A stretch of DNA of 64,000 nt, from the NCBI GenBank assembly GCA_022821805.1, contig JAJECX010000042.1, positions 1-64,000 of the forward strand, given 5' to 3'. The DNA is from Anaerolineae bacterium. GTDB taxonomy: Bacteria > Chloroflexota > Anaerolineae > Aggregatilineales > Phototrophicaceae. Position 1 is the first letter of the stretch. The number at the start of each line of letters is the position of its first letter. Below are positions 1 to 64,000 of the stretch, in pieces. A program made the position numbers and the translations under genes. Below the pieces are notes generated by a model. That model was not told the origin of the DNA and did not search any database. It saw only the letters and a list, made by a program, of their open reading frames with translations.

Positions 1-51
1 TTAGGCACGCCGCCAACGTTCATCCTGAGCCAGGATCAAACTCTCCGTATT
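1..51 (-). rRNA. rrs: 16S ribosomal RNA, 5' end only (runs off the window)
   Basis: Read on the minus strand, the first bases contain the universal bacterial 16S start AGAGTTTGATCCTGGCTCAG, followed by GATGAACGTTGGCGGCGTGC. The mature 5' end is placed near position 51 by analogy with E. coli, where AGAGTTTG begins at nucleotide 8. The rest of the gene lies outside the window. The exact 5' end is an estimate. Confidence 0.95.
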
Positions 52-158
52 CACAGGGTTTGATTCGCTCTGTCTTAACCTGCTATTCTACTGTTAATCC
101 GCACTCGCCCCCAGTTCATCGCCGGGGACAAAAAAGCGAGAACTTCCTCGCGACCCTC

Positions 159-187
159 AGATTAGCAGGGCGTAATCGCTCTGTCAA
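159..187 (-). promoter_or_regulatory. rRNA operon promoter (TTGACA-N17-TAATCT)
   Basis: On the minus strand a perfect -35 box TTGACA (182-187) is followed after exactly 17 bases by TAATCT (159-164), a 5/6 match to the -10 consensus. It points at the 16S gene with a leader of about 100 bases. This is the expected layout of a strong housekeeping-sigma promoter. The rest of the 56-291 gap shows no gene; no second promoter or boxA antitermination site could be made out. Confidence 0.85.
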
Positions 188-291
188 GAAGGAAATCCGT
201 CACTTACGCAAATGAATGGAGGCCGGCGGACGATGGATGCGCAATCTATCAGACCGTCCACAGCGGCGAAACAACTCTGCGCTCTTCGCCG

Positions 292-714
292 CTAGATGTC
301 ACGCGAGCCCTTGCTCATGTTGACCGTGTGCGTCTCGTTATAATCCATAGCGGCGCGCAGCAGCGCCTTTAGCGCGCCCTCGTCAATCTCATCGACCTCA
401 AAAATATCTATGGCGCGAGACTGCTTGGCGCCCAGGCTCGCGTTGAAGAGGTTCTCCGGATCGGGGAGATGCGCGCCATGGTGCAAGGTGAGCTTGACCT
501 TTGCTTTGAAGATATTGCCATGGCCGATGATGCCCTCGCTCGACCAGAATGGCGAGCCCATGTATTTCCAGTCTTCAATCACGTCCGGGGCGACTTCATG
601 GATGATCTTGCGGATCTGGGCCATGGTTTCGCCGCGCCAGTCATCGTGCTCAGCGATAAAATTGTCGATCCGCTTGACCGCTTCCGCGCGATCCAAAGGC
701 TTTGATCTACCCAT
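292..714 (-). CDS. DUF1801-family protein
   Basis: A 140-residue small soluble protein. The central stretch with WKYMGSPFWS and the later KAKVKLTLHHGA resembles the DUF1801 (YdhG-like) fold, whose members bind small molecules and have no firmly known activity. It starts at an ATG with a GAGAGG site about ten bases upstream. It is the first gene upstream of the rRNA promoter and shares its strand with recR-ybaB-dnaX, but lies about 35 bases beyond recR, so it may be the tail of that transcript. There is no signal peptide or membrane segment. Confidence 0.75.
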   Translation of the reverse strand: MGRSKPLDRAEAVKRIDNFIAEHDDWRGETMAQIRKIIHEVAPDVIEDWKYMGSPFWSSEGIIGHGNIFKAKVKLTLHHGAHLPDPENLFNASLGAKQSRAIDIFEVDEIDEGALKALLRAAMDYNETHTVNMSKGSRDI

Positions 715-748
715 CGCTGCAGCCTCTCCTGCTTGAACGACGATCCTG

Positions 749-1354
749 TTAACCTAGCTCGCTGCGGCCCTCCAGCGCGCGCATCAAGGTCACCGAATCC
801 ACGTACTCAAGGTCGCCGCCGGTGGGCAAGCCGCGCGCCAGTCTCGTCACCGTGACACCCGTGCCCGCAAGTTCGCGCTGCAAGTACATCGCCGTGGCAT
901 CGCCCTCCATGCCGGGATTGGTGGCGATGATTACTTCGCGCGCGTCTCCAGTTTCAACGCGGGCGACCAATTCGCGTATCTTCAGATCGTCGGGTCCAAT
1001 CCCGCTGACCGGGGAAATCGCGCCATGGAGCACATGATACTGTCCCTTGTAGATGCCGGTTCGTTCCAGCGCCATCAAGTCCAGCGGCTCTTCAACGACC
1101 GCGATCATCTCAGCGGCGCGCTCGCCGGAACGGCAAATCGGGCAAGGATCATCGACCGTGATGTTGTAGCAGACGCTGCAAAAGCGAGTCTGGGTTTTCA
1201 GGTTGGTCAAAGCCGATGCCAGGCTCAGCGAATAGTCATCGGGCGCGCGCAGCAAATAATAGGTCAGCCTCGACGCGGTCTTGGGACCGACTCCAGGCAA
1301 GCGCGAAAATGCCTCCGTCAGCTTGGTCACTGGTTCCGGTATTGCGCCGCTCAT
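749..1354 (-). CDS. recR: Recombination mediator protein RecR
   Basis: RecR acts with RecO (and RecF) to load RecA on gapped single-stranded DNA. The N-terminal helix-hairpin-helix (AFSRLPGVGPKTASRL) is followed by the C4 zinc finger CSVC...CPIC near residues 60-80. A Toprim domain comes next (MIAVVEEPLDLMALE, IIATNPGMEGDATAMYL), then the C-terminal RGLPTGGDLEYVD. The family's usual length is about 200 residues. The ORF opens at a GTG 24 bases upstream (1378); I prefer the ATG at 1354 because similarity begins just after it. It is the last gene of the common dnaX-ybaB-recR arrangement. Confidence 0.95.
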   Translation of the reverse strand: MSGAIPEPVTKLTEAFSRLPGVGPKTASRLTYYLLRAPDDYSLSLASALTNLKTQTRFCSVCYNITVDDPCPICRSGERAAEMIAVVEEPLDLMALERTGIYKGQYHVLHGAISPVSGIGPDDLKIRELVARVETGDAREVIIATNPGMEGDATAMYLQRELAGTGVTVTRLARGLPTGGDLEYVDSVTLMRALEGRSELG

Positions 1355-1420
1355 CGGTTCTGTCCGGACCTCGCCCACTATCGGGTGATTCTATGCTAAT
1401 GATCAGTGGGCGCGATCAAC

Positions 1421-1795
1421 TTAGCCGAGCAAGCCACCCAAGCCCGGGATATCGCCCAAGCCGCCGGTAATCGCCTCCATGCGCTCAGCCGCCATCGCTT
1501 GACTCTGTTCAATCGCTTGATTGACGGCGGCGACAAGCAGATCCTGCAGGTCGGTGAGCCATTCTTCATCGTCCATATCGATGACAGCAGGATTGATCTC
1601 CACCGATTGCACGCGCTGATGGCCCGTAATCACCACCTTGATCGCGCCGCCGCCAACCGAGACTTCCGTGGTCTCGTTCTCAAGGCTTTCTTGCGCCTCG
1701 GCCATGTCCTGCTGCATCTTCTGCAGCATCGCCATCGGGTTGGCGCCCCCGGGCAAGCCCGATGAACTGCGTCTACTGCCGCGTCGCTTGGCCAT
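1421..1795 (-). CDS. YbaB/EbfC nucleoid-associated protein
   Basis: A small DNA-binding protein of 124 residues, predicted to form tweezer-like dimers on the nucleoid. Family features are the N-terminal NPMAMLQKMQQDMAEAQ helix, the ITGHQRVQSVEINP strand region and a glycine-rich tail (GGLGDIPGLGGLLG). A basic N-terminal extension (MAKRRGSRRSS) precedes the family core. It lies between dnaX and recR on the same strand, the typical context for this family. The physiological role is not well defined beyond nucleoid binding. Confidence 0.93.
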   Translation of the reverse strand: MAKRRGSRRSSSGLPGGANPMAMLQKMQQDMAEAQESLENETTEVSVGGGAIKVVITGHQRVQSVEINPAVIDMDDEEWLTDLQDLLVAAVNQAIEQSQAMAAERMEAITGGLGDIPGLGGLLG

Positions 1796-1909
1796 TCTTT
1801 ATCTCCTGAGAATCTGACTAATCCGCAGTCGCATTATACTTTGGCGAAGCGCCGTCAATCAATGACCGCTCTAGAATCATTGGCTGCGCGACGCTTTGGG
1901 AATTGCATT

Positions 1910-3505
1910 CTATTCATCAACGACGCCGCCCAGTTCCTTGCCGGCGGCGATCAAGGGATCGTCGATGACAGCTTCCCCAGTTTGCGCTGCCTCGTCCAGC
2001 GCGATGGCGGAATCCACCACACGAACTTCTATTCGCAGCTTGACCTGGTGCAGATCGTGTATCGCTTGCTCCAGCACGCGCGCCCGCTTTGGGTCTTCAA
2101 TCATCTTTACAAAGACCGGGTTCTCTACTCCAAGAATCAACCGATTGCCTTCGATCGCCCGCACATGCGCATTCTCAAGCAGCGGCGGGATATTCTTGTT
2201 GTATTCATAGGCTCGCGACAGTATCGCCATCCAGCCTTGATGAATCTTGGTCGCCGAGTAGGCCGGCGGCTCGCCCGGCGCGCTGGCGGAGGCGCGTTCA
2301 TAATCTTCGGCAGCGCTTTCGTCCGACCGCGACTGGACAACGGGCGCAGATGGTCTAGTGCTGGAGGGAGGTCGACTTGCGGGCGCAGGTTGCTGTTGCG
2401 CAGCCGGGCTCGCCGCAACTTCGGCCTCCTGCAAGATATCAATCAGCGCCAGTTCGAGCGAAAGCTGCGGCTGCCAGCCGCCGGTGTAGTTATTGACCGC
2501 GGCGTTAAAGGCGCGGATCGCCTTCAGCAGACGCGCGCGACTGAGCCGATCGGCGATTTCTTGGTAGGCGATCTTTTCTTCTTGCGCCGCTTCCACCAGA
2601 TCGGCACTGGCGGTTTGCGCCAGCATTACATTGCGCAGGTAAGTTACGATCTGCTGGCCAAATTGGCGCGGATCACTGCCGCCGTCGATCGCTTCGTTGA
2701 TCAAGTGGATCCCGCGCGGAATATCTTCTGCGGCAAGCGCCTCCACCACTTCGCCCACTTGCAGCGAATGCGCCGTGCCCAGCAGCGCTCGCGTCATCTC
2801 CAGGGTGACGGCTTCTTCCGGATCGGCTACGATCTGGTCGAGCAGACTGATGCTGTCGCGGACGCTGCCGGTACCCTGCCGCGCGATCAGCTCCAGCGCC
2901 GCCGGCTCAATGGAGAGCGCTTCCTGCTCGGCGATGAAAGCCAAGCGCTGCGCGAGTTCCAGCAGGGAGACGCGGCGAAATTCGAATTGCAGGCAGCGGC
3001 TCTTGATGGTTGCGGGCACCTTGTCGATTTCAGTGGTCGCCAGGACGAAGATGGCGTGCTCGGGCGGCTCTTCAAGCGTCTTCAAGAGCGCGTCGAAGGC
3101 GTTGCCGCTGAAGCGATGCACTTCGTCGATGATATAAACCTTGTAACTGCCCTCGCCGGGCGCGAATGCGATTTTGTCGCGCAGCTCGCGCACATCATCG
3201 ACGCCGGTGTGCGAGGCGGCGTCAATCTCGATGAGATCGAGGAATCTCGCCTCGTTGATGGACCCGCAGTTGGCGCAAGCGTTACAAGGGCGCTTTGCCG
3301 CGTCACTATGCGTACAATTGACCGCTTTCGCCAGCAGGCGCGCCGTCGTCGTCTTGCCGGTGCCGCGCGGTCCGCTGAAGAGATAAGCATGGCGGACACG
3401 CCCACGAACCAAAGAGTTTCGCAACGTGCGCGTGATATGCTCTTGTCCGACAACATCATCAAAGGAGAGCGGTCGCCACTTGAGATAAAGGGCTTGTTCG
3501 GGCAA
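1910..3505 (-). CDS. dnaX: DNA polymerase III subunit gamma/tau
   Basis: The clamp-loader ATPase subunit of the replicase. Visible are Walker A GPRGTGKTTTARLL near residue 45, the zinc-binding cysteines CTHSDAAKRPCNACANC, Walker B region IIDEVHRFS, sensor 1 FVLATTEIDK and the arginine-finger motif KSRCLQFEF. A Pro/Ser-rich linker near residues 365-410 separates the ATPase from a C-terminal tau-like domain, so this is the long form; I saw no obvious slippery sequence. The start is TTG at 3505, chosen because GGAGGG sits six bases upstream. It heads the dnaX-ybaB-recR cluster. Confidence 0.96.
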   Translation of the reverse strand: MPEQALYLKWRPLSFDDVVGQEHITRTLRNSLVRGRVRHAYLFSGPRGTGKTTTARLLAKAVNCTHSDAAKRPCNACANCGSINEARFLDLIEIDAASHTGVDDVRELRDKIAFAPGEGSYKVYIIDEVHRFSGNAFDALLKTLEEPPEHAIFVLATTEIDKVPATIKSRCLQFEFRRVSLLELAQRLAFIAEQEALSIEPAALELIARQGTGSVRDSISLLDQIVADPEEAVTLEMTRALLGTAHSLQVGEVVEALAAEDIPRGIHLINEAIDGGSDPRQFGQQIVTYLRNVMLAQTASADLVEAAQEEKIAYQEIADRLSRARLLKAIRAFNAAVNNYTGGWQPQLSLELALIDILQEAEVAASPAAQQQPAPASRPPSSTRPSAPVVQSRSDESAAEDYERASASAPGEPPAYSATKIHQGWMAILSRAYEYNKNIPPLLENAHVRAIEGNRLILGVENPVFVKMIEDPKRARVLEQAIHDLHQVKLRIEVRVVDSAIALDEAAQTGEAVIDDPLIAAGKELGGVVDE

Positions 3506-3703
3506 GCGAATCCCTCCAAGTCAACGCAGTGAGTCTAGCAAATGTGATGATGGCAAACAAGCGAACATCGGCGCCTGCGATATTCGCTTATGTAAGAGCA
3601 TTGCAGCCCGTCTCATCCATAGAATACCGGCATTTCTTGCTTGTGCGGCATGGAAGGCGATTCCAACGATTAGAAGGTTTAGCGGGACACCTGGAGGCGA
3701 ATC

Positions 3704-5446
3704 ATGATATTGGAAAGAGACACTTACGTATCGGTTGCGCGCTTCAAGGACTTACATGGCAAGGGCTGCATCACCGTTCATCCCAACGGCAAGACGCTTG
3801 TTCTCTTCCTATATGGCGACAAAGTCTACGCCCTCGACAATCGCTGCCCGCATATGGGTTTTCCACTGGACAAGGGCTCGGTCGAAGACGGAATACTGAG
3901 CTGTCATTGGCATCACGCCCGCTTTGACCTGGCCAGCGGCGGCGCCTTTGATCTCTGGGCGGACGATATCGACAGCTTCCCGGTGGAAGTGCGCGATGGC
4001 GAGATATTCGTCGATCTTCGCAGCAATGGCAACACCGTCGACCACCAGCGCAACCGCCTGCGCGATGGCTTGCAGCACAATCTGAGCCTTGTGGTCGCCA
4101 AAGCGGTGATCAACTTGCTAGGACACGAAGTGGCGCCGGCCGAACCATTCCGCATCGGCTTGGCATTCGGCACGTTTTATCGCGGCATGGATTGGGGACG
4201 GGGCTTGACCACGCTTGGCTGCGCGATCAATCTGGTTCCCTGGCTGGACGAAGACGATCGACCATTGGCGCTATTCCATGGGCTGTCCGATGTGGCGAGC
4301 GACACCGCCGGAATGTCTCCGCGCTTTAATCCGCGTCCGCTGCCCAACGACGAAACCGCTATCCCGACATTAAAGGCATGGTTTCGGCAATTCGTCGAGG
4401 TGCGGGACGCGCAGGCGGGCGAGCGCGCCATCGTCTCGGCGCTGCGAGCGGGCGCCGATGACGCGCAGATTGCCGATATGCTCTTCACAGCGGCGACTGA
4501 TCACCGCTATCTCGATTCCGGTCATACACTGGATTTCATCAATAAAGCGCTCACCTCGGTCGATTTAGCCGGCTGGGAACATGCCGAACTGGCTTTCACC
4601 AGCGTCGTACCCAACCTTACAGACGCGCGCCGCATGGAAGAGTCCAATGCCTGGCGCAAGCCGATCGATTTAATTCCGCTGATGGAGGCTGCCTTCGACG
4701 AGTTGCACAATGCGCTGGAGGCGGGTTCGGAGCGCGAGGCGAGCTACGAAGTCGAAGAGTTGATGCCGACGCTGCTCGGCGATGAGCCGCAGCCGATCAT
4801 CGACCTGCTGCTCGATTGTCTGCGCGAAGGCATTGCGCCCGTTGATCTGGCTGGCGTCATCGCCTATGCCGCCGCCTGCCGCATCGCCCACTTCCATACC
4901 AGCAACGAATTCGGTGATTGGGATACCGCCTTGCATACCTTCACCTTCGCCAACGCCGTGCATCAGGGATTAAATCGCGTTGACTCGATCGGTTTGATGC
5001 GCGGCATTTTTGACGCGGCGATGAGCATCTATCTCGACCGCTTTTTGAATCTGCCATCGGTGCGGCTGCCGCAACCGGAGCCGATTGACAGTCCCGATTC
5101 ATTGCTCGACAATTTTGAGGCGCTGCTCAACTTGCAGCAGCAGGTGAATCAGGCGGGGGCGCTGGCGGCGCAGTATCTGGTCAGCGGCGGCTGCCCGCAG
5201 AAGCTGATGGCGAAGATGGGGCATTTGCTGCTGCGCGAAGATCGCGATTTTCATACGATTCAATGCGTTGAAGCCGCTTTCAATCAGTACAGCATCATCA
5301 GACGCCAATCGGAAGAGCGAGCCAATCACGTCTTAATCGCAGCGGCGCGTTATCTCGCGGCGCATGCTCCAACCATGCGCTCGCAACTGCAGACCTACAC
5401 CATCGCGCGGCGGCTGTCGCACGGGGAGAATCTGTTCGAAGAGTGA
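3704..5446 (+). CDS. Rieske [2Fe-2S] protein with large uncharacterised C-terminal domain
   Basis: Residues 1-110 form a Rieske ferredoxin domain: the cluster ligands are CPH (after ALDNR) and CHWH, spaced as in biphenyl-dioxygenase-type ferredoxins. The remaining ~460 residues look alpha-helical and soluble, contain many Asp/Glu/His residues, and match no domain I can name. No reductase or oxygenase alpha subunit lies nearby, so an electron-transfer partner cannot be given. The ATG has an excellent site (GGAGG, about seven bases upstream). It stands alone between dnaX (divergent) and rsgA (convergent). The 3533-3703 gap in front of it shows no gene. Confidence 0.85.
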   Translation: MILERDTYVSVARFKDLHGKGCITVHPNGKTLVLFLYGDKVYALDNRCPHMGFPLDKGSVEDGILSCHWHHARFDLASGGAFDLWADDIDSFPVEVRDGEIFVDLRSNGNTVDHQRNRLRDGLQHNLSLVVAKAVINLLGHEVAPAEPFRIGLAFGTFYRGMDWGRGLTTLGCAINLVPWLDEDDRPLALFHGLSDVASDTAGMSPRFNPRPLPNDETAIPTLKAWFRQFVEVRDAQAGERAIVSALRAGADDAQIADMLFTAATDHRYLDSGHTLDFINKALTSVDLAGWEHAELAFTSVVPNLTDARRMEESNAWRKPIDLIPLMEAAFDELHNALEAGSEREASYEVEELMPTLLGDEPQPIIDLLLDCLREGIAPVDLAGVIAYAAACRIAHFHTSNEFGDWDTALHTFTFANAVHQGLNRVDSIGLMRGIFDAAMSIYLDRFLNLPSVRLPQPEPIDSPDSLLDNFEALLNLQQQVNQAGALAAQYLVSGGCPQKLMAKMGHLLLREDRDFHTIQCVEAAFNQYSIIRRQSEERANHVLIAAARYLAAHAPTMRSQLQTYTIARRLSHGENLFEE

Positions 5447-5470
5447 GTCGGACGACTGGCGGAATCGCCA

Positions 5471-6442
5471 TTAGCGATTGTAAATGATATAGGTGTCGCG
5501 CAATTCTTCGCGCAGGTCGAGATAACTGCGGTAGCGGAGTTCCGCAATGCGGCCTGCCTTCACCGCGGCGCGCACGGCGCAGTCCGGCTCGTTGGTATGG
5601 GTGCAGTTGCTGAATTTGCAGTCGAGCACATGCGGCGCGATATCCACGTAGTAGGCGTCGAGTTCGTCAGGCTCGATATCCCAAACGCTAATGGAACGAA
5701 TGCCCGGCGTATCAGCGATGTAACCGCCGCTATCAAGCCGCACCAAGGCGCTGTCGCGAGTCGTATGCACGCCCTCTTCCGAATGCCGCCCAACCGCCTT
5801 GACCTGCCGCCCCAAGCCGGGCTGAATATGATTGAGCAGGCTGGTCTTGCCGACGCCCGAAGGACCGGTGAATACGGATATTCCGCCGGCGAGAGCCGAC
5901 TTCAACTCTGGCAGACCGGCGCCGGTCAAGGCGCTAGTACGCAATACGCGATAGCCGATTTTCTCATAGATTTCAAGTGCCCGGTCGACATCCGCTGGGT
6001 AATCGAGGTCGATCTTATTGAGGACGATCAGCAATTCGGCAATACCGGAATTTTCCCCAGCGACCAGCAGCCGATCCAATATATCGAGGTCGGGTCCCGG
6101 CTGGGCGGCGGCAAATACGAACAGCGCGCAATCGGCGTTGGCGATAAGCACCTGCTCGCGCTCCGCCTGCCCCAGGCCGCGCTTGCCGGTGGTCCGCTGC
6201 GCGCGGGAGAGAACGCTGCGGCGGGGCGCCAAATTCTCGATCACGCCCATCAGCGCATTGGTTCCTTCTTCTCTCCAGGCGCTGATCGTCGCGCGGTCGC
6301 CGATGGCGGCAATGTCGGAAGTCTTAGCTTCTTCTGTTAGCCGGCCGCGCAGCTCGCACATATAGGTGTTTCCGTCTTCCGCTTCGACCCAGAAAAAGCC
6401 GCTTTGCTCCTTGACGATCAAGCCTTTGAGATGTTCTTCCAA
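5471..6442 (-). CDS. rsgA: Ribosome small-subunit-dependent GTPase A
   Basis: A circularly permuted GTPase that helps mature the 30S subunit. The order G4 (LNKID), G1 (GPSGVGKTSLLN), G3 (DTPGI) is diagnostic, and the C-terminal zinc motif is CKFSNCTHTNEPDC. An OB-fold precedes the GTPase domain (GLIVKEQSGFFWVEAEDG). The ORF track extends 18 codons further upstream, but that stretch is not family-like. I place the start at the TTG at 6442, which has GGGAGG seven bases ahead, giving 323 residues. Convergent with the Rieske gene. Confidence 0.93.
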   Translation of the reverse strand: MEEHLKGLIVKEQSGFFWVEAEDGNTYMCELRGRLTEEAKTSDIAAIGDRATISAWREEGTNALMGVIENLAPRRSVLSRAQRTTGKRGLGQAEREQVLIANADCALFVFAAAQPGPDLDILDRLLVAGENSGIAELLIVLNKIDLDYPADVDRALEIYEKIGYRVLRTSALTGAGLPELKSALAGGISVFTGPSGVGKTSLLNHIQPGLGRQVKAVGRHSEEGVHTTRDSALVRLDSGGYIADTPGIRSISVWDIEPDELDAYYVDIAPHVLDCKFSNCTHTNEPDCAVRAAVKAGRIAELRYRSYLDLREELRDTYIIYNR

Positions 6443-6651
6443 ATACGAGCCTCCCTGCCCGGCGCCGTCGCAAGCGCCTGAATAAGCGTATGGCAATTAT
6501 AGCCGCTGATAGCAACAGGGCTATGCGCAGCGGGCCAGAGATGAGAACCATTCACGCCTTCCGCTGACGGCGAAACTAATGAATAGGCAAGCAGGCTGAA
6601 GTCTAGTACACTGGGCGAGACGCAAGATTCGACCCAACCAAAGGGACCAAA

Positions 6652-7437
6652 GTGCAAGAAGACAGCGAATCAATCCAAATTGAAAAGCGTCAGTCCACTG
6701 GTGGATTATCGCCTATCGGGCTGAACTATCTGGTTATCGCGGTCGTTTGTACCGTCATCGGCTTGGTGATTGGCAAGGCGGCATTTGAGGCGCCCACCGA
6801 TCAAGCGGTGATGGTGGACGAAACGCAGCTGCGCGCGATCATCGAAAGTGTGCTGGACGAGCTTTACGCCGGCGCCGCAACCGCCGAGGAAAGCGATCGC
6901 TTCGCCTTTGTCGACGATGACCCTTACCTAGGCGAGGAAAACGCGCCGATCGTGATTGTCGAATTCAGCGATTTCTTCTGTACCTACTGCAAGCGTCACT
7001 TCGACCAGACCTTTACGCCGCTGCTGGAGAATTACGGCGAGTATATCCGTTATGTCTACCGCGATTTCGCGCGCTTGACGCCGGAGTCGACGCCGGCTGC
7101 GGCCGCCGCCCAGTGCGCCTTCGTCCAGGGCAAATTCTGGGAGTTTCACGCCGCCTTCTTCGACAACCAGAGCGAACTGGGCTACGACTTTTATCTGAAA
7201 ACGGCTGAGCAACACGAACTGGACATCGAGGAATATACCGCCTGCCTTGATGAAGGCCGCTATATCGACGAGGTCGATATTGATGGCTTTGACGGGCAGA
7301 TCGCCGGGGTGCGCGGCACACCGGGCTTCTTCATCAACGGCAATATCCTCAGCGGCGCCCAGCCATACAGCATCTTCGAGCGCATGATCCAGCGCGAACT
7401 AAAGAAAGCCGGAATTGACCACGCGCCCGGCGGCTGA
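6652..7437 (+). CDS. Membrane-anchored DsbA-like thiol-disulfide oxidoreductase
   Basis: An extracytoplasmic thioredoxin-fold protein of the DsbA/BdbD type. A single membrane segment lies near residues 24-44 (LNYLVIAVVCTVIGLVIG), so the domain faces outside. The active site is FCTYC near residue 108 (CxxC) and the cis-proline loop is GTPGFFING. The start is GTG at 6652. The partner of such proteins is usually a DsbB/VKOR-type quinone reductase; none is in this window. The gene is monocistronic, ending in a strong terminator. Confidence 0.9.
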   Translation: MQEDSESIQIEKRQSTGGLSPIGLNYLVIAVVCTVIGLVIGKAAFEAPTDQAVMVDETQLRAIIESVLDELYAGAATAEESDRFAFVDDDPYLGEENAPIVIVEFSDFFCTYCKRHFDQTFTPLLENYGEYIRYVYRDFARLTPESTPAAAAAQCAFVQGKFWEFHAAFFDNQSELGYDFYLKTAEQHELDIEEYTACLDEGRYIDEVDIDGFDGQIAGVRGTPGFFINGNILSGAQPYSIFERMIQRELKKAGIDHAPGG

Positions 7438-7464
7438 CAATTGACGACAGGGCAGACCAACTTT

Positions 7465-7497
7465 GAGTCCCGCTGATCAGCGGGATTCAGTTTTTTT
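7465..7497 (+). terminator. Rho-independent terminator of the DsbA-like gene
   Basis: A ten-base-pair stem (GAGTCCCGCT / AGCGGGATTC with one G-T pair) closed by the four-base loop GATC is followed, after AG, by a run of seven T. It lies 28 bases past the stop codon. The next gene has its own -10-like TTATACT immediately downstream. Confidence 0.92.
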
Positions 7498-7540
7498 GGC
7501 TGTTATACTTTGCTGACAGAAAAAATCACTTCATCAGAAT

Positions 7541-8839
7541 ATGGCCAAGCGACGAAAAAGGCGGAAGCGCGGGCCGCAGCGGAATGCGCTCACGGGCAAG
7601 ACCATTGCGCTCGATATCCGCGAAATGGCTCACGGCGGCAGCGGTGTAGGCTTCCATCAGGGATCGCCGGTATTCGTGCCCTACACCGTGCCTGGCGAGT
7701 CGATCACGGCGGAAATCACCGGCGAGCGCGGCAAAGTTCTATTCGGCCGCGGAGTTCGACTAAATGCGGCTTCGGGCGATCGCGCCGCGCCACGTTGTCC
7801 ACATTTTGGACCGGGTCGTTGCTGGGGCTGCCAATGGCAGCATATCGACTACGAGGCGCAGCTGCTGCTGAAGCAGGATGTGCTGGCCGATCAGTTGGCG
7901 CGCGTTGGCCGGCTGCCCGACAAGTTGATCGAGTCGGCGCTGCAGCCGACCCTGCCAGCGCCGCAGCCCTGGGAATACAATCAAAGTCTCAGTCTGCTGC
8001 GCGCTGAATCAGGCGACTGGGGACTCAAGCGACAGGCGCGCGGCATTGAGGCGATCGGCGAATGCCATCTGGCGCATCCCGACTTGCTGGAGCTGCTGAA
8101 GGCGCTCGATCTGGATTACGAGCGGGCTGAGCGCATGACACTGCGGCGCGGCTCGGACGGGCGCATAATGCTGATCTTTGATGTCGATGCCGAAGAAGAG
8201 CCAAGTCTCTCTACCGACCTGTCCCTTAGCGTGAATCTGATTTTGCCCGATCGCGAACCGATCAATCTCATCGGCGATGCCCACAGCAACTTTGAGATCG
8301 CCCGGCGGAACTTCCGCGTCACCGCCGGATCTTTTATGCGCGCGAACATTGGCGCGCTCGAAAACCTCGGCGCCGCAGTGATGCGGATGGCGCAGCTGCA
8401 GGGGAATGAGCGCGTCCTTGATCTTTACGCCGGCGTCGGCGTATTCAGCGCCTTCCTGGCGGACGAAGCCAGACTGGTCACGCTGGCGGAGAGCTATCCG
8501 CCAGCCGCCAACGACGCCGATGCCAACCTGACTCAGTTTGACAATGTCGATGTCATAGAAGGCGCCGTGGAGACTGTGCTAGCCGACATGATCGCCGAAG
8601 AAGCGCAGTATGATGTCGCCCTGGTCGACCCGCCCGCCAGCGGTTTGAGCGAAGACGTACTGAAGCGGATCACGACGCTCGGCACCGGGCGGCTCGTCTA
8701 CGTCAGCGGCAACCCGGCAACGCTGGCGCGAGATGGCATGCGGTTGATCGAATCGGGTTATCGCCTGCGTGAGATCCAGCCGATCGATCTGGCGCCGCAG
8801 ACTTATTATATTGACGCGGTCGCGCTTTTTGAGCGCTAG
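7541..8839 (+). CDS. RlmD/TrmA-family RNA m5U methyltransferase homologue lacking catalytic residues
   Basis: Overall architecture is that of RlmD (RumA): a basic N-terminus, a TRAM domain (about 15-75), iron-sulfur cysteines C86, C94, C97 and C175, and a SAM-binding Rossmann domain (LYAGVGVFSAFLA). The three active-site motifs are altered. DPPR is DPPA (A366), the nucleophile motif SCNPATLARD reads SGNPATLARD (G390), and the general base motif HxE has become YID (D425). The family needs the cysteine nucleophile for C5 methylation of uridine, so this protein is probably not an m5U methyltransferase of the usual kind. It may still bind RNA and SAM. It overlaps the convergent aminotransferase gene by four bases. 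Confidence 0.88.
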   Translation: MAKRRKRRKRGPQRNALTGKTIALDIREMAHGGSGVGFHQGSPVFVPYTVPGESITAEITGERGKVLFGRGVRLNAASGDRAAPRCPHFGPGRCWGCQWQHIDYEAQLLLKQDVLADQLARVGRLPDKLIESALQPTLPAPQPWEYNQSLSLLRAESGDWGLKRQARGIEAIGECHLAHPDLLELLKALDLDYERAERMTLRRGSDGRIMLIFDVDAEEEPSLSTDLSLSVNLILPDREPINLIGDAHSNFEIARRNFRVTAGSFMRANIGALENLGAAVMRMAQLQGNERVLDLYAGVGVFSAFLADEARLVTLAESYPPAANDADANLTQFDNVDVIEGAVETVLADMIAEEAQYDVALVDPPASGLSEDVLKRITTLGTGRLVYVSGNPATLARDGMRLIESGYRLREIQPIDLAPQTYYIDAVALFER

Positions 8840-9957
8840 CTGATCGGGCTGGTCAGGACGTCGGTAAGCAGGTCGATTTCGTCGGCCGTATTGTAGGCAG
8901 CCACTGAAACGCGTATGCCGCAGCGATCCAGAAAGGCGCCGATGGGCGCTTCAATGTGATGCTCGTCGTAGAGCGTCCGCCGGATCGATTCAACATCGCA
9001 TTCGGGCAGCGGGATGGTCACCATCTGCGAGAACTGCTTCTTTGAGTATGGCGTCAAGCCGAAATGATCGCAGATTCGCGACTGCGCCAGCGCCGCCAAT
9101 TGGTGGCATTCGGCAATGACGGAGAGCCAATCGCGCTGGCGCTGAAATTCGATCGCCGCTGGCACGGTCAGAAAGGCGGCGATATCACGTGTGCCCAGCC
9201 ATTCATTGCGCTCGACGAAGCCGCTGCCTTCGTAAACGCCGTGCGATATCACCAGCGGATCAACAAGCGCCTGATGCTCCGGACGGACGTGAAGAAAGCC
9301 CGATCCCTTGGGCGCGCAGAGCCATTTATGGAAATTGCCGCTGTACATGTCAGCGTCAATGGCGGACAGGTCAACGGGCAGCTGTCCCGGGGCGTGAGCG
9401 CCGTCGATGATGGTGGTGATGCCGCGCTCGCGGGCGCGCCGGCAGACCTGCTCAACGGGAAAGATCAGCGATGACGGCGACGTGATGTGGCTGATGACTA
9501 TGGCGCGCGTTTTGGGCGTAGCGTCCGCGAACAGGTCGTCGACGAAGGCGGCGTCCGATGTATAAGGCATGACTACTTTGCTGCGAGCAATGCGCGCGCC
9601 GATCCGCTGGGCAACGAAATCCAGCAGGCGGTTGACAGCGCCGTATTCGTGATCGGTGGTGAGGATTTCGTCGCCCGCTTGGAGCGGCAGCGAGCGGACG
9701 GCGCGGCTTAGCCCGGTGGTGGCGTTGCTGACAAAGACGATTTCGTCGGCGGAAACATTGAAGTAATCGGCGATGCAGGCTCGCGCAGCCTCCATCAATC
9801 CCGCTCGCCGCCGCAAGAGGAAGTCGACCGGCTGGCGCTCGAGCTCGAGTTGCCAGGCTTGATATTGCGCGAAAACCGGCTTCGGGCAAGCGCCGAATGC
9901 GCCATGATTGAAGAAGATGACATTATCGCGGAGGAGGAAGTCGGCGCGCGACAGCAT
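8836..9957 (-). CDS. PLP-dependent class V aminotransferase / isopenicillin N epimerase-like enzyme
   Basis: A fold-type I PLP enzyme of 373 residues. The N-terminus FFNHGAFGACPKPV and the SNATTGLSRAVRS segment bind the cofactor phosphate. The Schiff-base lysine is in GNFHKWLCAPKG. The closest well-known relatives are isopenicillin N epimerase and cysteine desulfurase-like proteins; the substrate cannot be told from the sequence. It ends the prfA-prmC gene set with only eight bases between it and prmC, so it is probably co-transcribed with them, although no functional link is known. Confidence 0.85.
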   Translation of the reverse strand: MLSRADFLLRDNVIFFNHGAFGACPKPVFAQYQAWQLELERQPVDFLLRRRAGLMEAARACIADYFNVSADEIVFVSNATTGLSRAVRSLPLQAGDEILTTDHEYGAVNRLLDFVAQRIGARIARSKVVMPYTSDAAFVDDLFADATPKTRAIVISHITSPSSLIFPVEQVCRRARERGITTIIDGAHAPGQLPVDLSAIDADMYSGNFHKWLCAPKGSGFLHVRPEHQALVDPLVISHGVYEGSGFVERNEWLGTRDIAAFLTVPAAIEFQRQRDWLSVIAECHQLAALAQSRICDHFGLTPYSKKQFSQMVTIPLPECDVESIRRTLYDEHHIEAPIGAFLDRCGIRVSVAAYNTADEIDLLTDVLTSPIS

Positions 9958-9965
9958 TGCGAATC

Positions 9966-10832
9966 CTATAGCCGAAAGCGGGCGATGCGATCCAAGCCGG
10001 CGTAATCCGGCAAGATGTCGCAGCGACTGCCCATGCGCTCCTCTACCAAGCGCGCGACAGATTCACCTTGATCCGAGCCGATTTCGAGCAAAACGCATGC
10101 GCCTTTGCGGCAGACCGTCGGAATCTGGGTAAGCAGCCGGCGAATGAGCGCCAGTCCGTCAATCCCGCCATCGAGCGCCAGGCGCGGCTCGAATCGGCTC
10201 ACCTCAAGCGCCGGAAGTTCGTCTGTGGCGATATAGGGCAGGTTCGCCATGAGCAGGTCAATCTTGATTTCGCACTGTATCAAGGGTTCAGCGAGATCGC
10301 CTGCGAGAAATGCCGGATTGACGCCGTTGCGCGCCGCGTTACCGCGCGCGATAGCCAGGGCCTCAGGGCTGATCTCCGTCGCATAGACTTTGGATTGCGG
10401 TCGATGTCGCACGAAGGTTACCGCTAGCGCGCCGCTGCCGGTCCCGATGTCGGCGACGACAAGTTCCAGCCGATCCTCGCTGAGGCGCAGCCCTTCCTCG
10501 AGCAATAGCTCGGTCTCGGGACGGGGGACGAGCACGGCCCGCGTGACCTGCAAGTTGATGTCGTAGAAGCCCTTTGCGCCGGTAATGTAGGCGATTGGCT
10601 CGCCGGCGGCGCGGCGACGAAGGGTAGATCGAAACGCGGCAAACTGGGCGTCTGTCAACAAGTGTTCCGGGCGCGTGAAGAGGAAGGCGCGGTCGACGCC
10701 CAGGATGTGGACGAGCAAGACTTGGGCATCGAGATCGGGTGTAGCGGATGAATCAAGCGTCGCGCGCGCGGCGCTCATGGCTGCGCGAATCGTCGAGCTT
10801 GATTTGACCTTGGGACAGGTTAGCGCGCGCAT
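9966..10832 (-). CDS. prmC: Peptide chain release factor N5-glutamine methyltransferase
   Basis: PrmC methylates the glutamine of the GGQ motif in release factors. An N-terminal helical domain precedes the SAM-binding motif VVADIGTGSGALAVTF. The substrate-binding motif, NPPY in E. coli, reads NLPY here (MANLPYIATDELP). NLPY occurs in other PrmC proteins, so I read it as functional. The start ATG shares one base with the stop codon of prfA (TGATG), a translational coupling that fits its being the modifying enzyme for that protein. Confidence 0.93.
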   Translation of the reverse strand: MRALTCPKVKSSSTIRAAMSAARATLDSSATPDLDAQVLLVHILGVDRAFLFTRPEHLLTDAQFAAFRSTLRRRAAGEPIAYITGAKGFYDINLQVTRAVLVPRPETELLLEEGLRLSEDRLELVVADIGTGSGALAVTFVRHRPQSKVYATEISPEALAIARGNAARNGVNPAFLAGDLAEPLIQCEIKIDLLMANLPYIATDELPALEVSRFEPRLALDGGIDGLALIRRLLTQIPTVCRKGACVLLEIGSDQGESVARLVEERMGSRCDILPDYAGLDRIARFRL

Positions 10833-11905
10833 CAGTTGAGGGCGCCGGCGGCAAGCTGTTCCGCTTGTTCTTGCGTCGCCAGCTGATCGATGAATCCGTC
10901 AAGCTCGCCATCCATAACCGCGGGCAGGTTGTAACTGCTGAAATTGATGCGATGATCGGTCACGCGGCCTTGCGGATAATTGTAGGTGCGTATTTTCTCG
11001 CTGCGGTCGCCACTGCCCACCTGTCCGCGCCGTTCCGCTTCGCGCTCGGAGCGTTGGCGCTCCACTTCCGCTTCATAGAGGCGGGCGATCAAGACCTGCT
11101 TGGCGCGAATCTTGTTCTGCAGCTGGCTGCGCTCGTCTTGCATTTCGACGACCAGCCCGGTCGGTTTATGTATCAGGCGCACGGCGGAATCAGTGGTGTT
11201 GACGGATTGACCGCCGGCGCCGCGGGCGCGAAAGACCTGCGTCTCGACATCGCTCATATCCAACTGTACATCGACCTCATCCATCTCGGCGAGCACGGCG
11301 ACGGTGGCGGTGCTGGTGTGGATGCGCCCCTGGCTCTCCGTCGTCGGCACGCGCTGCACGCGATGCACGCCGCTCTCGTATTTGAGGCGGCTGAAGGCGC
11401 CCTCGCCCTTGATTTCGAAGGTGATGTTCTTGAAGACGCCGTTGCCCTGCTCGTTGACATCGAGCATCTGGACCTTCCATCTATTCGATTCGGCGTAGCG
11501 CGTATACAGGCGCATCAGGTCGCCGGCGAAGATGCCGGCTTCGTCGCCGCCGGCGCCAGCGCGAATCTCGACGATGACGTTCTTATTGTCGCGCGGGTCC
11601 TTGGGCAGCAGCATCAGCCGCAGCTTTTCCAACAAATTGGCATTGCTTGCTTCGAGTTCCGCGACTTCATCGCTGGCCAATTCGCGCATTTCCGCGTCGT
11701 CAGCCGTCTGCAACAATTCGCGCGCGTCATCAAGCTCGGCCGCCCCCCGTTGATATTGACGGTAGGCATTGACGATGTCTTGCAGACTTGCGCGCTCTTT
11801 GGCGAGCTCGGCGACTCGTTCATAGTCGGTTGCGATCGCAGGATCGCCCATCAAGCTTTCCAATTCGAGGTAACGGCTTTCGACTTCCGCCAGTTTTTCC
11901 AGCAT
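10832..11905 (-). CDS. prfA: Peptide chain release factor 1
   Basis: RF1 reads UAA and UAG stop codons and triggers peptide release. The GGQ loop is seen in FRARGAGGQSVNTTDSAV and the codon-recognition PxT motif in QRVPTTESQGRIH (PTT), which separates it from RF2 (SPF). Length 357 is normal. It is the first gene of a prfA-prmC-aminotransferase run. The 11906-12109 gap upstream contains no gene I can support. Confidence 0.96.
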   Translation of the reverse strand: MLEKLAEVESRYLELESLMGDPAIATDYERVAELAKERASLQDIVNAYRQYQRGAAELDDARELLQTADDAEMRELASDEVAELEASNANLLEKLRLMLLPKDPRDNKNVIVEIRAGAGGDEAGIFAGDLMRLYTRYAESNRWKVQMLDVNEQGNGVFKNITFEIKGEGAFSRLKYESGVHRVQRVPTTESQGRIHTSTATVAVLAEMDEVDVQLDMSDVETQVFRARGAGGQSVNTTDSAVRLIHKPTGLVVEMQDERSQLQNKIRAKQVLIARLYEAEVERQRSEREAERRGQVGSGDRSEKIRTYNYPQGRVTDHRINFSSYNLPAVMDGELDGFIDQLATQEQAEQLAAGALN

Positions 11906-12109
11906 GCGCAGCGCTCAATTCAGTATTTTGGCTGTTCCAGTTAACGAAGAAAGATCTGCCGCGGATCAATCGCTAGGCGGCAGAAGACGGTTCGACTGTG
12001 CAAGTGAGGACAGGCTTGCTAAAATTCGTCTAGCCGCAGAGGGTGGCTGCGGAGTGGTTTCTTGAACATGGCTCACATTATACAGTTGGAATCTAGCAGT
12101 GGATAGTGT

Positions 12110-13009
12110 ATGACAGTTCTACGAACGCCAGAAGACCGATTCCAAAACCTGCCGGGCTACGACTTTGCGCCCCACTACGTCACGATCGGCGATACGCGCA
12201 TGCATTATGTCGATGAGGGCGCGGGCGCTGATACGGTTCTGTGCCTCCACGGAGAACCGACCTGGTCCTACCTGTACCGCCAGATGATTCCGCCGCTGGC
12301 GCAACGCTATCGGGTGGTGGCGCCCGATTTGGTCGGCTTTGGCAAGTCGGATAAATATGGCGCGCAAGACGACTACAGTTTTCAGATGCATTATGACAAG
12401 CTGGTCGGGCTGATTGAAGCGCTTGACCTGCGACATATCACGCTCGTCGGCCAGGATTGGGGCGGGTCGCTCGGTTTGACGATCGCGGCGAATCACGGCG
12501 ATCGCTTTGCCCGCCTCGTCGTGCTTAATACGTTTCTACCGACGGGAGAGGAGAAGATCAGCGAGGCTTTCATGCAGTGGCGCGCGTTCAGCCAGAAGGT
12601 GGGCACACGCATGCAGGTTGGGCGGCTGGTTGCGCAGACGATCACTGATTATGAACTGCCGGCTGAAATCATCGCCGCCTATGACGCGCCCTTCCCCGAC
12701 GACGGCTACAAGGCGGGCGCGGCTGTTTTCCCGTCCCTGGTGCCGATCTCGCCCGATATGCCGGGCGCGCGCGAAATGAAGGCGGCGCGGGAGACGCTAT
12801 CGCGCTGGCAAAAGCCGGTACAAGTGATGTTCAGCGATGGCGATCCTATCCTGGGTGGCGCGGACCGGTTCTTCCGCCGGCTCTTTCCTACCGCGGACGA
12901 TCAGCCGGAGATAAAGATTCGCGGCGCCGGGCACTTCCTGCAGGAAGAAAAGGGCGCCGAAATCGCCGCCGAAGTCATCGCATTCATCGAGCGCGCGCCG
13001 CTGACATAA
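12110..13009 (+). CDS. Haloalkane dehalogenase-like alpha/beta hydrolase (HLD-I type)
   Basis: An alpha/beta hydrolase with the haloalkane dehalogenase signature: oxyanion and halide-binding HGEPTWSYLYR, nucleophile Asp in VGQDWGGSLG, acid in VMFSDGDP and catalytic His in GAGHFLQEE. A nucleophile Asp followed by Trp (QDW) is typical of dehalogenases of the DhlA/DmbB branch and excludes ordinary esterases (Ser). Length 299 is normal. The true substrate cannot be read from sequence. It is followed nine bases later by deoC, so the two may share a transcript. Confidence 0.85.
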   Translation: MTVLRTPEDRFQNLPGYDFAPHYVTIGDTRMHYVDEGAGADTVLCLHGEPTWSYLYRQMIPPLAQRYRVVAPDLVGFGKSDKYGAQDDYSFQMHYDKLVGLIEALDLRHITLVGQDWGGSLGLTIAANHGDRFARLVVLNTFLPTGEEKISEAFMQWRAFSQKVGTRMQVGRLVAQTITDYELPAEIIAAYDAPFPDDGYKAGAAVFPSLVPISPDMPGAREMKAARETLSRWQKPVQVMFSDGDPILGGADRFFRRLFPTADDQPEIKIRGAGHFLQEEKGAEIAAEVIAFIERAPLT

Positions 13010-13018
13010 AGGGTAATC

Positions 13019-13981
13019 ATGGCGACGCAGACGATCAATCGCAATGCGGGCATCCCGCTCGACATGGGCTGGGTGCGCGCGACCACGGTCAACCGGAGCG
13101 CGACCGAGCGCCGCGCCGCCACTCTGGGCTCTCGGCGCAGCGTCAAGAAAGACTGGCAGGCGGCTTGGCTGCTGCGCGCGATTACGATGATTGACCTGAC
13201 CACGCTGGCTGGCGATGATACGCCGGGCAAAGTGACGCGTCTTTGCGCCAAGGCGCGGCAGCCGTTGCGCCAGGATTTGATCGATGCGCTGGAAGTCGGA
13301 TCGCTGAAGCTGACCGTGGGCGCGGTCTGTGTTTATCATCAGCGCGTCCAAGACGCGATCGCGGCTTTGCGCGGCAGCGGCATCCCGGTCGCGGCGGTTT
13401 CCACCGGCTTCCCCGCCGGGCTCAATCCCTTTCCACAACGCATTGAAGAGATTCACCAGTCAGTCGAGGCGGGCGCCGACGAGATCGACATCGTCATATC
13501 GCGCGAGCATGTGCTGCGCGGCGACTGGAAAGCGCTGTACGACGAGGTCTGCGAGATGCGGCGCGCCTGCGGCGACGCCCATATGAAGACGATCCTGGCG
13601 ACGGGCGAACTCGGTCCGCTCTGGCATGTGGCGCAGGCGAGCAAGGTCTGCATGATGGCAGGCGCCGACTTCATCAAGACGAGCACCGGCAAAGAATCGG
13701 TGAACGCCACGCTGGAAGCGGGCTTGACCATGGCGCGCGAGATCCGCGCCTACCAGGGCTTGACCGGCTACAAGGTCGGTTTCAAGCCGGCCGGCGGCAT
13801 TCGCAGCGCCAAAGACGCCCTCAACTGGCTGATACTGATCAAGGAAGAGCTGGGCGATGAATGGCTTAGCAAGCAGCTATTCCGCTTTGGCGCCTCGGGC
13901 TTATTGACTGATATCGAGCGACAGCTCTCGCACCACGCAAGCGGGCGCTACGCCGCGAGCCACCATATGCCGATGGCTTAG
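13019..13981 (+). CDS. deoC: Deoxyribose-phosphate aldolase, eukaryote-type
   Basis: A class I aldolase cleaving 2-deoxyribose 5-phosphate to acetaldehyde and glyceraldehyde 3-phosphate. The Schiff-base lysine lies in FIKTSTGKESVNAT and the second lysine in KVGFKPAGGIRSAKDAL. The protein is 320 residues, much longer than E. coli DeoC (about 260). Its N-terminal region (MGWVRATTVNRSATERRA, SVKKDWQAAWLLRAITMIDLTTL) and C-terminus (GRYAASHHMPMA) follow the animal DERA layout. An AGGG site precedes the ATG. Next to a PucR-type regulator. Confidence 0.94.
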   Translation: MATQTINRNAGIPLDMGWVRATTVNRSATERRAATLGSRRSVKKDWQAAWLLRAITMIDLTTLAGDDTPGKVTRLCAKARQPLRQDLIDALEVGSLKLTVGAVCVYHQRVQDAIAALRGSGIPVAAVSTGFPAGLNPFPQRIEEIHQSVEAGADEIDIVISREHVLRGDWKALYDEVCEMRRACGDAHMKTILATGELGPLWHVAQASKVCMMAGADFIKTSTGKESVNATLEAGLTMAREIRAYQGLTGYKVGFKPAGGIRSAKDALNWLILIKEELGDEWLSKQLFRFGASGLLTDIERQLSHHASGRYAASHHMPMA

Positions 13982-14074
13982 AGGGGGCTGTCTTCGCGCC
14001 TGACCTTTGCGCGTTTGCCCTTCCAAAACTATACTGGTCAGCAGAACCTGCCCCCGCATAATGCGCGTAACCTT

Positions 14075-15700
14075 ATGCTCACATTAAGCGAAGCGCTGGA
14101 ATTACCCATACTGCGAGACGCGCGCGTGGTTGCTGGCGCGGGTGAACTGGATCGGCCGATTCGCTGGGTGCACAACGCGGGCGCGCCAAACGCGGCGGAT
14201 TGGCTGCACGGCGGCGAATTGGTGCTGACCACCGTCTATAACATGCCCAAATCCGCAGACGAACAGGCGGATTATCTGCGTCAACTGGCGGACAAGGGCA
14301 TCGTCGCGCTGGTCATCACCATCGGCATGTTGGTCGACGAGATTCCGGCGCATTTGCGCGAACTCGGCGACAAGCTGAGTCTTCCGCTGATCGAATTGCC
14401 CTATCAGACGCGCTTTGTTGATATCGCCAAGGTGATCAACGAACGGATTTCCGAAGAAAGCCTGGACACGATCAGCCGGGCGCTTTCGATACAGCAGCGG
14501 CTTTCGCGATTGGTGCTGGAAGGCGGCGGCTTCCCCGAGCTGGCTGAGATGCTGGCTGACCAGGTTGGTCATTCGATCAGCATTGAGAATGAGCGTTTTG
14601 AAGCGATCGCCAACAAGAATATCGCCGAGGTCGATTCCGCCCGCCGTTATACGATAGAGCATGGCCGAACCAATCCACAGCTGATCGCGGCATTGGAGGT
14701 GGAGTACCTGCCGAAAATTCGCGAGAGCCTGCGGCCCGTTCAATTGCCGGTCATGCCCGAGTTGGGCTTGGAGATGGACCGGTTGTTGGCGCCGATTGTG
14801 GTGCATGGCGACATTTACGGCTATATCTGGATAATCGCCGATGTGCACGCGCTCTCGCCGATCGACATGATGGCGATTGAAATTGGCGCAACCGTCGCCG
14901 CCCTGCTGATGCTCTATCAGGAGTCGCTGCAAACGGCGGAAGCCTCGCTAAAGGGCAGCCTCATGTCGCAACTGATCGAAGGCAATGGCGGGCGCCAAAC
15001 GATCCTCAGCGACCAGTCGCTTCGTTATGGCGTTGATCTGCGGCTTTCCTACCGCATGCTCCTCGTAAGCGTCAGGAATGGACAGCCACCGGCGTCAACG
15101 CGCGCGTACCGATCAATTAATCAGGTCTTGGCGCAAAACGAAGCGCAGGCGGTGGCGGCGCAGTTCGCCGGGCAAGTGGCGATCTTGGCGCAGGACGATC
15201 AGCGTATTCATTCATTGGCGCGCGAACTGGTTCAAGCGCTGGATGGCGTAATCGGCGGCGTCGCCATCGGCATTAGCAGCGCCCTTAGCGGCGCCGACCG
15301 TGTTGGGACGGCTCATCAACAGTGCAACGAAGCGCTGGAAATCGCGCAGCGGACAAGCAGCGGGCAACGGATTCATTATTTCGATAACCTGGGTTATATC
15401 CACACGCTCTACCATGCGGGACCAGCGAGCTTGTCACAGAATCCCCAAGTGCCGATCCTGCGCCGGCTGCTTGACGAAAGGCAGGCGGACCTTTTTAATA
15501 CGCTGGAAAATTATCTCGATGCCGGCGGCAACAGCGTGCAAACGGCGGAGACGCTTCATATTCATCGCAGCACGCTGAACTATCGCCTGTCGCGGATTAA
15601 GGATATTTGCGATGTCGATCTGACGTCGGCGAGCAATCGTCTGAACTTGCAGATCGCGCTGAAACTTATGCGACTCTTTGATGACATTGTGGAGAGCTAG
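14075..15700 (+). CDS. PucR-family transcriptional regulator
   Basis: The N-terminal PucR domain (about residues 1-120, starting LTLSEALELPILRDARVVAGAGELDR) is followed by a GGDEF-like/CdaR central region. A C-terminal helix-turn-helix lies at NSVQTAETLHIHRSTLNYRLSRI. Relatives control purine, ureide or sugar-diacid genes in response to small molecules. The ORF opens at a TTG at 14015, but similarity starts at the ATG at 14075, which I use (541 residues). Its position after deoC suggests nucleoside/deoxyribose catabolism as a target. It overlaps the convergent acpS by four bases. Confidence 0.88.
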   Translation: MLTLSEALELPILRDARVVAGAGELDRPIRWVHNAGAPNAADWLHGGELVLTTVYNMPKSADEQADYLRQLADKGIVALVITIGMLVDEIPAHLRELGDKLSLPLIELPYQTRFVDIAKVINERISEESLDTISRALSIQQRLSRLVLEGGGFPELAEMLADQVGHSISIENERFEAIANKNIAEVDSARRYTIEHGRTNPQLIAALEVEYLPKIRESLRPVQLPVMPELGLEMDRLLAPIVVHGDIYGYIWIIADVHALSPIDMMAIEIGATVAALLMLYQESLQTAEASLKGSLMSQLIEGNGGRQTILSDQSLRYGVDLRLSYRMLLVSVRNGQPPASTRAYRSINQVLAQNEAQAVAAQFAGQVAILAQDDQRIHSLARELVQALDGVIGGVAIGISSALSGADRVGTAHQQCNEALEIAQRTSSGQRIHYFDNLGYIHTLYHAGPASLSQNPQVPILRRLLDERQADLFNTLENYLDAGGNSVQTAETLHIHRSTLNYRLSRIKDICDVDLTSASNRLNLQIALKLMRLFDDIVES

Positions 15701-16065
15701 TCGTCAGATTTGGCGACCGCGATCGCAATCGCCAGCGTATCGCTATGACTCAAGCTGATATCCCAATCGGTCAAGCCCATTTCCTGCGCCAATTCATCGG
15801 CTCTGCCGTGCAACACAAGCTGAGGCCGCCGCGTTGCCGATGTGCGAATCTCAATATCCACCCAGCGGATATCGCCGATGCCGCTGCCCAATGCTTTGGC
15901 AACCGCCTCTTTGGCGGCGAATCGCGCCGCTAGGCGGTAGGCTTTGCCGCCACAATCCTGGCGCTCGCCCGGCGTAAAAAAGCGATTGAGAAAGCGCTCG
16001 CCCAGCCGCTCAATGCCGGCGGCGATTCGCTCGCACTCGATCATGTCAACGCCACAGCGTATCAT
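15697..16065 (-). CDS. acpS: Holo-[acyl-carrier-protein] synthase
   Basis: AcpS transfers 4'-phosphopantetheine from CoA to ACP. The magnesium-binding motif GVDMIECERI near the N-terminus and the second motif RFAAKEAVAKALG are both present. FTPGERQDC (compare FTxxE) is also typical. Length 122 matches the family. No fatty acid or polyketide gene is nearby. Confidence 0.94.
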   Translation of the reverse strand: MIRCGVDMIECERIAAGIERLGERFLNRFFTPGERQDCGGKAYRLAARFAAKEAVAKALGSGIGDIRWVDIEIRTSATRRPQLVLHGRADELAQEMGLTDWDISLSHSDTLAIAIAVAKSDD

Positions 16066-16193
16066 CGTATCGCGCGCGGCTGGATTACCGCGCAGCTACC
16101 CAGCGCGCCCTCACAAACTGAATTCACAAAATGGTACAGTTTCTGACGCGGCTGTACAATGGTACAGACTTGCCGTCTAAACGAGGAACGCTC

Positions 16194-16868
16194 ATGGCAA
16201 GCCTGCGATTTCGCATACGGCAGCAATACTGGCGATGGGCGACGCCAGGCAAAATTAACGCCTATCTGCGCGATGCCGCATCGCCCAGGCTGCAGATTGG
16301 CAGCGGCTACAACCTCTTAAGCGGCTGGCTGAATACGACGCTCTACCCCTTTGCCAAAGGAACGGCGTACTTGGACGCAAGCCGACGATTCCCGATTCCC
16401 TCGGCATCCTTCGACTATGTCTTCAGCGAGCACGTCATTGAACATCTCGAATTTGAAGAAGGGGCGCTGATGTTGAGCGAAAGCGCGCGCATTCTCAAGA
16501 GCGGCGGGAGGATTCGCCTGGCGACGCCGGACCTGGCGCAAATCATTGCCCTTTACGCGCTGCCTAGGGCAGACGCGCAGCGCGCATATATTCGCTGGAT
16601 CATGGACAATTTCCGTCCGCAAATTGGCGATTACAATCCGGCGCATGTCATCAATCAATCATTTCATGGTTGGCGTCACAAGTTCATTTACGATGAGCCG
16701 ACTTTGATTCATTCTCTGCAGCGGGCCGGCTTTGTGTCGATTACACGGGTCGCGCCGGGGCAGAGCGGCGACGATAACCTGCGCGGCATAGAACAGCACG
16801 GCGAATATGTCGGCAGTGAGGCGGCTATGCGCTACGAGACGATGGTCTTTGAAGCGGTGAAGCCCTAG
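16194..16868 (+). CDS. SAM-dependent methyltransferase (class I)
   Basis: A Methyltransf_11-like protein of 224 residues. The SAM-binding region opens with RLQIGSGYNLLSGWLN, followed by YLDASRRFPIPSASFDYVFSEHVIEHL (motifs II/III) and the post-motif SESARILKSGGRIRLATPDL. The substrate is unknown; relatives often modify sugars or lipids in cell-surface clusters. The ATG at 16194, with GAGG seven bases upstream, is preferred to the ORF start at 16131. Confidence 0.85.
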   Translation: MASLRFRIRQQYWRWATPGKINAYLRDAASPRLQIGSGYNLLSGWLNTTLYPFAKGTAYLDASRRFPIPSASFDYVFSEHVIEHLEFEEGALMLSESARILKSGGRIRLATPDLAQIIALYALPRADAQRAYIRWIMDNFRPQIGDYNPAHVINQSFHGWRHKFIYDEPTLIHSLQRAGFVSITRVAPGQSGDDNLRGIEQHGEYVGSEAAMRYETMVFEAVKP

Positions 16869-17004
16869 CCGCCAGCAAATGACACGGCGCGCGCAAACCA
16901 AATTGATCCGAGCCGCGCGAAATTAGCTGTGCAAATCCTGGCGATTATCGGCTACACTATCGGCTTTGACGCTGGTATTAGAGTTGTTTGGGTGGTTGAA
17001 GGCT

Positions 17005-17316
17005 ATGCCCGTTTATACTTATCGTCGCGAAGATGGATCGACATTTGATATCCGTCAGCGTTTTTTCGACAATCCGTTGGAAATCTGCCCCTCCACAGGC
17101 CAGCCGGTCAGTCGCGTCATCCAGCCGGCCGGAATCATCTTTAAGGGCAGCGGCTTCTATGTCAATGACAATAACAAAGCCAAGAATCCGGCGAAAGCGG
17201 CGGGCGAAAACGGCAACGGCAAGTCAGCCAAAGAGGGCGAGAAAAAAGAGCCCAAGTCAAAGAGCGAAAGCAACAGCAGCAAGCCGGAGAAAGCAAAAGC
17301 GTCCGCCTCCAAGTAG
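17005..17316 (+). CDS. FmdB-like small protein without zinc-ribbon cysteines
   Basis: The N-terminal 55 residues match the FmdB putative regulatory family (MPVYTYRREDGSTFDI, ending GIIFKGSGFYVND). The canonical family has two CxxC pairs; here the first pair reads YRREDGS and the second CPSTGQ, leaving a single cysteine, so no zinc can be held in the usual way. The C-terminal half is a highly charged Lys/Ser/Glu tail. The ORF track starts 13 codons upstream; the ATG at 17005 gives the exact family N-terminus. Function is unknown. It lies 48 bases ahead of the SixA-nitroreductase gene. Confidence 0.82.
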   Translation: MPVYTYRREDGSTFDIRQRFFDNPLEICPSTGQPVSRVIQPAGIIFKGSGFYVNDNNKAKNPAKAAGENGNGKSAKEGEKKEPKSKSESNSSKPEKAKASASK

Positions 17317-17364
17317 CCGTCATCGCGCGGCTTCAATCGACCATCACCGAATCGGAAAAGCCAA

Positions 17365-18498
17365 ATGAGACTGTATTTCGTTCGACATGGCATCGCTGAA
17401 GATCTGGCGGCCAGCGACTTCGACCGCGCCCTGACGAAACGAGGGCGACGGCGCGTCGCGACATCGGCTAAAGTGATGAAGCGCCTGGAAATAGCGCCGG
17501 TTCGGATCTTCAGCAGTCCGCGTTTGCGGTCGCGTCAAACAGCCGAGATCATCGCCGAGGCGCTGGATATGCCAGTGACGATCAGCGAAGCAGTCAATTT
17601 CGGCTTCGATCAGGGCGATCTCCGCCGGTTGACGCGGAACCTGGATGCCGATAACGAAGTCATGTTTGTGGGACACAATCCCGATATGAGCCTGTTGGTG
17701 AGCGAACTGACCGGCGTTGATGTGTCGATGAAGAAAGGCGGCTTGGCTCGGATCGATGTCTTGGGCCGGTCCGTGGGCGAAGGCGAATTAGTATGGCTGA
17801 TCGCGCCAAAAGTGTTTGATGCCCTAGGGATGGAAGCCAAAGCTGCTGGCAAGAAAGATGAATCGTTGATTGCGACGCCCGCGCAAAAGCTACCGGCGAC
17901 TTCTCAGCCGCTGCATAATCTGATCCGGCGGCGCTGGAGCCCGGTTGGCTTTGACCGCGAGCGCGATATCGATCGGGCGACGCTCCTGAGCATTCTGGAG
18001 GCGGCGCGCTGGGCGGCTTCGTCGAGCAACCTGCAGCCTTGGCGCTTCATCGTGGCGCCGCGCGCCAATGAGCCTGAATTTCAGAAGATCCTGTCCGTCC
18101 TGCGGGAAGGCAATCAGTCCTGGGCGCAGCATGCCGCCGTACTCATGATCGCGGTCACGCATAAGTTTCGCGCGCCCGATGCGCTAAACCGGCACGCGTC
18201 CCATGATCTGGGCTTGGCAATTAGCCAGCTGGTCTTGCAGGCGCTGGATCATAACGTTTACGTTCACCAGATGGGTGGTTTCTTCCCCGACAAGGCGCGC
18301 GAGGTCTATGAGATTCCTGATGAGTTCGAGCCTTTCACCGCCATCGCCCTCGGCTACCAATCATTGCAATTGGACCATCTGAGCCAGGGTCATCGCGAGC
18401 GGGAAGCGGCGCCGCGGCAGCGACAAGCGTTAAGCGAGATGATCTTCAACGGCAGCTGGGGGCAGCCCGCCGATTTCCTCAACGAAAGCAATATGTAG
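17365..18498 (+). CDS. Fusion protein: SixA-type phosphohistidine phosphatase plus nitroreductase
   Basis: Residues 1-150 are a histidine phosphatase domain: RHG at 7-9, SSPRLRSRQTAEII and the second histidine in FVGHNPDMS. SixA removes phosphate from phosphohistidine in HPt domains. After a short linker (about 160-180), residues 185-350 are a nitroreductase/oxidoreductase domain that should bind FMN (RRWSPVGF, ARWAASSSNLQPWRFIVA, late IALGYQSL). I know of no standard role that uses both activities. The reading frame is continuous. The stop codon abuts the ATG of the epimerase gene, so the two are almost certainly co-transcribed. Confidence 0.88.
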   Translation: MRLYFVRHGIAEDLAASDFDRALTKRGRRRVATSAKVMKRLEIAPVRIFSSPRLRSRQTAEIIAEALDMPVTISEAVNFGFDQGDLRRLTRNLDADNEVMFVGHNPDMSLLVSELTGVDVSMKKGGLARIDVLGRSVGEGELVWLIAPKVFDALGMEAKAAGKKDESLIATPAQKLPATSQPLHNLIRRRWSPVGFDRERDIDRATLLSILEAARWAASSSNLQPWRFIVAPRANEPEFQKILSVLREGNQSWAQHAAVLMIAVTHKFRAPDALNRHASHDLGLAISQLVLQALDHNVYVHQMGGFFPDKAREVYEIPDEFEPFTAIALGYQSLQLDHLSQGHREREAAPRQRQALSEMIFNGSWGQPADFLNESNM

Positions 18499-19536
18499 AT
18501 GGCGCGCTTTCTAATCACCGGCGGGGCCGGCTTCCTGGGCATCAATCTTTGCCGATACTTGCTGGCTCAGGAGCACGAAATCGTCTCGCTTGATATTGCC
18601 GGATTCGACTATCCCGAGCGCCATGAAATTGAAGAGATCCGTGGTGATATCCGCGACCGCGCCGCCGTTGACAGCGCGATGGCTGATGTCGATTTTGTCA
18701 TTCACGCGGCGGCCGCCCTGCCCTTGTATTCGCCTGAGGAGATACGAACGACCGACATTGACGGTACCCGCAACGTACTCGACTCCGCGCAAAAGCATGG
18801 TGTTAAGCGCTTCGTGCACATATCGTCGACAGCGGTATACGGCATCCCTGATCGCCATCCGCAGCGCGAAGACGACCCGCGCGTCGGCGTCGGACCCTAC
18901 GGCGAAGCCAAGGTGGCGGCGGAAGACATCTGTTTCGAATTCCGCGAAAGTGGCCAGATCGTATCGGTATTGCGGCCGAAGTCTTTTGTGGGACCAGAAC
19001 GCTTGGGAGTCTTCGCCATGCTCTATGAATGGGCGCATGAAGGGCGCGGCTTCCCAATGCTGGGCGACGGCAGCAATCGCTATCAGCTGCTGGACGTGCA
19101 AGATCTTTGCGATGCCATTTATCTTTGCTGTACGCTCGACGACGATGCCGTCAATGATACCTTCAATATCGGCGCCAAGGAATTTGGCACTATGGGCGAG
19201 GATTATCAGGCGGTGCTCGATTATGCCGGACATGGCAAGACGGTCACGCCATTGCCAGTTGAACCGGCGATTTGGCTGCTGCGGACGCTGGAAGCGCTGA
19301 AGCTGTCGCCCCTCTACAAATGGGTCTACGAGACGGCGGCGAAAGACTCTTACATATCCATTGAGCGAGCGGAGGCTCGGCTCGGTTTCCAACCCAAGTA
19401 TTCCAATCAGGACGCGCTGCTGCGCAATTTCCAGTGGTATCTTGACAATCAAGACGCCTTTCAGCGCGAATCCGGCGTCTCGCATCGAGTACCCTGGAGC
19501 CAGGGGATACTCCGCCTGGCTAAGATCTTCTTTTGA
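18499..19536 (+). CDS. NAD(P)-dependent epimerase/dehydratase (extended SDR)
   Basis: An extended short-chain dehydrogenase: nucleotide-binding [17 protein letters not shown] at the N-terminus and the active-site [14 protein letters not shown] (YxxxK) near residue 133, with the Ser/Thr in HISSTAVYG. Relatives act on nucleotide sugars or on 3-beta-hydroxysteroid-like substrates; the sequence does not decide. It begins directly after the stop of the SixA-nitroreductase fusion with no intergenic base. Confidence 0.88.
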
Positions 19537-19588
19537 CGACGCGGATCAGTGTGCCGACAACAAACGAGGTGACCGCGAGAATAGCTTG

Positions 19589-21139
19589 ATGGATTACTTG
19601 AAGACGGGCGGCATCGCAGTCATTGATTTCGGCTCGCAGTACACCCAGTTGATCGCGCGGCGAATCCGAGAGCTCGGCGTTTATGCCGAGGTATACAGCC
19701 ACGACGGAGCAGCAGCGCATATCGACGAGCATCGTCCAGCCGGCATTGTGCTTTCGGGTGGACCCAACAGCGTCTACGAAGCGGAGGCGCCTCAGCTGCC
19801 CGCTTTTCTATTGGAGAGCGAGCGTCCCGTCTTGGGCATCTGCTATGGCATGCAATTGCTGACCGCGGCGCTGGGGGGCAAAGTCGCGGCCGCAAGCCAA
19901 CGGGAATACGGACCCGCGGCGATTTCGCATCAACCCCGCAGCCCCTTGTTTGATGGATTAGAGGCCGAGTTGCAAGTTTGGATGTCGCATGGCGATCGCA
20001 TCGAGTCGTTGCCGCCTGGTTTTAGCGCGCTGGCGCAGTCGGAGAATTCGCCCTTGGCTGCAATTGGCGATCTGGAAGGCAATCGCTACGGTCTGCAGTT
20101 TCACCCTGAGGTACAGCACAGCTCCTGTGGTCAGACGATTTTTCGCAATTTTCTCTTCAAGATCTGCTCCTGTCAGCCAAAGTGGAGCGCAGCGGCAGTC
20201 ATCGAAAATGCGGTCGAGGCGATTCGGGCGCAAGTCGGCAGCGAGCGCGCGCTGCTGGCGCTGAGCGGCGGCGTCGATTCGGCGGTGGCGGGCGCGTTGA
20301 TTCATCGCGCGATCGGCGAGCGCCTCGTCTGCATCTTCGTCGATCACGGGATGCTGCGCCAGAACGAGGCGGAAAATGTCGTCCAGGTCTTTCGACATCA
20401 GCAAGGTATGAATTTGATCGCGGTGAACGCGGTCGAAAACTTTCTGACGGCGCTAGCGGGCATCACCGAGCCGGAAGCCAAGCGCAAGACGATCGGTCGC
20501 CGCTTCGTCGAGACCTTCAGCGAAGAAGCGCGCAAGCTGCGAGGCATACGCTTTCTGGCGCAAGGCACGATCTACCCCGATGTCATCGAAAGCGCAGCCG
20601 CGAGCGCCAGCGCGAAGACGATCAAATCGCATCACAATGTTGGCGGATTGCCCAACGACATGCAGTTCCAACTGGTCGAGCCCCTGCGCGATCTATTCAA
20701 GGACGAAGTGCGCAAGATCGGCGCGGCGCTCGGCTTGCCGGAATCGATCATCTGGCGGCAGCCCTTCCCCGGTCCCGGCTTGGCGATACGTTGTCTGGGA
20801 GAGATCACTTGGGAGCGGCTGGAAAAGTTGCGCGCCGCCGATGCCATCTTCACAAGCGAACTCGCGACAGCGGGCCTGCTGCGCCACGGCACGGCGCAGA
20901 GTTTCGCCGTGCTGCTGCCGGTGAAGAGCGTCGGCGTGATGGGCGATAAGCGCAGTTATGAAGAAACGCTGGTGCTGCGTTCGGTCACGACGGATGATTT
21001 CATGACGGCCGACTGGGCGCGCCTGCCCTACGACTTGCTGGCGCGCGTCAGCGCCCGTATCATCAACGAAGTGCCCGGCATCAACCGCGTCGCCTATGAT
21101 ATCACCAGCAAACCGCCCGGCACCATCGAGTGGGAATGA
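19589..21139 (+). CDS. guaA: GMP synthase (glutamine-hydrolysing)
   Basis: Converts XMP to GMP. The N-terminal class I glutamine amidotransferase has GGPNSVYE, nucleophile Cys in [10 protein letters not shown] and His/Glu in QFHPEVQHS. The ATP pyrophosphatase domain has the PP-loop [13 protein letters not shown], and the C-terminal dimerisation domain ends with the family tail [12 protein letters not shown]. The ORF track starts 76 codons too early, inside the epimerase gene. The ATG at 19589 gives the usual 516 residues. Confidence 0.97.
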
Positions 21140-21211
21140 GACGCGATTATTGCTCTCCGGCGCGAATCCGTCTATAAATGAGACAGCATTCATTTCTCGA
21201 GAGGACGATCC

Positions 21212-21445
21212 ATGCCAGCCGCTTATGTATTGATCCATCTGAATATGTCAGTCGATTTTGCCGATTCGCTGCGCGACATACGCGCCATCGACGGTGTGCT
21301 GCGCGCCGATCTCGTAGTCGGTCCGGATGATTGCATCGCCTACGTTGAGTCGGAAGATATTACGCAGATGATGAACACGATCCGCGCGATCCGCGGTGTC
21401 AATGGCGTTGGGAAAACCGACACCCGATCGATAGCGGAAATGTAA
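21212..21445 (+). CDS. Stand-alone Lrp/AsnC ligand-binding (RAM) domain protein
   Basis: A 77-residue protein made only of the AsnC_trans_reg (RAM) fold: AYVLIHLNMSVDFADSLRDI, GVLRADLVVGPDDCIAYVES and TIRAIRGVNGVGKTDTRSI match its beta-alpha-beta pattern. The DNA-binding helix-turn-helix of Lrp is absent, as in known stand-alone RAM proteins that bind amino acids or modulate full-length regulators. The ATG has GAGGA seven bases upstream. Target unknown. Confidence 0.85.
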   Translation: MPAAYVLIHLNMSVDFADSLRDIRAIDGVLRADLVVGPDDCIAYVESEDITQMMNTIRAIRGVNGVGKTDTRSIAEM

Positions 21446-21446
21446 T

Positions 21447-21466
21447 CGCCGCTGCCAGTCGCGGCG
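21447..21466 (+). terminator. Possible terminator hairpin after the RAM-domain gene
   Basis: CGCCGC and GCGGCG form a perfect six-pair stem with an eight-base loop just after the stop codon. The following T-run is short (TTTT, five bases later), so termination strength is doubtful. Confidence 0.35.
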
Positions 21467-21534
21467 CCCAGCTTTTGCGATCGCCACCTGGCAGTCGGAT
21501 GCTGACGCGCGCCGCCCGCAATGTAATTTGACTT

Positions 21535-21573
21535 AATTGTTGCACAATTGGTAATTTTTGTTATAAAGTAACA
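21535..21573. promoter_or_regulatory. Two operator-like inverted repeats in an AT-rich promoter region
   Basis: In the AT-rich gap upstream of the response regulator lie two perfect inverted repeats, AATTGT-TGC-ACAATT (21535-21549) and TGTTA-TAAAG-TAACA (21559-21573). A plausible promoter (TTGCAC, 16 bases, TATAAA) runs through them. Their position suggests binding sites for a dimeric regulator, possibly the response regulator itself. This is inference from symmetry and location only. Confidence 0.5.
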
Positions 21574-21687
21574 GATAATTTACGCTTCGAGTAAATCTGC
21601 GAATCGGTATTAGCGGTTTTTGGCTGGCCTAATAGTCGCGCTGTAGGCGAAATATGGATTGTTGAACAAGTTCGGGAGCGGGAGTGG

Positions 21688-22377
21688 ATGGCAGAAAAGA
21701 TACTTATTATTGACGATGAGAAGCCAACCGTGGATATGGTGTCCGCCTTGCTGCGAAGGCGCGGCTTTGAAGTGTACGACGCCATGTGCGCGCAAGCGGG
21801 ACTGCGCATGGCCTACCAGCATCAGCCGGATCTGGTTTTGCTAGATGTAATCTTGCCGGATAGAGACGGCTGGGACGTCTGCTGGCAGCTGCGCGAACTT
21901 TCCGATATGCCGATCATTTTTGTCAGCGCCAGAAGCGGTCCGGAATATGCTGTCAAGGGGCTGGACGATTATCTCGCCGACGACTATGTGACCAAGCCCT
22001 TCCACCACGATGAATTGGTCGCGCGAATCAAGGCAAATTTGCGCCGCGCGCCAAATTCGACGACCAGCGAGGAAGTCGTTTTCAATAACGGAGATTTCCG
22101 CATCAATTTCATGAACCGTGAAGTATGGATACAAGGAATGCTAAAGCATTTGACACCCAAGGAATTTAACTTGCTGGCGGCGCTCGCGCGGAATGCCGGA
22201 CGGGTCGTATCGCGCAAGGAATTGGTGACGGAAGCCTGGGGCGGCGAATACAGCGACGCCATCGACAGTCTAAAACTTTACATTCATTACTTGCGGCAAA
22301 AGATTGAAGTCAACCCTCAGCAGCCGGAGTACATCCTCACGTCGCGCGGCGTCGGCTATCGTTTCAGCGACCGCTGA
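21688..22377 (+). CDS. OmpR/PhoB-family response regulator
   Basis: A receiver domain (acidic pair in ILIIDDEKP, phospho-Asp in VLLDVILPDRDGW, lysine in VTKPFHHDEL) is followed by a winged helix (LTPKEFNLLAALARNAGRVVSRKELVTEAWG ... YLRQKIEVNP ... GVGYRFSD). In the alpha4 region the usual GLDAGADDYV reads GLDDYLADDYV. No histidine kinase lies nearby, so this is an orphan. The ATG at 21688 is preceded by a purine-rich GGGAGCGGGAGTGG. Confidence 0.94.
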   Translation: MAEKILIIDDEKPTVDMVSALLRRRGFEVYDAMCAQAGLRMAYQHQPDLVLLDVILPDRDGWDVCWQLRELSDMPIIFVSARSGPEYAVKGLDDYLADDYVTKPFHHDELVARIKANLRRAPNSTTSEEVVFNNGDFRINFMNREVWIQGMLKHLTPKEFNLLAALARNAGRVVSRKELVTEAWGGEYSDAIDSLKLYIHYLRQKIEVNPQQPEYILTSRGVGYRFSDR

Positions 22378-22382
22378 TTCAC

Positions 22383-23501
22383 TCAACGCAGCAGCGCCCG
22401 CAATAAGGCATCCGTCTGCCTCGCCATCGTTTCCAAGCGGAAAGGCCCGAGCTCCAGTTCCAAGTTGGCGGAGAATACGTCTCGCCTTTCAATAAGCTCC
22501 TGGATGCCGTGCCGAAGCGCGGCGCCATCAATGTATGGAACGAGCACGCCGTTAACGCCATGCCGTACGACTTCCGGATTGCCGCCGACATCGCTGGCTA
22601 GCGCCGGCGTACCGAGGCGCAGGCTTTCGAGCAGCGTATGCGACAATCCCTCATAACCGCTGTAAAGCGCCAGACCGTCAGCGGCGCGTATCAACCGATG
22701 AACTTGCTCTTGAGCCAACTGGCCCGTGAAGATGACGCGCTCGCCAAGCGGCGCCGCCAATTTCGCCAGACGCGAGCGGTCGGGTCCGTCGCCGACAACA
22801 ACCAGACGCAGATCGGTCAATTGGCGCAGCGCAGCAATCAAATGATCGATGCCCTTCCAGCGCTGCAAGCGAGCGACCGTGATCAAGGTTGGGCGATCGT
22901 CCCAATTCAATTGAGAACGAATCTCGGCGCGCGACTCGTTTAGCGCGACCATTGGCGGAAGCGCGTTGTATATGACATGCGTCCGCGCCGGATCGACGCC
23001 CCAGGATACGACCATTCGCTTCAGGTACTGGCTGGGCACGATGATGGCGTCCATCGCGACCAACTGGCGCGAGCGCGACGCCTTCTGCCAGCGTACTCGC
23101 CAGTCGCCACGGTAGGTCTGAAACTCGTCAATGCCCAGGTCAGCCGGAATCCAGCCGCGGCGGTGGCAGCGCTCCCAAGCTTGATCGCCGACGATCTTGA
23201 TGACACGCGGTTGAACGCGCGCGCCCAAGAGCGGCAGATCGAGGCTATGCGCGAATACTATATCAGCCCAAGAGAGATGCTGTCGCGACGCCAGCGCATA
23301 GCGCGCCTGACGAATCGGGTAGGGGCTGCGGGCGATGCGCGTCACAGGATAGGGATAATCGCCTGCAATTGGCTCGCCAAAGGTCTGGACGCGCAGTTGC
23401 CAGCCAGCATCCTGCAAAGCGGGCAAGATTATCTTAAGGTAAGTCGCCGGTCCGCCCGGTTCGGGATGAAAGATGCCACTGGCGACGAAGAGCTTGGGCA
23501 A
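22383..23501 (-). CDS. Glycosyltransferase (GT4-like, GT-B fold)
   Basis: Residues 1-170 form the acceptor half (FVASGIFHPEPGGPATYLKIILP). The C-terminal half has the donor-binding features TLITVARLQRWKGIDHLIAAL and GYEGLSHTLLESLRLGTPALASDVGGNPEVV. Such enzymes build surface polysaccharides or glycolipids. The start is TTG at 23501, supported by GGGAG six bases upstream. The neighbouring methyltransferase follows on the same strand. Confidence 0.88.
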   Translation of the reverse strand: MPKLFVASGIFHPEPGGPATYLKIILPALQDAGWQLRVQTFGEPIAGDYPYPVTRIARSPYPIRQARYALASRQHLSWADIVFAHSLDLPLLGARVQPRVIKIVGDQAWERCHRRGWIPADLGIDEFQTYRGDWRVRWQKASRSRQLVAMDAIIVPSQYLKRMVVSWGVDPARTHVIYNALPPMVALNESRAEIRSQLNWDDRPTLITVARLQRWKGIDHLIAALRQLTDLRLVVVGDGPDRSRLAKLAAPLGERVIFTGQLAQEQVHRLIRAADGLALYSGYEGLSHTLLESLRLGTPALASDVGGNPEVVRHGVNGVLVPYIDGAALRHGIQELIERRDVFSANLELELGPFRLETMARQTDALLRALLR

Positions 23502-23513
23502 TTTGCGCTCCCG

Positions 23514-24299
23514 CTAGCTGACCCGTCCGCGGATCAGAATATGGCGATTGAGGAAGGTTGCCTTTTCGCCCCCCCAGTCTTGCGGATCCATCCACTCGCG
23601 CGTGATCTGTGGCGCGTCTCGCAGGATCTGTATCAGTTCGGCGATGGTGGCGTCGTCATTGCCTTGCCGCTGCGCCCAGGGGATGAAATCGTGCCGCTTG
23701 AGATAATGCTCGCTGTGTTCGATAGCGAATCCGGCGCGCCTAAACATCGCTATCCACTCAGCCTCGGCAAAGGCGCGATGATGACTGGGATCGCGCAGAC
23801 GCTCGAAGCAATCCACGATTCGCGCCGCCCCGCGGTCATCCGGCAAGACATGATCCTGCAGCATAAATACAGCGCCCGCTTTCAAAACGCGCGCGCACTC
23901 CATGACGAAACGCGGCGCATCGGGAAAATGATGCGGCGCTATGCGACAGGTCACCAGGTCAAAACGGTCGTCTTCAAAAGGCAGGTTTTCCGCGTCCGCC
24001 TGTTCAAAGCTTACGTTGTCGACGCCCCGCTCTTCAACGATGAATCGCCTCGCCTTCTCCAGCATGCGCGGCGTGAGGTCGCTGGCGATGACGTGGGCGA
24101 CATGGGGCGCGAACTTCAGCGCGGTGTGTCCGCCGCCGGTAGCGATGTCGAGCGCCTGCCACTGCGGCTGCGGCTGCACGATCGCCAGCAGCCGATCCAG
24201 GTCGCTGCCGCGCGCATGGGTCTCGCTAGTGATGTAGCCTTCGGCGAAGCGAGAATAGCGCGCCTGCGACAAGGCTTTCGAGTCCTGCGATTCGGACAT
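23514..24299 (-). CDS. UbiE/Methyltransf_11-type SAM methyltransferase
   Basis: The SAM-binding core is WQALDIATGGGHTALKFAPHVAHVIASDLTPRML. It is followed by ADAENLPFEDDRFDLVTCRIAPHHF and MECARVLKAGAVFMLQDHVLPDD. About 261 residues from the ATG at 24299; the extra 35 codons in the ORF track are not family-like. The substrate cannot be assigned. It lies 12 bases before the TTG-started glycosyltransferase gene's stop-proximal side, on the same strand. Confidence 0.85.
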   Translation of the reverse strand: MSESQDSKALSQARYSRFAEGYITSETHARGSDLDRLLAIVQPQPQWQALDIATGGGHTALKFAPHVAHVIASDLTPRMLEKARRFIVEERGVDNVSFEQADAENLPFEDDRFDLVTCRIAPHHFPDAPRFVMECARVLKAGAVFMLQDHVLPDDRGAARIVDCFERLRDPSHHRAFAEAEWIAMFRRAGFAIEHSEHYLKRHDFIPWAQRQGNDDATIAELIQILRDAPQITREWMDPQDWGGEKATFLNRHILIRGRVS

Positions 24300-24570
24300 C
24301 TCATCTCCTATTTTGGCGGCTTGATTCGTGCCGGAGCTTCTGATAGCGCCCGGCAATCCAGTCGGCTGCGATTTCGGGGCAAGCCTACAATTGCCTCGCC
24401 CCACACTGGCTTGCGTTCTATCTTACAAGACATTGACCGATACAACAGACTTCGCTCGCGTTGGCGCTTAATGCTGCGCTGGCCATCCGCCTTTTCCACC
24501 GCCGCAGCGATAAGCTGCTACAATATCCGCTACCTGTTCGGCTTGTTTAACAATTCATCAAGAGACGAAT

Positions 24571-26532
24571 ATGACCGAAATACGCACGATGCAAAAGGAA
24601 GATCTGAGCGAGCTTCGCTTCCTGAATGGCGGCGCGCTTTCTCCGGACGGCGAGCGAGTTGTCTATTGTTTCAACAAAATCAACGCGGAAGAAGACAAGG
24701 AATATAGCACGATTTATCTGCTCGAGATCGCCTCGGGCGAAACGCGTCAGATGACCAATGGGGCAGCGGTCGATGGATTGCCCACGTGGTCGCCCGATGG
24801 CAAGTCAATCGCTTTCAGCTCGGACCGTGGCGGAAAGACGCAGCTCTACCTGCTGCCGGCTGACGGGGGCGAAGCGCGCCAACTTACGCGATTCAAGCGC
24901 GGCATTGGCGGCGGGATCGCCTGGTCGCCGGATGGCGGGCAGATCGCGTTCAGCGCAGTGACGGACGCCGAAGCGCCGGACCTCAGCAAAGAAGCCTACC
25001 GATTGGATCGCACAGTGTACCGCTTTGATGGCATCGGTTATCTCGATGACGCGGTGCAGGATATCTATGCGCTGGACATCGCCAGCGGCGCGATCAAACA
25101 ATTGACCGATGATCGCGGCAACAATTGCAATCCGCGCTGGGCGCCGGATGGGCGCAGCATTCTATACGATGCCAATATGCGCTTCGACAATTCCCGCGCT
25201 ATGACGCCGGACTTAAAGACGGTTGATCTAGAGGGTCGGCAAACCCTGCTATTGGAGGACTGGGCGAGCGTCGACAAAGCCAATTTCACGCCGGACGGCG
25301 CGCGGATCGTCTATATCGGGCGGCCCGATGATGGCAAGCCGATCGGCGCCAAGTCGGATCTCTATGTCCTCGACCTGGCGACGGGCGATGTAACTTGCCG
25401 GACGCAAACGCTGGATGTGGGTGTCGGCGGCCGCCTGTCGCTGGATATGCCGATCGCCGGGCTGAATCTACCGAATCTGCTTGTCAGCGATGACGGCGCC
25501 TATGCCTACGCCACCGTGCAGCGCGGCGGTACCGACCATATCTATCGGATCGCCCTGCGGGGCGAGGAAGATTGCCAGCAGGTCACGCAGGGCGATTGCG
25601 CCGTCTTCCCGCTGGATCGGCAGGGGGAGAAGCTCCTGTTTGCCCGCACCAGCCTAAACTCGCCGCCCGATCTAGTCTTGGCTCAACTCGGCGGCGGCGC
25701 GTCACGCCAACTCTCGGAACTAAACGTCAACATGCTTGACGAGATCGCGTTGCCAGAGACCGAACACCTAACCTGGAACAGTATTGATGGCGTAGCGGTG
25801 GAAGGCTGGTACATGAAGCCGGCGGCGGGGAAAGCGCCCTACCCTACGATCCTGTATATTCATGGCGGTCCCCACGCCGCTTATGGCTGCGGCTTTCATT
25901 TTGATTTTCAGATGCTGGCGGGCGCTGGCTACGGGGTGCTATTCCTCAACCACCGCGCGTCAACTGGTTACGGCGACGGCTTTTCCACCGCCATCAAGGG
26001 CGATTGGGGCAATCTGGATTATCAGGACCTAATGAGCGGTGTCGATCACGCCATCGCGCTCGGCTTGGCTGATGCCGACCGGCTTGGCGTCTGCGGGACA
26101 TCGGGCGGCGGCAATCTCTCCTGCTGGATTATCGGTCAAACTGACCGCTTCAAGGCGGCGATCCCGCAGAATCCGGTCGTCAATTGGCGCAGCTTTTATG
26201 GCACCAGCGATATCGGCATCTGGTTCAGCGTCGAGCAGATGGGCGGCCACCCCCATGAGATTCCCGACGTCTACGAGCGCTGCTCGCCAATCACATACGC
26301 GCATCGCTGCCGCACGCCGACGCTGATGGTCCAAAGCGAACTCGATTGGCGCTGCCCGGCAGAACAGTCCGAGCAATTCTACACCGTGCTCAAGGCGAAC
26401 GGCTGCGTCGTCGAGATGCTGCGCCAGCCCGGCGGTTATCACGGCGCATCAATCAGCGGCGCGGTCAATTTGCGGCGCGCGCACAACGACGCCATGCTCG
26501 ACTGGTTCGCGCGCTACCTGTCAGCCGATTGA
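24571..26532 (+). CDS. S9-family prolyl oligopeptidase / acylaminoacyl peptidase
   Basis: An N-terminal WD40/TolB-like beta-propeller (repeats such as GLPTWSPDGKSIAFSSD and GGIAWSPDGGQIAFSA) precedes an alpha/beta hydrolase domain. The catalytic triad is visible as GTSGGGN (Ser), SELDWRCP (Asp) and QPGGYHGAS (His). The oxyanion region is YIHGGPHAAYG. No signal peptide, so likely a cytoplasmic peptidase acting on short peptides. Its end overlaps the convergent receiver-DUF309 gene by 19 bases. Confidence 0.93.
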   Translation: MTEIRTMQKEDLSELRFLNGGALSPDGERVVYCFNKINAEEDKEYSTIYLLEIASGETRQMTNGAAVDGLPTWSPDGKSIAFSSDRGGKTQLYLLPADGGEARQLTRFKRGIGGGIAWSPDGGQIAFSAVTDAEAPDLSKEAYRLDRTVYRFDGIGYLDDAVQDIYALDIASGAIKQLTDDRGNNCNPRWAPDGRSILYDANMRFDNSRAMTPDLKTVDLEGRQTLLLEDWASVDKANFTPDGARIVYIGRPDDGKPIGAKSDLYVLDLATGDVTCRTQTLDVGVGGRLSLDMPIAGLNLPNLLVSDDGAYAYATVQRGGTDHIYRIALRGEEDCQQVTQGDCAVFPLDRQGEKLLFARTSLNSPPDLVLAQLGGGASRQLSELNVNMLDEIALPETEHLTWNSIDGVAVEGWYMKPAAGKAPYPTILYIHGGPHAAYGCGFHFDFQMLAGAGYGVLFLNHRASTGYGDGFSTAIKGDWGNLDYQDLMSGVDHAIALGLADADRLGVCGTSGGGNLSCWIIGQTDRFKAAIPQNPVVNWRSFYGTSDIGIWFSVEQMGGHPHEIPDVYERCSPITYAHRCRTPTLMVQSELDWRCPAEQSEQFYTVLKANGCVVEMLRQPGGYHGASISGAVNLRRAHNDAMLDWFARYLSAD

Positions 26533-27290
26533 GCCGGATTCCAGCCCAATGTCTTTAGCAGACCGCGATCGAATTCATTAAGGCGCTCAGGCCCCAGCCG
26601 CTGCAATTCGGCGCGAACGGCGTAGGAATCCCGCCGCAGCTTTTCGACATCAATGCCCTGGCAATTGTCGGGGAGTGGATACAACCACTGCACGCTGCGC
26701 TGCAGCATTTTAAGCGCGCCGCGATAATTGCCACGCTCAATTTGATAGTAGGCGACGCCCACCTGCAAAATGGCGCGGTACAGGTCACGGACGGGACCTA
26801 GGGTCTCGACCCACTGCGCTTCAAAGAGGTCATGCTGCCGGTAGAATTCGCCCCGGTTAAAGGCGCGCGCGCCTTCCGCCGCCAGCGCCGGCAGGGGCTG
26901 CGAGCATTCGCAAGCCAGTTGCCTCAGAGTCTCCCGGTCGGATATTCGCGCCATATCGCTGATGATCTGGTCAAAACTACTGTCAAGTTCATCCCAGCCC
27001 AAGGCGAGGTCTGCGCCACGAGCAATTGCGGCGGCGCGTTGAGCGCGGTCGGCGGCGGTGAAACAGATAGGGATGCGGCGGGTGGCGGCATTGTTCTTTA
27101 CTGCCAGAATGAGCGAAGGCCACTGCTCATCCGCCCCGTCTACAAAGATGAGCGCGACGCGCCGGTCAATTAAGACCTCGGCAATCTTTTGCGCCTGGCT
27201 CAACTCTATGTTATCGTATTCGGAGAATCTGTGAACATGCCTTGCGAAAGCGCGATCTTGACTCAAAAAGACGAGTGTGGCTTTTTTCAA
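26514..27290 (-). CDS. Receiver-like domain fused to DUF309
   Basis: Residues 1-115 resemble a response-regulator receiver (LIFVDGAD with a possible phospho-Asp, PICFTAADRAQ). The acidic pair at the first strand is missing and no lysine sits at the KP position, so phosphorylation is doubtful. Residues 140-235 are a DUF309 domain: ARAFNRGEFYRQHDLFEAQW, ILQVGVAYYQIERGNYRGALKML. DUF309 folds like a helical bundle and its role is unknown. The start is TTG at 27290 with AGGAG five bases upstream. Confidence 0.8.
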   Translation of the reverse strand: MKKATLVFLSQDRAFARHVHRFSEYDNIELSQAQKIAEVLIDRRVALIFVDGADEQWPSLILAVKNNAATRRIPICFTAADRAQRAAAIARGADLALGWDELDSSFDQIISDMARISDRETLRQLACECSQPLPALAAEGARAFNRGEFYRQHDLFEAQWVETLGPVRDLYRAILQVGVAYYQIERGNYRGALKMLQRSVQWLYPLPDNCQGIDVEKLRRDSYAVRAELQRLGPERLNEFDRGLLKTLGWNPAQSADR

Positions 27291-27438
27291 GCGTACTCCT
27301 ACCCGTATCTTGGCAAGTAAGGCGAATTGTGCGGTAGCGTAGACTTATTAACTATAGAATAACAGTTCAGGCAAAAAATGTTAAGAACCGCGCCCTATGA
27401 CGATCCGGATATTCTGGCTGGCAAAGCCTTGCAATCGC

Positions 27439-27468
27439 TTGACATGAGCGCTAGTAGACGCTTATAAT
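27439..27468 (+). promoter_or_regulatory. Consensus sigma-70 promoter (TTGACA-N18-TATAAT)
   Basis: Both hexamers are perfect matches (TTGACA 27439-27444, TATAAT 27463-27468) with an 18-base spacer. The predicted start is near 27475, giving a 5' leader of about 28 bases for the YceD/DUF177 gene and probably driving the sigma factor gene behind it. The rest of the 27291-27502 gap is AT-rich and shows no gene. Confidence 0.88.
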
Positions 27469-27488
27469 TCTACCGACATAAATTATCG

Positions 27489-27501
27489 TAGTATCATACT
27501 A
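27489..27501. promoter_or_regulatory. Perfect 13-bp palindrome immediately before the YceD/DUF177 start codon
   Basis: TAGTAT-C-ATACTA sits between the predicted transcription start and the ATG at 27503. There is no Shine-Dalgarno sequence in this leader, so the palindrome occupies the place where the ribosome would bind. It could be an operator or an RNA element. Confidence 0.5.
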
Positions 27502-27502
27502 T

Positions 27503-28087
27503 ATGGCAAACGAGCGATCGTCAGGGAGGGATAGATTGGCTGGACCAGGCGGCAGCTATCTCAAAAGGCGGCTCCTCAGATTGCAAATCGGCTATCTATT
27601 GTCGGAAGGTCCCGGCAATTCGAAGGACGTGCCGATACAGCTTCCGCAGCGGGTGCAAGTAGATTGCGACCTCTATTTAGAATCACTTACAGGGTTTTTG
27701 GTCCTGACCCGCACGAAAGAGGGCATCCTTATACAGGGTACATTGAAGGTTAGCCACGCGCGGGAATGTGACCGTTGCCTAGAAGCCTTCGATCATCGTT
27801 TTGAGTTGAACATCGCTGAATTGTTCGCCTCGCCGCCCGACGCCAACATAAGCGCGTTCAATGTAGATAGCAATGGCGAAATTGATCTTGCCCCGCTTCT
27901 GCGGGAAGAGGTTCTCATTGAAGAAAGCTATCGTACCGTTTGCCGCGATGGCTGTCGCGGATTGAGCGCCATAACCGGCATCAACCTAAACCACGAGCAA
28001 GAAGCGCAAGTTGCCGCGGTCCCGTCGCTGGACGGCGGAACTACGATTGATCCGCGATTGGCAGTATTGAAGCAATTGTTGAAGTAA
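27503..28087 (+). CDS. YceD/DUF177-family protein
   Basis: A 194-residue DUF177 protein. The family is linked to 23S rRNA and large-subunit maturation and is usually followed by rpmF. Features are ARECDRCLEAFDHRFELNIAELF and the C-terminal EESYRTVCRDGCRGLSAITGINLN. In many relatives the last motif is C..C..GLC..CG; here the second cysteine pair is replaced by SAITG, so zinc binding is probably incomplete. No rpmF follows; the 70 bases to the sigma factor gene are too short for one. A consensus promoter lies directly upstream. Confidence 0.85.
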   Translation: MANERSSGRDRLAGPGGSYLKRRLLRLQIGYLLSEGPGNSKDVPIQLPQRVQVDCDLYLESLTGFLVLTRTKEGILIQGTLKVSHARECDRCLEAFDHRFELNIAELFASPPDANISAFNVDSNGEIDLAPLLREEVLIEESYRTVCRDGCRGLSAITGINLNHEQEAQVAAVPSLDGGTTIDPRLAVLKQLLK

Positions 28088-28157
28088 GCCAAGCCGAATC
28101 AACGGATGCGCAGCGCATTAGGGGTGTAGGCGCGTCCGGCAAGTTAGGGGTGAAACT

Positions 28158-29246
28158 GTGGACGAGTATGAAGGCAGGTATGAGTCTGATATTGACTTGA
28201 TGACCTACCTGGACGAAGACAAGGGCGAGAAGGACTCGATGGAGCTCTTCTTGGATGATACTGACATCGATCTCTTTGATGAGTCGTTTGAAGAAGACTT
28301 GGATCTCGACGAAGAAGGGGACGATCACGACCTCGGCGAGATAGCCTCAAGCGATACGGTTGGTCTATATCTGAAGGAAATGGCGCGCGTTCCTCTGCTG
28401 ACCACGGAGGAAGAGGTGCAACTGGCGATGCGCCAGGAAGCGGGCCAAAAAGCCGAGCAGCAATTGGATGGGGCGCCGGAGCATGAGCGGCGCGCCGAAT
28501 GGCAGTTCCTGATTCAAGATGGCCAAAACGCGCGCGACCACCTGATAAAAGCCAATACGCGCCTGGTCGTTTCAATCGCCAAGAAGTATATGTCGCGTGG
28601 TGTGCCTTTCCTGGATCTGATACAAGAAGGCAACCTGGGATTGATGAAGGCGGTCGAAAAATTCGATTACCATCGCGGCTATCGTTTCAGCACCTACGCC
28701 ACCTGGTGGATACGGCAGACGATTACGCGGGCGATCGCCGATCAGGGGCGTACAATTCGCGTCCCGGTGCATATGACCGATCGCATCCGCCAGCTTTATC
28801 GGGTCGCGCGCGATCTGGAGCAGGAGACCGGTTGCAAGCCCTCGGTCGAGGAAATCGCCGAGGTCATGGAATGCGAGCCGCGAAAAGTGCAGTGGATGCT
28901 GAAAGTATCGTGGCGCCCGCTGAGCCTGGAGCATCCGGTCGGCAAGGACGACGACAGCGAATTGGGCAGCTTCATCGAAAACGACCGCGAGCCGAACCCA
29001 TCCGACAGCGCCTACAATAAATTGCTGAAAGAACGGATTGAGGAATTGCTGAATACGCTGACGCCGCGCGAAGCGAGAATCTTGCGTCTGCGCTTCGGCC
29101 TGCAAAACGGTCATTGCTATACGCTGGAAGAAGTCGGGCAGAAGTTTGGTTTGACGCGCGAGCGAATTCGGCAAATCGAAGGGCGGGCGCTGCGCCGTCT
29201 GCGTCATCCACGGCGCAGCCGCAAACTTCGCGATTACCTCGACTAG
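28158..29246 (+). CDS. rpoD: RNA polymerase principal sigma factor (sigma-70)
   Basis: An acidic N-terminus of about 65 residues precedes region 1.2 ([25 protein letters not shown]). Then come region 2 ([57 protein letters not shown]), region 3 and region 4 ([32 protein letters not shown]). The full set of regions and the ending RKLRDYLD fit a group 1 (RpoD/SigA) factor. The start is GTG at 28158 with GGGGTG upstream. Probably co-transcribed with the YceD/DUF177 gene. Confidence 0.95.
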
Positions 29247-29447
29247 GCGTCGCCTCCTGTTTTTTGACGCAAACGTTTAGCCTGAAGCCATCTGGCCGAC
29301 GCGTCAAACGCGTCGAAGCAGTACTCCCTCATCATGGCAACAGCCGCGCGAGGCTTTCACAGTCGTTACTATACGACTATTGTACGGCTTTTGCAGGCGC
29401 AGTCCACAGACGGCATCCCTTCGCCGAACTATGCTAGAATCGCCTTT

Positions 29448-30824
29448 ATGGACAGGACCGCCAGCCATCGCAAGACCACTCTCATTTTGGTCGGATTCAT
29501 GCTGCTGCTGATATCTTGCAATTTGGGAACCAGCGACACCGGTCCGCCAACTTTGGCGCCACTGCCAACGATAACGCCGCAAGCGACCCGGGGCTACGCC
29601 GAGGCGCGACCGGTCGTCGTCCCCGAGATAGGAGTAACGCCACTTCCGCCACGCGAAGACGCGATGAAGCAGCTGCTCGAACAGGTTGAGTCCGACCGGT
29701 TAATGTCGCATATTCGCAGTCTGCAAGATCTGCGGACGCGGCACATCAGCTCGACGCAAACATCGGCCCAGGAAGGCATTGGCGCGGCGCGGCGCTATAT
29801 CAATGACCAGTTTGAGATCTTTCGCGCCGCCTCAGGCGGGAGTTTCTACACCTTTGAGGTCGGCTTTTACGCCTATGCCACGCAAGACGAACGATCACCG
29901 CAATACAATATCGTCGGCGCCATCGGCGGCACGGAGTTGAACGCCGGCACGATAATCGTCGGCGCGCATTATGACAGCATTGGCACGCCGCGCGATTCCG
30001 GTACCGCCTACGCGCCGGGCGCCAACGACAATGGCTCAGGCGTGGCGGCGGTCCTGGAGTTGGCGCGCATCATGAGTGCGTCCCAATACAAGGCGACGGT
30101 CATGTTCGTGCTGTTTTCCGCCGAAGAAATCCAGCGACAAGGCAGCATCGCCTTCGCCAAATGGATATACGATGACGAGGTCGATGTGATCGGCATGATC
30201 AATCTCGATACCATCGGCAATATACACGACTTCGCCGGCAATCGCGAAGACCGTTACCTGCGCGTATACTCGGCTGGTCCAAACGATTTATCACCGTCGC
30301 GGCGGTTGGCGCGGGAAGCCAACTTTCTGGGCCATAACTACGATCTCGCGATCGGCTTGCAGGTGATGGATTCTGTTGACCGCGAGAATCGTTACGGCGA
30401 TCATCAGTCTTTCAGCGATCTGGGCTATCCAGCCCTGCGCTTCATCAACGCCTTTGAAGAGAAACGAAATGCCGACCCGACCGATACGATTGAGTTTATC
30501 GAGCCGGATTATCTGCGCCGCTCCACACAAGCGGCTCTCGCGCTCGTCACCGCCCTGGCCGATGGCCCCAGGCCGCCGGCCAATGTCGCCCTGCGCGAAC
30601 GCGATGGCGGCAAAAAAGAGCTGGTTTGGGAACCAGTGGACGACGCCACTGGATACATCATCGCCTTGCGCCCGGCCGGCTCGCTGATCTATGCCGACCA
30701 GTTACCCATCAACGAGACCAAGGTGGTATGGGCTGGCTTCACGGATTACGCCGCTATCGCCATCGCCGCCCGAGATTCTCGTGGGCTGATCGGTCCCTTG
30801 TCCCACGAGATCATCCCGCGCTAG
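29448..30824 (+). CDS. M28-family zinc aminopeptidase, predicted lipoprotein
   Basis: The N-terminus MDRTASHRKTTLILVGFMLLLISC is a lipoprotein signal ending at Cys, followed by a Thr/Pro-rich segment. The metallopeptidase domain shows zinc ligands in VGAHYDSIG, ANDNGSGVAAVLE, FSAEEIQRQGS, NLDTIGN and GDHQSFSDLG. A C-terminal FnIII-like module (PPANVALRERDGGKKELVWEPVDDATGYIIAL) follows. The ORF track starts 38 codons early. At the ATG used here a -10-like TAGAAT (29435-29440) lies only seven bases upstream, so the mRNA may be leaderless. Confidence 0.9.
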   Translation: MDRTASHRKTTLILVGFMLLLISCNLGTSDTGPPTLAPLPTITPQATRGYAEARPVVVPEIGVTPLPPREDAMKQLLEQVESDRLMSHIRSLQDLRTRHISSTQTSAQEGIGAARRYINDQFEIFRAASGGSFYTFEVGFYAYATQDERSPQYNIVGAIGGTELNAGTIIVGAHYDSIGTPRDSGTAYAPGANDNGSGVAAVLELARIMSASQYKATVMFVLFSAEEIQRQGSIAFAKWIYDDEVDVIGMINLDTIGNIHDFAGNREDRYLRVYSAGPNDLSPSRRLAREANFLGHNYDLAIGLQVMDSVDRENRYGDHQSFSDLGYPALRFINAFEEKRNADPTDTIEFIEPDYLRRSTQAALALVTALADGPRPPANVALRERDGGKKELVWEPVDDATGYIIALRPAGSLIYADQLPINETKVVWAGFTDYAAIAIAARDSRGLIGPLSHEIIPR

Positions 30825-30913
30825 ATCGAAAGTGGACCCGTCAGCAAGCGCTTGACGAGTCGGTCAGAAAGCGATATCGCCATTAGCCAGGTATATTGGC
30901 AGCCGAACGGGGA

Positions 30914-32041
30914 ATGATGCGCATCGCCCACCTCATCAAAGTGACTCGCATAAGCGGCGCCGAGCGGCACCTCCTCTTCCTTGTCGAAGGCTTGCGGAAG
31001 CGCGGAATTGACGCACATCTGATCATTCTTGTTGAGCGCGAACGACCGATGGACGAGATGGCGCGAGCCGCCGAGAAGCGCGATATTCCCTTGACGCGAT
31101 TGACCATCCACCGCGACTATGACTTGCCGCTGCTGTTGCGGCTGCGGCGAGCGCTGCGCCAAATCAAGCCCGATATCGTCCACACGCATTTGATTCATGC
31201 CGATGTCTTTGGATACGCGGCAGCGAAGTTGGCTCAGGTCTCCGCAGTTGTCAGCAGCCGACATCTCGATGATATCTTTCGCTATCGCTCGCGCTGGCGC
31301 CGAATTAATCGTTGGCTCTGGCGCCGGATCGACGCCGGCATCGCGATTTCGGCCGCGATGAAACGGTTCGCGCTGGAGGTCGAGGACGCGCCCGCGGATA
31401 AAGTCAGCATCGTACTTTATGGCATGGAATACCGTTGGCGCAGCGACGACGACATTGCTTCATCCCGCGATCAACTCAGAACTGAACTGAACCTGCCACC
31501 GGATGCGCAGGCGCTGGGAATGGCCAGCCGCCTGGTGGAGCAGAAAGGCATATCCTATGCGCTGGAGGCGCTGCGCCGCATCCGTTCTGATTTTCCGCGC
31601 GCGCATCTAGTCATTGCGGGCGATGGCGAGAAAGCCGGCGAGCTGCGGCGGCTGGCGAGCATGCTCGGCATCGCCGATCGCGTCCGCTGGCTGGGCTGGC
31701 GCGAAGACGCGGCCGATTTGATGGCCGCCTTTGACATCTTCCTCTTGCCCAGCCTGCACGAGGGCTTCGGCTTGGCGCTGCTGGAAGCGATGTCGCGCCG
31801 CGTGCCGATCATCGCCAGCCGCGTCGGCGCCATACCGGAAGTCGTCGTCGACGGCGAAACGGGCATCCTGGTCGAAGCGCGCAATGTCGATCAGCTTGCC
31901 GAGGCGATGGCGCGCCTGCTAAAGGATCGGGCGCTGCGCAAATATATGGGGCTGCTGGGCGCCGCGCGCGTGGAGGATCACTTCAGCGTCGACAAGATGG
32001 TGGACCGCACGCTTGTCATTTATCAAAAGATTCTGGAGTAA
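30914..32041 (+). CDS. Glycosyltransferase (GT4-like)
   Basis: A GT-B fold enzyme: acceptor half with RIAHLIKVTRISGAERHLLFLVEGL and donor half with LGMASRLVEQKGISYALEAL, LVIAGDGEKAGELRRLA and PSLHEGFGLALLEAMSRRVPIIASRVGAIPEVV (the EX7E signature). The ORF opens at a TTG at 30896; the paired ATGs at 30914/30917 match the family N-terminus better, though the GGGGA ahead of them is very close. It lies just before the TIR-FHA gene. Confidence 0.88.
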   Translation: MMRIAHLIKVTRISGAERHLLFLVEGLRKRGIDAHLIILVERERPMDEMARAAEKRDIPLTRLTIHRDYDLPLLLRLRRALRQIKPDIVHTHLIHADVFGYAAAKLAQVSAVVSSRHLDDIFRYRSRWRRINRWLWRRIDAGIAISAAMKRFALEVEDAPADKVSIVLYGMEYRWRSDDDIASSRDQLRTELNLPPDAQALGMASRLVEQKGISYALEALRRIRSDFPRAHLVIAGDGEKAGELRRLASMLGIADRVRWLGWREDAADLMAAFDIFLLPSLHEGFGLALLEAMSRRVPIIASRVGAIPEVVVDGETGILVEARNVDQLAEAMARLLKDRALRKYMGLLGAARVEDHFSVDKMVDRTLVIYQKILE

Positions 32042-32053
32042 GCGGAACCCTTG

Positions 32054-32824
32054 ATGAAGAATGTATACCTGTCTTATGCGCCGGAAGATGGCGAGCGGGC
32101 GGAAGAATTGCGGCGGATTTTGCTGGCGCAGGGACATCGTCCCTGGATCGACCCTCAGCCCGTCGACGGCGAACGCTGGCGTTATGAGATGGAAGCGGCA
32201 ATCGGCGCGGCCAGCGCGCTGATTGTTGTCGTGACAGCAAGTTCTGCGGCATCGCCATTCGTCACTTTTGAGTGGGCTTTGGCTTTGGGCGCTGGCTTGC
32301 CCGTCTTCGCTATCATTTGCGAGGAAGCGCCCGAGCATCCGCGCCTGGCAATGGTCCATCGCTATGACCCTCGGGCTTTCAGCGATGAGAATCATTTTTG
32401 GGATCACTTCGTGAGTGATTTCAACCGGCGGATGGAAGGCGCCGCTGCCGGGAAGCGACCGACCGCAGATTCAGGCGCAGGCGCGCTCGAAATCGACAAA
32501 AGCGTCATGCCGACCGAACCCGGCTATTGGATCGTTATGCGGCGCGGACCGCTGAAAAACCAGGTGATTCGGCTCGAGCAGGCGGTGGTCAACATCGGGC
32601 GCGACCTGTCAAACGATATCTCCATACGCGACGGACAGGTAAGCCGCTACCATCTGCGCCTTATGCTGCAGGGTCAAGACTATCACCTGCAAGACTTGGG
32701 CAGCACAAACGGCACGCGCGTCAACGGCGCGCAGGTATCAGGGCGGACGCGCCTGAACGACGGCGATATCATCGCGCTGGGCGATGCGATCCTGCTGAGC
32801 TACGATTTGGTCTATTTGGAATAG
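32054..32824 (+). CDS. TIR-FHA domain protein
   Basis: Residues 1-130 are a bacterial TIR (TIR_2-like) domain: NVYLSYAPEDGERAEELRRIL, GHRPWIDPQPVDGERWRYEM, ALIVVVTASSAASPFVTFEWALALG. A glutamate stands at the place expected for TIR NADases (TFEWA). Residues 165-255 are an FHA domain, which binds phosphothreonine: NIGRDLSNDISIRDGQVSRYHLRL and LQDLGSTNGTRVNGAQV. There is no membrane segment. TIR domains either scaffold signalling or cleave NAD; FHA suggests control by a Ser/Thr kinase, but none is in the window. It follows the glycosyltransferase gene by 12 bases. Confidence 0.88.
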   Translation: MKNVYLSYAPEDGERAEELRRILLAQGHRPWIDPQPVDGERWRYEMEAAIGAASALIVVVTASSAASPFVTFEWALALGAGLPVFAIICEEAPEHPRLAMVHRYDPRAFSDENHFWDHFVSDFNRRMEGAAAGKRPTADSGAGALEIDKSVMPTEPGYWIVMRRGPLKNQVIRLEQAVVNIGRDLSNDISIRDGQVSRYHLRLMLQGQDYHLQDLGSTNGTRVNGAQVSGRTRLNDGDIIALGDAILLSYDLVYLE

Positions 32825-32840
32825 TTCGCGCTTCGCGAAC
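32824..32840. repeat. Perfect inverted repeat between convergent genes
   Basis: GTTCGCG-CTT-CGCGAAC forms a seven-pair stem with a three-base loop directly at the stop of the TIR-FHA gene and before the end of the penicillin-binding protein gene. There is no T-run on either strand, so it is not a standard terminator. Confidence 0.6.
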
Positions 32841-32861
32841 GCCCGCGGCCAAGGGCGCGCA

Positions 32862-35800
32862 TCAAGGCACTACAAAGATGACATCGGACGCTTGCACGAT
32901 GTTGCCGCCTTTTACCAGCGCCAGCCGCAGCACATAATTGCCGGGCAAGAGCGCGTCGGCATGCAGCGTTTCCAGTTGACCCTGCACCACCGGGTTGTGA
33001 TGGGGATTACCTAGCGGCGTCCAATCGGCAAACTGTCCGCCGCGAATATAGAAGTGGTAATTCTCGGCTTGACCGGGATCAAAATGCGCGGCGCCGATGA
33101 TGGGAATCGCGCTGCTGACCGATTGGCCCGGCGCCGGCTGCTGAATTTGCAGCGCCGCGCCGACGCTGCCGATGGCTTGCATGCCGTAAACACCGGGCCA
33201 GCAATCCACCGTCGGCAGGTACGCCAAGCCCTTTTCGCGCGCGTAGCGCTCGGCTTCAACGGCATCATTATGCGAGGTAGTAGGTCCGTTAATGAAGAAG
33301 AGATTCTGCGCGCCAGCGGCGATCGCTTCATGCGCGTCTTGTACCGGCACGCGACAGAATTTGGGTGGGACCGGGGGCTTTTCGCCTGGTCCAAACTGGA
33401 ATTGAAGCCCGGCTGCCACATCTGGCGGCAGGGGATAAGCCAGCGTCTGATACACGCCGGGAGATACCTCGCGCAGGACCGAGCCCTGCACCGGGACCGC
33501 GGTCGGATAGCGCTGCGCCACGGGCGGGTAGATGAGGCCGCCACCCCCATCGGGGACGCCAGCGGGACCGTCTAGCGTCCACTCGTTGATCCTATCTCGG
33601 CAATTGGTCGATAGCTCAGTCAGGCGGCGCACATCGCAGATCTGCCGCAATGTCATGCCATTGGGCGGAATCGGCTGATCGTTTAGCAGCTGCCCATCAG
33701 TCGCAAAGGCGGCCAGCAGCTGCCTATTGCCATAGATGCCGCCGAGCACGGTATTCCAGATCGGCGCCGCGCCGGTCAAGCCGGAAGAATCAATCATCGG
33801 GTCGCCGTCGTTATTGCCTACCCAAACGCCGACAGCGACATTGCGCGTATATCCAATTGTCCAGTTGTCCTTGACATCATCGGTCGTTCCCGTTTTGACC
33901 GCGGCGGTGATATTGTCGGTGCGCAGCGAGCTATAGGCGCCCATGGCCGGGCTGCGCGCGCGGTTATCGCCAAGCATATCGGTGATGACGAAGGCGACCC
34001 GCGGATCGAGAACTCGAGCCCCCGCCGCGCCCTGCAAAACCGTCCGCTCGTTGATCTGCCCCTCGGGGCAGCCGTCTTCGTATTGATACAAAATCTGATC
34101 ATCGCTGTCGACCACGCAAAGGATGGATGTCACCGGCACATAACTGCCTTGATTGGCGAAAACAGCAAAAGCGTTGGTCAATTCGATCAGCGTGACTTCG
34201 CCGCCGCCGAGCGTCAGCGACAAGCCGTAATTCGAGGCCTCCTCATCCAGCGTTGTGATGCCGAAGCGCCGCAGCAAATTCAACAGATACTCGACGCCGA
34301 CCAGCCGCAAGGTCTGCACCGCCGGAATGTTATAGCTGTTGGCGAGCGCCGCGCGCATTGTCATCGGTCCGTGGAAGGCATTATCGAAATTGCGGGGGCT
34401 ATAGACCGGCAAACCGGGCAGCGCGATTTGCGTGCGTGTGTCCCAGAGCACGTCGGTCGTGGACATGCCGCGTTCCATCGCCGCTGAATAGGTAAAAGGC
34501 TTCATGGTGCTGCCGGGCTGGCGGAAAGCGGTGGTGACGTTGACACTGCCATCGATCGCCTCATTGCTGTAATCAATGCTGCCAACCATCGCGATAATCT
34601 CGCCGCTGGCCGGCTTGGCGACGACAACCGCCGCATTGCTGACGTTCTTCGCCTGCAGCTGCGCCACTTGATTGGCGGCCGCGCGCTGCGCCAGCCGATT
34701 CACATCCTGGTCGAGCGTCGTATAGACGCGCAATCCGCCGCCGGTGATGTCTTCCGGGCTGTAGCCGAGGCGGCGCATGAGCCGTTCGAGCTCGCCCTGG
34801 GCATAGACAGTGAAATGCGGCGCCGCCAGCGAGACGTTGGCTGGCGCGAAAGACAATCCCTCGCTCAGCGCCAGCCTTACCTGCTCTTGAGAAATAAAGC
34901 CTTCTTCCGCCATCTCCCCGAGCACTTGCCGCCAGCGTTCATCAACCGCCGCTTGCACCGCCGGATCTGGATTCAGCGGGTCCAGCCAGGCGGGCGCCTG
35001 TGGCAAGCCAGCCAGCATCGCCGCTTCGCCGACGCTGAGTTGGTCGACATCTTTGCCGAAGAATGTTTGCGACGCCGTTTGCGCACCGTAAGCCAGATTG
35101 CCGTAATAAATCTCGTTGAAATACATTTCGAGGATTTCATTTTTGCTCTTGGATTGCGTCAGCACTATCGCGAGCAGGATTTCTTCGGCTTTGCGCGCGA
35201 TACTGCGCTGAGCTCGTTTCTCGAAGTCGAAGAAGATATTGCGCACCAACTGCTGGGTGATGGTGCTGCCGCCGGGCGTGCTGCTGCGGTCGGCGGCGCC
35301 CAGATAGTTGAGCGCGGCCAGCGCCGTATGCCCCAGGTCTATGCCGATGTTTGTACGGAAGGAATCGTCCTCGATAGCAATCGTCGCCAATTTCAAGGCG
35401 TCGGGGATCTGCTCGTAGCTGACGCGTGTACGCCGCCCCTCGCCAAAAGCCTCATAAAGTTCGTTTCCGTAGCGATCGTAAATGAAAGTGCTTTCAAAGC
35501 CGCGATAGTTGTCGACTTCGGCGACGCGCGCGGTCCATTCGGCTTCGACTTGAGGCAGAATCACCATCGCCGCGCCGGCCGTCAGCAAGCTTAAGCCGCC
35601 GCAGAAGCTCAACATTATGCCCGCCAGCAACCATAGGCAGCCGACGGGCAAACCCAGGAATCGGCGTTTGCGCCGACGCCCGCGCGCAAGCTGCATCAAG
35701 TTATTCTTCCGCGAGCGAGGCATTTGCGCCGTCGGGGGCGACGGACTGAAGGCGCCGGCGAGTTGCGGGATGGTGGGCGCGTCATCCTTGGGCAGCCTTG

Positions 35801-36098
35801 CTGGCGCGTCTCCTGGAGCAAGGGCGATCTCTTGCGGCGCATGCTTGCCCGCATCGGGCAGCGGCGACGCTATTTGCCCATAGGCGGGCAGCGTAACCAG
35901 ATCGCTGCGCGCATCTCGCGGGGTCGCTTCATCCAACTCCGAAACGTGCGGCAGCGAAAAGGGCATATCCGCCCCCTGCTCCACCTTGACCGCCTCCGTG
36001 GTCATCGTATCGTCGTCCGCCGGCGGGAGCGTCGGGGAGCGCGCCGCTGAGTCGCTTTGCTCGCCGTCGCTGTCTCGCCGGTTACCGTCTTGCTCCAT
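32862..36098 (-). CDS. Class A penicillin-binding protein (glycosyltransferase/transpeptidase)
   Basis: A bifunctional peptidoglycan synthase of 1078 residues. A cytoplasmic tail of about 145 charged/Pro-rich residues precedes the membrane segment (FLGLPVGCLWLLAGIMLSF). The GT51 domain has AIEDDSFRTNIGIDL, STITQQLVRN and NEIYYGNLAYGAQ; in the first motif the usual His (EDxxFxxHxG) is Asn. The transpeptidase has SxxK (GSTMKPF), SxN (NSYNIP) and KTGT. After about residue 800 there is a Pro-rich linker and an Ig-like end domain (LQIQQPAPGQSVSSAIPIIGAAHF), longer than E. coli PBP1a. Confidence 0.95.
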   Translation of the reverse strand: MEQDGNRRDSDGEQSDSAARSPTLPPADDDTMTTEAVKVEQGADMPFSLPHVSELDEATPRDARSDLVTLPAYGQIASPLPDAGKHAPQEIALAPGDAPARLPKDDAPTIPQLAGAFSPSPPTAQMPRSRKNNLMQLARGRRRKRRFLGLPVGCLWLLAGIMLSFCGGLSLLTAGAAMVILPQVEAEWTARVAEVDNYRGFESTFIYDRYGNELYEAFGEGRRTRVSYEQIPDALKLATIAIEDDSFRTNIGIDLGHTALAALNYLGAADRSSTPGGSTITQQLVRNIFFDFEKRAQRSIARKAEEILLAIVLTQSKSKNEILEMYFNEIYYGNLAYGAQTASQTFFGKDVDQLSVGEAAMLAGLPQAPAWLDPLNPDPAVQAAVDERWRQVLGEMAEEGFISQEQVRLALSEGLSFAPANVSLAAPHFTVYAQGELERLMRRLGYSPEDITGGGLRVYTTLDQDVNRLAQRAAANQVAQLQAKNVSNAAVVVAKPASGEIIAMVGSIDYSNEAIDGSVNVTTAFRQPGSTMKPFTYSAAMERGMSTTDVLWDTRTQIALPGLPVYSPRNFDNAFHGPMTMRAALANSYNIPAVQTLRLVGVEYLLNLLRRFGITTLDEEASNYGLSLTLGGGEVTLIELTNAFAVFANQGSYVPVTSILCVVDSDDQILYQYEDGCPEGQINERTVLQGAAGARVLDPRVAFVITDMLGDNRARSPAMGAYSSLRTDNITAAVKTGTTDDVKDNWTIGYTRNVAVGVWVGNNDGDPMIDSSGLTGAAPIWNTVLGGIYGNRQLLAAFATDGQLLNDQPIPPNGMTLRQICDVRRLTELSTNCRDRINEWTLDGPAGVPDGGGGLIYPPVAQRYPTAVPVQGSVLREVSPGVYQTLAYPLPPDVAAGLQFQFGPGEKPPVPPKFCRVPVQDAHEAIAAGAQNLFFINGPTTSHNDAVEAERYAREKGLAYLPTVDCWPGVYGMQAIGSVGAALQIQQPAPGQSVSSAIPIIGAAHFDPGQAENYHFYIRGGQFADWTPLGNPHHNPVVQGQLETLHADALLPGNYVLRLALVKGGNIVQASDVIFVVP

Positions 36099-36300
36099 AG
36101 CGATTCCCGTCTTGCCTTCGCGCCTATTTTATCAGAATAAAGGAAGCGAGGCTGACGCAATTGACGCCCCGCCAACGAGTGACCTGCGTTTGCGGCGTCG
36201 ATTGATTGAAGGTCGCGCCTCGCCGTCCCAAATACGCGTATTCTGGTTATGCCAACGCTTGAATGATAGAATTGGCTGTTGGAGACTTCGGAGAACAAAC

Positions 36301-37314
36301 ATGAGCGTCGCGCCGGAGACAATGCAAGGTCCGGAACTAGAGTTGTCCATCGTCGTCCCCATCTTCAATGAGGAAGGCAATATCGAACGGCTTCACCGGG
36401 AGCTGACCGCGGCGCTGACTGAGCTCGGGCGCGATTACGAGGTCATCGCAATCAACGACGGCAGTCAAGATCGCAGTTATGAAAGTCTAAACGCGGTGCA
36501 GGCGCGCGACGATCGCTGGCACATCATCCACTTCCGACGTAATTTCGGGCAGACGGCGGCAATGGCGGCCGGCTTTGACGCCGCTCGCGGTGAGGTCGTG
36601 GTGACGATTGACGCCGACCTGCAGAATGATCCGCGCGATATCGGAAAGATTCTCAAGAAATTCGCCGAGGGTTACGACATCGTCAGCGGCTGGCGGCAGA
36701 ATCGCAAGGAGTCCCTATTCCTGCGCCGCATCCCGTCGATGATTGCGAATTGGCTGATTTCGCGCAGCACCGGCATCAAGCTGCATGATTATGGCTGCAC
36801 CCTAAAAGCCTATCACTTTGACGTGGTCAAAGGCGTCCGCCTGTACGGCGAGCTGCATCGCTTCATTCCGGCGCTCGCCAGCCAGATGGGCGTGCGCGTG
36901 GCTGAAGTGCCGGTTGTGGATCGGGCGCGGCGCTGGGGCAGCAGCAAATATGGCTTCAGCCGCACCTTCAAGGTCATCCTCGATCTGATCGTGGTCGTCT
37001 TCGTTCTCAGTTATTTCGGTCGGCCGCTTTACGTCTTCGGCGCGGCCGGCTTCTTGGTCGGCGGCATCGGCACGCTGCTCGGCGCCTATCTGACGATCTT
37101 CAAGCTGCTGACCGAGAACAAAATCGGCGACCGCCCGCTGCTGCAATTGGCGGCGCTGCTGATGGTGCTGGGCGTACAGTTCATCAGCACCGGCATCGTC
37201 GCCGATATGATCATGCGCACCTATCACGAATCGCAGCGCAAACCGATTTATTTCATCCGCGAGCGACGGCGTAGCGAAGCGGTCGAAGCGGTCGCTGAGT
37301 TGGAGCGCGTCTAA
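36301..37314 (+). CDS. GT2-family membrane glycosyltransferase (DPM/GtrB-like)
   Basis: The catalytic domain has LSIVVPIFNEEGNIERLH, VIAINDGSQDRSYE and the metal site VTIDADLQNDP. Two C-terminal membrane segments follow (VILDLIVVVFVLSYFG, VFGAAGFLVGGIGTLLGAYL). This layout is that of polyprenyl-phosphate mannosyl/glucosyltransferases. The ORF track begins within the penicillin-binding protein gene; the ATG at 36301, with two GGAG sites upstream, is the family start (337 residues). The sugar donor is unknown. Confidence 0.92.
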   Translation: MSVAPETMQGPELELSIVVPIFNEEGNIERLHRELTAALTELGRDYEVIAINDGSQDRSYESLNAVQARDDRWHIIHFRRNFGQTAAMAAGFDAARGEVVVTIDADLQNDPRDIGKILKKFAEGYDIVSGWRQNRKESLFLRRIPSMIANWLISRSTGIKLHDYGCTLKAYHFDVVKGVRLYGELHRFIPALASQMGVRVAEVPVVDRARRWGSSKYGFSRTFKVILDLIVVVFVLSYFGRPLYVFGAAGFLVGGIGTLLGAYLTIFKLLTENKIGDRPLLQLAALLMVLGVQFISTGIVADMIMRTYHESQRKPIYFIRERRRSEAVEAVAELERV

Positions 37315-38042
37315 GGGACTGGCGATTCAAACCCGCGCGGGGCGTCGTAATCAAAGAACCTGATATGCCAAATTGACGGTTCTACATTGGGGTCGCCGGC
37401 TGTTTCCAGCATAAGTATCTCGATCAGCGCCAGACGTCCGTCGGCAGCCATGATGTAGGCGTCAATCAGCACATTGTCCTGCGGATCGATAAAGCCGAAT
37501 AGCAGGCCCTCCACAGCATCTCCCGCGGCAACCGCTTGAATATGCCAGGAGGGCTGTTCATCGACCAGCGCCTCGGAGTCGACGATTTTCGGATCCTGCA
37601 AATCCGTCATCACCTTGTCAATGCCATCGTCGGGCGCCAGCAAGCGACTGACATCGAAGCCCTCGAAAGCGGGCAGCTGCCACCAGGGCGCGCCGCTGGG
37701 GAAGCTGAGCCACTGGCGGTCGTCGCGCGAATAGATGTCCAGCGACAGCGGAATGATCAGATGCGCGTGAGCGCTGATATGCAGCTCGTTTGGGCTGATG
37801 ACCTGGGCTTCGGCGCTTTGCAGCGTGGCCGGCAGCATGTTGACGCCGTCGAAGGTCAGCGCCAGCTGATAGGGCGCGCCACTCTGCTCGATCGCCAGAC
37901 GGAAGCTGTCGGCGGATTGCAGTTGCTCAACAGCCGCATCCAGCAGCGCCTGCGGCTCGGCAACAAGCGTTTCCTGCGCCCCCGCGAATCCGGCGCAAAA
38001 TACCAGGCAAGCGGCAACAATGAGTGCAATACGAATCTTCAC
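37311..38042 (-). CDS. Secreted LppX/LprAFG-like protein
   Basis: About 243 residues beginning with a signal peptide (KIRIALIVAACLVFCAGFAGA, likely cleaved after AGA). The mature part follows the pattern of the LppX/LprAFG fold, which carries lipids across the cell wall: EQLQSADSFRLAIEQSG, then VISPNELHISAHAHLIIPLSLDIYSRDDRQWL. No clear lipobox cysteine is seen, so it may be secreted and not lipid-anchored. The start is GTG at 38042 (GAGGA seven bases upstream), giving 51 bases to the polyprenyl synthase gene upstream. It overlaps the convergent glycosyltransferase by four bases. Confidence 0.7.
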   Translation of the reverse strand: MKIRIALIVAACLVFCAGFAGAQETLVAEPQALLDAAVEQLQSADSFRLAIEQSGAPYQLALTFDGVNMLPATLQSAEAQVISPNELHISAHAHLIIPLSLDIYSRDDRQWLSFPSGAPWWQLPAFEGFDVSRLLAPDDGIDKVMTDLQDPKIVDSEALVDEQPSWHIQAVAAGDAVEGLLFGFIDPQDNVLIDAYIMAADGRLALIEILMLETAGDPNVEPSIWHIRFFDYDAPRGFESPVP

Positions 38043-38092
38043 AACACGATCCTCATAATGAGCAAGTGAGACGGCTACGCAAAGAGCCTGGG

Positions 38093-39196
38093 CTAAAACT
38101 CGCGGGCGATCAGATATTCCGCCCAAAGCCTCAGCAGGCGACGATATTCATTATCCGGCAGAATGTTTAGGTGAGACAGCGCTTCATTTACATAACGATG
38201 AGATAGTTCTTGCGCATAGCGTATGACTCCCATTTCGCGCATTAGAGCCGAAACGGACCCGATGTCATCGGCGCTGGCAGCCGCGTCGCCCAGCGTTCGC
38301 AGGAGCTGCTCGCGCTGACGCTCGTCGGCCTGTTCCAGCGCTTTTAAGGTCAGCAAAGTAGATTTGCCCTCACGAATATCGGAGCCGACCGGCTTTCCCA
38401 GTTGGCCCGCGTCGCCGATGACGCCTAGGATGTCGTCTTGAATCTGAAAGGCAATACCGCAGACACTGCCGAAGCGGGCGATCGCCTGCGCCTCGGGCAG
38501 ATTGGCATCGGCGTTGTTCAGCGCGACTGCGGCGCCCGACCGTCCGGCAAACTCGTAGAGCGCGCCCGTTTTCTTCCAGAGCATATCGAGAACCAATTCC
38601 TCATTGAGTTGACGCGGGCGACCGGAATACTGCACATCAAGCGCTTCGCCCTCGACCAGCAGCGGCGTCACCTGGCTCGCCAATTCCTGCGCCAGCCGCA
38701 GCACGATTTCCGCCGACACGCCTCGCTCCAGATGCGCTTCAAATAGCAGCGACCAAGCCCAGGCTTGCTGAACATCTCCAGTGAGCATGGCGATCGTCGT
38801 GCCATAGTGCTCAGCGGCATCCCTTTGCCAGCCGAATTCTTCCATCGCCCGCCGCGCGAAATCGCGATGCACGGTTGGCTGCCCGCGGCGCGTATCATCG
38901 CGGTCAATCACATCATCGTGAACCAGGGTCCAGGTGTGATAGATCTCGATAGCGGCGGCGACCGGCAAGGCTTGCGACTCGTCGCCGCCAAGCGCGCCGC
39001 AAGCGAGCATCGCCACCGCCGGGCGCAGCGACTTGCCACCACCTATCAGGTAACTGTAGACGGCATCGCGGATATGCGCTGGACGAAAGCGCTCCGCGAA
39101 GCGCTCTTGCAGCAGATAATCCAGCAAGATCCGCTTGCGACTTTCCACCGCATCCAGCAACTCGTCGAAGGGGCGCCCCCCCGCCGCATCAGCCAT
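38093..39196 (-). CDS. Polyprenyl diphosphate synthase
   Basis: A trans-isoprenyl diphosphate synthase. The first aspartate-rich motif is LVHDDVIDRDDTRRG (DDxxD) and the second FQIQDDILGVIGD (DDxxx). The GGGKSLRPAVAMLACGALGG substrate site and the late KSTLLTLKALE are also typical. Chain length cannot be called. The start is the ATG at 39196; the GTG six codons upstream (39214) is possible. Likely supplies quinone side chains or lipid carriers for the adjacent GT2 enzyme. Confidence 0.93.
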   Translation of the reverse strand: MADAAGGRPFDELLDAVESRKRILLDYLLQERFAERFRPAHIRDAVYSYLIGGGKSLRPAVAMLACGALGGDESQALPVAAAIEIYHTWTLVHDDVIDRDDTRRGQPTVHRDFARRAMEEFGWQRDAAEHYGTTIAMLTGDVQQAWAWSLLFEAHLERGVSAEIVLRLAQELASQVTPLLVEGEALDVQYSGRPRQLNEELVLDMLWKKTGALYEFAGRSGAAVALNNADANLPEAQAIARFGSVCGIAFQIQDDILGVIGDAGQLGKPVGSDIREGKSTLLTLKALEQADERQREQLLRTLGDAAASADDIGSVSALMREMGVIRYAQELSHRYVNEALSHLNILPDNEYRRLLRLWAEYLIAREF

Positions 39197-39279
39197 ATAG
39201 CGTTGCGATCCCACTATTTCGACTCAGGGACATTGTATCATCTCGATGGGACGCGCCCAATCAGCAGCAGGTATGCCCT

Positions 39280-40032
39280 TCATGATAGCCGGGTGATGGA
39301 GATCTCGCGCAGCTGAAGCGATTGCGGATACGGGATTTCGAGCAAGCCATGCCCAAAGCGACCCCTGGGCGTGACGATCGCGTATTGATTGTCGATCCAG
39401 GCGATGAAGCCGAGCGGGCTGCGCGGAACCCGGCGAGCGCGCAGGACTACTTCACCGTCGACCGCAAATACTGCGCTGCCCGCGCGCCATTCTATGCTGT
39501 AGCGGTGGTAGCCTGTCAGAAGAGCCGAGTCCAAAGCCACTTCGGAGACGCCGATGGCCGCCTGCCCCAGCGGCCAAAGCGCATCAAATAGCCGGCGGCT
39601 GCGCATGAGCAGAAAGCCGAGCGGCGCGACCGGCAGAAGCGCGCAAAAACGCCAGTTCTTCGCGTCAAAAGTCGCCGCTTTCCAACCGTTGCCGGGCTGG
39701 CTCTTCGCCAGGCAGATATCGTTCGCGGGTCCGCCAAAGAAAAACCAGAGCGCTTGCGGCAGGCGGAAGCCGCGCTCGCCGGGCGCAAAAGCATGATTCC
39801 AGAAGCCGAATCCAGCGGTTCCGCTGATCTCGCCAACGGCGCGAGCGCGCAATTCGAGGCGCAGCGGCGGTTCATGCGCGAAGTCGCGGACAGTCGCGCG
39901 GTAATCGCTGATTTGCGCATCGTGGTATACCGAGGCTCGTCCCGGCGCAAGCGTAAGGCTGACCTCATCGGCGATCTGACGAACCGCGCCGCCGCCGAGT
40001 TCGGTCTCGCGCCACAGATTTGGCGAAGGCAT
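39280..40032 (-). CDS. Uncharacterised protein, possible concanavalin-like beta-sandwich
   Basis: I do not recognise this 250-residue protein with certainty. The pattern LRLELRARAVGEISGTAGFGFWNHAF and the late YHRYSIEWRAGSAVFAVDGEVVLRARR resemble the beta-jelly-roll of family 16 glycoside hydrolases and related lectins, but the GH16 catalytic ExDxxE motif is not seen. No signal peptide. The ATG has GAGGTGA six bases upstream and lies only six bases after the stop of the SH3-domain lipoprotein gene, so the two are probably co-expressed. Confidence 0.6.
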   Translation of the reverse strand: MPSPNLWRETELGGGAVRQIADEVSLTLAPGRASVYHDAQISDYRATVRDFAHEPPLRLELRARAVGEISGTAGFGFWNHAFAPGERGFRLPQALWFFFGGPANDICLAKSQPGNGWKAATFDAKNWRFCALLPVAPLGFLLMRSRRLFDALWPLGQAAIGVSEVALDSALLTGYHRYSIEWRAGSAVFAVDGEVVLRARRVPRSPLGFIAWIDNQYAIVTPRGRFGHGLLEIPYPQSLQLREISITRLS

Positions 40033-40038
40033 CGCGCT

Positions 40039-41196
40039 TCACCTCACGACGAAATTGCAGCTTTCCTCTTCGAATTCGGTATCGGTGCCAGGTCCATAGG
40101 CGGCGTAGCCATCATTGATGGGGTTGCGCCAGGTGACGCGATAAGTGATGACATGCGGACCGGCTTCCAGCGGGCCGTAAGGCACATACCAGTAGACAAC
40201 ATGCTGATTTCCGCTGCGAGAAGGATTAATGCGATACCGGTTGACATTCTCTATGGTCAGGCCATTGATGCGCAGTTCGTGCGTGGCGTTGGTCATGTGC
40301 TGGCGCAGATAAGCCTCGCTGCTGGCGAACCATGCCCAATAGATTCTGATGGTCGATCCCGCCGTCAGATTTGAAGGCGCGTCGATGCCGAAGGCGGGGT
40401 CATTGCAGAAGGCGAAGACGTTGACATTGAAGCGCGGCGTCGCCGGGGGGCGCGCAGTGGGGGCGCGCGCCGTGGGTGTGCTTGCCTGCTCTTGCGGCGT
40501 GCTGGGCGCGGCATCGGCGGTGGCGGTTTGGTCGGCGCCGACCAGCACTGTGGCGGTCAGTCTCATCGCATCGACATCAGCGATTGGCAGGTTTATGACC
40601 AGGATGCCGTCTTCGGTTTCCGCGCTTTGGTCGGCGGCGCCAACCTCTACAACGATTCGCGTTTCTTCGCTCAGCCGCTGCGCCTCGCCCTCGCTCGACG
40701 CATCCTCAGGCGGCGGACCCTCCAGCCGGAGCAGGGACGCGCTCACCCAGCCTTCCTCGCCATCTTCCAGCAGCACTTGATACCAGTCCTCGTCGTCGTT
40801 CTGCCCGATGACCTGCACGCCACTTTCGGGCGCCAGCGACCCTAACGCGGCAAATTGTGTGCCCGGACCGCTGCGGACGTTGACGCGCCGCTGCGAGCGA
40901 ACGACAGCGAAGACCGTCGGCGTCGCTGTTGGCTTTGCCGTGCTGGTCGGCGTCGGCGTCGCCGTCGGCGTATTCGTCAGCGTAAAGGTCGCGGTGGCGG
41001 TTGCTGTGAGCGTCGGCGTGGCGGTATCGGTTGGCGGCGAAGTCGGGGTTGCCGATGGTGTTGAAGTGGCGGTGGCTGGCAGCAGCGCTTCCAGGCTGCA
41101 ACCTGCGAGCGCCATGCACATAGCCAGACCAGCAATCAAGCGTCGCAGTTGTAGCGCGCGCAATGCTAAGCGAATATGCGGTCTTGCGGCGGGCAA
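40039..41196 (-). CDS. Lipoprotein with Thr/Pro-rich stalk and bacterial SH3 domain
   Basis: A signal sequence ending in the lipobox LAGC is followed by a Thr/Pro/Ala stalk of about 60 residues (TATATPT-like repeats, about 40920-41090 in the DNA). A bacterial SH3 domain comes next (RRVNVRSGPGTQFAALGSLA...WYQVLLEDGEEGWVSASLL), then a second low-complexity linker. The C-terminal domain, with RIYWAWFASSEAYLRQH and HVVYWYVPYGPLEAGPHVI, is unassigned. SH3b domains often bind cell-wall peptides. The start is TTG at 41196 with GGAGAG eight bases upstream. Confidence 0.85.
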   Translation of the reverse strand: MPAARPHIRLALRALQLRRLIAGLAMCMALAGCSLEALLPATATSTPSATPTSPPTDTATPTLTATATATFTLTNTPTATPTPTSTAKPTATPTVFAVVRSQRRVNVRSGPGTQFAALGSLAPESGVQVIGQNDDEDWYQVLLEDGEEGWVSASLLRLEGPPPEDASSEGEAQRLSEETRIVVEVGAADQSAETEDGILVINLPIADVDAMRLTATVLVGADQTATADAAPSTPQEQASTPTARAPTARPPATPRFNVNVFAFCNDPAFGIDAPSNLTAGSTIRIYWAWFASSEAYLRQHMTNATHELRINGLTIENVNRYRINPSRSGNQHVVYWYVPYGPLEAGPHVITYRVTWRNPINDGYAAYGPGTDTEFEEESCNFVVR

Positions 41197-41350
41197 GATT
41201 CAGGCTCTCCTCTGCAATCAACGCCGACCAGAACTGGACGTATTGATACAGATTACGACATCCTCTTTGCTGAACCATTATAGTGGCGTTCCGCGAATAA
41301 GCGCAAAGCGCTGGGGCAATACTCGCTCGTGAAACGTGGACATATCGCTA

Positions 41351-41379
41351 TTGACTTATACCGGCGGGAGATTTATCCT
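41351..41379 (+). promoter_or_regulatory. tRNA-Arg promoter (TTGACT-N17-TATCCT)
   Basis: A good -35 box (41351-41356) and a 4/6 -10 box (41374-41379) are separated by 17 bases. The predicted start near 41386 lies seven bases before the tRNA. Confidence 0.78.
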
Positions 41380-41392
41380 GATTAATGTAAAA

Positions 41393-41465
41393 GTGCCTGT
41401 AGCTCAGTGGATAGAGCACTGGTCTACGGAACCAGGTGTCGGGAGTTCGAATCTCTCCAGGCACG
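41393..41465 (+). tRNA. tRNA-Arg (anticodon ACG)
   Basis: A complete cloverleaf can be drawn: acceptor GTGCCTG/CAGGCAC, D-arm GCTC/GAGC, anticodon stem CTGGT/ACCAG with loop CTACGGA (anticodon ACG), five-base variable loop and T-arm around TTCGAAT. ACG reads CGN codons after A-to-I editing at position 34. CCA is not encoded. It is the last clearly core element before the carbohydrate island. Confidence 0.96.
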
Positions 41466-41472
41466 ACTGATA

Positions 41473-41500
41473 AGCCAGCCCGCAGGCTGGCTTTTTCTTT
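41473..41500 (+). terminator. Rho-independent terminator of tRNA-Arg
   Basis: AGCCAGCC and GGCTGGCT form an eight-pair stem with loop CGCA, followed by TTTTCTTT. It begins eight bases after the tRNA. Confidence 0.93.
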
Positions 41501-41602
41501 GCCTTTCGCCAGTCGATAATGGTAGCGAATCAGTAGAGTGTCTGTCAGGCGTAGGCTATACTTGGATTTGATGTGAAATTGAAAAGGTTAGGGGCAATAG
41601 AA

Positions 41603-42505
41603 ATGGCCGAGAATGGCTATAGAGTCGCGCCCAAGGGGTTCACGACCGAGCAGTGGGAAACGTTCTTGCGCGATGGCATCATCATCATTGAGGATGCGCT
41701 CTCGCAAGATGAAATAGACGAATACCTGGCGGCGATTGATCGCCTCACATCGGCCGACCCCGATTATAAAGACGGCGACCGCTTCTATCGTGACAATTTC
41801 GTCGAGTTGGACCCAACGCTGACGGGGCTGATTGATCATCCGCGCCATGTCGGCTACGCCTACGACATCTATGGAGAATTGCTCAAACTGCACGAGACGC
41901 AGTTGTTCCTGCGCGAACCAATGCAGGTCCAGCGCAACAAGTGGCACCCGGACGGCGCGCGCGTCGTGCCTTATGGCGTCTTTTCGCCCGTGCTGCCATT
42001 GCAGATCAAGGTCGGTTATTGGCTGACCGATTTGCCGAGGGCGGATATGGGCAATTTGGTCGTCTTGCCCGGCAGCCACCGCACACAATATCAGGAAGCC
42101 TACGACACCTACGACACATTGCCCGGCGAGCTGATTCTGCAGGTGAAGCGCGGTACAATGACGGTGATGCACAGTAGCATCTGGCACAAGGTGGAGCCGA
42201 ACCTCAGCCAAGTCACACGCAAGAACTTCTTCATCGCCTATTGCCCGGCATGGGTCACAGCAGCCGACCGCATCCACTCCGACCCTGAATGGCTGAAAAC
42301 CCTGAATCGCGAACAGCGCATCATCATGCGCAACTACACATACGGCTATGACTACGCGAAGCCGCCCAAAGAAGATTTCCCGCTATTTCTCGATCGCGAA
42401 ACGGGCTTGGATCACGATCCAAACGTTTACCACGCGCGCGTGGTCATGGAGCGGCGCAAGCGCTTGACGTTTCATGAGAAGCTGAACATGGCGGTCGAGG
42501 CATAA
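41603..42505 (+). CDS. Phytanoyl-CoA dioxygenase (PhyH)-family oxygenase
   Basis: A non-haem Fe(II)/2-oxoglutarate oxygenase-like protein of 300 residues. The iron triad appears as HxD in NKWHPDGARV and the distal His in TVMHSSIWHKVEPN. A 2-oxoglutarate-binding Arg is plausible in SQVTRKNFFIAY. Substrates in this family vary widely and this one is unknown. The ATG at 41603, with GGGG nine bases upstream, is preferred to the GTG at 41573. It is the first gene after the tRNA terminator and precedes the ABC importer genes on the same strand, so sugar-related oxidation is possible. Confidence 0.88.
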   Translation: MAENGYRVAPKGFTTEQWETFLRDGIIIIEDALSQDEIDEYLAAIDRLTSADPDYKDGDRFYRDNFVELDPTLTGLIDHPRHVGYAYDIYGELLKLHETQLFLREPMQVQRNKWHPDGARVVPYGVFSPVLPLQIKVGYWLTDLPRADMGNLVVLPGSHRTQYQEAYDTYDTLPGELILQVKRGTMTVMHSSIWHKVEPNLSQVTRKNFFIAYCPAWVTAADRIHSDPEWLKTLNREQRIIMRNYTYGYDYAKPPKEDFPLFLDRETGLDHDPNVYHARVVMERRKRLTFHEKLNMAVEA

Positions 42506-42613
42506 GGAAACGCCGTCCGGAGCGTCTCTCACAGAAATGCGCCGTCGCCCAGCCGCTACGACGGTAAGGATTCATGCGATAGTCGCGGTAAAATAAGGCA
42601 GATTGGAAGCCTG

Positions 42614-43561
42614 ATGAGCAAGACTCCACATGCCATAATCGGCGTAGGGGGCCAGCCGAGCCCTCGGCTGACTCATCGCCAGGCGGAGTCTCTTACCGGT
42701 TTCGTCATGGCTTCTCCCTGGATTCTGGGCTTTCTCTTCTTCGTCGCTTTTCCCATGATCGCCAGTCTCTACCTGGCGATGACTCGCTGGGATATCTTTA
42801 CATCGCCGAAATTCTTGGGCATGGAGAATTTCGAAGTTCTGCTGACGGACGATCATGTCTTCTGGAAGTCCATGCGCGTCACCACCTTGTTCGCCGTCTT
42901 CAGCGTTCCACTGCAGATCGCGGTGGGCCTCGGGCTGGCGCAGCTGCTCAACCAGAAGATCCGTTTGCTGGGTATGTTTCGCTCCATCTATTATTTGCCA
43001 TCAGTGCTGAGCGGCGTGTCCATCGCGATCATGTTCCGCTGGATATTCGGCACACAGTACGGTCTGCTCAACGGCGCGCTGAAATTGCTGGGCATTGAGC
43101 CCGTTTCTTGGCTTGGCGACCCAAATATCGTGCTGCTCAGCTTTATCCTGATGAGCATTTGGGGCAGCGGCGCCAATATGCTCATCTATCTGGGCGCGCT
43201 GCAGAGTGTTCCCACAGAACTGTACGAAGCAGCCGAGGTGGACGGCGCTGGTTCAGCCAGAAAGTTCTTCAAGATTACGGTGCCGATGATTACGCCGGTG
43301 ATATTCTTCACCTTAATCAACGGGATCATTCAGTCGCTGCAGGAGTTTCAGACGCCCTTCATTTTAACCGGCGGCGGTCCTGCGGATTCGAGCCTGTTCA
43401 TCGTTCTGTATTTGTATCGCAACGCCTTCCAATGGTTCCGCATGGGTTACGCCTCTGCCATCGCCTGGATCATCTTTGCCTATGTGCTGGCGCTATCACT
43501 CTTGGTTATGAAATCATCTAGAGCCTGGGTCTATTACGAAGGTTCTCTGAGAGGACGTTGA
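42614..43561 (+). CDS. ABC sugar transporter permease (MalF/UgpA-like)
   Basis: An inner-membrane permease with about six membrane segments (GFVMASPWILGFLFFVAFPMI onward). The cytoplasmic EAA loop that contacts the ATPase reads ELYEAAEVDGAGSARKFFKITVPM. It forms the first half of the permease pair with the next gene, whose ATG shares one base with this stop codon (TGATG). The family carries di- and oligosaccharides or glycerol phosphates. Confidence 0.93.
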   Translation: MSKTPHAIIGVGGQPSPRLTHRQAESLTGFVMASPWILGFLFFVAFPMIASLYLAMTRWDIFTSPKFLGMENFEVLLTDDHVFWKSMRVTTLFAVFSVPLQIAVGLGLAQLLNQKIRLLGMFRSIYYLPSVLSGVSIAIMFRWIFGTQYGLLNGALKLLGIEPVSWLGDPNIVLLSFILMSIWGSGANMLIYLGALQSVPTELYEAAEVDGAGSARKFFKITVPMITPVIFFTLINGIIQSLQEFQTPFILTGGGPADSSLFIVLYLYRNAFQWFRMGYASAIAWIIFAYVLALSLLVMKSSRAWVYYEGSLRGR

Positions 43562-44424
43562 TGGCCGTGATTGCCGCAGCGAAGAATCGTAAACGGAGCG
43601 AGCGAATTCAAAAGCTTGTCGTCTACGCCATTTTGCTCACTGGCGCGGTCATTGTCCTCTTTCCCTTCCTCTGGACCTTCTCAACATCGCTGAAGACACC
43701 GGATCAGGTTTATCAGATTCCGCCAAGGCTGATCCCAGAACCGGCGGCGCCGGAAAACTATGATCGCGTTCTCAATGAGCGTCCCTTTGGGCGCTGGATG
43801 CTGAACTCGTTTTTCGTGGTTGCGCTGTCGACAGTCGGCACACTGCTCTCCTGCAGCATGACTGCATTCGCCTTTTCGCGCTTGCGCTGGCCCCTTCGCG
43901 ACAAACTGTTTCTGGTGCTGCTGGCTACGATGATGCTACCCGATCAGGTAACGCTGATACCGACCTTCATCATCTTTAAGCAATTGGGCTGGGTAAACAC
44001 ATATTTGCCAATCACCTTCCCCGCTTGGTTCGCGCGTAACGCCTTCTATGTATTTCTTCTGCGCCAGTTCTTTATGACAATCCCGCTGGACTTAGACGAT
44101 GCCGCGCGAATGGATGGCGCGGGTCACTTTCAAGTGTACTGGCGAATCATCTTGCCGATGAGCAAGCCGGCGCTTGGCGTCGCGGCGCTGATGTTCGCGC
44201 AGTTCAAATGGAGAGAATTCCTCGCGCCTTTGATCTATCTCAATCGCAGCGAGTCTTACACCGCGGCCATCGGTCTGCGCACTTTCATGGATGAAACACA
44301 TGGCACGGACTGGGAGTTGATGATGGCGGCGAATATCCTGTTTATGATTCCGGTCGTCACAGTGTTCTTTTTCACGCAGCGCTATATGATTCAGGGCGTG
44401 GTGATCACCGGAGTAAAAGGCTAG
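43561..44424 (+). CDS. ABC sugar transporter permease (MalG/UgpE-like)
   Basis: The second permease. The N-terminal segment is VVYAILLTGAVIVLFPFLWTFSTSLK, and the EAA loop DLDDAARMDGAGHFQVYWRIILPMSKPAL is followed by the typical C-terminal QRYMIQGVVITGVKG. The ORF track starts one codon early at a TTG; the ATG at 43561 is preferred. No ATPase gene is in the window; such importers often share a housekeeping MsmX/MsmK-type ATPase encoded elsewhere. Confidence 0.93.
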   Translation: MAVIAAAKNRKRSERIQKLVVYAILLTGAVIVLFPFLWTFSTSLKTPDQVYQIPPRLIPEPAAPENYDRVLNERPFGRWMLNSFFVVALSTVGTLLSCSMTAFAFSRLRWPLRDKLFLVLLATMMLPDQVTLIPTFIIFKQLGWVNTYLPITFPAWFARNAFYVFLLRQFFMTIPLDLDDAARMDGAGHFQVYWRIILPMSKPALGVAALMFAQFKWREFLAPLIYLNRSESYTAAIGLRTFMDETHGTDWELMMAANILFMIPVVTVFFFTQRYMIQGVVITGVKG

Positions 44425-44495
44425 AGAGAGGAGGCGCAGCGACCAAACAGAAGCAGGGCAGTTTAAGAAGGATGAATTTGCGACTGGAGGAAATG

Positions 44496-45776
44496 ATGAA
44501 TAGCAGGTTTACAAGACGCGATTTTCTCAAGCTGTCGGCGATGTCCGGGCTGGGCGCGGCATTCGCGGCTTCGCCCTTTAGCGCGCTGGCGCAGGACATG
44601 GTTACTGTTCGGCTTACCGCATGGGGCAATCCGACGGAGTTTCAGGCGCGCGAGGCGACCCTGGCGCTATTCGATGAAATGCAAGATGCCATCGATGTCG
44701 ATTTCATTCACATTCCGTCGGACTATCTGACCAAGATACTGACCATGATCGCTGGCGGCGATTATCCCGACGTGATGTTTCTGGGCAACGGCGATGTGAT
44801 TCCCTTCGTGTCTCGCAATCAGCTGCTGCCGCTTGATGACTTCATGGCGCGCGACAACTTCGACACATCGGACATTTCGCAGCAGAATCTGAAGCTGTAC
44901 AACGTTGACGGCGTCCAGTACGGCTTCCCGGTCGACGCGCCAAATCAGCAGCTATTTTACAACAAGACGCTCTTTGATCAGGCAGGTATCGAGACACCGT
45001 CTCCCGACTGGGAAGACGATTCGTGGAATTGGGAAGCCTTCCTGGAAAAGGCAATAGCAGTCACTGATAAAGACAACGGCATCTGGGGCTGGCAAGTGAA
45101 AACCGGCTTTCGCGCCTGGTGGATTTGGGTCACTGCCAACGGCGGCGAATTCTTCAACGAAGACGGTACGGAATGTGTGCTGAACTCGCCGGAAGCGGTC
45201 GAGGCATTCCAATTCCTGGCTGATCTCATCCATGTTCACGAGGTAGCGCCGCCCTTGGATGTGGCGAGCGAGCTCGGCTCGAATGAGCTATTCCAGTCGG
45301 GCGTGACCGCGATGGAGACCTGGTGGCCCGCCATCGGCCGGATGCGCTCTAACATCGCCGACAGATTCGAGTGGAATGTGGCGCCACATCCGGGCGGCAA
45401 AGCGGGAAAGTCAACCGCGGGCGGCGGCACTGGTCACACCATCTCGGCGGAGACGCAGCACCCGGAAGAAGCCTGGCAATTCTTGAAGTTCCTGATCTCG
45501 ACGGACTGCGTCTCGGTCTGGACCGATATCATGGGCATCGTGCCGCCCTTGACGTCGGTCGCCGAATCGGATGTTTTCCTGAAACCGGGTGAGCCACCGG
45601 CCGACATCCTGGTCTTCACCAAGGGCAACGATTACCTGAGGCCCGACCCGCGGCATCCGCAGTTCTCTCAAGCGCGGTCGATTGCGCAGAGCCAACTCGA
45701 GCGGCTTTGGATCGGCGGCGTTACCGCGCAAGAAGTCGCCGACGATATCGTCGCCGAGGTGAATCGCTTGCTATAG
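44496..45776 (+). CDS. ABC sugar-binding protein with Tat signal
   Basis: An extracytoplasmic solute-binding protein of family 1 type, about 426 residues. The N-terminus carries a twin-arginine signal (SRFTRRDFLKLSAMSG) ending near SALAQ, so it should be exported folded. The mature protein has family features such as RLTAWGNPTEFQAREATL, GGDYPDVMFLGNGDVIPF and the late WQFLKFLISTDC. GGAGG lies ahead of two ATGs (44493, 44496); either works. It completes the importer, and its gene follows the permeases by about 70 bases. Confidence 0.93.
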   Translation: MNSRFTRRDFLKLSAMSGLGAAFAASPFSALAQDMVTVRLTAWGNPTEFQAREATLALFDEMQDAIDVDFIHIPSDYLTKILTMIAGGDYPDVMFLGNGDVIPFVSRNQLLPLDDFMARDNFDTSDISQQNLKLYNVDGVQYGFPVDAPNQQLFYNKTLFDQAGIETPSPDWEDDSWNWEAFLEKAIAVTDKDNGIWGWQVKTGFRAWWIWVTANGGEFFNEDGTECVLNSPEAVEAFQFLADLIHVHEVAPPLDVASELGSNELFQSGVTAMETWWPAIGRMRSNIADRFEWNVAPHPGGKAGKSTAGGGTGHTISAETQHPEEAWQFLKFLISTDCVSVWTDIMGIVPPLTSVAESDVFLKPGEPPADILVFTKGNDYLRPDPRHPQFSQARSIAQSQLERLWIGGVTAQEVADDIVAEVNRLL

Positions 45777-45789
45777 GCTGCAAGACCAA

Positions 45790-45819
45790 CCCCCTCAGCC
45801 AAGGCATGGGCGAGGGGGC
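45790..45819. repeat. Small GC-rich hairpin repeat
   Basis: CCCCTCAGCC...GGGCGAGGGG lies in the gap between the binding-protein and sulfatase genes. It is similar in style to the elements at 49988, 51474 and 51595. It may slow or end the upstream transcript. Confidence 0.55.
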
Positions 45820-45844
45820 CAATTCTATCAGCGGAAGACGCTAT

Positions 45845-47332
45845 ATGACGGAACGCCCCAACTTCATCATTATCATGACCGATCAGCAGCGCGCCGACAT
45901 CTGCCGGCGGGAAGGCTTTCCGCTGGACACCACGCCATTTCTGGACGATCTGGCGCGCCAGGGCATCTGGTTCAATCGCGCTTATACGACGATGCCGGCT
46001 TGCCTGCCAGCCCGCGTCAGCATGCTCACCGGCCGCTATCCGTCGGCGACGCGAGCGCGGACCAATCACAACAGCGAAGACGCGACTTACAGTAGCGACC
46101 TGATTGAAGTCTTGGGTCGCAGAGGTTACAAGACTGCCCTATGCGGCAAGAACCACTCTCCTTTGACGCCCGATCGCCTCGATTACTATTTCCCGTTGGG
46201 ACACGGCGGCGGGCGTGGCGACGAGCGCAGCGATGACGAAAAAGCCTTTGATGACTACTTAATAAGCCTCAACCATCGGGCGGACTTCAATCCGGCGCCC
46301 TTTCCAGTCGAGACGCAGTGCCAGTGGCGAGCGGTAACGGCGTCAATCAACTGGATTAAGTCCTTGGATGGCGCGCAGCCCTTTTTCCTTTGGCTGTCCT
46401 TCCCCGAGCCGCATAATCCGTATCAAGCGCCGGAGCCCTACTTTTCGATGCACCCGCCGGAATCGCTCCCGCCAAACGCGACTGACGCATCGGACTTAGA
46501 GGGCAAGGGCTTCAAATTCCAGTGGTCGCGGCACATCGGCGAAATCGCCTTTTCCGACTATGCTGAACAGTTGCCGCGCGCTCGCTCCAACTATATGGGC
46601 ATGATCCGCCTCATCGACGATCAAGTCAGGCGCCTCGTCAGTTTTCTTGAAGATATAAACTTGCGGCAGAATACGCATCTAATCTTTTTGTCCGATCATG
46701 GCGATTTCGTCGGTGAATACGGCTTGGTGCGCAAGGGTCCCGAATTGCCCGAGGTCTTGATACGCATTCCCTTTAGCTGGGCTGGTCCGGGCATCGCCCC
46801 GAGCCCTGAACCCCACGACGCCTTCATCTCCATCGCTGACATCATGCCGACGATCTGCGACATGATTGATGCGCCGCTGCCCGACGGCGCGCAAGGGCGG
46901 AGTCTGAAGCCACTGCTGCTGGGCGAGGATTATCCCAAAGAGGAATTCGTCAGCGCCTATGCCGAGCATGGATTCGGTGGCTTGCATTACAGCGCTGACG
47001 ATGAATTCGACCCGGCGGAAGATGGACTGACGGCGGGCGTCGCCTTTGATGAACTAAATGGCTGGTCGCAGAGCGGCGCCATGCGCATGGCGCGCCGCGG
47101 CGACTGGAAGCTGGTCTTCGACATGCAGGGCAATGGCCAGCTCTATGACCTGAGCCAGGACCCGCTTGAGTTGGACAATTTGTTTGACAAGCCCGAGAAG
47201 GCTGTGATTCAGCGCGATATGCTGGCCGAACTGTTGGCTTGGACCTTACGCGTACAAGATCCGCTGCCACACCCGCGGCGGCGCTACAAGTTCAAATCCG
47301 ATCCCAGGAATTACTGGTCGCCCTACCGCTGA
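45845..47332 (+). CDS. Formylglycine-type sulfatase
   Basis: A family S1 arylsulfatase-type protein, 495 residues from the ATG at 45845. The metal-binding start is NFIIIMTDQQRADIC. The nucleophile motif CLPARVSMLTGRYP fits CxPxRxxxxTG, with the Cys to be converted to formylglycine; late SDHGDFVGEYGLVRKG holds further metal ligands. The ORF track begins 46 codons early. No signal peptide is seen, so it is probably cytoplasmic. The formylglycine-generating enzyme is not in the window. The location after a sugar importer suggests removal of sulfate from imported glycans. Confidence 0.93.
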   Translation: MTERPNFIIIMTDQQRADICRREGFPLDTTPFLDDLARQGIWFNRAYTTMPACLPARVSMLTGRYPSATRARTNHNSEDATYSSDLIEVLGRRGYKTALCGKNHSPLTPDRLDYYFPLGHGGGRGDERSDDEKAFDDYLISLNHRADFNPAPFPVETQCQWRAVTASINWIKSLDGAQPFFLWLSFPEPHNPYQAPEPYFSMHPPESLPPNATDASDLEGKGFKFQWSRHIGEIAFSDYAEQLPRARSNYMGMIRLIDDQVRRLVSFLEDINLRQNTHLIFLSDHGDFVGEYGLVRKGPELPEVLIRIPFSWAGPGIAPSPEPHDAFISIADIMPTICDMIDAPLPDGAQGRSLKPLLLGEDYPKEEFVSAYAEHGFGGLHYSADDEFDPAEDGLTAGVAFDELNGWSQSGAMRMARRGDWKLVFDMQGNGQLYDLSQDPLELDNLFDKPEKAVIQRDMLAELLAWTLRVQDPLPHPRRRYKFKSDPRNYWSPYR

Positions 47333-48804
47333 CCGGAAGCGGCGTCCGCGACAAAGCGGCGGAACCTGGGCGTTTCACCCGGCGCCGGCGAGTTGGTGAA
47401 TACGCCGCGCGCCACCACTGCCTCCCGTCCGCCGAGCGACTCTATCCGCGCCGCCTGATCGGCTTTGGCGCGCCGATCCACCGCCTCCGGATCCAGAATC
47501 TCACGCAATTGCGCTTCGTAGCTGGCGAGCAACTGGCGCGTCCGCGCATCGGGATTGATGGCGAGATCGTTCAACTCTTCGGGGTCAGCAATCAAATCAA
47601 AGAGCTGCGGCGACGCATCGACGTGATAGATGTACTTGTAGCGCCGATCGCGCAGCATGTAATAGGCGTTTTGAGACCCTATCGCGTGGTATTCGGAGAA
47701 AGCCTTTCGCTCCTGCTCATCGCCTTTGGCGATATCCCAGAGAGAGCGGCCGGGCCGCTCCAAGCCATCGTCCGGCGGGGCGCAGCCGACGGCTTCGAGA
47801 ATCGTCGGGTAGCTGTCAATCAGCGAGATCGGCGTATCGACTACCTTTCCTGCTGGCACATCCGGTCCCGACATGATGAAGGGGATATTGGACGCTTCTT
47901 CGTACATGGTGAACTTGCCGTAGATGCCGCGCGCGCCGATATGCTCGCCGTGATCAGAAGTGTAGATAATGCGCGTTGAGTCACGCAGATTCAGCGCGTC
48001 CATCTCCGCCAGCACCTGCCCAATCTGCTGGTCGAGGAAAGTGCAGATGCCGTAGTAGACCGCGTTCAGGCGGCGGATCATCGCTTCGGGGAAAGGCTGT
48101 TCGCTGCTGAAGAAGCGCCGCATGTACTCGTAGGCGGGGTGGCGGGGCCAATCCGCTTCGCGCCACTGCGCCGGCATGGCAATCCGCTCATGCGGGTATA
48201 GGTCGTAGGTATCCGGCGGCGAGAACCAGGGCGGATGCGGCGTCACGAAGGAGAGGAAGAGCGCCCAGGGTTTGTCATCATCGGCGTGGGCGCGCAGCCA
48301 CTTGATTGCATTTTCACGATTGCGGATATCGTACTGCTGGTAGGTCGAATCGGCCGGACCCGCTTCTTCGATCGCGGGCCGCCAATCGCGGCGAATCGAG
48401 CCATCGCGGATGCCGCTGGCGGGGTCGCCGATGCCATCGACGACGTGCAGCGGCTCAATCTCTTCCCGGAATCCGTTGTCGTCATCCGCGCTGCGGAAAT
48501 GCAGCTTGCCGATGGAATCGACGATATAGCCTTCCTCTTTGAGGCGATGTCCCCAGCTTGGCGCCGACCCGTCGTAGGGAAAACCGTTGTCCCAATTCCC
48601 GATCTGATGCACATACTGTCCCGTTGCGAGCGCGGCGCGGACCGGAACGCAGATGGCGCAATTGGTATAGGCGTTGCTGAAGCGTGTTCCGCCCTCGGCA
48701 AGTCGATCGAGATTGGGCGTCTGAACGAGCGGATGCCCGGAACAGCCCATTGCCGCCGCCTGATGTTGATCGGAGATGATGAATAGCAGGTTTGCCGGTT
48801 TCAT
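47323..48804 (-). CDS. Formylglycine-type sulfatase (second, different subtype)
   Basis: Another S1-type sulfatase, 493 residues. It begins NLLFIISDQHQAAAMGCSG; the active-site motif is CVPVRAALATGQY (Cys type) and the late site is TSDHGEHIGARGIYGK. The sequence differs clearly from the sulfatase gene next to it, so they are not recent duplicates and may act on different sulfate positions. The ATG at 48804 has AAGGA six bases upstream; the ORF track extends 33 codons further. No signal peptide. The two genes meet tail to tail and overlap by ten bases. Confidence 0.92.
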   Translation of the reverse strand: MKPANLLFIISDQHQAAAMGCSGHPLVQTPNLDRLAEGGTRFSNAYTNCAICVPVRAALATGQYVHQIGNWDNGFPYDGSAPSWGHRLKEEGYIVDSIGKLHFRSADDDNGFREEIEPLHVVDGIGDPASGIRDGSIRRDWRPAIEEAGPADSTYQQYDIRNRENAIKWLRAHADDDKPWALFLSFVTPHPPWFSPPDTYDLYPHERIAMPAQWREADWPRHPAYEYMRRFFSSEQPFPEAMIRRLNAVYYGICTFLDQQIGQVLAEMDALNLRDSTRIIYTSDHGEHIGARGIYGKFTMYEEASNIPFIMSGPDVPAGKVVDTPISLIDSYPTILEAVGCAPPDDGLERPGRSLWDIAKGDEQERKAFSEYHAIGSQNAYYMLRDRRYKYIYHVDASPQLFDLIADPEELNDLAINPDARTRQLLASYEAQLREILDPEAVDRRAKADQAARIESLGGREAVVARGVFTNSPAPGETPRFRRFVADAASGQR

Positions 48805-48955
48805 GGCGCGTCCTTCGCTTCTGCCGCAAAACACCACGCTGGATCTTAGCATATCCGTCAGAACTACGGCAAGCAACCCGCGGTCGCCGCTTGCTTGCGC
48901 CACACCCTGACGCTACACTCCAGCAGATTGGTCACTGAAAAGCAAGGATTCTCCC

Positions 48956-50017
48956 GTGACAGTCATCATGCGGGCGAAAGCGCTGAAGAGCCTTTCGCGC
49001 GACCTCTTCGCCGCCGCCGGCGCGCCAGAAGATATCGCCACTGTTGTCGCCGAATCGCTGGTGACGACCAACCTTCTGGGGCATGACTCTCACGGCGTGC
49101 TGCGTGTAAAGCAGTATATCGGCATGATCCGCCGCGGCATGATACAGCCGGCAGAGCGTCCGCGCCTGCGCAAGCGCTTTGGCGCCACGGCGATGGTGAC
49201 GCTGGGTTACGGCTTCGGGCAGATCGGCGCGCGATATGCCGCTGAGCTGGCGATAGACATTGCGCGGGAGCATGGCATTGCGGCGGTATCGCTGGGGCAG
49301 TCGACTCACGTGGGGCGGCTGGGCGAGTGGACGCAGATGATCGCGGCGCAGGGGCTGATCGGCATCGGCTTTGCTGGCGGCGGCTTCTCGCATGGTTTCG
49401 TGGCGCCTTATGGCGGGCGGGAGCGCGTCTTCAGCACCAATCCAATGTCCTTCGCCGTACCTTGCGGCGATGAAGGGACGCTGCTGCTCGACTTCGCCAC
49501 TTCGGGCGTGGCGCATGGCAAAGTGATGCTGGCGCAATCCAAAGGCGCGCCCCTGCCGCAGGGCATGATGTTGGATAAAGCAGGTCGGCCCACGACAAGC
49601 GCGGCCGACCTGGACGATGGCGGCGCGCTGCTGGCGATGGGGCTGCACAAGGGCTCGGGCTTGTCGATGATGATGGAGATCATCCCCAATCTGCTGGCAG
49701 GCGACCGGCCGATGAGTTCGCCCGAGTTTCATTATGGCAATCCCATGCTGCTGATGGCGCTGCTGCCGGAGGCTTTCGACGAAGCGACCGATTTCGCCGC
49801 CCATGTCGACGCGCTGAAGGCTCGCGTCAAATCGGTCAAGCCGGCGGCCGGCTTCGATGAGGCGCTTGTACCGGGCGAGCCGGAAGCGCGCTCATACGCG
49901 GAAAGGGTGCAGAACGGCATACCATTGCCGGATCAGGTGTGGGCGGATCTGTGTGGGTTGGCGCATAAGTTGGGGGTTCGAATACCTACCCCTCCTCAGA
50001 GCATTGGAGAGGGGTGA
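48956..50017 (+). CDS. Malate/L-lactate dehydrogenase family (Ldh2) oxidoreductase
   Basis: An NAD(P)-dependent oxidoreductase of the Ldh2 family, 353 residues: LLGHDSHGVLRVKQYIGMI, YGFGQIGARYAAELAID, GRERVFSTNPMSFAVPC and the late LHKGSGLSMMMEII. Members reduce or oxidise 2-oxo acids, ureidoglycolate or sugar acids. The GTG start has AAGGA seven bases upstream. The last codons (about TPPQSIGEG) come from a small hairpin repeat, so the original C-terminus has probably been changed. In this island it may handle a product of fucose breakdown, but that is inference. Confidence 0.88.
   Translation: MTVIMRAKALKSLSRDLFAAAGAPEDIATVVAESLVTTNLLGHDSHGVLRVKQYIGMIRRGMIQPAERPRLRKRFGATAMVTLGYGFGQIGARYAAELAIDIAREHGIAAVSLGQSTHVGRLGEWTQMIAAQGLIGIGFAGGGFSHGFVAPYGGRERVFSTNPMSFAVPCGDEGTLLLDFATSGVAHGKVMLAQSKGAPLPQGMMLDKAGRPTTSAADLDDGGALLAMGLHKGSGLSMMMEIIPNLLAGDRPMSSPEFHYGNPMLLMALLPEAFDEATDFAAHVDALKARVKSVKPAAGFDEALVPGEPEARSYAERVQNGIPLPDQVWADLCGLAHKLGVRIPTPPQSIGEG
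49988..50014. repeat. Small GC-rich hairpin repeat overlapping the 3' end of the Ldh2 gene
   Basis: CCCCTCCTCAGAGCATTGG followed by AGAGGGG. It shares the core GCATTGG with the element at 51474-51510. It ends one base before the TGA stop and encodes the last residues of the protein. Confidence 0.6.
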
Positions 50018-50154
50018 CTCCATTCTGCGGTAGGCAGTTTATGCAGCGATTACGCGCGTAAAGAATATGGGCAATGTTACCGCGTAAGGAGCGGTGTCCG
50101 TCAGTAGAGTTTACGAAAACGACTCCAACAATAGAGTCAAAGGAGACTGAGCCG

Positions 50155-51396
50155 ATGTATCAACCGAAACCGACCAAAGGCAACACCGATTGGTTCACAC
50201 ATGACCGCTTCGGCATGTTCATCCACTGGGGGCTCTATGCGCTGCCGGCGCGGCACGAGTGGGTGAAGAACCGCGAAGAGCTGACCGATGAGCAATACGC
50301 GCCTTATTTCAAGTACTTCAATCCGAAGCGCTTCAATCCTGACCACTGGGCTGAACTGGCGCAGGCGGCCGGCATGAAGTATATGGTCATCACCTCCAAG
50401 CATCACGAAGGTTTCTGCCTCTGGGATTCGCAATACACTGACTACAAGGCGACCAACACGCCCTGGGGCAAAGACCTGCTTGGCGAAGTCGTGCGCGCTT
50501 TTCGCAGCCGCGGGCTTAAGGTCGGTTTCTATTATTCGCTGATCGACTGGCATCATCCCGATTTCACCGTCGACATGCGGCATTCCCAGCGCAACAACCC
50601 CGAACGAGCCGCCTTGAACCAAGGGCGGGATATGAGCAAATACCGCGCCTATATGAAAAATCAAGTGCGCGAATTGCTGACCAATTTCGGCAAAATCGAT
50701 GTGCTCTGGTATGACTTCTCGTATCCCGGTCCCGATGGCAAGGGACGCGACGACTGGGACAGCGAGGGGTTGGAGACGCTAAGCCGCACGCTGCAACCGG
50801 AGATCATCATCAACAATCGGCTGGACCTGCCGTCGTCCGCCGACATCTACACGCCGGAACAGTTTCAGCCGCGCGAGTGGGTGCATGTGGATGGCGCGCC
50901 GGTGGTATGGGAGACCTGCCAGACTTTCAGCGGCTCCTGGGGCTATCATCGCGATGAAGCCACCTGGAAGAGCGCGGGCCAGTTGATTCGCATGCTGGTC
51001 AATACGGTGTCTACCGGCGGCAACCTCCTGATGAACGTAGGACCAACGGCGCTGGGCGAGCTGGACAGCCGCGCCGAGGACGCGCTCGGCGTTTACCGCG
51101 ACTGGATGGCGCAGCACAGCGAGTCGATCTACGGCTGCACCGCCAGCGCTTTGAGGCCCCCGCAAGATTGCCGCTTGACGCAAAATGGCGACCTGCTTTA
51201 TGCGCATGTCTTCGCCTATCCCTTCCGTCATCTGCATATTGACGACTTCGGCGATCGGATTGAATACGCCGAATTCTTGCATGACGGCAGCGAGATTCAG
51301 TTCAGCGTTGACGATGCGGGAACGGCGAGCTTGCAGCTGCCAGTGATTCAGCCGCGGACTGAAGTTCCGGTGATCAAGCTGTATTTGAAGTCGTAA
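50155..51396 (+). CDS. GH29 alpha-L-fucosidase-like enzyme (copy 1)
   Basis: A GH29 (beta/alpha)8 barrel, 413 residues. The family start FGMFIHWGLYALPARHEWV is followed by VITSKHHEGFCLWDS and GLKVGFYYSLIDWHHPDF. The probable nucleophile Asp lies in IDVLWYDFSYPG and the late motif is NTVSTGGNLLMNVGP. No signal peptide, so cytoplasmic. The ATG at 50155 has AGGAG nine bases upstream; the ORF track adds 27 unrelated codons. It shares its strand with the Ldh2 gene ahead of it. Confidence 0.93.
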   Translation: MYQPKPTKGNTDWFTHDRFGMFIHWGLYALPARHEWVKNREELTDEQYAPYFKYFNPKRFNPDHWAELAQAAGMKYMVITSKHHEGFCLWDSQYTDYKATNTPWGKDLLGEVVRAFRSRGLKVGFYYSLIDWHHPDFTVDMRHSQRNNPERAALNQGRDMSKYRAYMKNQVRELLTNFGKIDVLWYDFSYPGPDGKGRDDWDSEGLETLSRTLQPEIIINNRLDLPSSADIYTPEQFQPREWVHVDGAPVVWETCQTFSGSWGYHRDEATWKSAGQLIRMLVNTVSTGGNLLMNVGPTALGELDSRAEDALGVYRDWMAQHSESIYGCTASALRPPQDCRLTQNGDLLYAHVFAYPFRHLHIDDFGDRIEYAEFLHDGSEIQFSVDDAGTASLQLPVIQPRTEVPVIKLYLKS

Positions 51397-51473
51397 ATCC
51401 GTGTCGCTTGAACAACTTGAACAAGATGTAGGTCTTATCCCCTACAGACTCTTTCGCGTCTGCCATTATTTCT

Positions 51474-51510
51474 ACCCCCCTCAATCCCCCCAAAGCATTG
51501 GGGGGAGGCT
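51474..51510. repeat. Small GC-rich hairpin repeat
   Basis: CCCCCCAAAGCATTGGGGGG gives a perfect six-pair stem. The GCATTGG core and flanking ACCCC/GACTC resemble the element at 49988-50014. Confidence 0.65.
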
Positions 51511-51594
51511 GGACTCGACGTGAATTGGTATCAGTTTTTGGTATAGCTTGTACGGTAGATCAGGTACTTTTGGGACGATCTCGTGTGGTAGAAG

Positions 51595-51646
51595 CTCCCC
51601 TTCCCTGATGCCTCGGGGAAGGGGCCGGGGGATGGGGTAGAAAAAA
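51595..51646. repeat. GC-rich hairpin repeat of the CCCCTTCCC...GGGAAGGGG type
   Basis: CTCCCCTTCCC and GGGGAAGGGG pair around TGATGCCTC. They are followed by GCCGGGGGATGGGGTAG and a short A-run. This is a common layout for dispersed intergenic hairpins in bacterial genomes. Confidence 0.65.
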
Positions 51647-51729
51647 GCGCTAAAGCGTACAATACCGCACAAGCGTTCTAGGCACGAATGCAGGATGCCC
51701 CTACAACCTTAGCCAAGTGTGCGCTTTCG

Positions 51730-53331
51730 TTAGCCCCCGTATCCAATTTCCAGAAACTGATTGACGGCGACATCCTTTAGCGTCTCTTCGACGCCATTGG
51801 GCCAGCGAATCATCACCTCGTTGATGCGCGCCTTGCCCAAGCCGAAGTGCAGCGCGGTATCGTTGCCCGCGCCCAGGCTGGAGCCGCATTTCACCTCTTG
51901 CAGCAAGGTCCGCCCGTCATCGGTTGTGAGGTATACGCGCGCGCCGATAGCATCGCGGTTGATGTCGCCGCCGCCCGCTAGACGGATGTTGATCCAGTTG
52001 TTGCCTCTGCCTTCCGCGCCAGTGTTGCGATAAAGCGCGTAGCCTTCGTTCCAGTTCCCCAGCACAAAATCGAGAAAGCCATCGCGGTCGTAATCGGCGT
52101 AAGCCAAGCCCATGCTCGGCTTGAGATCGGTCAGCCATTCCGGCGGTGTTACATCGTCAAAGGCGCCATCGCCGCGATTCCTAAATAGAAAATCGCGATA
52201 CTCGAACATCATGCCTTCGGGACCGGACTCGATATCAAACTGGATGAATTCGGTGGCGGTGAGGATGAGATCAAGCCAACTGTCGTTGTTGTAGTCGAAG
52301 AAGATGGCGCCCCAGCCGACGGCGCTGCTGGGCCCGACGACGACGCCGGCTTCTTCAGCGACATCGATAAAGGCGCCATCGCCCTGGTTTTGCAGCAGCA
52401 CCATGCCGTTGACCATGTCGGAGAAATAGAAGTCCAGGTCGAGGTCGTTGTCGTAATCGCCAACAGCCAAGCCCATGCCGTGAATGAATGTGCGCGCGCC
52501 CGCTTCGATAGAGACATCGCGAAAGCACCAGCCACGACAGCCGGGACCATCGTTGCGCCAGAGGATATTGCCCAGCATATTCTTGAATTGATCGTTTACA
52601 ACATAAATGTCCGGGTCGCCATCGTTATCGTAATCGGTGAAGCTGGCGCTGAAGCCGGCGCCCAGCAGCAGATCGTATTCCAGCAAATGCGTCACATCGA
52701 CAAAGGCGCCGTTTCCCTGATTGTGATAGAGCGTATCGCGCGCTGCGTCATGTTCGCGCGTGATGTTGGGGTCGCCGCATTCGGGAAAGCAGGACCAGTT
52801 GACGACGTATAGATCGAGGAAGCTGTCGCCATCAAAATCGCCCCAGGTCGCGGTGGCGCCCTTGCCGGCATCGCCCACGCCAGCCTGCTCGGTCACATCG
52901 GTGAATCCGCGCCCGCCTTCGTTGTGGAAGAGCGTATTGGGTCCATGGTTCAGCACGTAGAGGTCAAGCCAGCCATCGTTGTCGTAATCAGCCCAGACGG
53001 CGCCGCCGGTGTCCACATCGGCTAGGGCGACTTGTGGTGTCAAGTGAGAGACCGAAAATGTACCATCGCCATTGTTGCGGTAGAGCACACTGAGATCGCG
53101 ATTGCCAGTGACATAGAGATCGAGCCAGCCATCGCGGTCGTAGTCGCCCCAAGCTTGCCCGACGCCGAGGTAGCCGGTGATGAAGTCGTCATCAAACAGC
53201 TGCCAGTCACCGCTGTGAGTGGCGCTGATGCCAGCGGCTTCGCTGACGTCCGCAAATGGCGCGAGCTTTCCGATGCCAGTAAGAAATGTGATGCAAAGGA
53301 CCAGCAGGATGAGACGGGAAAAGAACTTCAT
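51730..53331 (-). CDS. Secreted FG-GAP/VCBS-repeat protein with ASPIC/UnbV C-terminal domain
   Basis: The signal peptide is KFFSRLILLVLCITFLTGIG. About seven propeller-type repeats follow with calcium-loop motifs such as DYDRDGWLDLYV, DYDNDGWLDLYVL and DFDGDSFLDLYVV. The ending NNWINIRLAGGGDINRDAIGARVYLTT...VMIRWPNGVEETL is the ASPIC/UnbV domain. Such proteins are extracellular and often bind integrin-like or carbohydrate partners; the exact role is unknown. The gene lies 49 bases upstream of the truncated permease gene on the same strand. Confidence 0.9.
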   Translation of the reverse strand: MKFFSRLILLVLCITFLTGIGKLAPFADVSEAAGISATHSGDWQLFDDDFITGYLGVGQAWGDYDRDGWLDLYVTGNRDLSVLYRNNGDGTFSVSHLTPQVALADVDTGGAVWADYDNDGWLDLYVLNHGPNTLFHNEGGRGFTDVTEQAGVGDAGKGATATWGDFDGDSFLDLYVVNWSCFPECGDPNITREHDAARDTLYHNQGNGAFVDVTHLLEYDLLLGAGFSASFTDYDNDGDPDIYVVNDQFKNMLGNILWRNDGPGCRGWCFRDVSIEAGARTFIHGMGLAVGDYDNDLDLDFYFSDMVNGMVLLQNQGDGAFIDVAEEAGVVVGPSSAVGWGAIFFDYNNDSWLDLILTATEFIQFDIESGPEGMMFEYRDFLFRNRGDGAFDDVTPPEWLTDLKPSMGLAYADYDRDGFLDFVLGNWNEGYALYRNTGAEGRGNNWINIRLAGGGDINRDAIGARVYLTTDDGRTLLQEVKCGSSLGAGNDTALHFGLGKARINEVMIRWPNGVEETLKDVAVNQFLEIGYGG

Positions 53332-53380
53332 GAGACGAAAATAAATGGCGCTTCCTGTGTCCCTGCCCTTGCGATGAAAA

Positions 53381-53791
53381 CTATCCCTTGACGCCGGTAG
53401 TGGCGATGCCTTCGACGAAGTAGCGCTGGCCGAAGATGAAGATGATCAAGACGGGGATAACCGCGATGGTCGCCACCGCCATCATCAGGTGCCATTCGGT
53501 GTTGCCGTAAGCGCCCTGATATTGGACGAGGCAAACCGGCAGCGTCTGTACATCGGGCGTGCGCAGGTAAAGCAAAGGACCGAAAAAGTTATTCCAGTTG
53601 CCGATGAAAGCGAAGATGGCGAGCGTCGCCAGCGCCGGCTTGGACAGCGGGATGAAGATTTGCAGCAGGATGCGCGCGTGCCCGGCGCCGTCAATCTTGG
53701 CGGCGTCCACCAGCTCTTCCGGAATCGTGAGGAAGAATTGACGCAGCAAGAATATGAAGAAGGGCCAACCGAACCAGGGCGGCACCATCAT
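53381..53791 (-). pseudogene. 5'-truncated ABC sugar permease (MalG-like C-terminal half)
   Basis: The 136 residues match only the second half of a MalG-type permease: WFGWPFFIFLLRQFFLTIP, EAA loop ELVDAAKIDGAGHARILLQIFIPLSKPAL and C-terminal QRYFVEGIATTGVKG. A full protein is about 280 residues, as in the copy at 43561. The N-terminal membrane segments are missing and no second permease or binding protein adjoins. The opening ATG overlaps the stop codon of the stalk-protein gene (ATGA), so the break is at the junction with that gene. A functional short protein is unlikely. Confidence 0.82.
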
Positions 53792-56079
53792 TTTGTACCT
53801 TCACACTCGATCAAGCCTCGGGCTTCCACGATAAACCATTGAGCCGCATCAACTTGCCTGCCATTGCGATATTGAATCCAAGACGTAATTTGCTTATCGC
53901 CAGGGTTACAGTTTCGCACCAATCTGGAAGCGGCTATGTGGCCGTTGCGCCTGGCTTCATCTGGGGTGCTGCCACCTGCTTCTACCCAAGCACCTTCATT
54001 AGTATATCTATACTTAATCGGCTCAGGTGTATTAGTTGGTATCGGGGGCCGATGCGTGTTCGTCGGTTTCGGCGTTTTGGTTTTTGTTGGTTTGGGTTTT
54101 GGCTTTTGAGTCGGCTTCTTCGTCGGTGTGAAGGTTGGCGTATCTGTCGGAGTATTCGTGAATGTTGGCGTGAACGAAGGCGTACTTGTCGCGGTTGGGG
54201 TTGGAGTGAAAGTCGGCGTATCCGTCGGGGTATTCGTGGGCGTAAATGTAGGCGTATTCGTAGGCGTGAATGTTGGCGTATTGGTCGGCGTGTTGGTCGG
54301 TGTATTCGTTGGCGTGGCAGTCGGTGTATTGGTAGGCGTATCTGTGGGTGTGAAAGTCGGGGTGTGCGTCGGCGTTGCCGTTGGCGTATCCGTCGGCAGC
54401 ACCGTCAACGGCAGCAAGGCGCTCCATTCGCCCGATTCTTCACAGGTTTCGCCATCCCCCACCGCCCGGACCTGGACTTCGTAAGGCGCGCCAACTTGCA
54501 GTTCAGCAAATTGGTAAGCGCGCTGCGCAGCGGAAAGCGTCGTCGACAGCCAGTCGCCGCCCGCCATTCGCCATCGCAGCTGATAGCCAATGGCGCCCTC
54601 AACCGCATCCCATCCGACGACAAAATCGGATAGTGGTTGAAGATTCGCCGGCCTCGGCAGTATACATAGCGGAATCGCAGTATCCGTTGCAGTTGGCGGT
54701 GTGGTCGATGTTGCCGTAGAAGTCGGCGTTGCGGTATGGGTTGCCGTTTCTGTCGGCGTGTTCGTCGCCGTTGAGGTCGCCGTTTCGGTTGCCGTTGGCG
54801 TTTCAGTATGCGTCGCTTCCTCCGTTGGCGTCGGCGTATTTGTCGGAATTGGCGCGTGGGTAGAAGTAGCGACCGGTTCTGCTTCTAGCTGCAAGAAGCC
54901 AGTCCACTCTCCCCGTTTTACATAGATCTCTCCATCGCCAAGCGCCCGCACCTTGACCATGACTGTCACGTCTGCTGCTATTCCCACAAGCGTATATTCG
55001 AGCTGACTTGCCGCAACCGAGACCGTATCGCGTGAGCCGTCCGGCAACTCCCAGCGCACACGGTAGCTTGCCGCTCCTTCCACCGCGTCCCAAGCGATAG
55101 TTCTCGGCCCAATCTGTCTCAGGTTCTCCGGCGCTGGCAGATTGATAGGCTCTGATGGCAAAGTGACCGTCGCTGTATGGGTAGCGGTGTTCGTCGACGT
55201 GTGCGTAGCCGTCGCGGTTGCAGTATTGGTCGTGGTGGCTGTTGGCTTGTTTGTTGCGGTAGAAGTTGGGGTGTTCGTGGCTGTATACGTAGCTGTCGAA
55301 GTTGCAGTAACAGTAGCCGCAGCTGTGGGCGGCAGCGTATTCGTGGCGGTTGGCTCAGGTGTCACAGTTGCTGTTGGCATTGGCGTTGGCGAGGCAGCTG
55401 GCGGCTGCGCCAGTTGGACGAACGAACTCCATCGACTCTTGCTTTCGTAACGTTGTCCATCGCCCAATGCTTGCACGGATACTCGGTAGGTCGCACCTGC
55501 TATCAAGCTGGAAAAGGTAAATTGAGTTTGTGGCGCGTCCACGGTCACTTCGCGATTCTTGCCAGCCCCAGACAATAGTAATTTGTATGCGATAGCGCCT
55601 GAAACAGCCTCCCAAGCGACGGAGTCAGTTGAAATTGGCCGAAGGATTGGCGTTCGCAAGCCGCGAAGAATCACGCGAGTTGCGGTCGCCGTTGGCGTAG
55701 CGGTGGGTGTATTCGTCGGTGTTGCAGTGGGAAAAGGGCGAGTTATTACTGTGAAATTAGTCCAGCGGCTGTCCTGATATTCCGCGCTGTCGCCTGAAAC
55801 TGCTTGTACTTTCACATAATAGAGCTCGCCGTAATGAAACCCGCTCATATCGAATCTGTTAGGAGTCACCTCTTCTAGGATGTAACGCAATCTCGCGGCT
55901 GCTCTCACCCACTCGACGCGATAGCCGCTTGCGCCTGCGACTGCGTTCCAGACGACCGCATCGTTTTCGACGCGGATATTCTGTGGCCGCGGGAGCTGCC
56001 GCTGAGCTTGGGCAGACGGTGCAAAAAAGATAGACATCATCGCCACCAGCAGCGCGCATTGCAAAATCTTGTGACTCAT
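53788..56079 (-). CDS. Secreted protein with four FnIII-like modules on Thr/Pro stalks
   Basis: A 763-residue protein beginning with a signal peptide ([24 protein letters not shown]). Four related beta-sandwich modules follow, each opening LPxPxNL..(W)(D/E)AV.GA..Y, for example [19 protein letters not shown] and [20 protein letters not shown]. They are joined by Thr/Pro/Ala stalks of growing length. After the longest stalk comes a basic TKTKTPKPT segment and a novel 76-residue C-terminal domain with two cysteines. No LPxTG or anchor is visible. The ATG at 56079 has GGGGC upstream; the ORF track adds 51 codons. It is probably an adhesive or display protein; function unknown. Confidence 0.85.
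54019..54396 (-). repeat. Longest TPT-coding tandem repeat
   Basis: Within the stalk-protein gene, six-base to twelve-base units coding (N/D/F)TPT repeat for about 380 bases. Shorter repeats of the same kind lie at about 54670-54880, 55145-55410 and 55665-55740. Such arrays can change length by slippage. Confidence 0.85.
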
Positions 56080-56253
56080 ATTGCCCCGTTCCACCAGCCA
56101 GAAGGTTGAAATGTTGACAGTAAATCCACTGATCGCCAAAGCATGGTAATTTACTAAATTGCCAAAAATAAGGAAAGGTGAGATATGCGGTGCGCCGAGG
56201 CAACTGATGTGCGGCTTGCTGCCCGAATTCAACAGTCATAGCACGGCAAATCT

Positions 56254-56282
56254 TTGATTTTGAAAGGTCGTGTGTGTAGAAT
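56254..56282 (+). promoter_or_regulatory. Promoter of the GroEL-like gene (TTGATT-N17-TAGAAT)
   Basis: The -35 TTGATT (56254-56259) and -10 TAGAAT (56277-56282) are 17 bases apart. The predicted start is near 56289, leaving a leader of about 113 bases. A second TATAAT at 56369 has no well-placed -35. The 56080-56401 gap is the shared upstream region of two divergent genes and holds no ORF. Confidence 0.6.
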
Positions 56283-56299
56283 GAACTGCTTCAGAGCGC

Positions 56300-56319
56300 A
56301 TCAAACTCAAGCGTTTGAT
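56300..56319. promoter_or_regulatory. Operator-like inverted repeat just downstream of the predicted start
   Basis: ATCAAAC-TCAAGC-GTTTGAT is a perfect seven-base inverted repeat. It lies 10-30 bases after the predicted transcription start of the GroEL-like gene. It is not the CIRCE element (TTAGCACTC) that HrcA binds at true groE operons. Confidence 0.55.
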
Positions 56320-56401
56320 CGCAAATGAGCCGGCGTAAGTTGACGTTTTCACCGCTAATTTCTGTGAATATAATGGTCAGATGAGCGCAATTCGCTAAGC
56401 C

Positions 56402-58009
56402 ATGCCACGACCCAAAGTCATTCATCCGCCGCAGACGCAGCAAGCGCTGCAACGCGGAATCACGACGCTTGTAGGAGCCATAGCGCCGACGCTGGGACCG
56501 ACCCCGCGCCGCTCCATTGCGCAGAACCAAACCAAGTTCGAACTCTTGGATGATGGCGGCCTGATCGCCCGGCGCATAATAGCGCTGCCCGAACAAGAAG
56601 ACGATGTCGGGGCGATGCTGCTGCGGCAAGCGCTCTGGGCTGTGCATCAGCATGTCGGTGATGGCGCCGCCACCACCGCGGTCCTCTACGAGAGAATCTA
56701 CAATGAAGGCTTGCGCTTCATCGCCGCTGGCGCCGACCCTATGCGGCTGCGCGCTCGCTTGATGGAACTGCTTCCGCATCTCAGCGAGCGATTGCTGGCG
56801 GAAGCGCGCCCGCTTAGCGGTGAAGCGGAATTGCAGGCGCTTGCCTTCTCCGTCTGCTATGACGAGGAGATGGCATCGGTCCTAGGCGAAATCATCAGCG
56901 CCATCGGTCAGTACGGGCAGGTTGATGTTCGCGCCGGACACGGACGGAGCCTGGAATACAACTATGTCGATGGCAGCTACTGGCGTGGCGGCGTCCAATC
57001 CAAAGAGATGCTGCGCGGCTTCCAGCGGGGGGTCGTCGAAATGCATGACGCGGCCATTTTGGTAACCGATATGGACATTGAAGAACCGCGCGAGCTGGTG
57101 CCGCTGATGAGCCTGGCGCTGCGCTGCAGCATCAAAAACTTGCTGCTGGTGGTGGCTTCAATCTCGGAGACGGGACTCTCAGTGGCGCTCGACGATCGCT
57201 TGAAAGACAAAATCAGGACCATCGTCGTCAAAATTGATGAATTCCATCCCGGCGAATTAAGCATATTGCAGGAGGATATTGCGCTTTTGACAGGCGCGAA
57301 GCCTTTGCTGCAGCAGGCGGGCGAATCGCTGGAGGACGTCCAACAGGACAACTTCGGCGCGGCGCGCTGGGTCTGGGCTGACGATAAGAACTTCGGCTTC
57401 GCCAGCGGCAAATGCGATCCGCAGATTTTGCGCAAGCGAGTACGGCGCCTGCGAGCGGCATACGCAAAAGCGGAAGATGACGATGATCGCCGGCGCCTGC
57501 TGGAGCGGCTCGGGCGATTAAACGGCGGGCTGGCGACGGTATACGTTGGCGGCATCGCCGAAGACGAAATCAGGGGGCGCAAAGAGTTGGCGGAACGAAC
57601 TTTGCGCGCCTTGCGACGCGCCATCAGCGACGGCGTGATACCCGGAGGCGGGATCGCGCTGCTGCGCTGCCGCGATCAACTGCTGGCGGAAGCCCAAGCG
57701 CAAGACGAATTGGAGAGCCGCGCCGCCCGTCTAATCATGGCGTCTGCGGCTGAAGCGCCGATTCGCCAACTGCTGGCGAACGCCGGTTATGACCCGAGCG
57801 AAGCGCTGGCGCGACTGGGGCAAGATGGCGCTGAATTTGGCTTCGACGTGATGGCGGACGCGATCGTCGATGTAGCTAAAGCCGGCATCGTGGATGTGGC
57901 GCAGGTTCAACTTGAGGCGCTGCAACGCGCCGTTTCCAGCGCCGCCCTCGCTTTGACCATTGATGTGCTCGTGCTGCACCGCGAGCCGGAAACGATGACG
58001 GATCCTTAG
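56402..58009 (+). CDS. Divergent GroEL-like (Cpn60/TCP-1) protein
   Basis: A 535-residue chaperonin-fold protein. ATP-site elements remain: LGPTPRRSIAQ replaces LGPKGRN, GDGAATTAVL matches GDGTTTATVL, and GVIPGGGIALLR matches GVVAGGGVALIR. The catalytic base Asp398 of E. coli GroEL (in VEDAL) is Arg399 here (AERTL), so ATP hydrolysis is probably lost. The C-terminal GGM repeat is absent. No groES precedes it and no CIRCE lies upstream, so it is not the housekeeping GroEL. The Asp-box propeller gene starts one base after its stop. Its own role is unknown. Confidence 0.87.
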   Translation: MPRPKVIHPPQTQQALQRGITTLVGAIAPTLGPTPRRSIAQNQTKFELLDDGGLIARRIIALPEQEDDVGAMLLRQALWAVHQHVGDGAATTAVLYERIYNEGLRFIAAGADPMRLRARLMELLPHLSERLLAEARPLSGEAELQALAFSVCYDEEMASVLGEIISAIGQYGQVDVRAGHGRSLEYNYVDGSYWRGGVQSKEMLRGFQRGVVEMHDAAILVTDMDIEEPRELVPLMSLALRCSIKNLLLVVASISETGLSVALDDRLKDKIRTIVVKIDEFHPGELSILQEDIALLTGAKPLLQQAGESLEDVQQDNFGAARWVWADDKNFGFASGKCDPQILRKRVRRLRAAYAKAEDDDDRRRLLERLGRLNGGLATVYVGGIAEDEIRGRKELAERTLRALRRAISDGVIPGGGIALLRCRDQLLAEAQAQDELESRAARLIMASAAEAPIRQLLANAGYDPSEALARLGQDGAEFGFDVMADAIVDVAKAGIVDVAQVQLEALQRAVSSAALALTIDVLVLHREPETMTDP

Positions 58010-58010
58010 C

Positions 58011-58871
58011 ATGGCTGCGGTCGAGACGATTGAAAGAACCAATAGCCTGCTGGCGGCGGGAGAGGCCGTCTACGCTGCCAAGCAGTCGGGACTGTATCGA
58101 ATTGGCGCCGGCGGTGAAGAGCGGAACCTCTATCAGTCGTGGCTGCCCGATCAAGATCTGCCCACCCTTGCGATCGCAAATGCGGGTAATTTGCTGCTGG
58201 CTGGCATCAATGGCGGTGTCGCCCGCTCCGAAGATGGCGGGCGCAGCTGGGAAGCGCGTCAGTTTCGCGAGCCGGCGCCGCTGGTTACCTGCCTGGCGCT
58301 CTCACCTTGCTTTGAGGACGATGGCTGCGCGCTGGCCGGCGCCTTTGAAGATGGCGCCTTCCGCTCGACCGATGGCGGCGAGACTTGGCGCGCGGTAAAT
58401 CACGGTCTGTTCGATCACAGCATCTATGCGCTGGCTCTTTCGCCGCATTTCACCGCTGATGGCATCGCTTATGTCGGCACGGGAAGCGGTATATACCGCA
58501 GCGAAAACGGGGGCCGCCTCTGGTGGGATTTGACCATGCCCGCTGGCGACGAAACGGTGCTGAGCCTGGACTTAGCGGAAAGTGGCGCGCTCTATGCCGG
58601 CTGCGAGACGCGCGGGCTGCTGCGCTTAAGCGACGCCGGCGAAAGCTGGGAGACGCTGCTCGAGACAGACGGCGCGGTGAACGGCGTGTTGCTGACGGCT
58701 AGCGGCGCTATCGTCGCGCAGGTGGATGATGGCGCGCTGATTTCGCGAGATGAAGGCGCGAGCTGGAGCGAAGTAGAGGCGGCTAACGTGGACTGCATGG
58801 CGCTAAACGCTGAGGGCAATATGCTGCTGGCGGCGATGGCGGATGGGAGAATCAAAGGACTGAAACTTTGA
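58011..58871 (+). CDS. Asp-box (sialidase/YCF48-like) beta-propeller protein
   Basis: 286 residues with at least five Asp-box motifs (SxDxGxxW): SEDGGRSWEAR, STDGGETWRAV, SENGGRLWWDL, SDAGESWETL, SRDEGASWSEV. These mark a beta-propeller of the type in sialidases, YCF48/HCF136 and exo-xyloglucanases. No signal peptide and no sialidase RIP motif are seen, so an enzymatic role is not supported. It begins one base after the GroEL-like gene, so both are made together. YCF48 proteins act as assembly factors, which makes a joint folding role thinkable, but there is no direct evidence. Confidence 0.8.
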   Translation: MAAVETIERTNSLLAAGEAVYAAKQSGLYRIGAGGEERNLYQSWLPDQDLPTLAIANAGNLLLAGINGGVARSEDGGRSWEARQFREPAPLVTCLALSPCFEDDGCALAGAFEDGAFRSTDGGETWRAVNHGLFDHSIYALALSPHFTADGIAYVGTGSGIYRSENGGRLWWDLTMPAGDETVLSLDLAESGALYAGCETRGLLRLSDAGESWETLLETDGAVNGVLLTASGAIVAQVDDGALISRDEGASWSEVEAANVDCMALNAEGNMLLAAMADGRIKGLKL

Positions 58872-58960
58872 CGCCTTTACCGTACTTCCTTGTGTAAACG
58901 GGCGACCAGATTGGTCGCCTCTACATTGTTGGCTATACCGGGGAAAAGAGGAAATCGAAA

Positions 58961-60352
58961 ATGACATTTGAACCAACACTCGAATCTGTCAGAACGCATG
59001 AAGTACCCGACTGGTATCACAACGCCAAGTTGGGCATCTTCATCCACTGGGGGCTCTATTCAGTGCCGGCTTGGGCGCCTCACGGCGGCGATATCGGCGA
59101 GGTTTTCCAGAGCGGCGACCTGAGCGCCTGGTTCAGCAACAATTCATACGCCGAGTGGTATCTGAATACCCTGAAGTTTGAAGGCAGCCCGACGCGCGCT
59201 TGGCACAACAAACATTATGGAAGCGGCTTCCACTACGATGACTTCGCCGCTGGCTTCAATTCGGCGCTAAGGCGCTGGAATCCAGCCGACATGGCGGCGC
59301 TCTTCAGCGAGGTCAATGCGCGTTATGTCGTCTTGACCACCAAGCATCACGACGGCTTCACGCTTTGGAACAGCGATATCCCGTGCCCGCGCAAGCGAAA
59401 CTATCATACACTGCGCGATGTCGTCGGCGAGCTGACTGATGCCGTCCGCGATCAAGGCATGCGCATGGCGCTCTATTATTCCGGCGGGTTGGATTGGGCC
59501 TTTAACGAGACGCGTATCGAGGATGTCGCTGATGTCTGGGGCACAATCGTGCAGTCGTCCGAATTCGTTGAGTATTCGGTCGCGCATTGGAAAGAACTGA
59601 TCGACCGCTACCAGCCCTCGATTATGTGGAATGATATCGGCTACCCGGCGGCGGCCGACCTGGGCGAGCTATTCGCCTATTATTACAACAATGTGTCCGA
59701 TGGCGTGATCAACGACCGCTTCACGCAGTCGCGCGATCAGCGGCCCAAAGCGGGCGAAAAGCTGACCGTGCCGCGCGGTCCGCATTTCGATTACATCACC
59801 CCCGAATACGCCACCTTCGACGAGATTCAGGATGTGAAATGGGAATGCTGCCGCGGCATCGGGCACAGCTTCGGCTACAACCGGGCGGAGGGCGATGAGC
59901 AGTTGCTGGCGGAAGACGAGCTGATCCACATGTTCGTCGATATCGTCAGCAAGAATGGCAATCTGCTGCTGAACGTCGGTCCGATGGCCGATGGAGCGAT
60001 CCCGCAAAACCAGGCGGACCGCCTTCGCGCGCTGGGTCGCTGGCTGGATCGCAACGGCGAGGCGGTATTCGACACGCGCCCCTGGCAGCGCGCCGATGGA
60101 AAGACGAGTCAGGGCTTGGACCTGCGTTTCACATCAAATGAATACGCTGTTTACGTCACGCTGCTGGGCGGGCCAAGCGAGAGCGAGCTCCGCATTGAAG
60201 GGCTGGAGGCGCCCGCCAGCGCCGATGTTCAATTGCTGGGGCGGGAAGGCGACTTGAAGTGGGGGCAGGATGGCGCCGACATGGTGATACAACTGCCGGA
60301 CTTGCCCGAGGCGTCGGCGCATTCGCTGCGGATTCAGGGCATAGGTGGCTAG
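58961..60352 (+). CDS. GH29 alpha-L-fucosidase-like enzyme (copy 2)
   Basis: 463 residues: LGIFIHWGLYSVPAWAPHGGD at the start, VVLTTKHHDGFTLWNSD, GMRMALYYSGGLDWAF, probable nucleophile in PSIMWNDIGYP and WECCRGIGHSFGYNRAEGDE further on. It carries a C-terminal beta-domain. No signal peptide. The ATG has GAGG eight bases upstream. The MFS gene begins before this stop codon (8-base overlap), so fucosidase and transporter are translationally coupled. Confidence 0.93.
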   Translation: MTFEPTLESVRTHEVPDWYHNAKLGIFIHWGLYSVPAWAPHGGDIGEVFQSGDLSAWFSNNSYAEWYLNTLKFEGSPTRAWHNKHYGSGFHYDDFAAGFNSALRRWNPADMAALFSEVNARYVVLTTKHHDGFTLWNSDIPCPRKRNYHTLRDVVGELTDAVRDQGMRMALYYSGGLDWAFNETRIEDVADVWGTIVQSSEFVEYSVAHWKELIDRYQPSIMWNDIGYPAAADLGELFAYYYNNVSDGVINDRFTQSRDQRPKAGEKLTVPRGPHFDYITPEYATFDEIQDVKWECCRGIGHSFGYNRAEGDEQLLAEDELIHMFVDIVSKNGNLLLNVGPMADGAIPQNQADRLRALGRWLDRNGEAVFDTRPWQRADGKTSQGLDLRFTSNEYAVYVTLLGGPSESELRIEGLEAPASADVQLLGREGDLKWGQDGADMVIQLPDLPEASAHSLRIQGIGG

Positions 60353-61637
60353 ATTGGCGCAAAAAGTCGATTCAACCGTCGAAAGAAATCTGCCCTGGAA
60401 CTTCTCGGTCAATCTGATCGATATCAGCTTCATCACGCTGGCTTTCAGCATCATCTCGCGCGAGACGATCACGCCCTTGCTGATCAGCAACTTGACCGAT
60501 TCCAAGATCGCTATCGGCTTCGTGCCGGCGATTTACAGCATCGCCTATTACCTGCCGCAGCTATTTGCCGCCAATCACGCCGAGCGCCTGAAACGCAAGC
60601 TGCCCTTCGTCATGTTGATAGGCGGCTTGCTGGAGCGCGTGCCTTATCTCTTCGCCGGGCTGGCGATTCTGCTTTTCGCCGAAAGCGCGCCAATCGCCGC
60701 GCTGCTCTGCCTGTATCTGGTGATCGGCTTGGGCGCCTTCGGCAATGGTGTAGCGACGCCGGCCTGGTTCAGCATGATCGGCAAGGTGCTGCCGGTCAAT
60801 CGACGGGGGATTTTCTTCGGCGTCAGCGAGGGCTTGGGCACCTTGATGGGCATCATCGGCGCTTTTTTTGTTGGCCGCGTACTCGACGGCATGGGCTACC
60901 CGCTGAATTTCGCGACGCTCTTCCTGGTTGCCGCCATTTTCATGGGCATTTCCTGGATTGGCTTGGCGCTGAACCGCGAGCCGGAAAGCCCGATCGTCAA
61001 GGAGCATATCCCGTTCAGCCATTATTTTCGGCGCTTGCCAGCGATATTGCGCGAAAATCACAACTATCGGCGCTTCCTGCTCAGTTACTGCATCAGCCGC
61101 CTGAGCACGATGGGCGTCGGTTTCTTCATCATTTATGGCAACGAGCGTTTTCAGTTGAGCGGCGCCGATGTTGGCTTGCTTACGGCGATTCTCATCGGCA
61201 GCCAGGCGGCGATGCAGCTGCTGCTGGGCTGGCTGGCTGATAAACGCGGACACAAAGCCAATCTGACGGTATCGGGATTCGCGCTGGCAGCGGCGGCTGT
61301 ATTGGCGCTGGGCGCTACCGATCTCGTCGGCCTGATACCAGCCTTCGTATTGCTGGGGGTCGGGCTGGCGAGCGATCATGTCTCACGCTTGAATATCATC
61401 CTTGAGTTCGCCGTGCCCGAGGACCAGCCGACCTTCATTGGCTTGACGAATACGCTGCTGGCGCCGGTGGTTTTCCTGGCGCCGATATTCGGCGGCTGGC
61501 TGGCTGATGTCGGCTTCGAGACGCTCTTCACCTTGATGATCGTCTGCGGTTTTGCGGGCGGCGCGCTGCTCTTCACCTGGGTGCGAGAGCCACGCCACAG
61601 TCCGCCGGCGCCAATCAGCGAAAAGCCCAAGGTCTAG
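60345..61637 (+). CDS. MFS transporter (copy 1)
   Basis: A major facilitator protein of 430 residues with about 12 membrane segments. It opens VERNLPWNFSVNLIDISFITLAFSIISRETITPLLISNLTDS. The loop NRRGIFFGVSEGLGTLMGIIGAFFVGRV and LLGWLADKRGHKANL are MFS-like. It overlaps the fucosidase gene and is followed 15 bases later by a close relative. Substrate is not known; context points to fucosyl oligosaccharides or fucose. The start is GTG at 60345. Confidence 0.88.
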   Translation: MARLAQKVDSTVERNLPWNFSVNLIDISFITLAFSIISRETITPLLISNLTDSKIAIGFVPAIYSIAYYLPQLFAANHAERLKRKLPFVMLIGGLLERVPYLFAGLAILLFAESAPIAALLCLYLVIGLGAFGNGVATPAWFSMIGKVLPVNRRGIFFGVSEGLGTLMGIIGAFFVGRVLDGMGYPLNFATLFLVAAIFMGISWIGLALNREPESPIVKEHIPFSHYFRRLPAILRENHNYRRFLLSYCISRLSTMGVGFFIIYGNERFQLSGADVGLLTAILIGSQAAMQLLLGWLADKRGHKANLTVSGFALAAAAVLALGATDLVGLIPAFVLLGVGLASDHVSRLNIILEFAVPEDQPTFIGLTNTLLAPVVFLAPIFGGWLADVGFETLFTLMIVCGFAGGALLFTWVREPRHSPPAPISEKPKV

Positions 61638-61652
61638 CCACTCACATCTGGA

Positions 61653-62954
61653 ATGGATGCTGACGTGACCGACTCAGCGGAAAGCCAGGTTGAGCGCAAT
61701 CTCAACTGGAATTTCAGCGTCAATGTGCTGGACAATATGTTTTACGCGCTGGCGATCTCTCTCGTTTCGCAAGAGACGATCATGCCGCTGCTTGTTAGCG
61801 AATTGACCGATTCGACGATCGTCGTCGGACTGATTCCCGCCATCTTCAGCCTGTCATTTCTGCTGCCGCAGCTCTTCGTCGCCAACCACGCCGGCGGCTT
61901 GCGGCGCAAGCTGCCCTTCGTCTTGCTGGGCAGCGGCTTGCTGCAGCGCCTGCCCTACCCTTTGATCGGCCTCGCGCTGCTGCTATTCGCGGTAGAGGCG
62001 CCTGCTATTGCGCTGCTGCTATTTTTCATTGGCATCGCCACAGCCGCCTTCGGTGGCGGCATCGTGACACCCGCCTGGTTCACGATGATCGGCAAGGTCA
62101 TACCCACGCGGCGGCGCGGCATCTTCTTCGGGCTGGCCGATGGCGGCGGCTTGCTGATGGGGGTCATCGGCGCTTACTTCGTCGGGCGCGTACTCGATAT
62201 TGTCGACTATCCGGGCAGTTTCGCCCTGCTCTTCCTAGTCTGCGGCCTCATTCACGCGATTTCCTGGTTTTCGCTCTCACTCACGCGCGAGCCCCCCAGC
62301 GATGCAGTCAAAGAGGCGGTTCCGCTGCGGCATTACTTTCGGCGACTGCCGACAGTGCTGCGCGATCATACCAATTTTCGCCGCTTTCTCATCGGCTATG
62401 CGCTGCTGCGCCTGAGCATGATGTCGGTAAGTTTCTTCATTGTTTTCGGCAATATCAATTATGAACTGAGCGGCGCTGATATTGGCATGCTCAACGCGAT
62501 TTTCATCGGCACGCAAGCGGTGATGCGGCTGCTATTCGGCTGGCTGGGCGATCGCTGGGGGCATAAACGCAATCTGGTGATATCGGCGGCGAGCATGGCG
62601 CTGGCGGCAGCCTTCGCCTTGAATTCAGCCGATGTCGCCGGGCTGATCCCTGCCTTCGTCTGCCTCGCTTGCGCCCTCTCCAGCGATATGGTTTCCCACT
62701 TCAACATCGTGCTGGAATTTGCGGATCCCGCCGATCAGCCGACCTATATCGGGCTGACCAACACCTTGATGGCGCCCTTTACCTTCGCCGGTCCGATCGC
62801 CGCCGGCTGGATCGCGGCAAACGACATCAGTCGGCTATTCATCGTCTCGTTGACGTTTGGCGCAATCGGCGCGGCGCTGTTATGGTGGTGGGTGCGCGAA
62901 CCGCGGTACACGCGCAAGCAGAAGTCGGGAAAGACAAAACGGGAGACAGCATGA
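61653..62954 (+). CDS. MFS transporter (copy 2, tandem paralogue)
   Basis: 433 residues closely resembling the preceding protein along its length: VERNLNWNFSVNVLDNMFYAL, LVSQETIMPLLVSELTDSTI, RRRGIFFGLADGGGLLMGVIGAYFVGRV, LFGWLGDRWGHKRNL. It is a tandem duplication that has since diverged. Its stop overlaps the next start (ATGA), coupling it to the third fucosidase. One copy may import and the other export, or each may take a different sugar. Confidence 0.88.
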   Translation: MDADVTDSAESQVERNLNWNFSVNVLDNMFYALAISLVSQETIMPLLVSELTDSTIVVGLIPAIFSLSFLLPQLFVANHAGGLRRKLPFVLLGSGLLQRLPYPLIGLALLLFAVEAPAIALLLFFIGIATAAFGGGIVTPAWFTMIGKVIPTRRRGIFFGLADGGGLLMGVIGAYFVGRVLDIVDYPGSFALLFLVCGLIHAISWFSLSLTREPPSDAVKEAVPLRHYFRRLPTVLRDHTNFRRFLIGYALLRLSMMSVSFFIVFGNINYELSGADIGMLNAIFIGTQAVMRLLFGWLGDRWGHKRNLVISAASMALAAAFALNSADVAGLIPAFVCLACALSSDMVSHFNIVLEFADPADQPTYIGLTNTLMAPFTFAGPIAAGWIAANDISRLFIVSLTFGAIGAALLWWWVREPRYTRKQKSGKTKRETA

Positions 62955-64000
62955 GCAATACGTACCAAGCAAATTGGGATTCACTGACGCAGCACCAGAC
63001 GCCGAGCTGGTTCAGCGACAGCAAATTCGGCCTCTACGCCCATTGGGGCATCTACAGCGTGCCCGGCTTCGGCAACGAGTGGTATGGCAAGTGGATGCAC
63101 GATCCCGCGCACGAGATTCACCGGCGGCATGTCGAGCAATTTGGTTCACCAAGCGAATATGGCTATACGCGCTTCATCGACGGCTTCACAGCGGAACAGT
63201 ACGATCCCGATGAATGGGCGGAGCTTTTCGCGGCCAGCGGCGCGCGCTACGCTGGTTTTTCGCTGGCGCATCATGATGGCTTCGGCTTATGGGACAGCGA
63301 TGTTTACCGCTGGAACGTTGGCAAGATGGGGCCGAAGCGCGATCTCTATGGCGAGCTGGCGGCGGCGCTGCGGGCGCGCGGACTGCGGCTGGTCGCGCCC
63401 TTCCACATCATCCGCGGCTTCAACTGGTTCCTGCCTGGTTGGAATCAGTGGGATCAAACCTTTGAAGAGGAAGCTGTTGCGCGTGGAATGGCACAAGGCT
63501 GGGAACTATTCGACCCCGAATTCGCCGATTTCTACTGGGTGCAGCAGACCAGCAAGTTCGAAGATTTCTTCGCCGATTGGCAGCGGAAAGTGCGCGAGGT
63601 GATCGACAAATACAAGCCGGATATGATGTGGTTCGATGGCGGCAAATTCCGCGATGATGGCTATGAAGAGACGGCGCTGGAGATCCTGGCGCATTATTTG
63701 AACCAGGCGGAAGACTGGGGCAAAGAAGTGCTGGTGCTGAACAAGCTGCCCGTCAGCATGAAATACAATTTCCATCCCGACTTCGGCGTCATCAACTTTG
63801 AAAAAGGGCGCGACCGACCGCTGCATTACGACCGCCCCTGGAACGATGATATGCGCATCGGCGATCAATCCTGGGGCTGGGTGGAGAATCAGCAGTATGC
63901 CAGCGGGCGCGAGTTGCTCAGCAAGCTGATCGATTGCGCGGCGCGCGGCGGCACGATGATGCTGTCGCTGTCGCCAAAGCCGGATGGCGCAATCCCCGCG
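62951..64000 (+). CDS. GH29 alpha-L-fucosidase-like enzyme (copy 3, 3' end outside the window)
   Basis: Not in the ORF track because it runs off the window. The open frame holds 350 codons. It begins MSNTYQANWDSLTQHQTPSWF, then FGLYAHWGIYSVPGFGNEW, AHHDGFGLWDSDVYRW and the probable nucleophile in MMWFDGGKFRDDG. Its middle differs from the other two copies (VAPFHIIRGFNWFLPG), so it belongs to another subgroup. No signal peptide. It overlaps the second MFS gene by four bases. Confidence 0.9.
   Translation, partial: MSNTYQANWDSLTQHQTPSWFSDSKFGLYAHWGIYSVPGFGNEWYGKWMHDPAHEIHRRHVEQFGSPSEYGYTRFIDGFTAEQYDPDEWAELFAASGARYAGFSLAHHDGFGLWDSDVYRWNVGKMGPKRDLYGELAAALRARGLRLVAPFHIIRGFNWFLPGWNQWDQTFEEEAVARGMAQGWELFDPEFADFYWVQQTSKFEDFFADWQRKVREVIDKYKPDMMWFDGGKFRDDGYEETALEILAHYLNQAEDWGKEVLVLNKLPVSMKYNFHPDFGVINFEKGRDRPLHYDRPWNDDMRIGDQSWGWVENQQYASGRELLSKLIDCAARGGTMMLSLSPKPDGAIPA

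What the first reader, a model, noticed from the sequence alone, without database searches (positions are those of the whole stretch)
32054..32824. TIR-FHA protein between envelope genes
The TIR domain keeps a glutamate at the place used by NADases, and FHA offers phosphothreonine sensing. Genes around it make glycans and peptidoglycan, so it may be a signalling adaptor or a defence/NAD-depleting effector.
Basis: partly seen in the sequence, partly recalled or inferred. Interest (0 to 1): 0.55.

Follow-up and report, generated by a model that had tools for sequence, protein, structure and literature searches.

The report
TIR-FHA protein with eroding NADase site
The gene really encodes a TIR domain fused to a phosphothreonine-reading FHA domain; it is a family-restricted Chloroflexota protein whose NAD-cleaving site is intact in some relatives and lost in others while the domain stays under selection, so it is more likely a phosphorylation-guided adaptor than a dedicated NAD-destroying weapon.

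Summary
Confirmed: window 32054-32824 (+) encodes a 256-aa protein, TIR_2 at residues 4-107 and FHA at 180-243. Foldseek places the TIR model with SARM1, TIR-1, RPP1 and SPARTA TIRs. Glu73 lies in the NADase glutamate column. The family is a vertically inherited, single-copy gene of one Anaerolineae family: 28 of 34 genus genomes including its own, 13 of 64 others.

Two results shift the interpretation. (1) Catalytic residues are not held: the Trp position of WxxxE is among the most variable TIR columns (rank 98 of 107), and one clade lost both the beta-A Ser and the Glu (S7A+E73A). Yet its TIR dN/dS (0.13-0.15) matches catalytic-intact pairs. FHA phosphothreonine residues are invariant except His200. 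(2) The envelope neighbourhood is local: other genera have different neighbours, and six same-genus genomes lack the gene here with neighbours kept. No defence system or kinase adjoins it in the genus.

Best reading: a phospho-guided TIR adaptor derived from an NADase-type TIR, with residual activity possible in members such as this one. Interesting but not exceptional.

The parts
32054..32824 (+). TIR-FHA gene, 256 aa, ATG to TAG
   Evidence: conserved full length in relatives
32063..32374 (+). TIR_2 domain, residues 4-107
   Evidence: Pfam E 5.5e-17; TIR model with Foldseek matches to SARM1 and other TIRs
32072..32074 (+). Ser7, beta-A serine corresponding by motif to AbTir S140 (required for NADase activity there)
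   Evidence: Ser in 25 of 32, Ala in 7; AbTir/TcpC mutants in PMC11374754
32150..32152 (+). Asp33, invariant, corresponding by motif to AbTir D167
   Evidence: PMC11374754
32258..32260 (+). Phe69, at the Trp position of the NADase WxxxE motif; highly variable column
   Evidence: aligned with the Trp of 7uxr; entropy rank 98 of 107
32270..32272 (+). Glu73, at the catalytic glutamate column
   Evidence: Glu in 28 of 32, Asp in 1, Ala in 3
32591..32782 (+). FHA domain, residues 180-243, with phosphothreonine-site residues R183, S197, R198, H200, N219, G220
   Evidence: Pfam E 2.9e-19; all invariant but H200
30896..32041 (+). Upstream group-1 glycosyltransferase; its stop is 12 nt before the TIR-FHA ATG, so co-transcription is plausible; spacing kept in most of the genus but not in one clade
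32862..36098 (-). Convergent class A penicillin-binding protein downstream (transglycosylase plus transpeptidase); a neighbour, not shown to be functionally tied

Best explanation
A soluble two-domain signalling adaptor. The FHA domain docks on a phosphothreonine made by one of the cell's Hanks-type Ser/Thr kinases, and this docking recruits or clusters the TIR domain. The TIR acts mainly by TIR-TIR or TIR-partner assembly. It descends from an NADase-type TIR, so members that keep Ser7, Asp33 and Glu73, like this one, may still hydrolyse NAD+ weakly. Shown: the domains, the fold class, invariant FHA phosphothreonine residues, loss of catalytic residues under continued purifying selection. Inferred: the kinase partner, the assembly, and what is signalled.
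For: S7A+E73A clade (L048, L051, L055; support 98/89) keeps TIR dN/dS at 0.126-0.148, like catalytic-intact pairs at 0.128-0.209. WxxxE Trp column nearly free. FHA site R183, S197, R198, N219, G220 invariant. TLR-like FW motif in the last helix in 31 of 32, aligned with MyD88 over the full domain. Three Ser/Thr kinases and eight FHA domains in the genome. No defence partners.
Against: The window member itself keeps Ser7, Asp33 and Glu73, and 28 of 32 keep Glu73; structure neighbours are mostly NADases. No partner protein is identified and no kinase is adjacent in the genus. NG86 dN/dS on few pairs is a coarse measure. Catalytic loss is shown for one clade only.
Confidence: 0.5

Rival explanations
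1. A phospho-gated NADase: FHA binding to a phosphorylated partner clusters the TIR, which then hydrolyses NAD+ to ADP-ribose (cyclic products less likely without the Trp). The clade that lost Ser and Glu would be a secondary pseudoenzyme.
For: Glu73, Ser7 and Asp33 present here; top Foldseek matches are SARM1, TIR-1, RPP1, SPARTA; TcpC works without its WxxxE Trp (PMC11374754).
Against: Trp column unconstrained; S7A in 7 and E73A/D in 4 of 32; no change in TIR constraint when the catalytic pair is lost.
Confidence: 0.33
2. An anti-phage defence effector that depletes NAD+ on infection.
For: Many bacterial TIRs are defence effectors (established knowledge); partial weak PADLOC hits to TIR parts of SAVED-TIR and Argonaute-associated models.
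Against: No defence partner among ten flanking genes other than a partial mad2 hit three or more genes away; single-copy, syntenic, vertically inherited in the genus; no full-length match on plasmids; loss of catalytic residues in a clade.
Confidence: 0.09
3. A cell-envelope regulator like FhaA/FhaB, working with the neighbouring glycosyltransferase and penicillin-binding protein.
For: The FHA is closest to NCBIfam FhaB (E 2.4e-18, below cut-off); glycosyltransferase stop 12 nt upstream and PBP convergent downstream.
Against: Other genera carry it beside CysRS, a glutamine amidotransferase, a trypsin-like protease and others. Six same-genus genomes keep the glycosyltransferase and PBP without it. 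An FhaA-type gene lies elsewhere, next to a short FHA gene and a RodA/FtsW-like gene.
Confidence: 0.08

Closest known systems
TIR NADases (SARM1, C. elegans TIR-1, RPP1, SPARTA TIR-APAZ, AbTir)
   Same: TIR fold (TM-scores about 0.65-0.78 by query length), Glu at the catalytic column, Ser and Asp by motif
   Different: Phe in place of the WxxxE Trp; catalytic Ser/Glu lost in one clade; fused to FHA
FhaB/FipA, GarA and OdhI FHA proteins
   Same: FHA sequence and fold, intact phosphothreonine-site residues
   Different: Below the family cut-offs; no conserved Thr motif before the FHA for GarA-type autoinhibition; carries a TIR instead of a short tail or membrane anchor
Chloroflexota TIR proteins fused to HEAT repeats, and TIR-TIR-FHA / TIR-FHA-FHA proteins (L128, L129, L131, L068)
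   Same: Same 'VTYEWA.ALG..PV..HPRL' TIR subclass
   Different: Different C-terminal modules; aromatic at the Trp position more consistently
MyD88 (non-enzymatic TIR adaptor)
   Same: Full-length TIR profile match including the FW motif of the last helix
   Different: Remote similarity only; bacterial; FHA instead of a death domain

Membership tests
TIR domain (Pfam TIR_2) | Profile score above the curated cut-off | tested here: met
   62.8 bits against 28; all 32 relatives match
FHA domain (Pfam FHA) | Profile score above the curated cut-off | tested here: met
   69.7 bits against 20.7
FHA domain (Pfam FHA) | Phosphothreonine-site residues (Arg, Ser, Arg/His, Asn-Gly) | tested here: met
   R183, S197, R198, N219, G220 invariant; H200 Gln in one
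TIR NADase | Glu at the catalytic column in this protein | tested here: met
   E73
TIR NADase | Trp of the WxxxE motif | tested here: not met
   Phe69; column highly variable. In TcpC the Trp is dispensable
TIR NADase | Catalytic Ser/Glu kept across the ortholog family | tested here: not met
   S7A in 7, E73A in 3, E73D in 1 of 32
TIR NADase | NAD+ cleavage | not testable with these tools
   needs a biochemical assay
Known TIR defence systems (Thoeris, SPARTA, TIR-SAVED) | Partner genes or full-length model match | tested here: not met
   Only partial weak PADLOC hits over the TIR; no partners among ten flanking genes; ThsB_TIR below cut-off
FhaB/FipA (NCBIfam NF049868) | Score above the curated cut-off | tested here: not met
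   66.7 bits against 125

The most novel reading that the evidence does not exclude
A bacterial TIR that has shed its NADase activity but is kept as a scaffold, tied to Ser/Thr kinase signalling through FHA: a bacterial functional counterpart of non-enzymatic animal TIR adaptors, with the enzyme-to-scaffold transition visible within one genus.
Probability: 0.25. Interest if true: 0.6.

Novelty: new variant of a known kind. Interest (0 to 1): 0.36.

Why it matters
Many bacterial TIRs that have been studied consume NAD+ as weapons or signal makers. A chromosomal, vertically inherited TIR fused to a phosphothreonine reader, with clade-specific loss of the catalytic pair under unchanged purifying selection, gives a natural experiment on whether prokaryotic TIRs have non-enzymatic roles, and would link TIRs to Hanks-kinase signalling.

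Tried and rejected
Envelope-operon function: rejected as general, because neighbours differ between genera and six same-genus genomes lack the gene at the locus. Mobile or plasmid element: no full-length plasmid match. GarA/OdhI-style autoinhibition: no conserved Thr in the linker (Thr154 in 13 of 32). Kinase linkage: none in the flanks held for the genus; kinases lie roughly 4-8 kb away in two relatives of one other genus, judged inconclusive. A regex kinase scan found only 1 of 3 control kinases and was replaced by phmmer. The whole-protein Foldseek was swamped by FHA hits, so the TIR was modelled alone. G350 C56 TIR genes proved to be TIR plus repeats (HEAT-like by resemblance to L131), not TIR-FHA. 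Literature: no paper with 'TIR-FHA' in the open library. Coverage limits: in the class and phylum scans at most about six candidates per genome were scored and long lists were truncated, so distant TIR-FHA proteins may be missed. Gene calls in flanks came from a home-made ORF caller and may miss small genes.

Full report
What is there. Pfam finds TIR_2 (residues 4-107) and FHA (180-243) far above their cut-offs, in all 32 aligned relatives. AlphaFold gives a confident TIR (pLDDT 86 alone) and an FHA joined by a low-confidence linker (residues 132-145). Foldseek matches the FHA to ArnA, DgcB and GarA FHA domains and the TIR to SARM1, TIR-1, RPP1, SPARTA and AbTir TIRs.

Distribution. The window lies in a 4.4 Mb genome; relatives carry Chloroflexi/Anaerolineae record titles. 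That they are sponge symbionts is inferred from isolate names only. Full-length relatives with the same architecture occur in 28 of 34 genomes of the genus counting its own, and in 13 of 64 other genomes of the family, single-copy. A scan of 400 genomes drawn across the phylum found no full-length match outside the family at E 1e-26, with a capped number of candidates per genome. TIR-TIR-FHA and TIR-FHA-FHA proteins exist in nearby lineages.

Neighbourhood. Within the genus the order M28 peptidase, glycosyltransferase, TIR-FHA, PBP, glycosyltransferase-2 is kept, with a hexapeptide acetyltransferase inserted in many relatives and another gene inserted between glycosyltransferase and TIR-FHA in one clade. 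In other genera the neighbours differ. Six genomes of the genus lack TIR-FHA at this site: in four the glycosyltransferase and PBP genes are directly adjacent, in two one or two other genes lie between them. The gene is therefore an independent, dispensable unit; the envelope context reflects vertical inheritance.

Catalytic site. The family profile aligns E73 with the Glu of a bacterial TIR (7uxr) and F69 with its WxxxE Trp. In AbTir, S140, D167, W204 and E208 are all required; in TcpC the equivalents of S140, D167 and E208 are required but the Trp is not (PMC11374754). By motif these are S7, D33, F69 and E73 here. Across 32 relatives D33 is invariant, E73 is Glu in 28, S7 is Ser in 25, and column 69 is nearly free. 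Aromatic residues at 69 are commoner outside the genus (15 of 17) than inside (13 of 25; Fisher p 0.02). Part of the outside set was read by eye and the sequences are not independent, so this only hints at relaxation inside the genus. Two other TIRs of the same genome keep WxxxE (L122, L123). L048, L051 and L055 form a clade (98/89) with both S7A and E73A. Pairwise dN/dS of their TIR (0.126, 0.141, 0.148) equals that of catalytic-intact pairs in the genus (0.128-0.209), so the TIR is maintained without its catalytic pair. Three separate MAGs with TIR dS 0.37-0.83 make a sequencing error unlikely.

FHA. R183, S197, R198, N219 and G220 are invariant and H200 differs in one. The genome holds three Ser/Thr kinases and eight FHA domains, including an FhaA-type protein, so phosphothreonine signals plausibly exist. 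None of the kinases is near this gene.

Mechanism. FHA docking to a kinase-made phosphothreonine, with TIR clustering, is the simplest reading (inference). Whether the window member also cleaves NAD+ is open, since it keeps Ser, Asp and Glu. An abortive-infection weapon is less likely: no defence partners, no sign of plasmid carriage, stable single-copy synteny in the genus.

Novelty. Both domains are well known; the fusion and the erosion of its catalytic pair under selection were not found in the literature searched, which covers only open-licence papers. I rate it a new variant of a known kind.

Noticed in passing
L128:399-1640 (-), L129:804-2048 (-), L068:9731-10903 (+): TIR-TIR-FHA proteins (two near-identical architectures in one genome of the same order) and a TIR-FHA-FHA protein: related fusions of the same TIR subclass.
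   Followed up: partly
L131:5707-10291 (+): In genome G437 a TIR-FHA gene is directly followed by a TIR-HEAT gene, with two FHA genes shortly upstream: a small TIR/FHA cluster.
   Followed up: partly
G000:C38:80854-85662 (-), L116:2855-7663: A 1602-aa Ser/Thr kinase - nSTAND1 NTPase - WD40 protein on the window's own contig, a conflict-system-like architecture.
   Followed up: no
L047:8743-9459 (-) and equivalents: A hexapeptide-repeat acyltransferase gene sits between TIR-FHA and the PBP in many relatives but is absent from the window.
   Followed up: partly
window 54032-54427 (-): A called ORF of repeated Tyr/Ala/His-rich text, probably a tandem repeat rather than a gene.
   Followed up: no
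window 23514-24404 (-): Matches PADLOC mad2 over 130 residues (E 1e-21); possibly only a shared methyltransferase domain (not checked).
   Followed up: no
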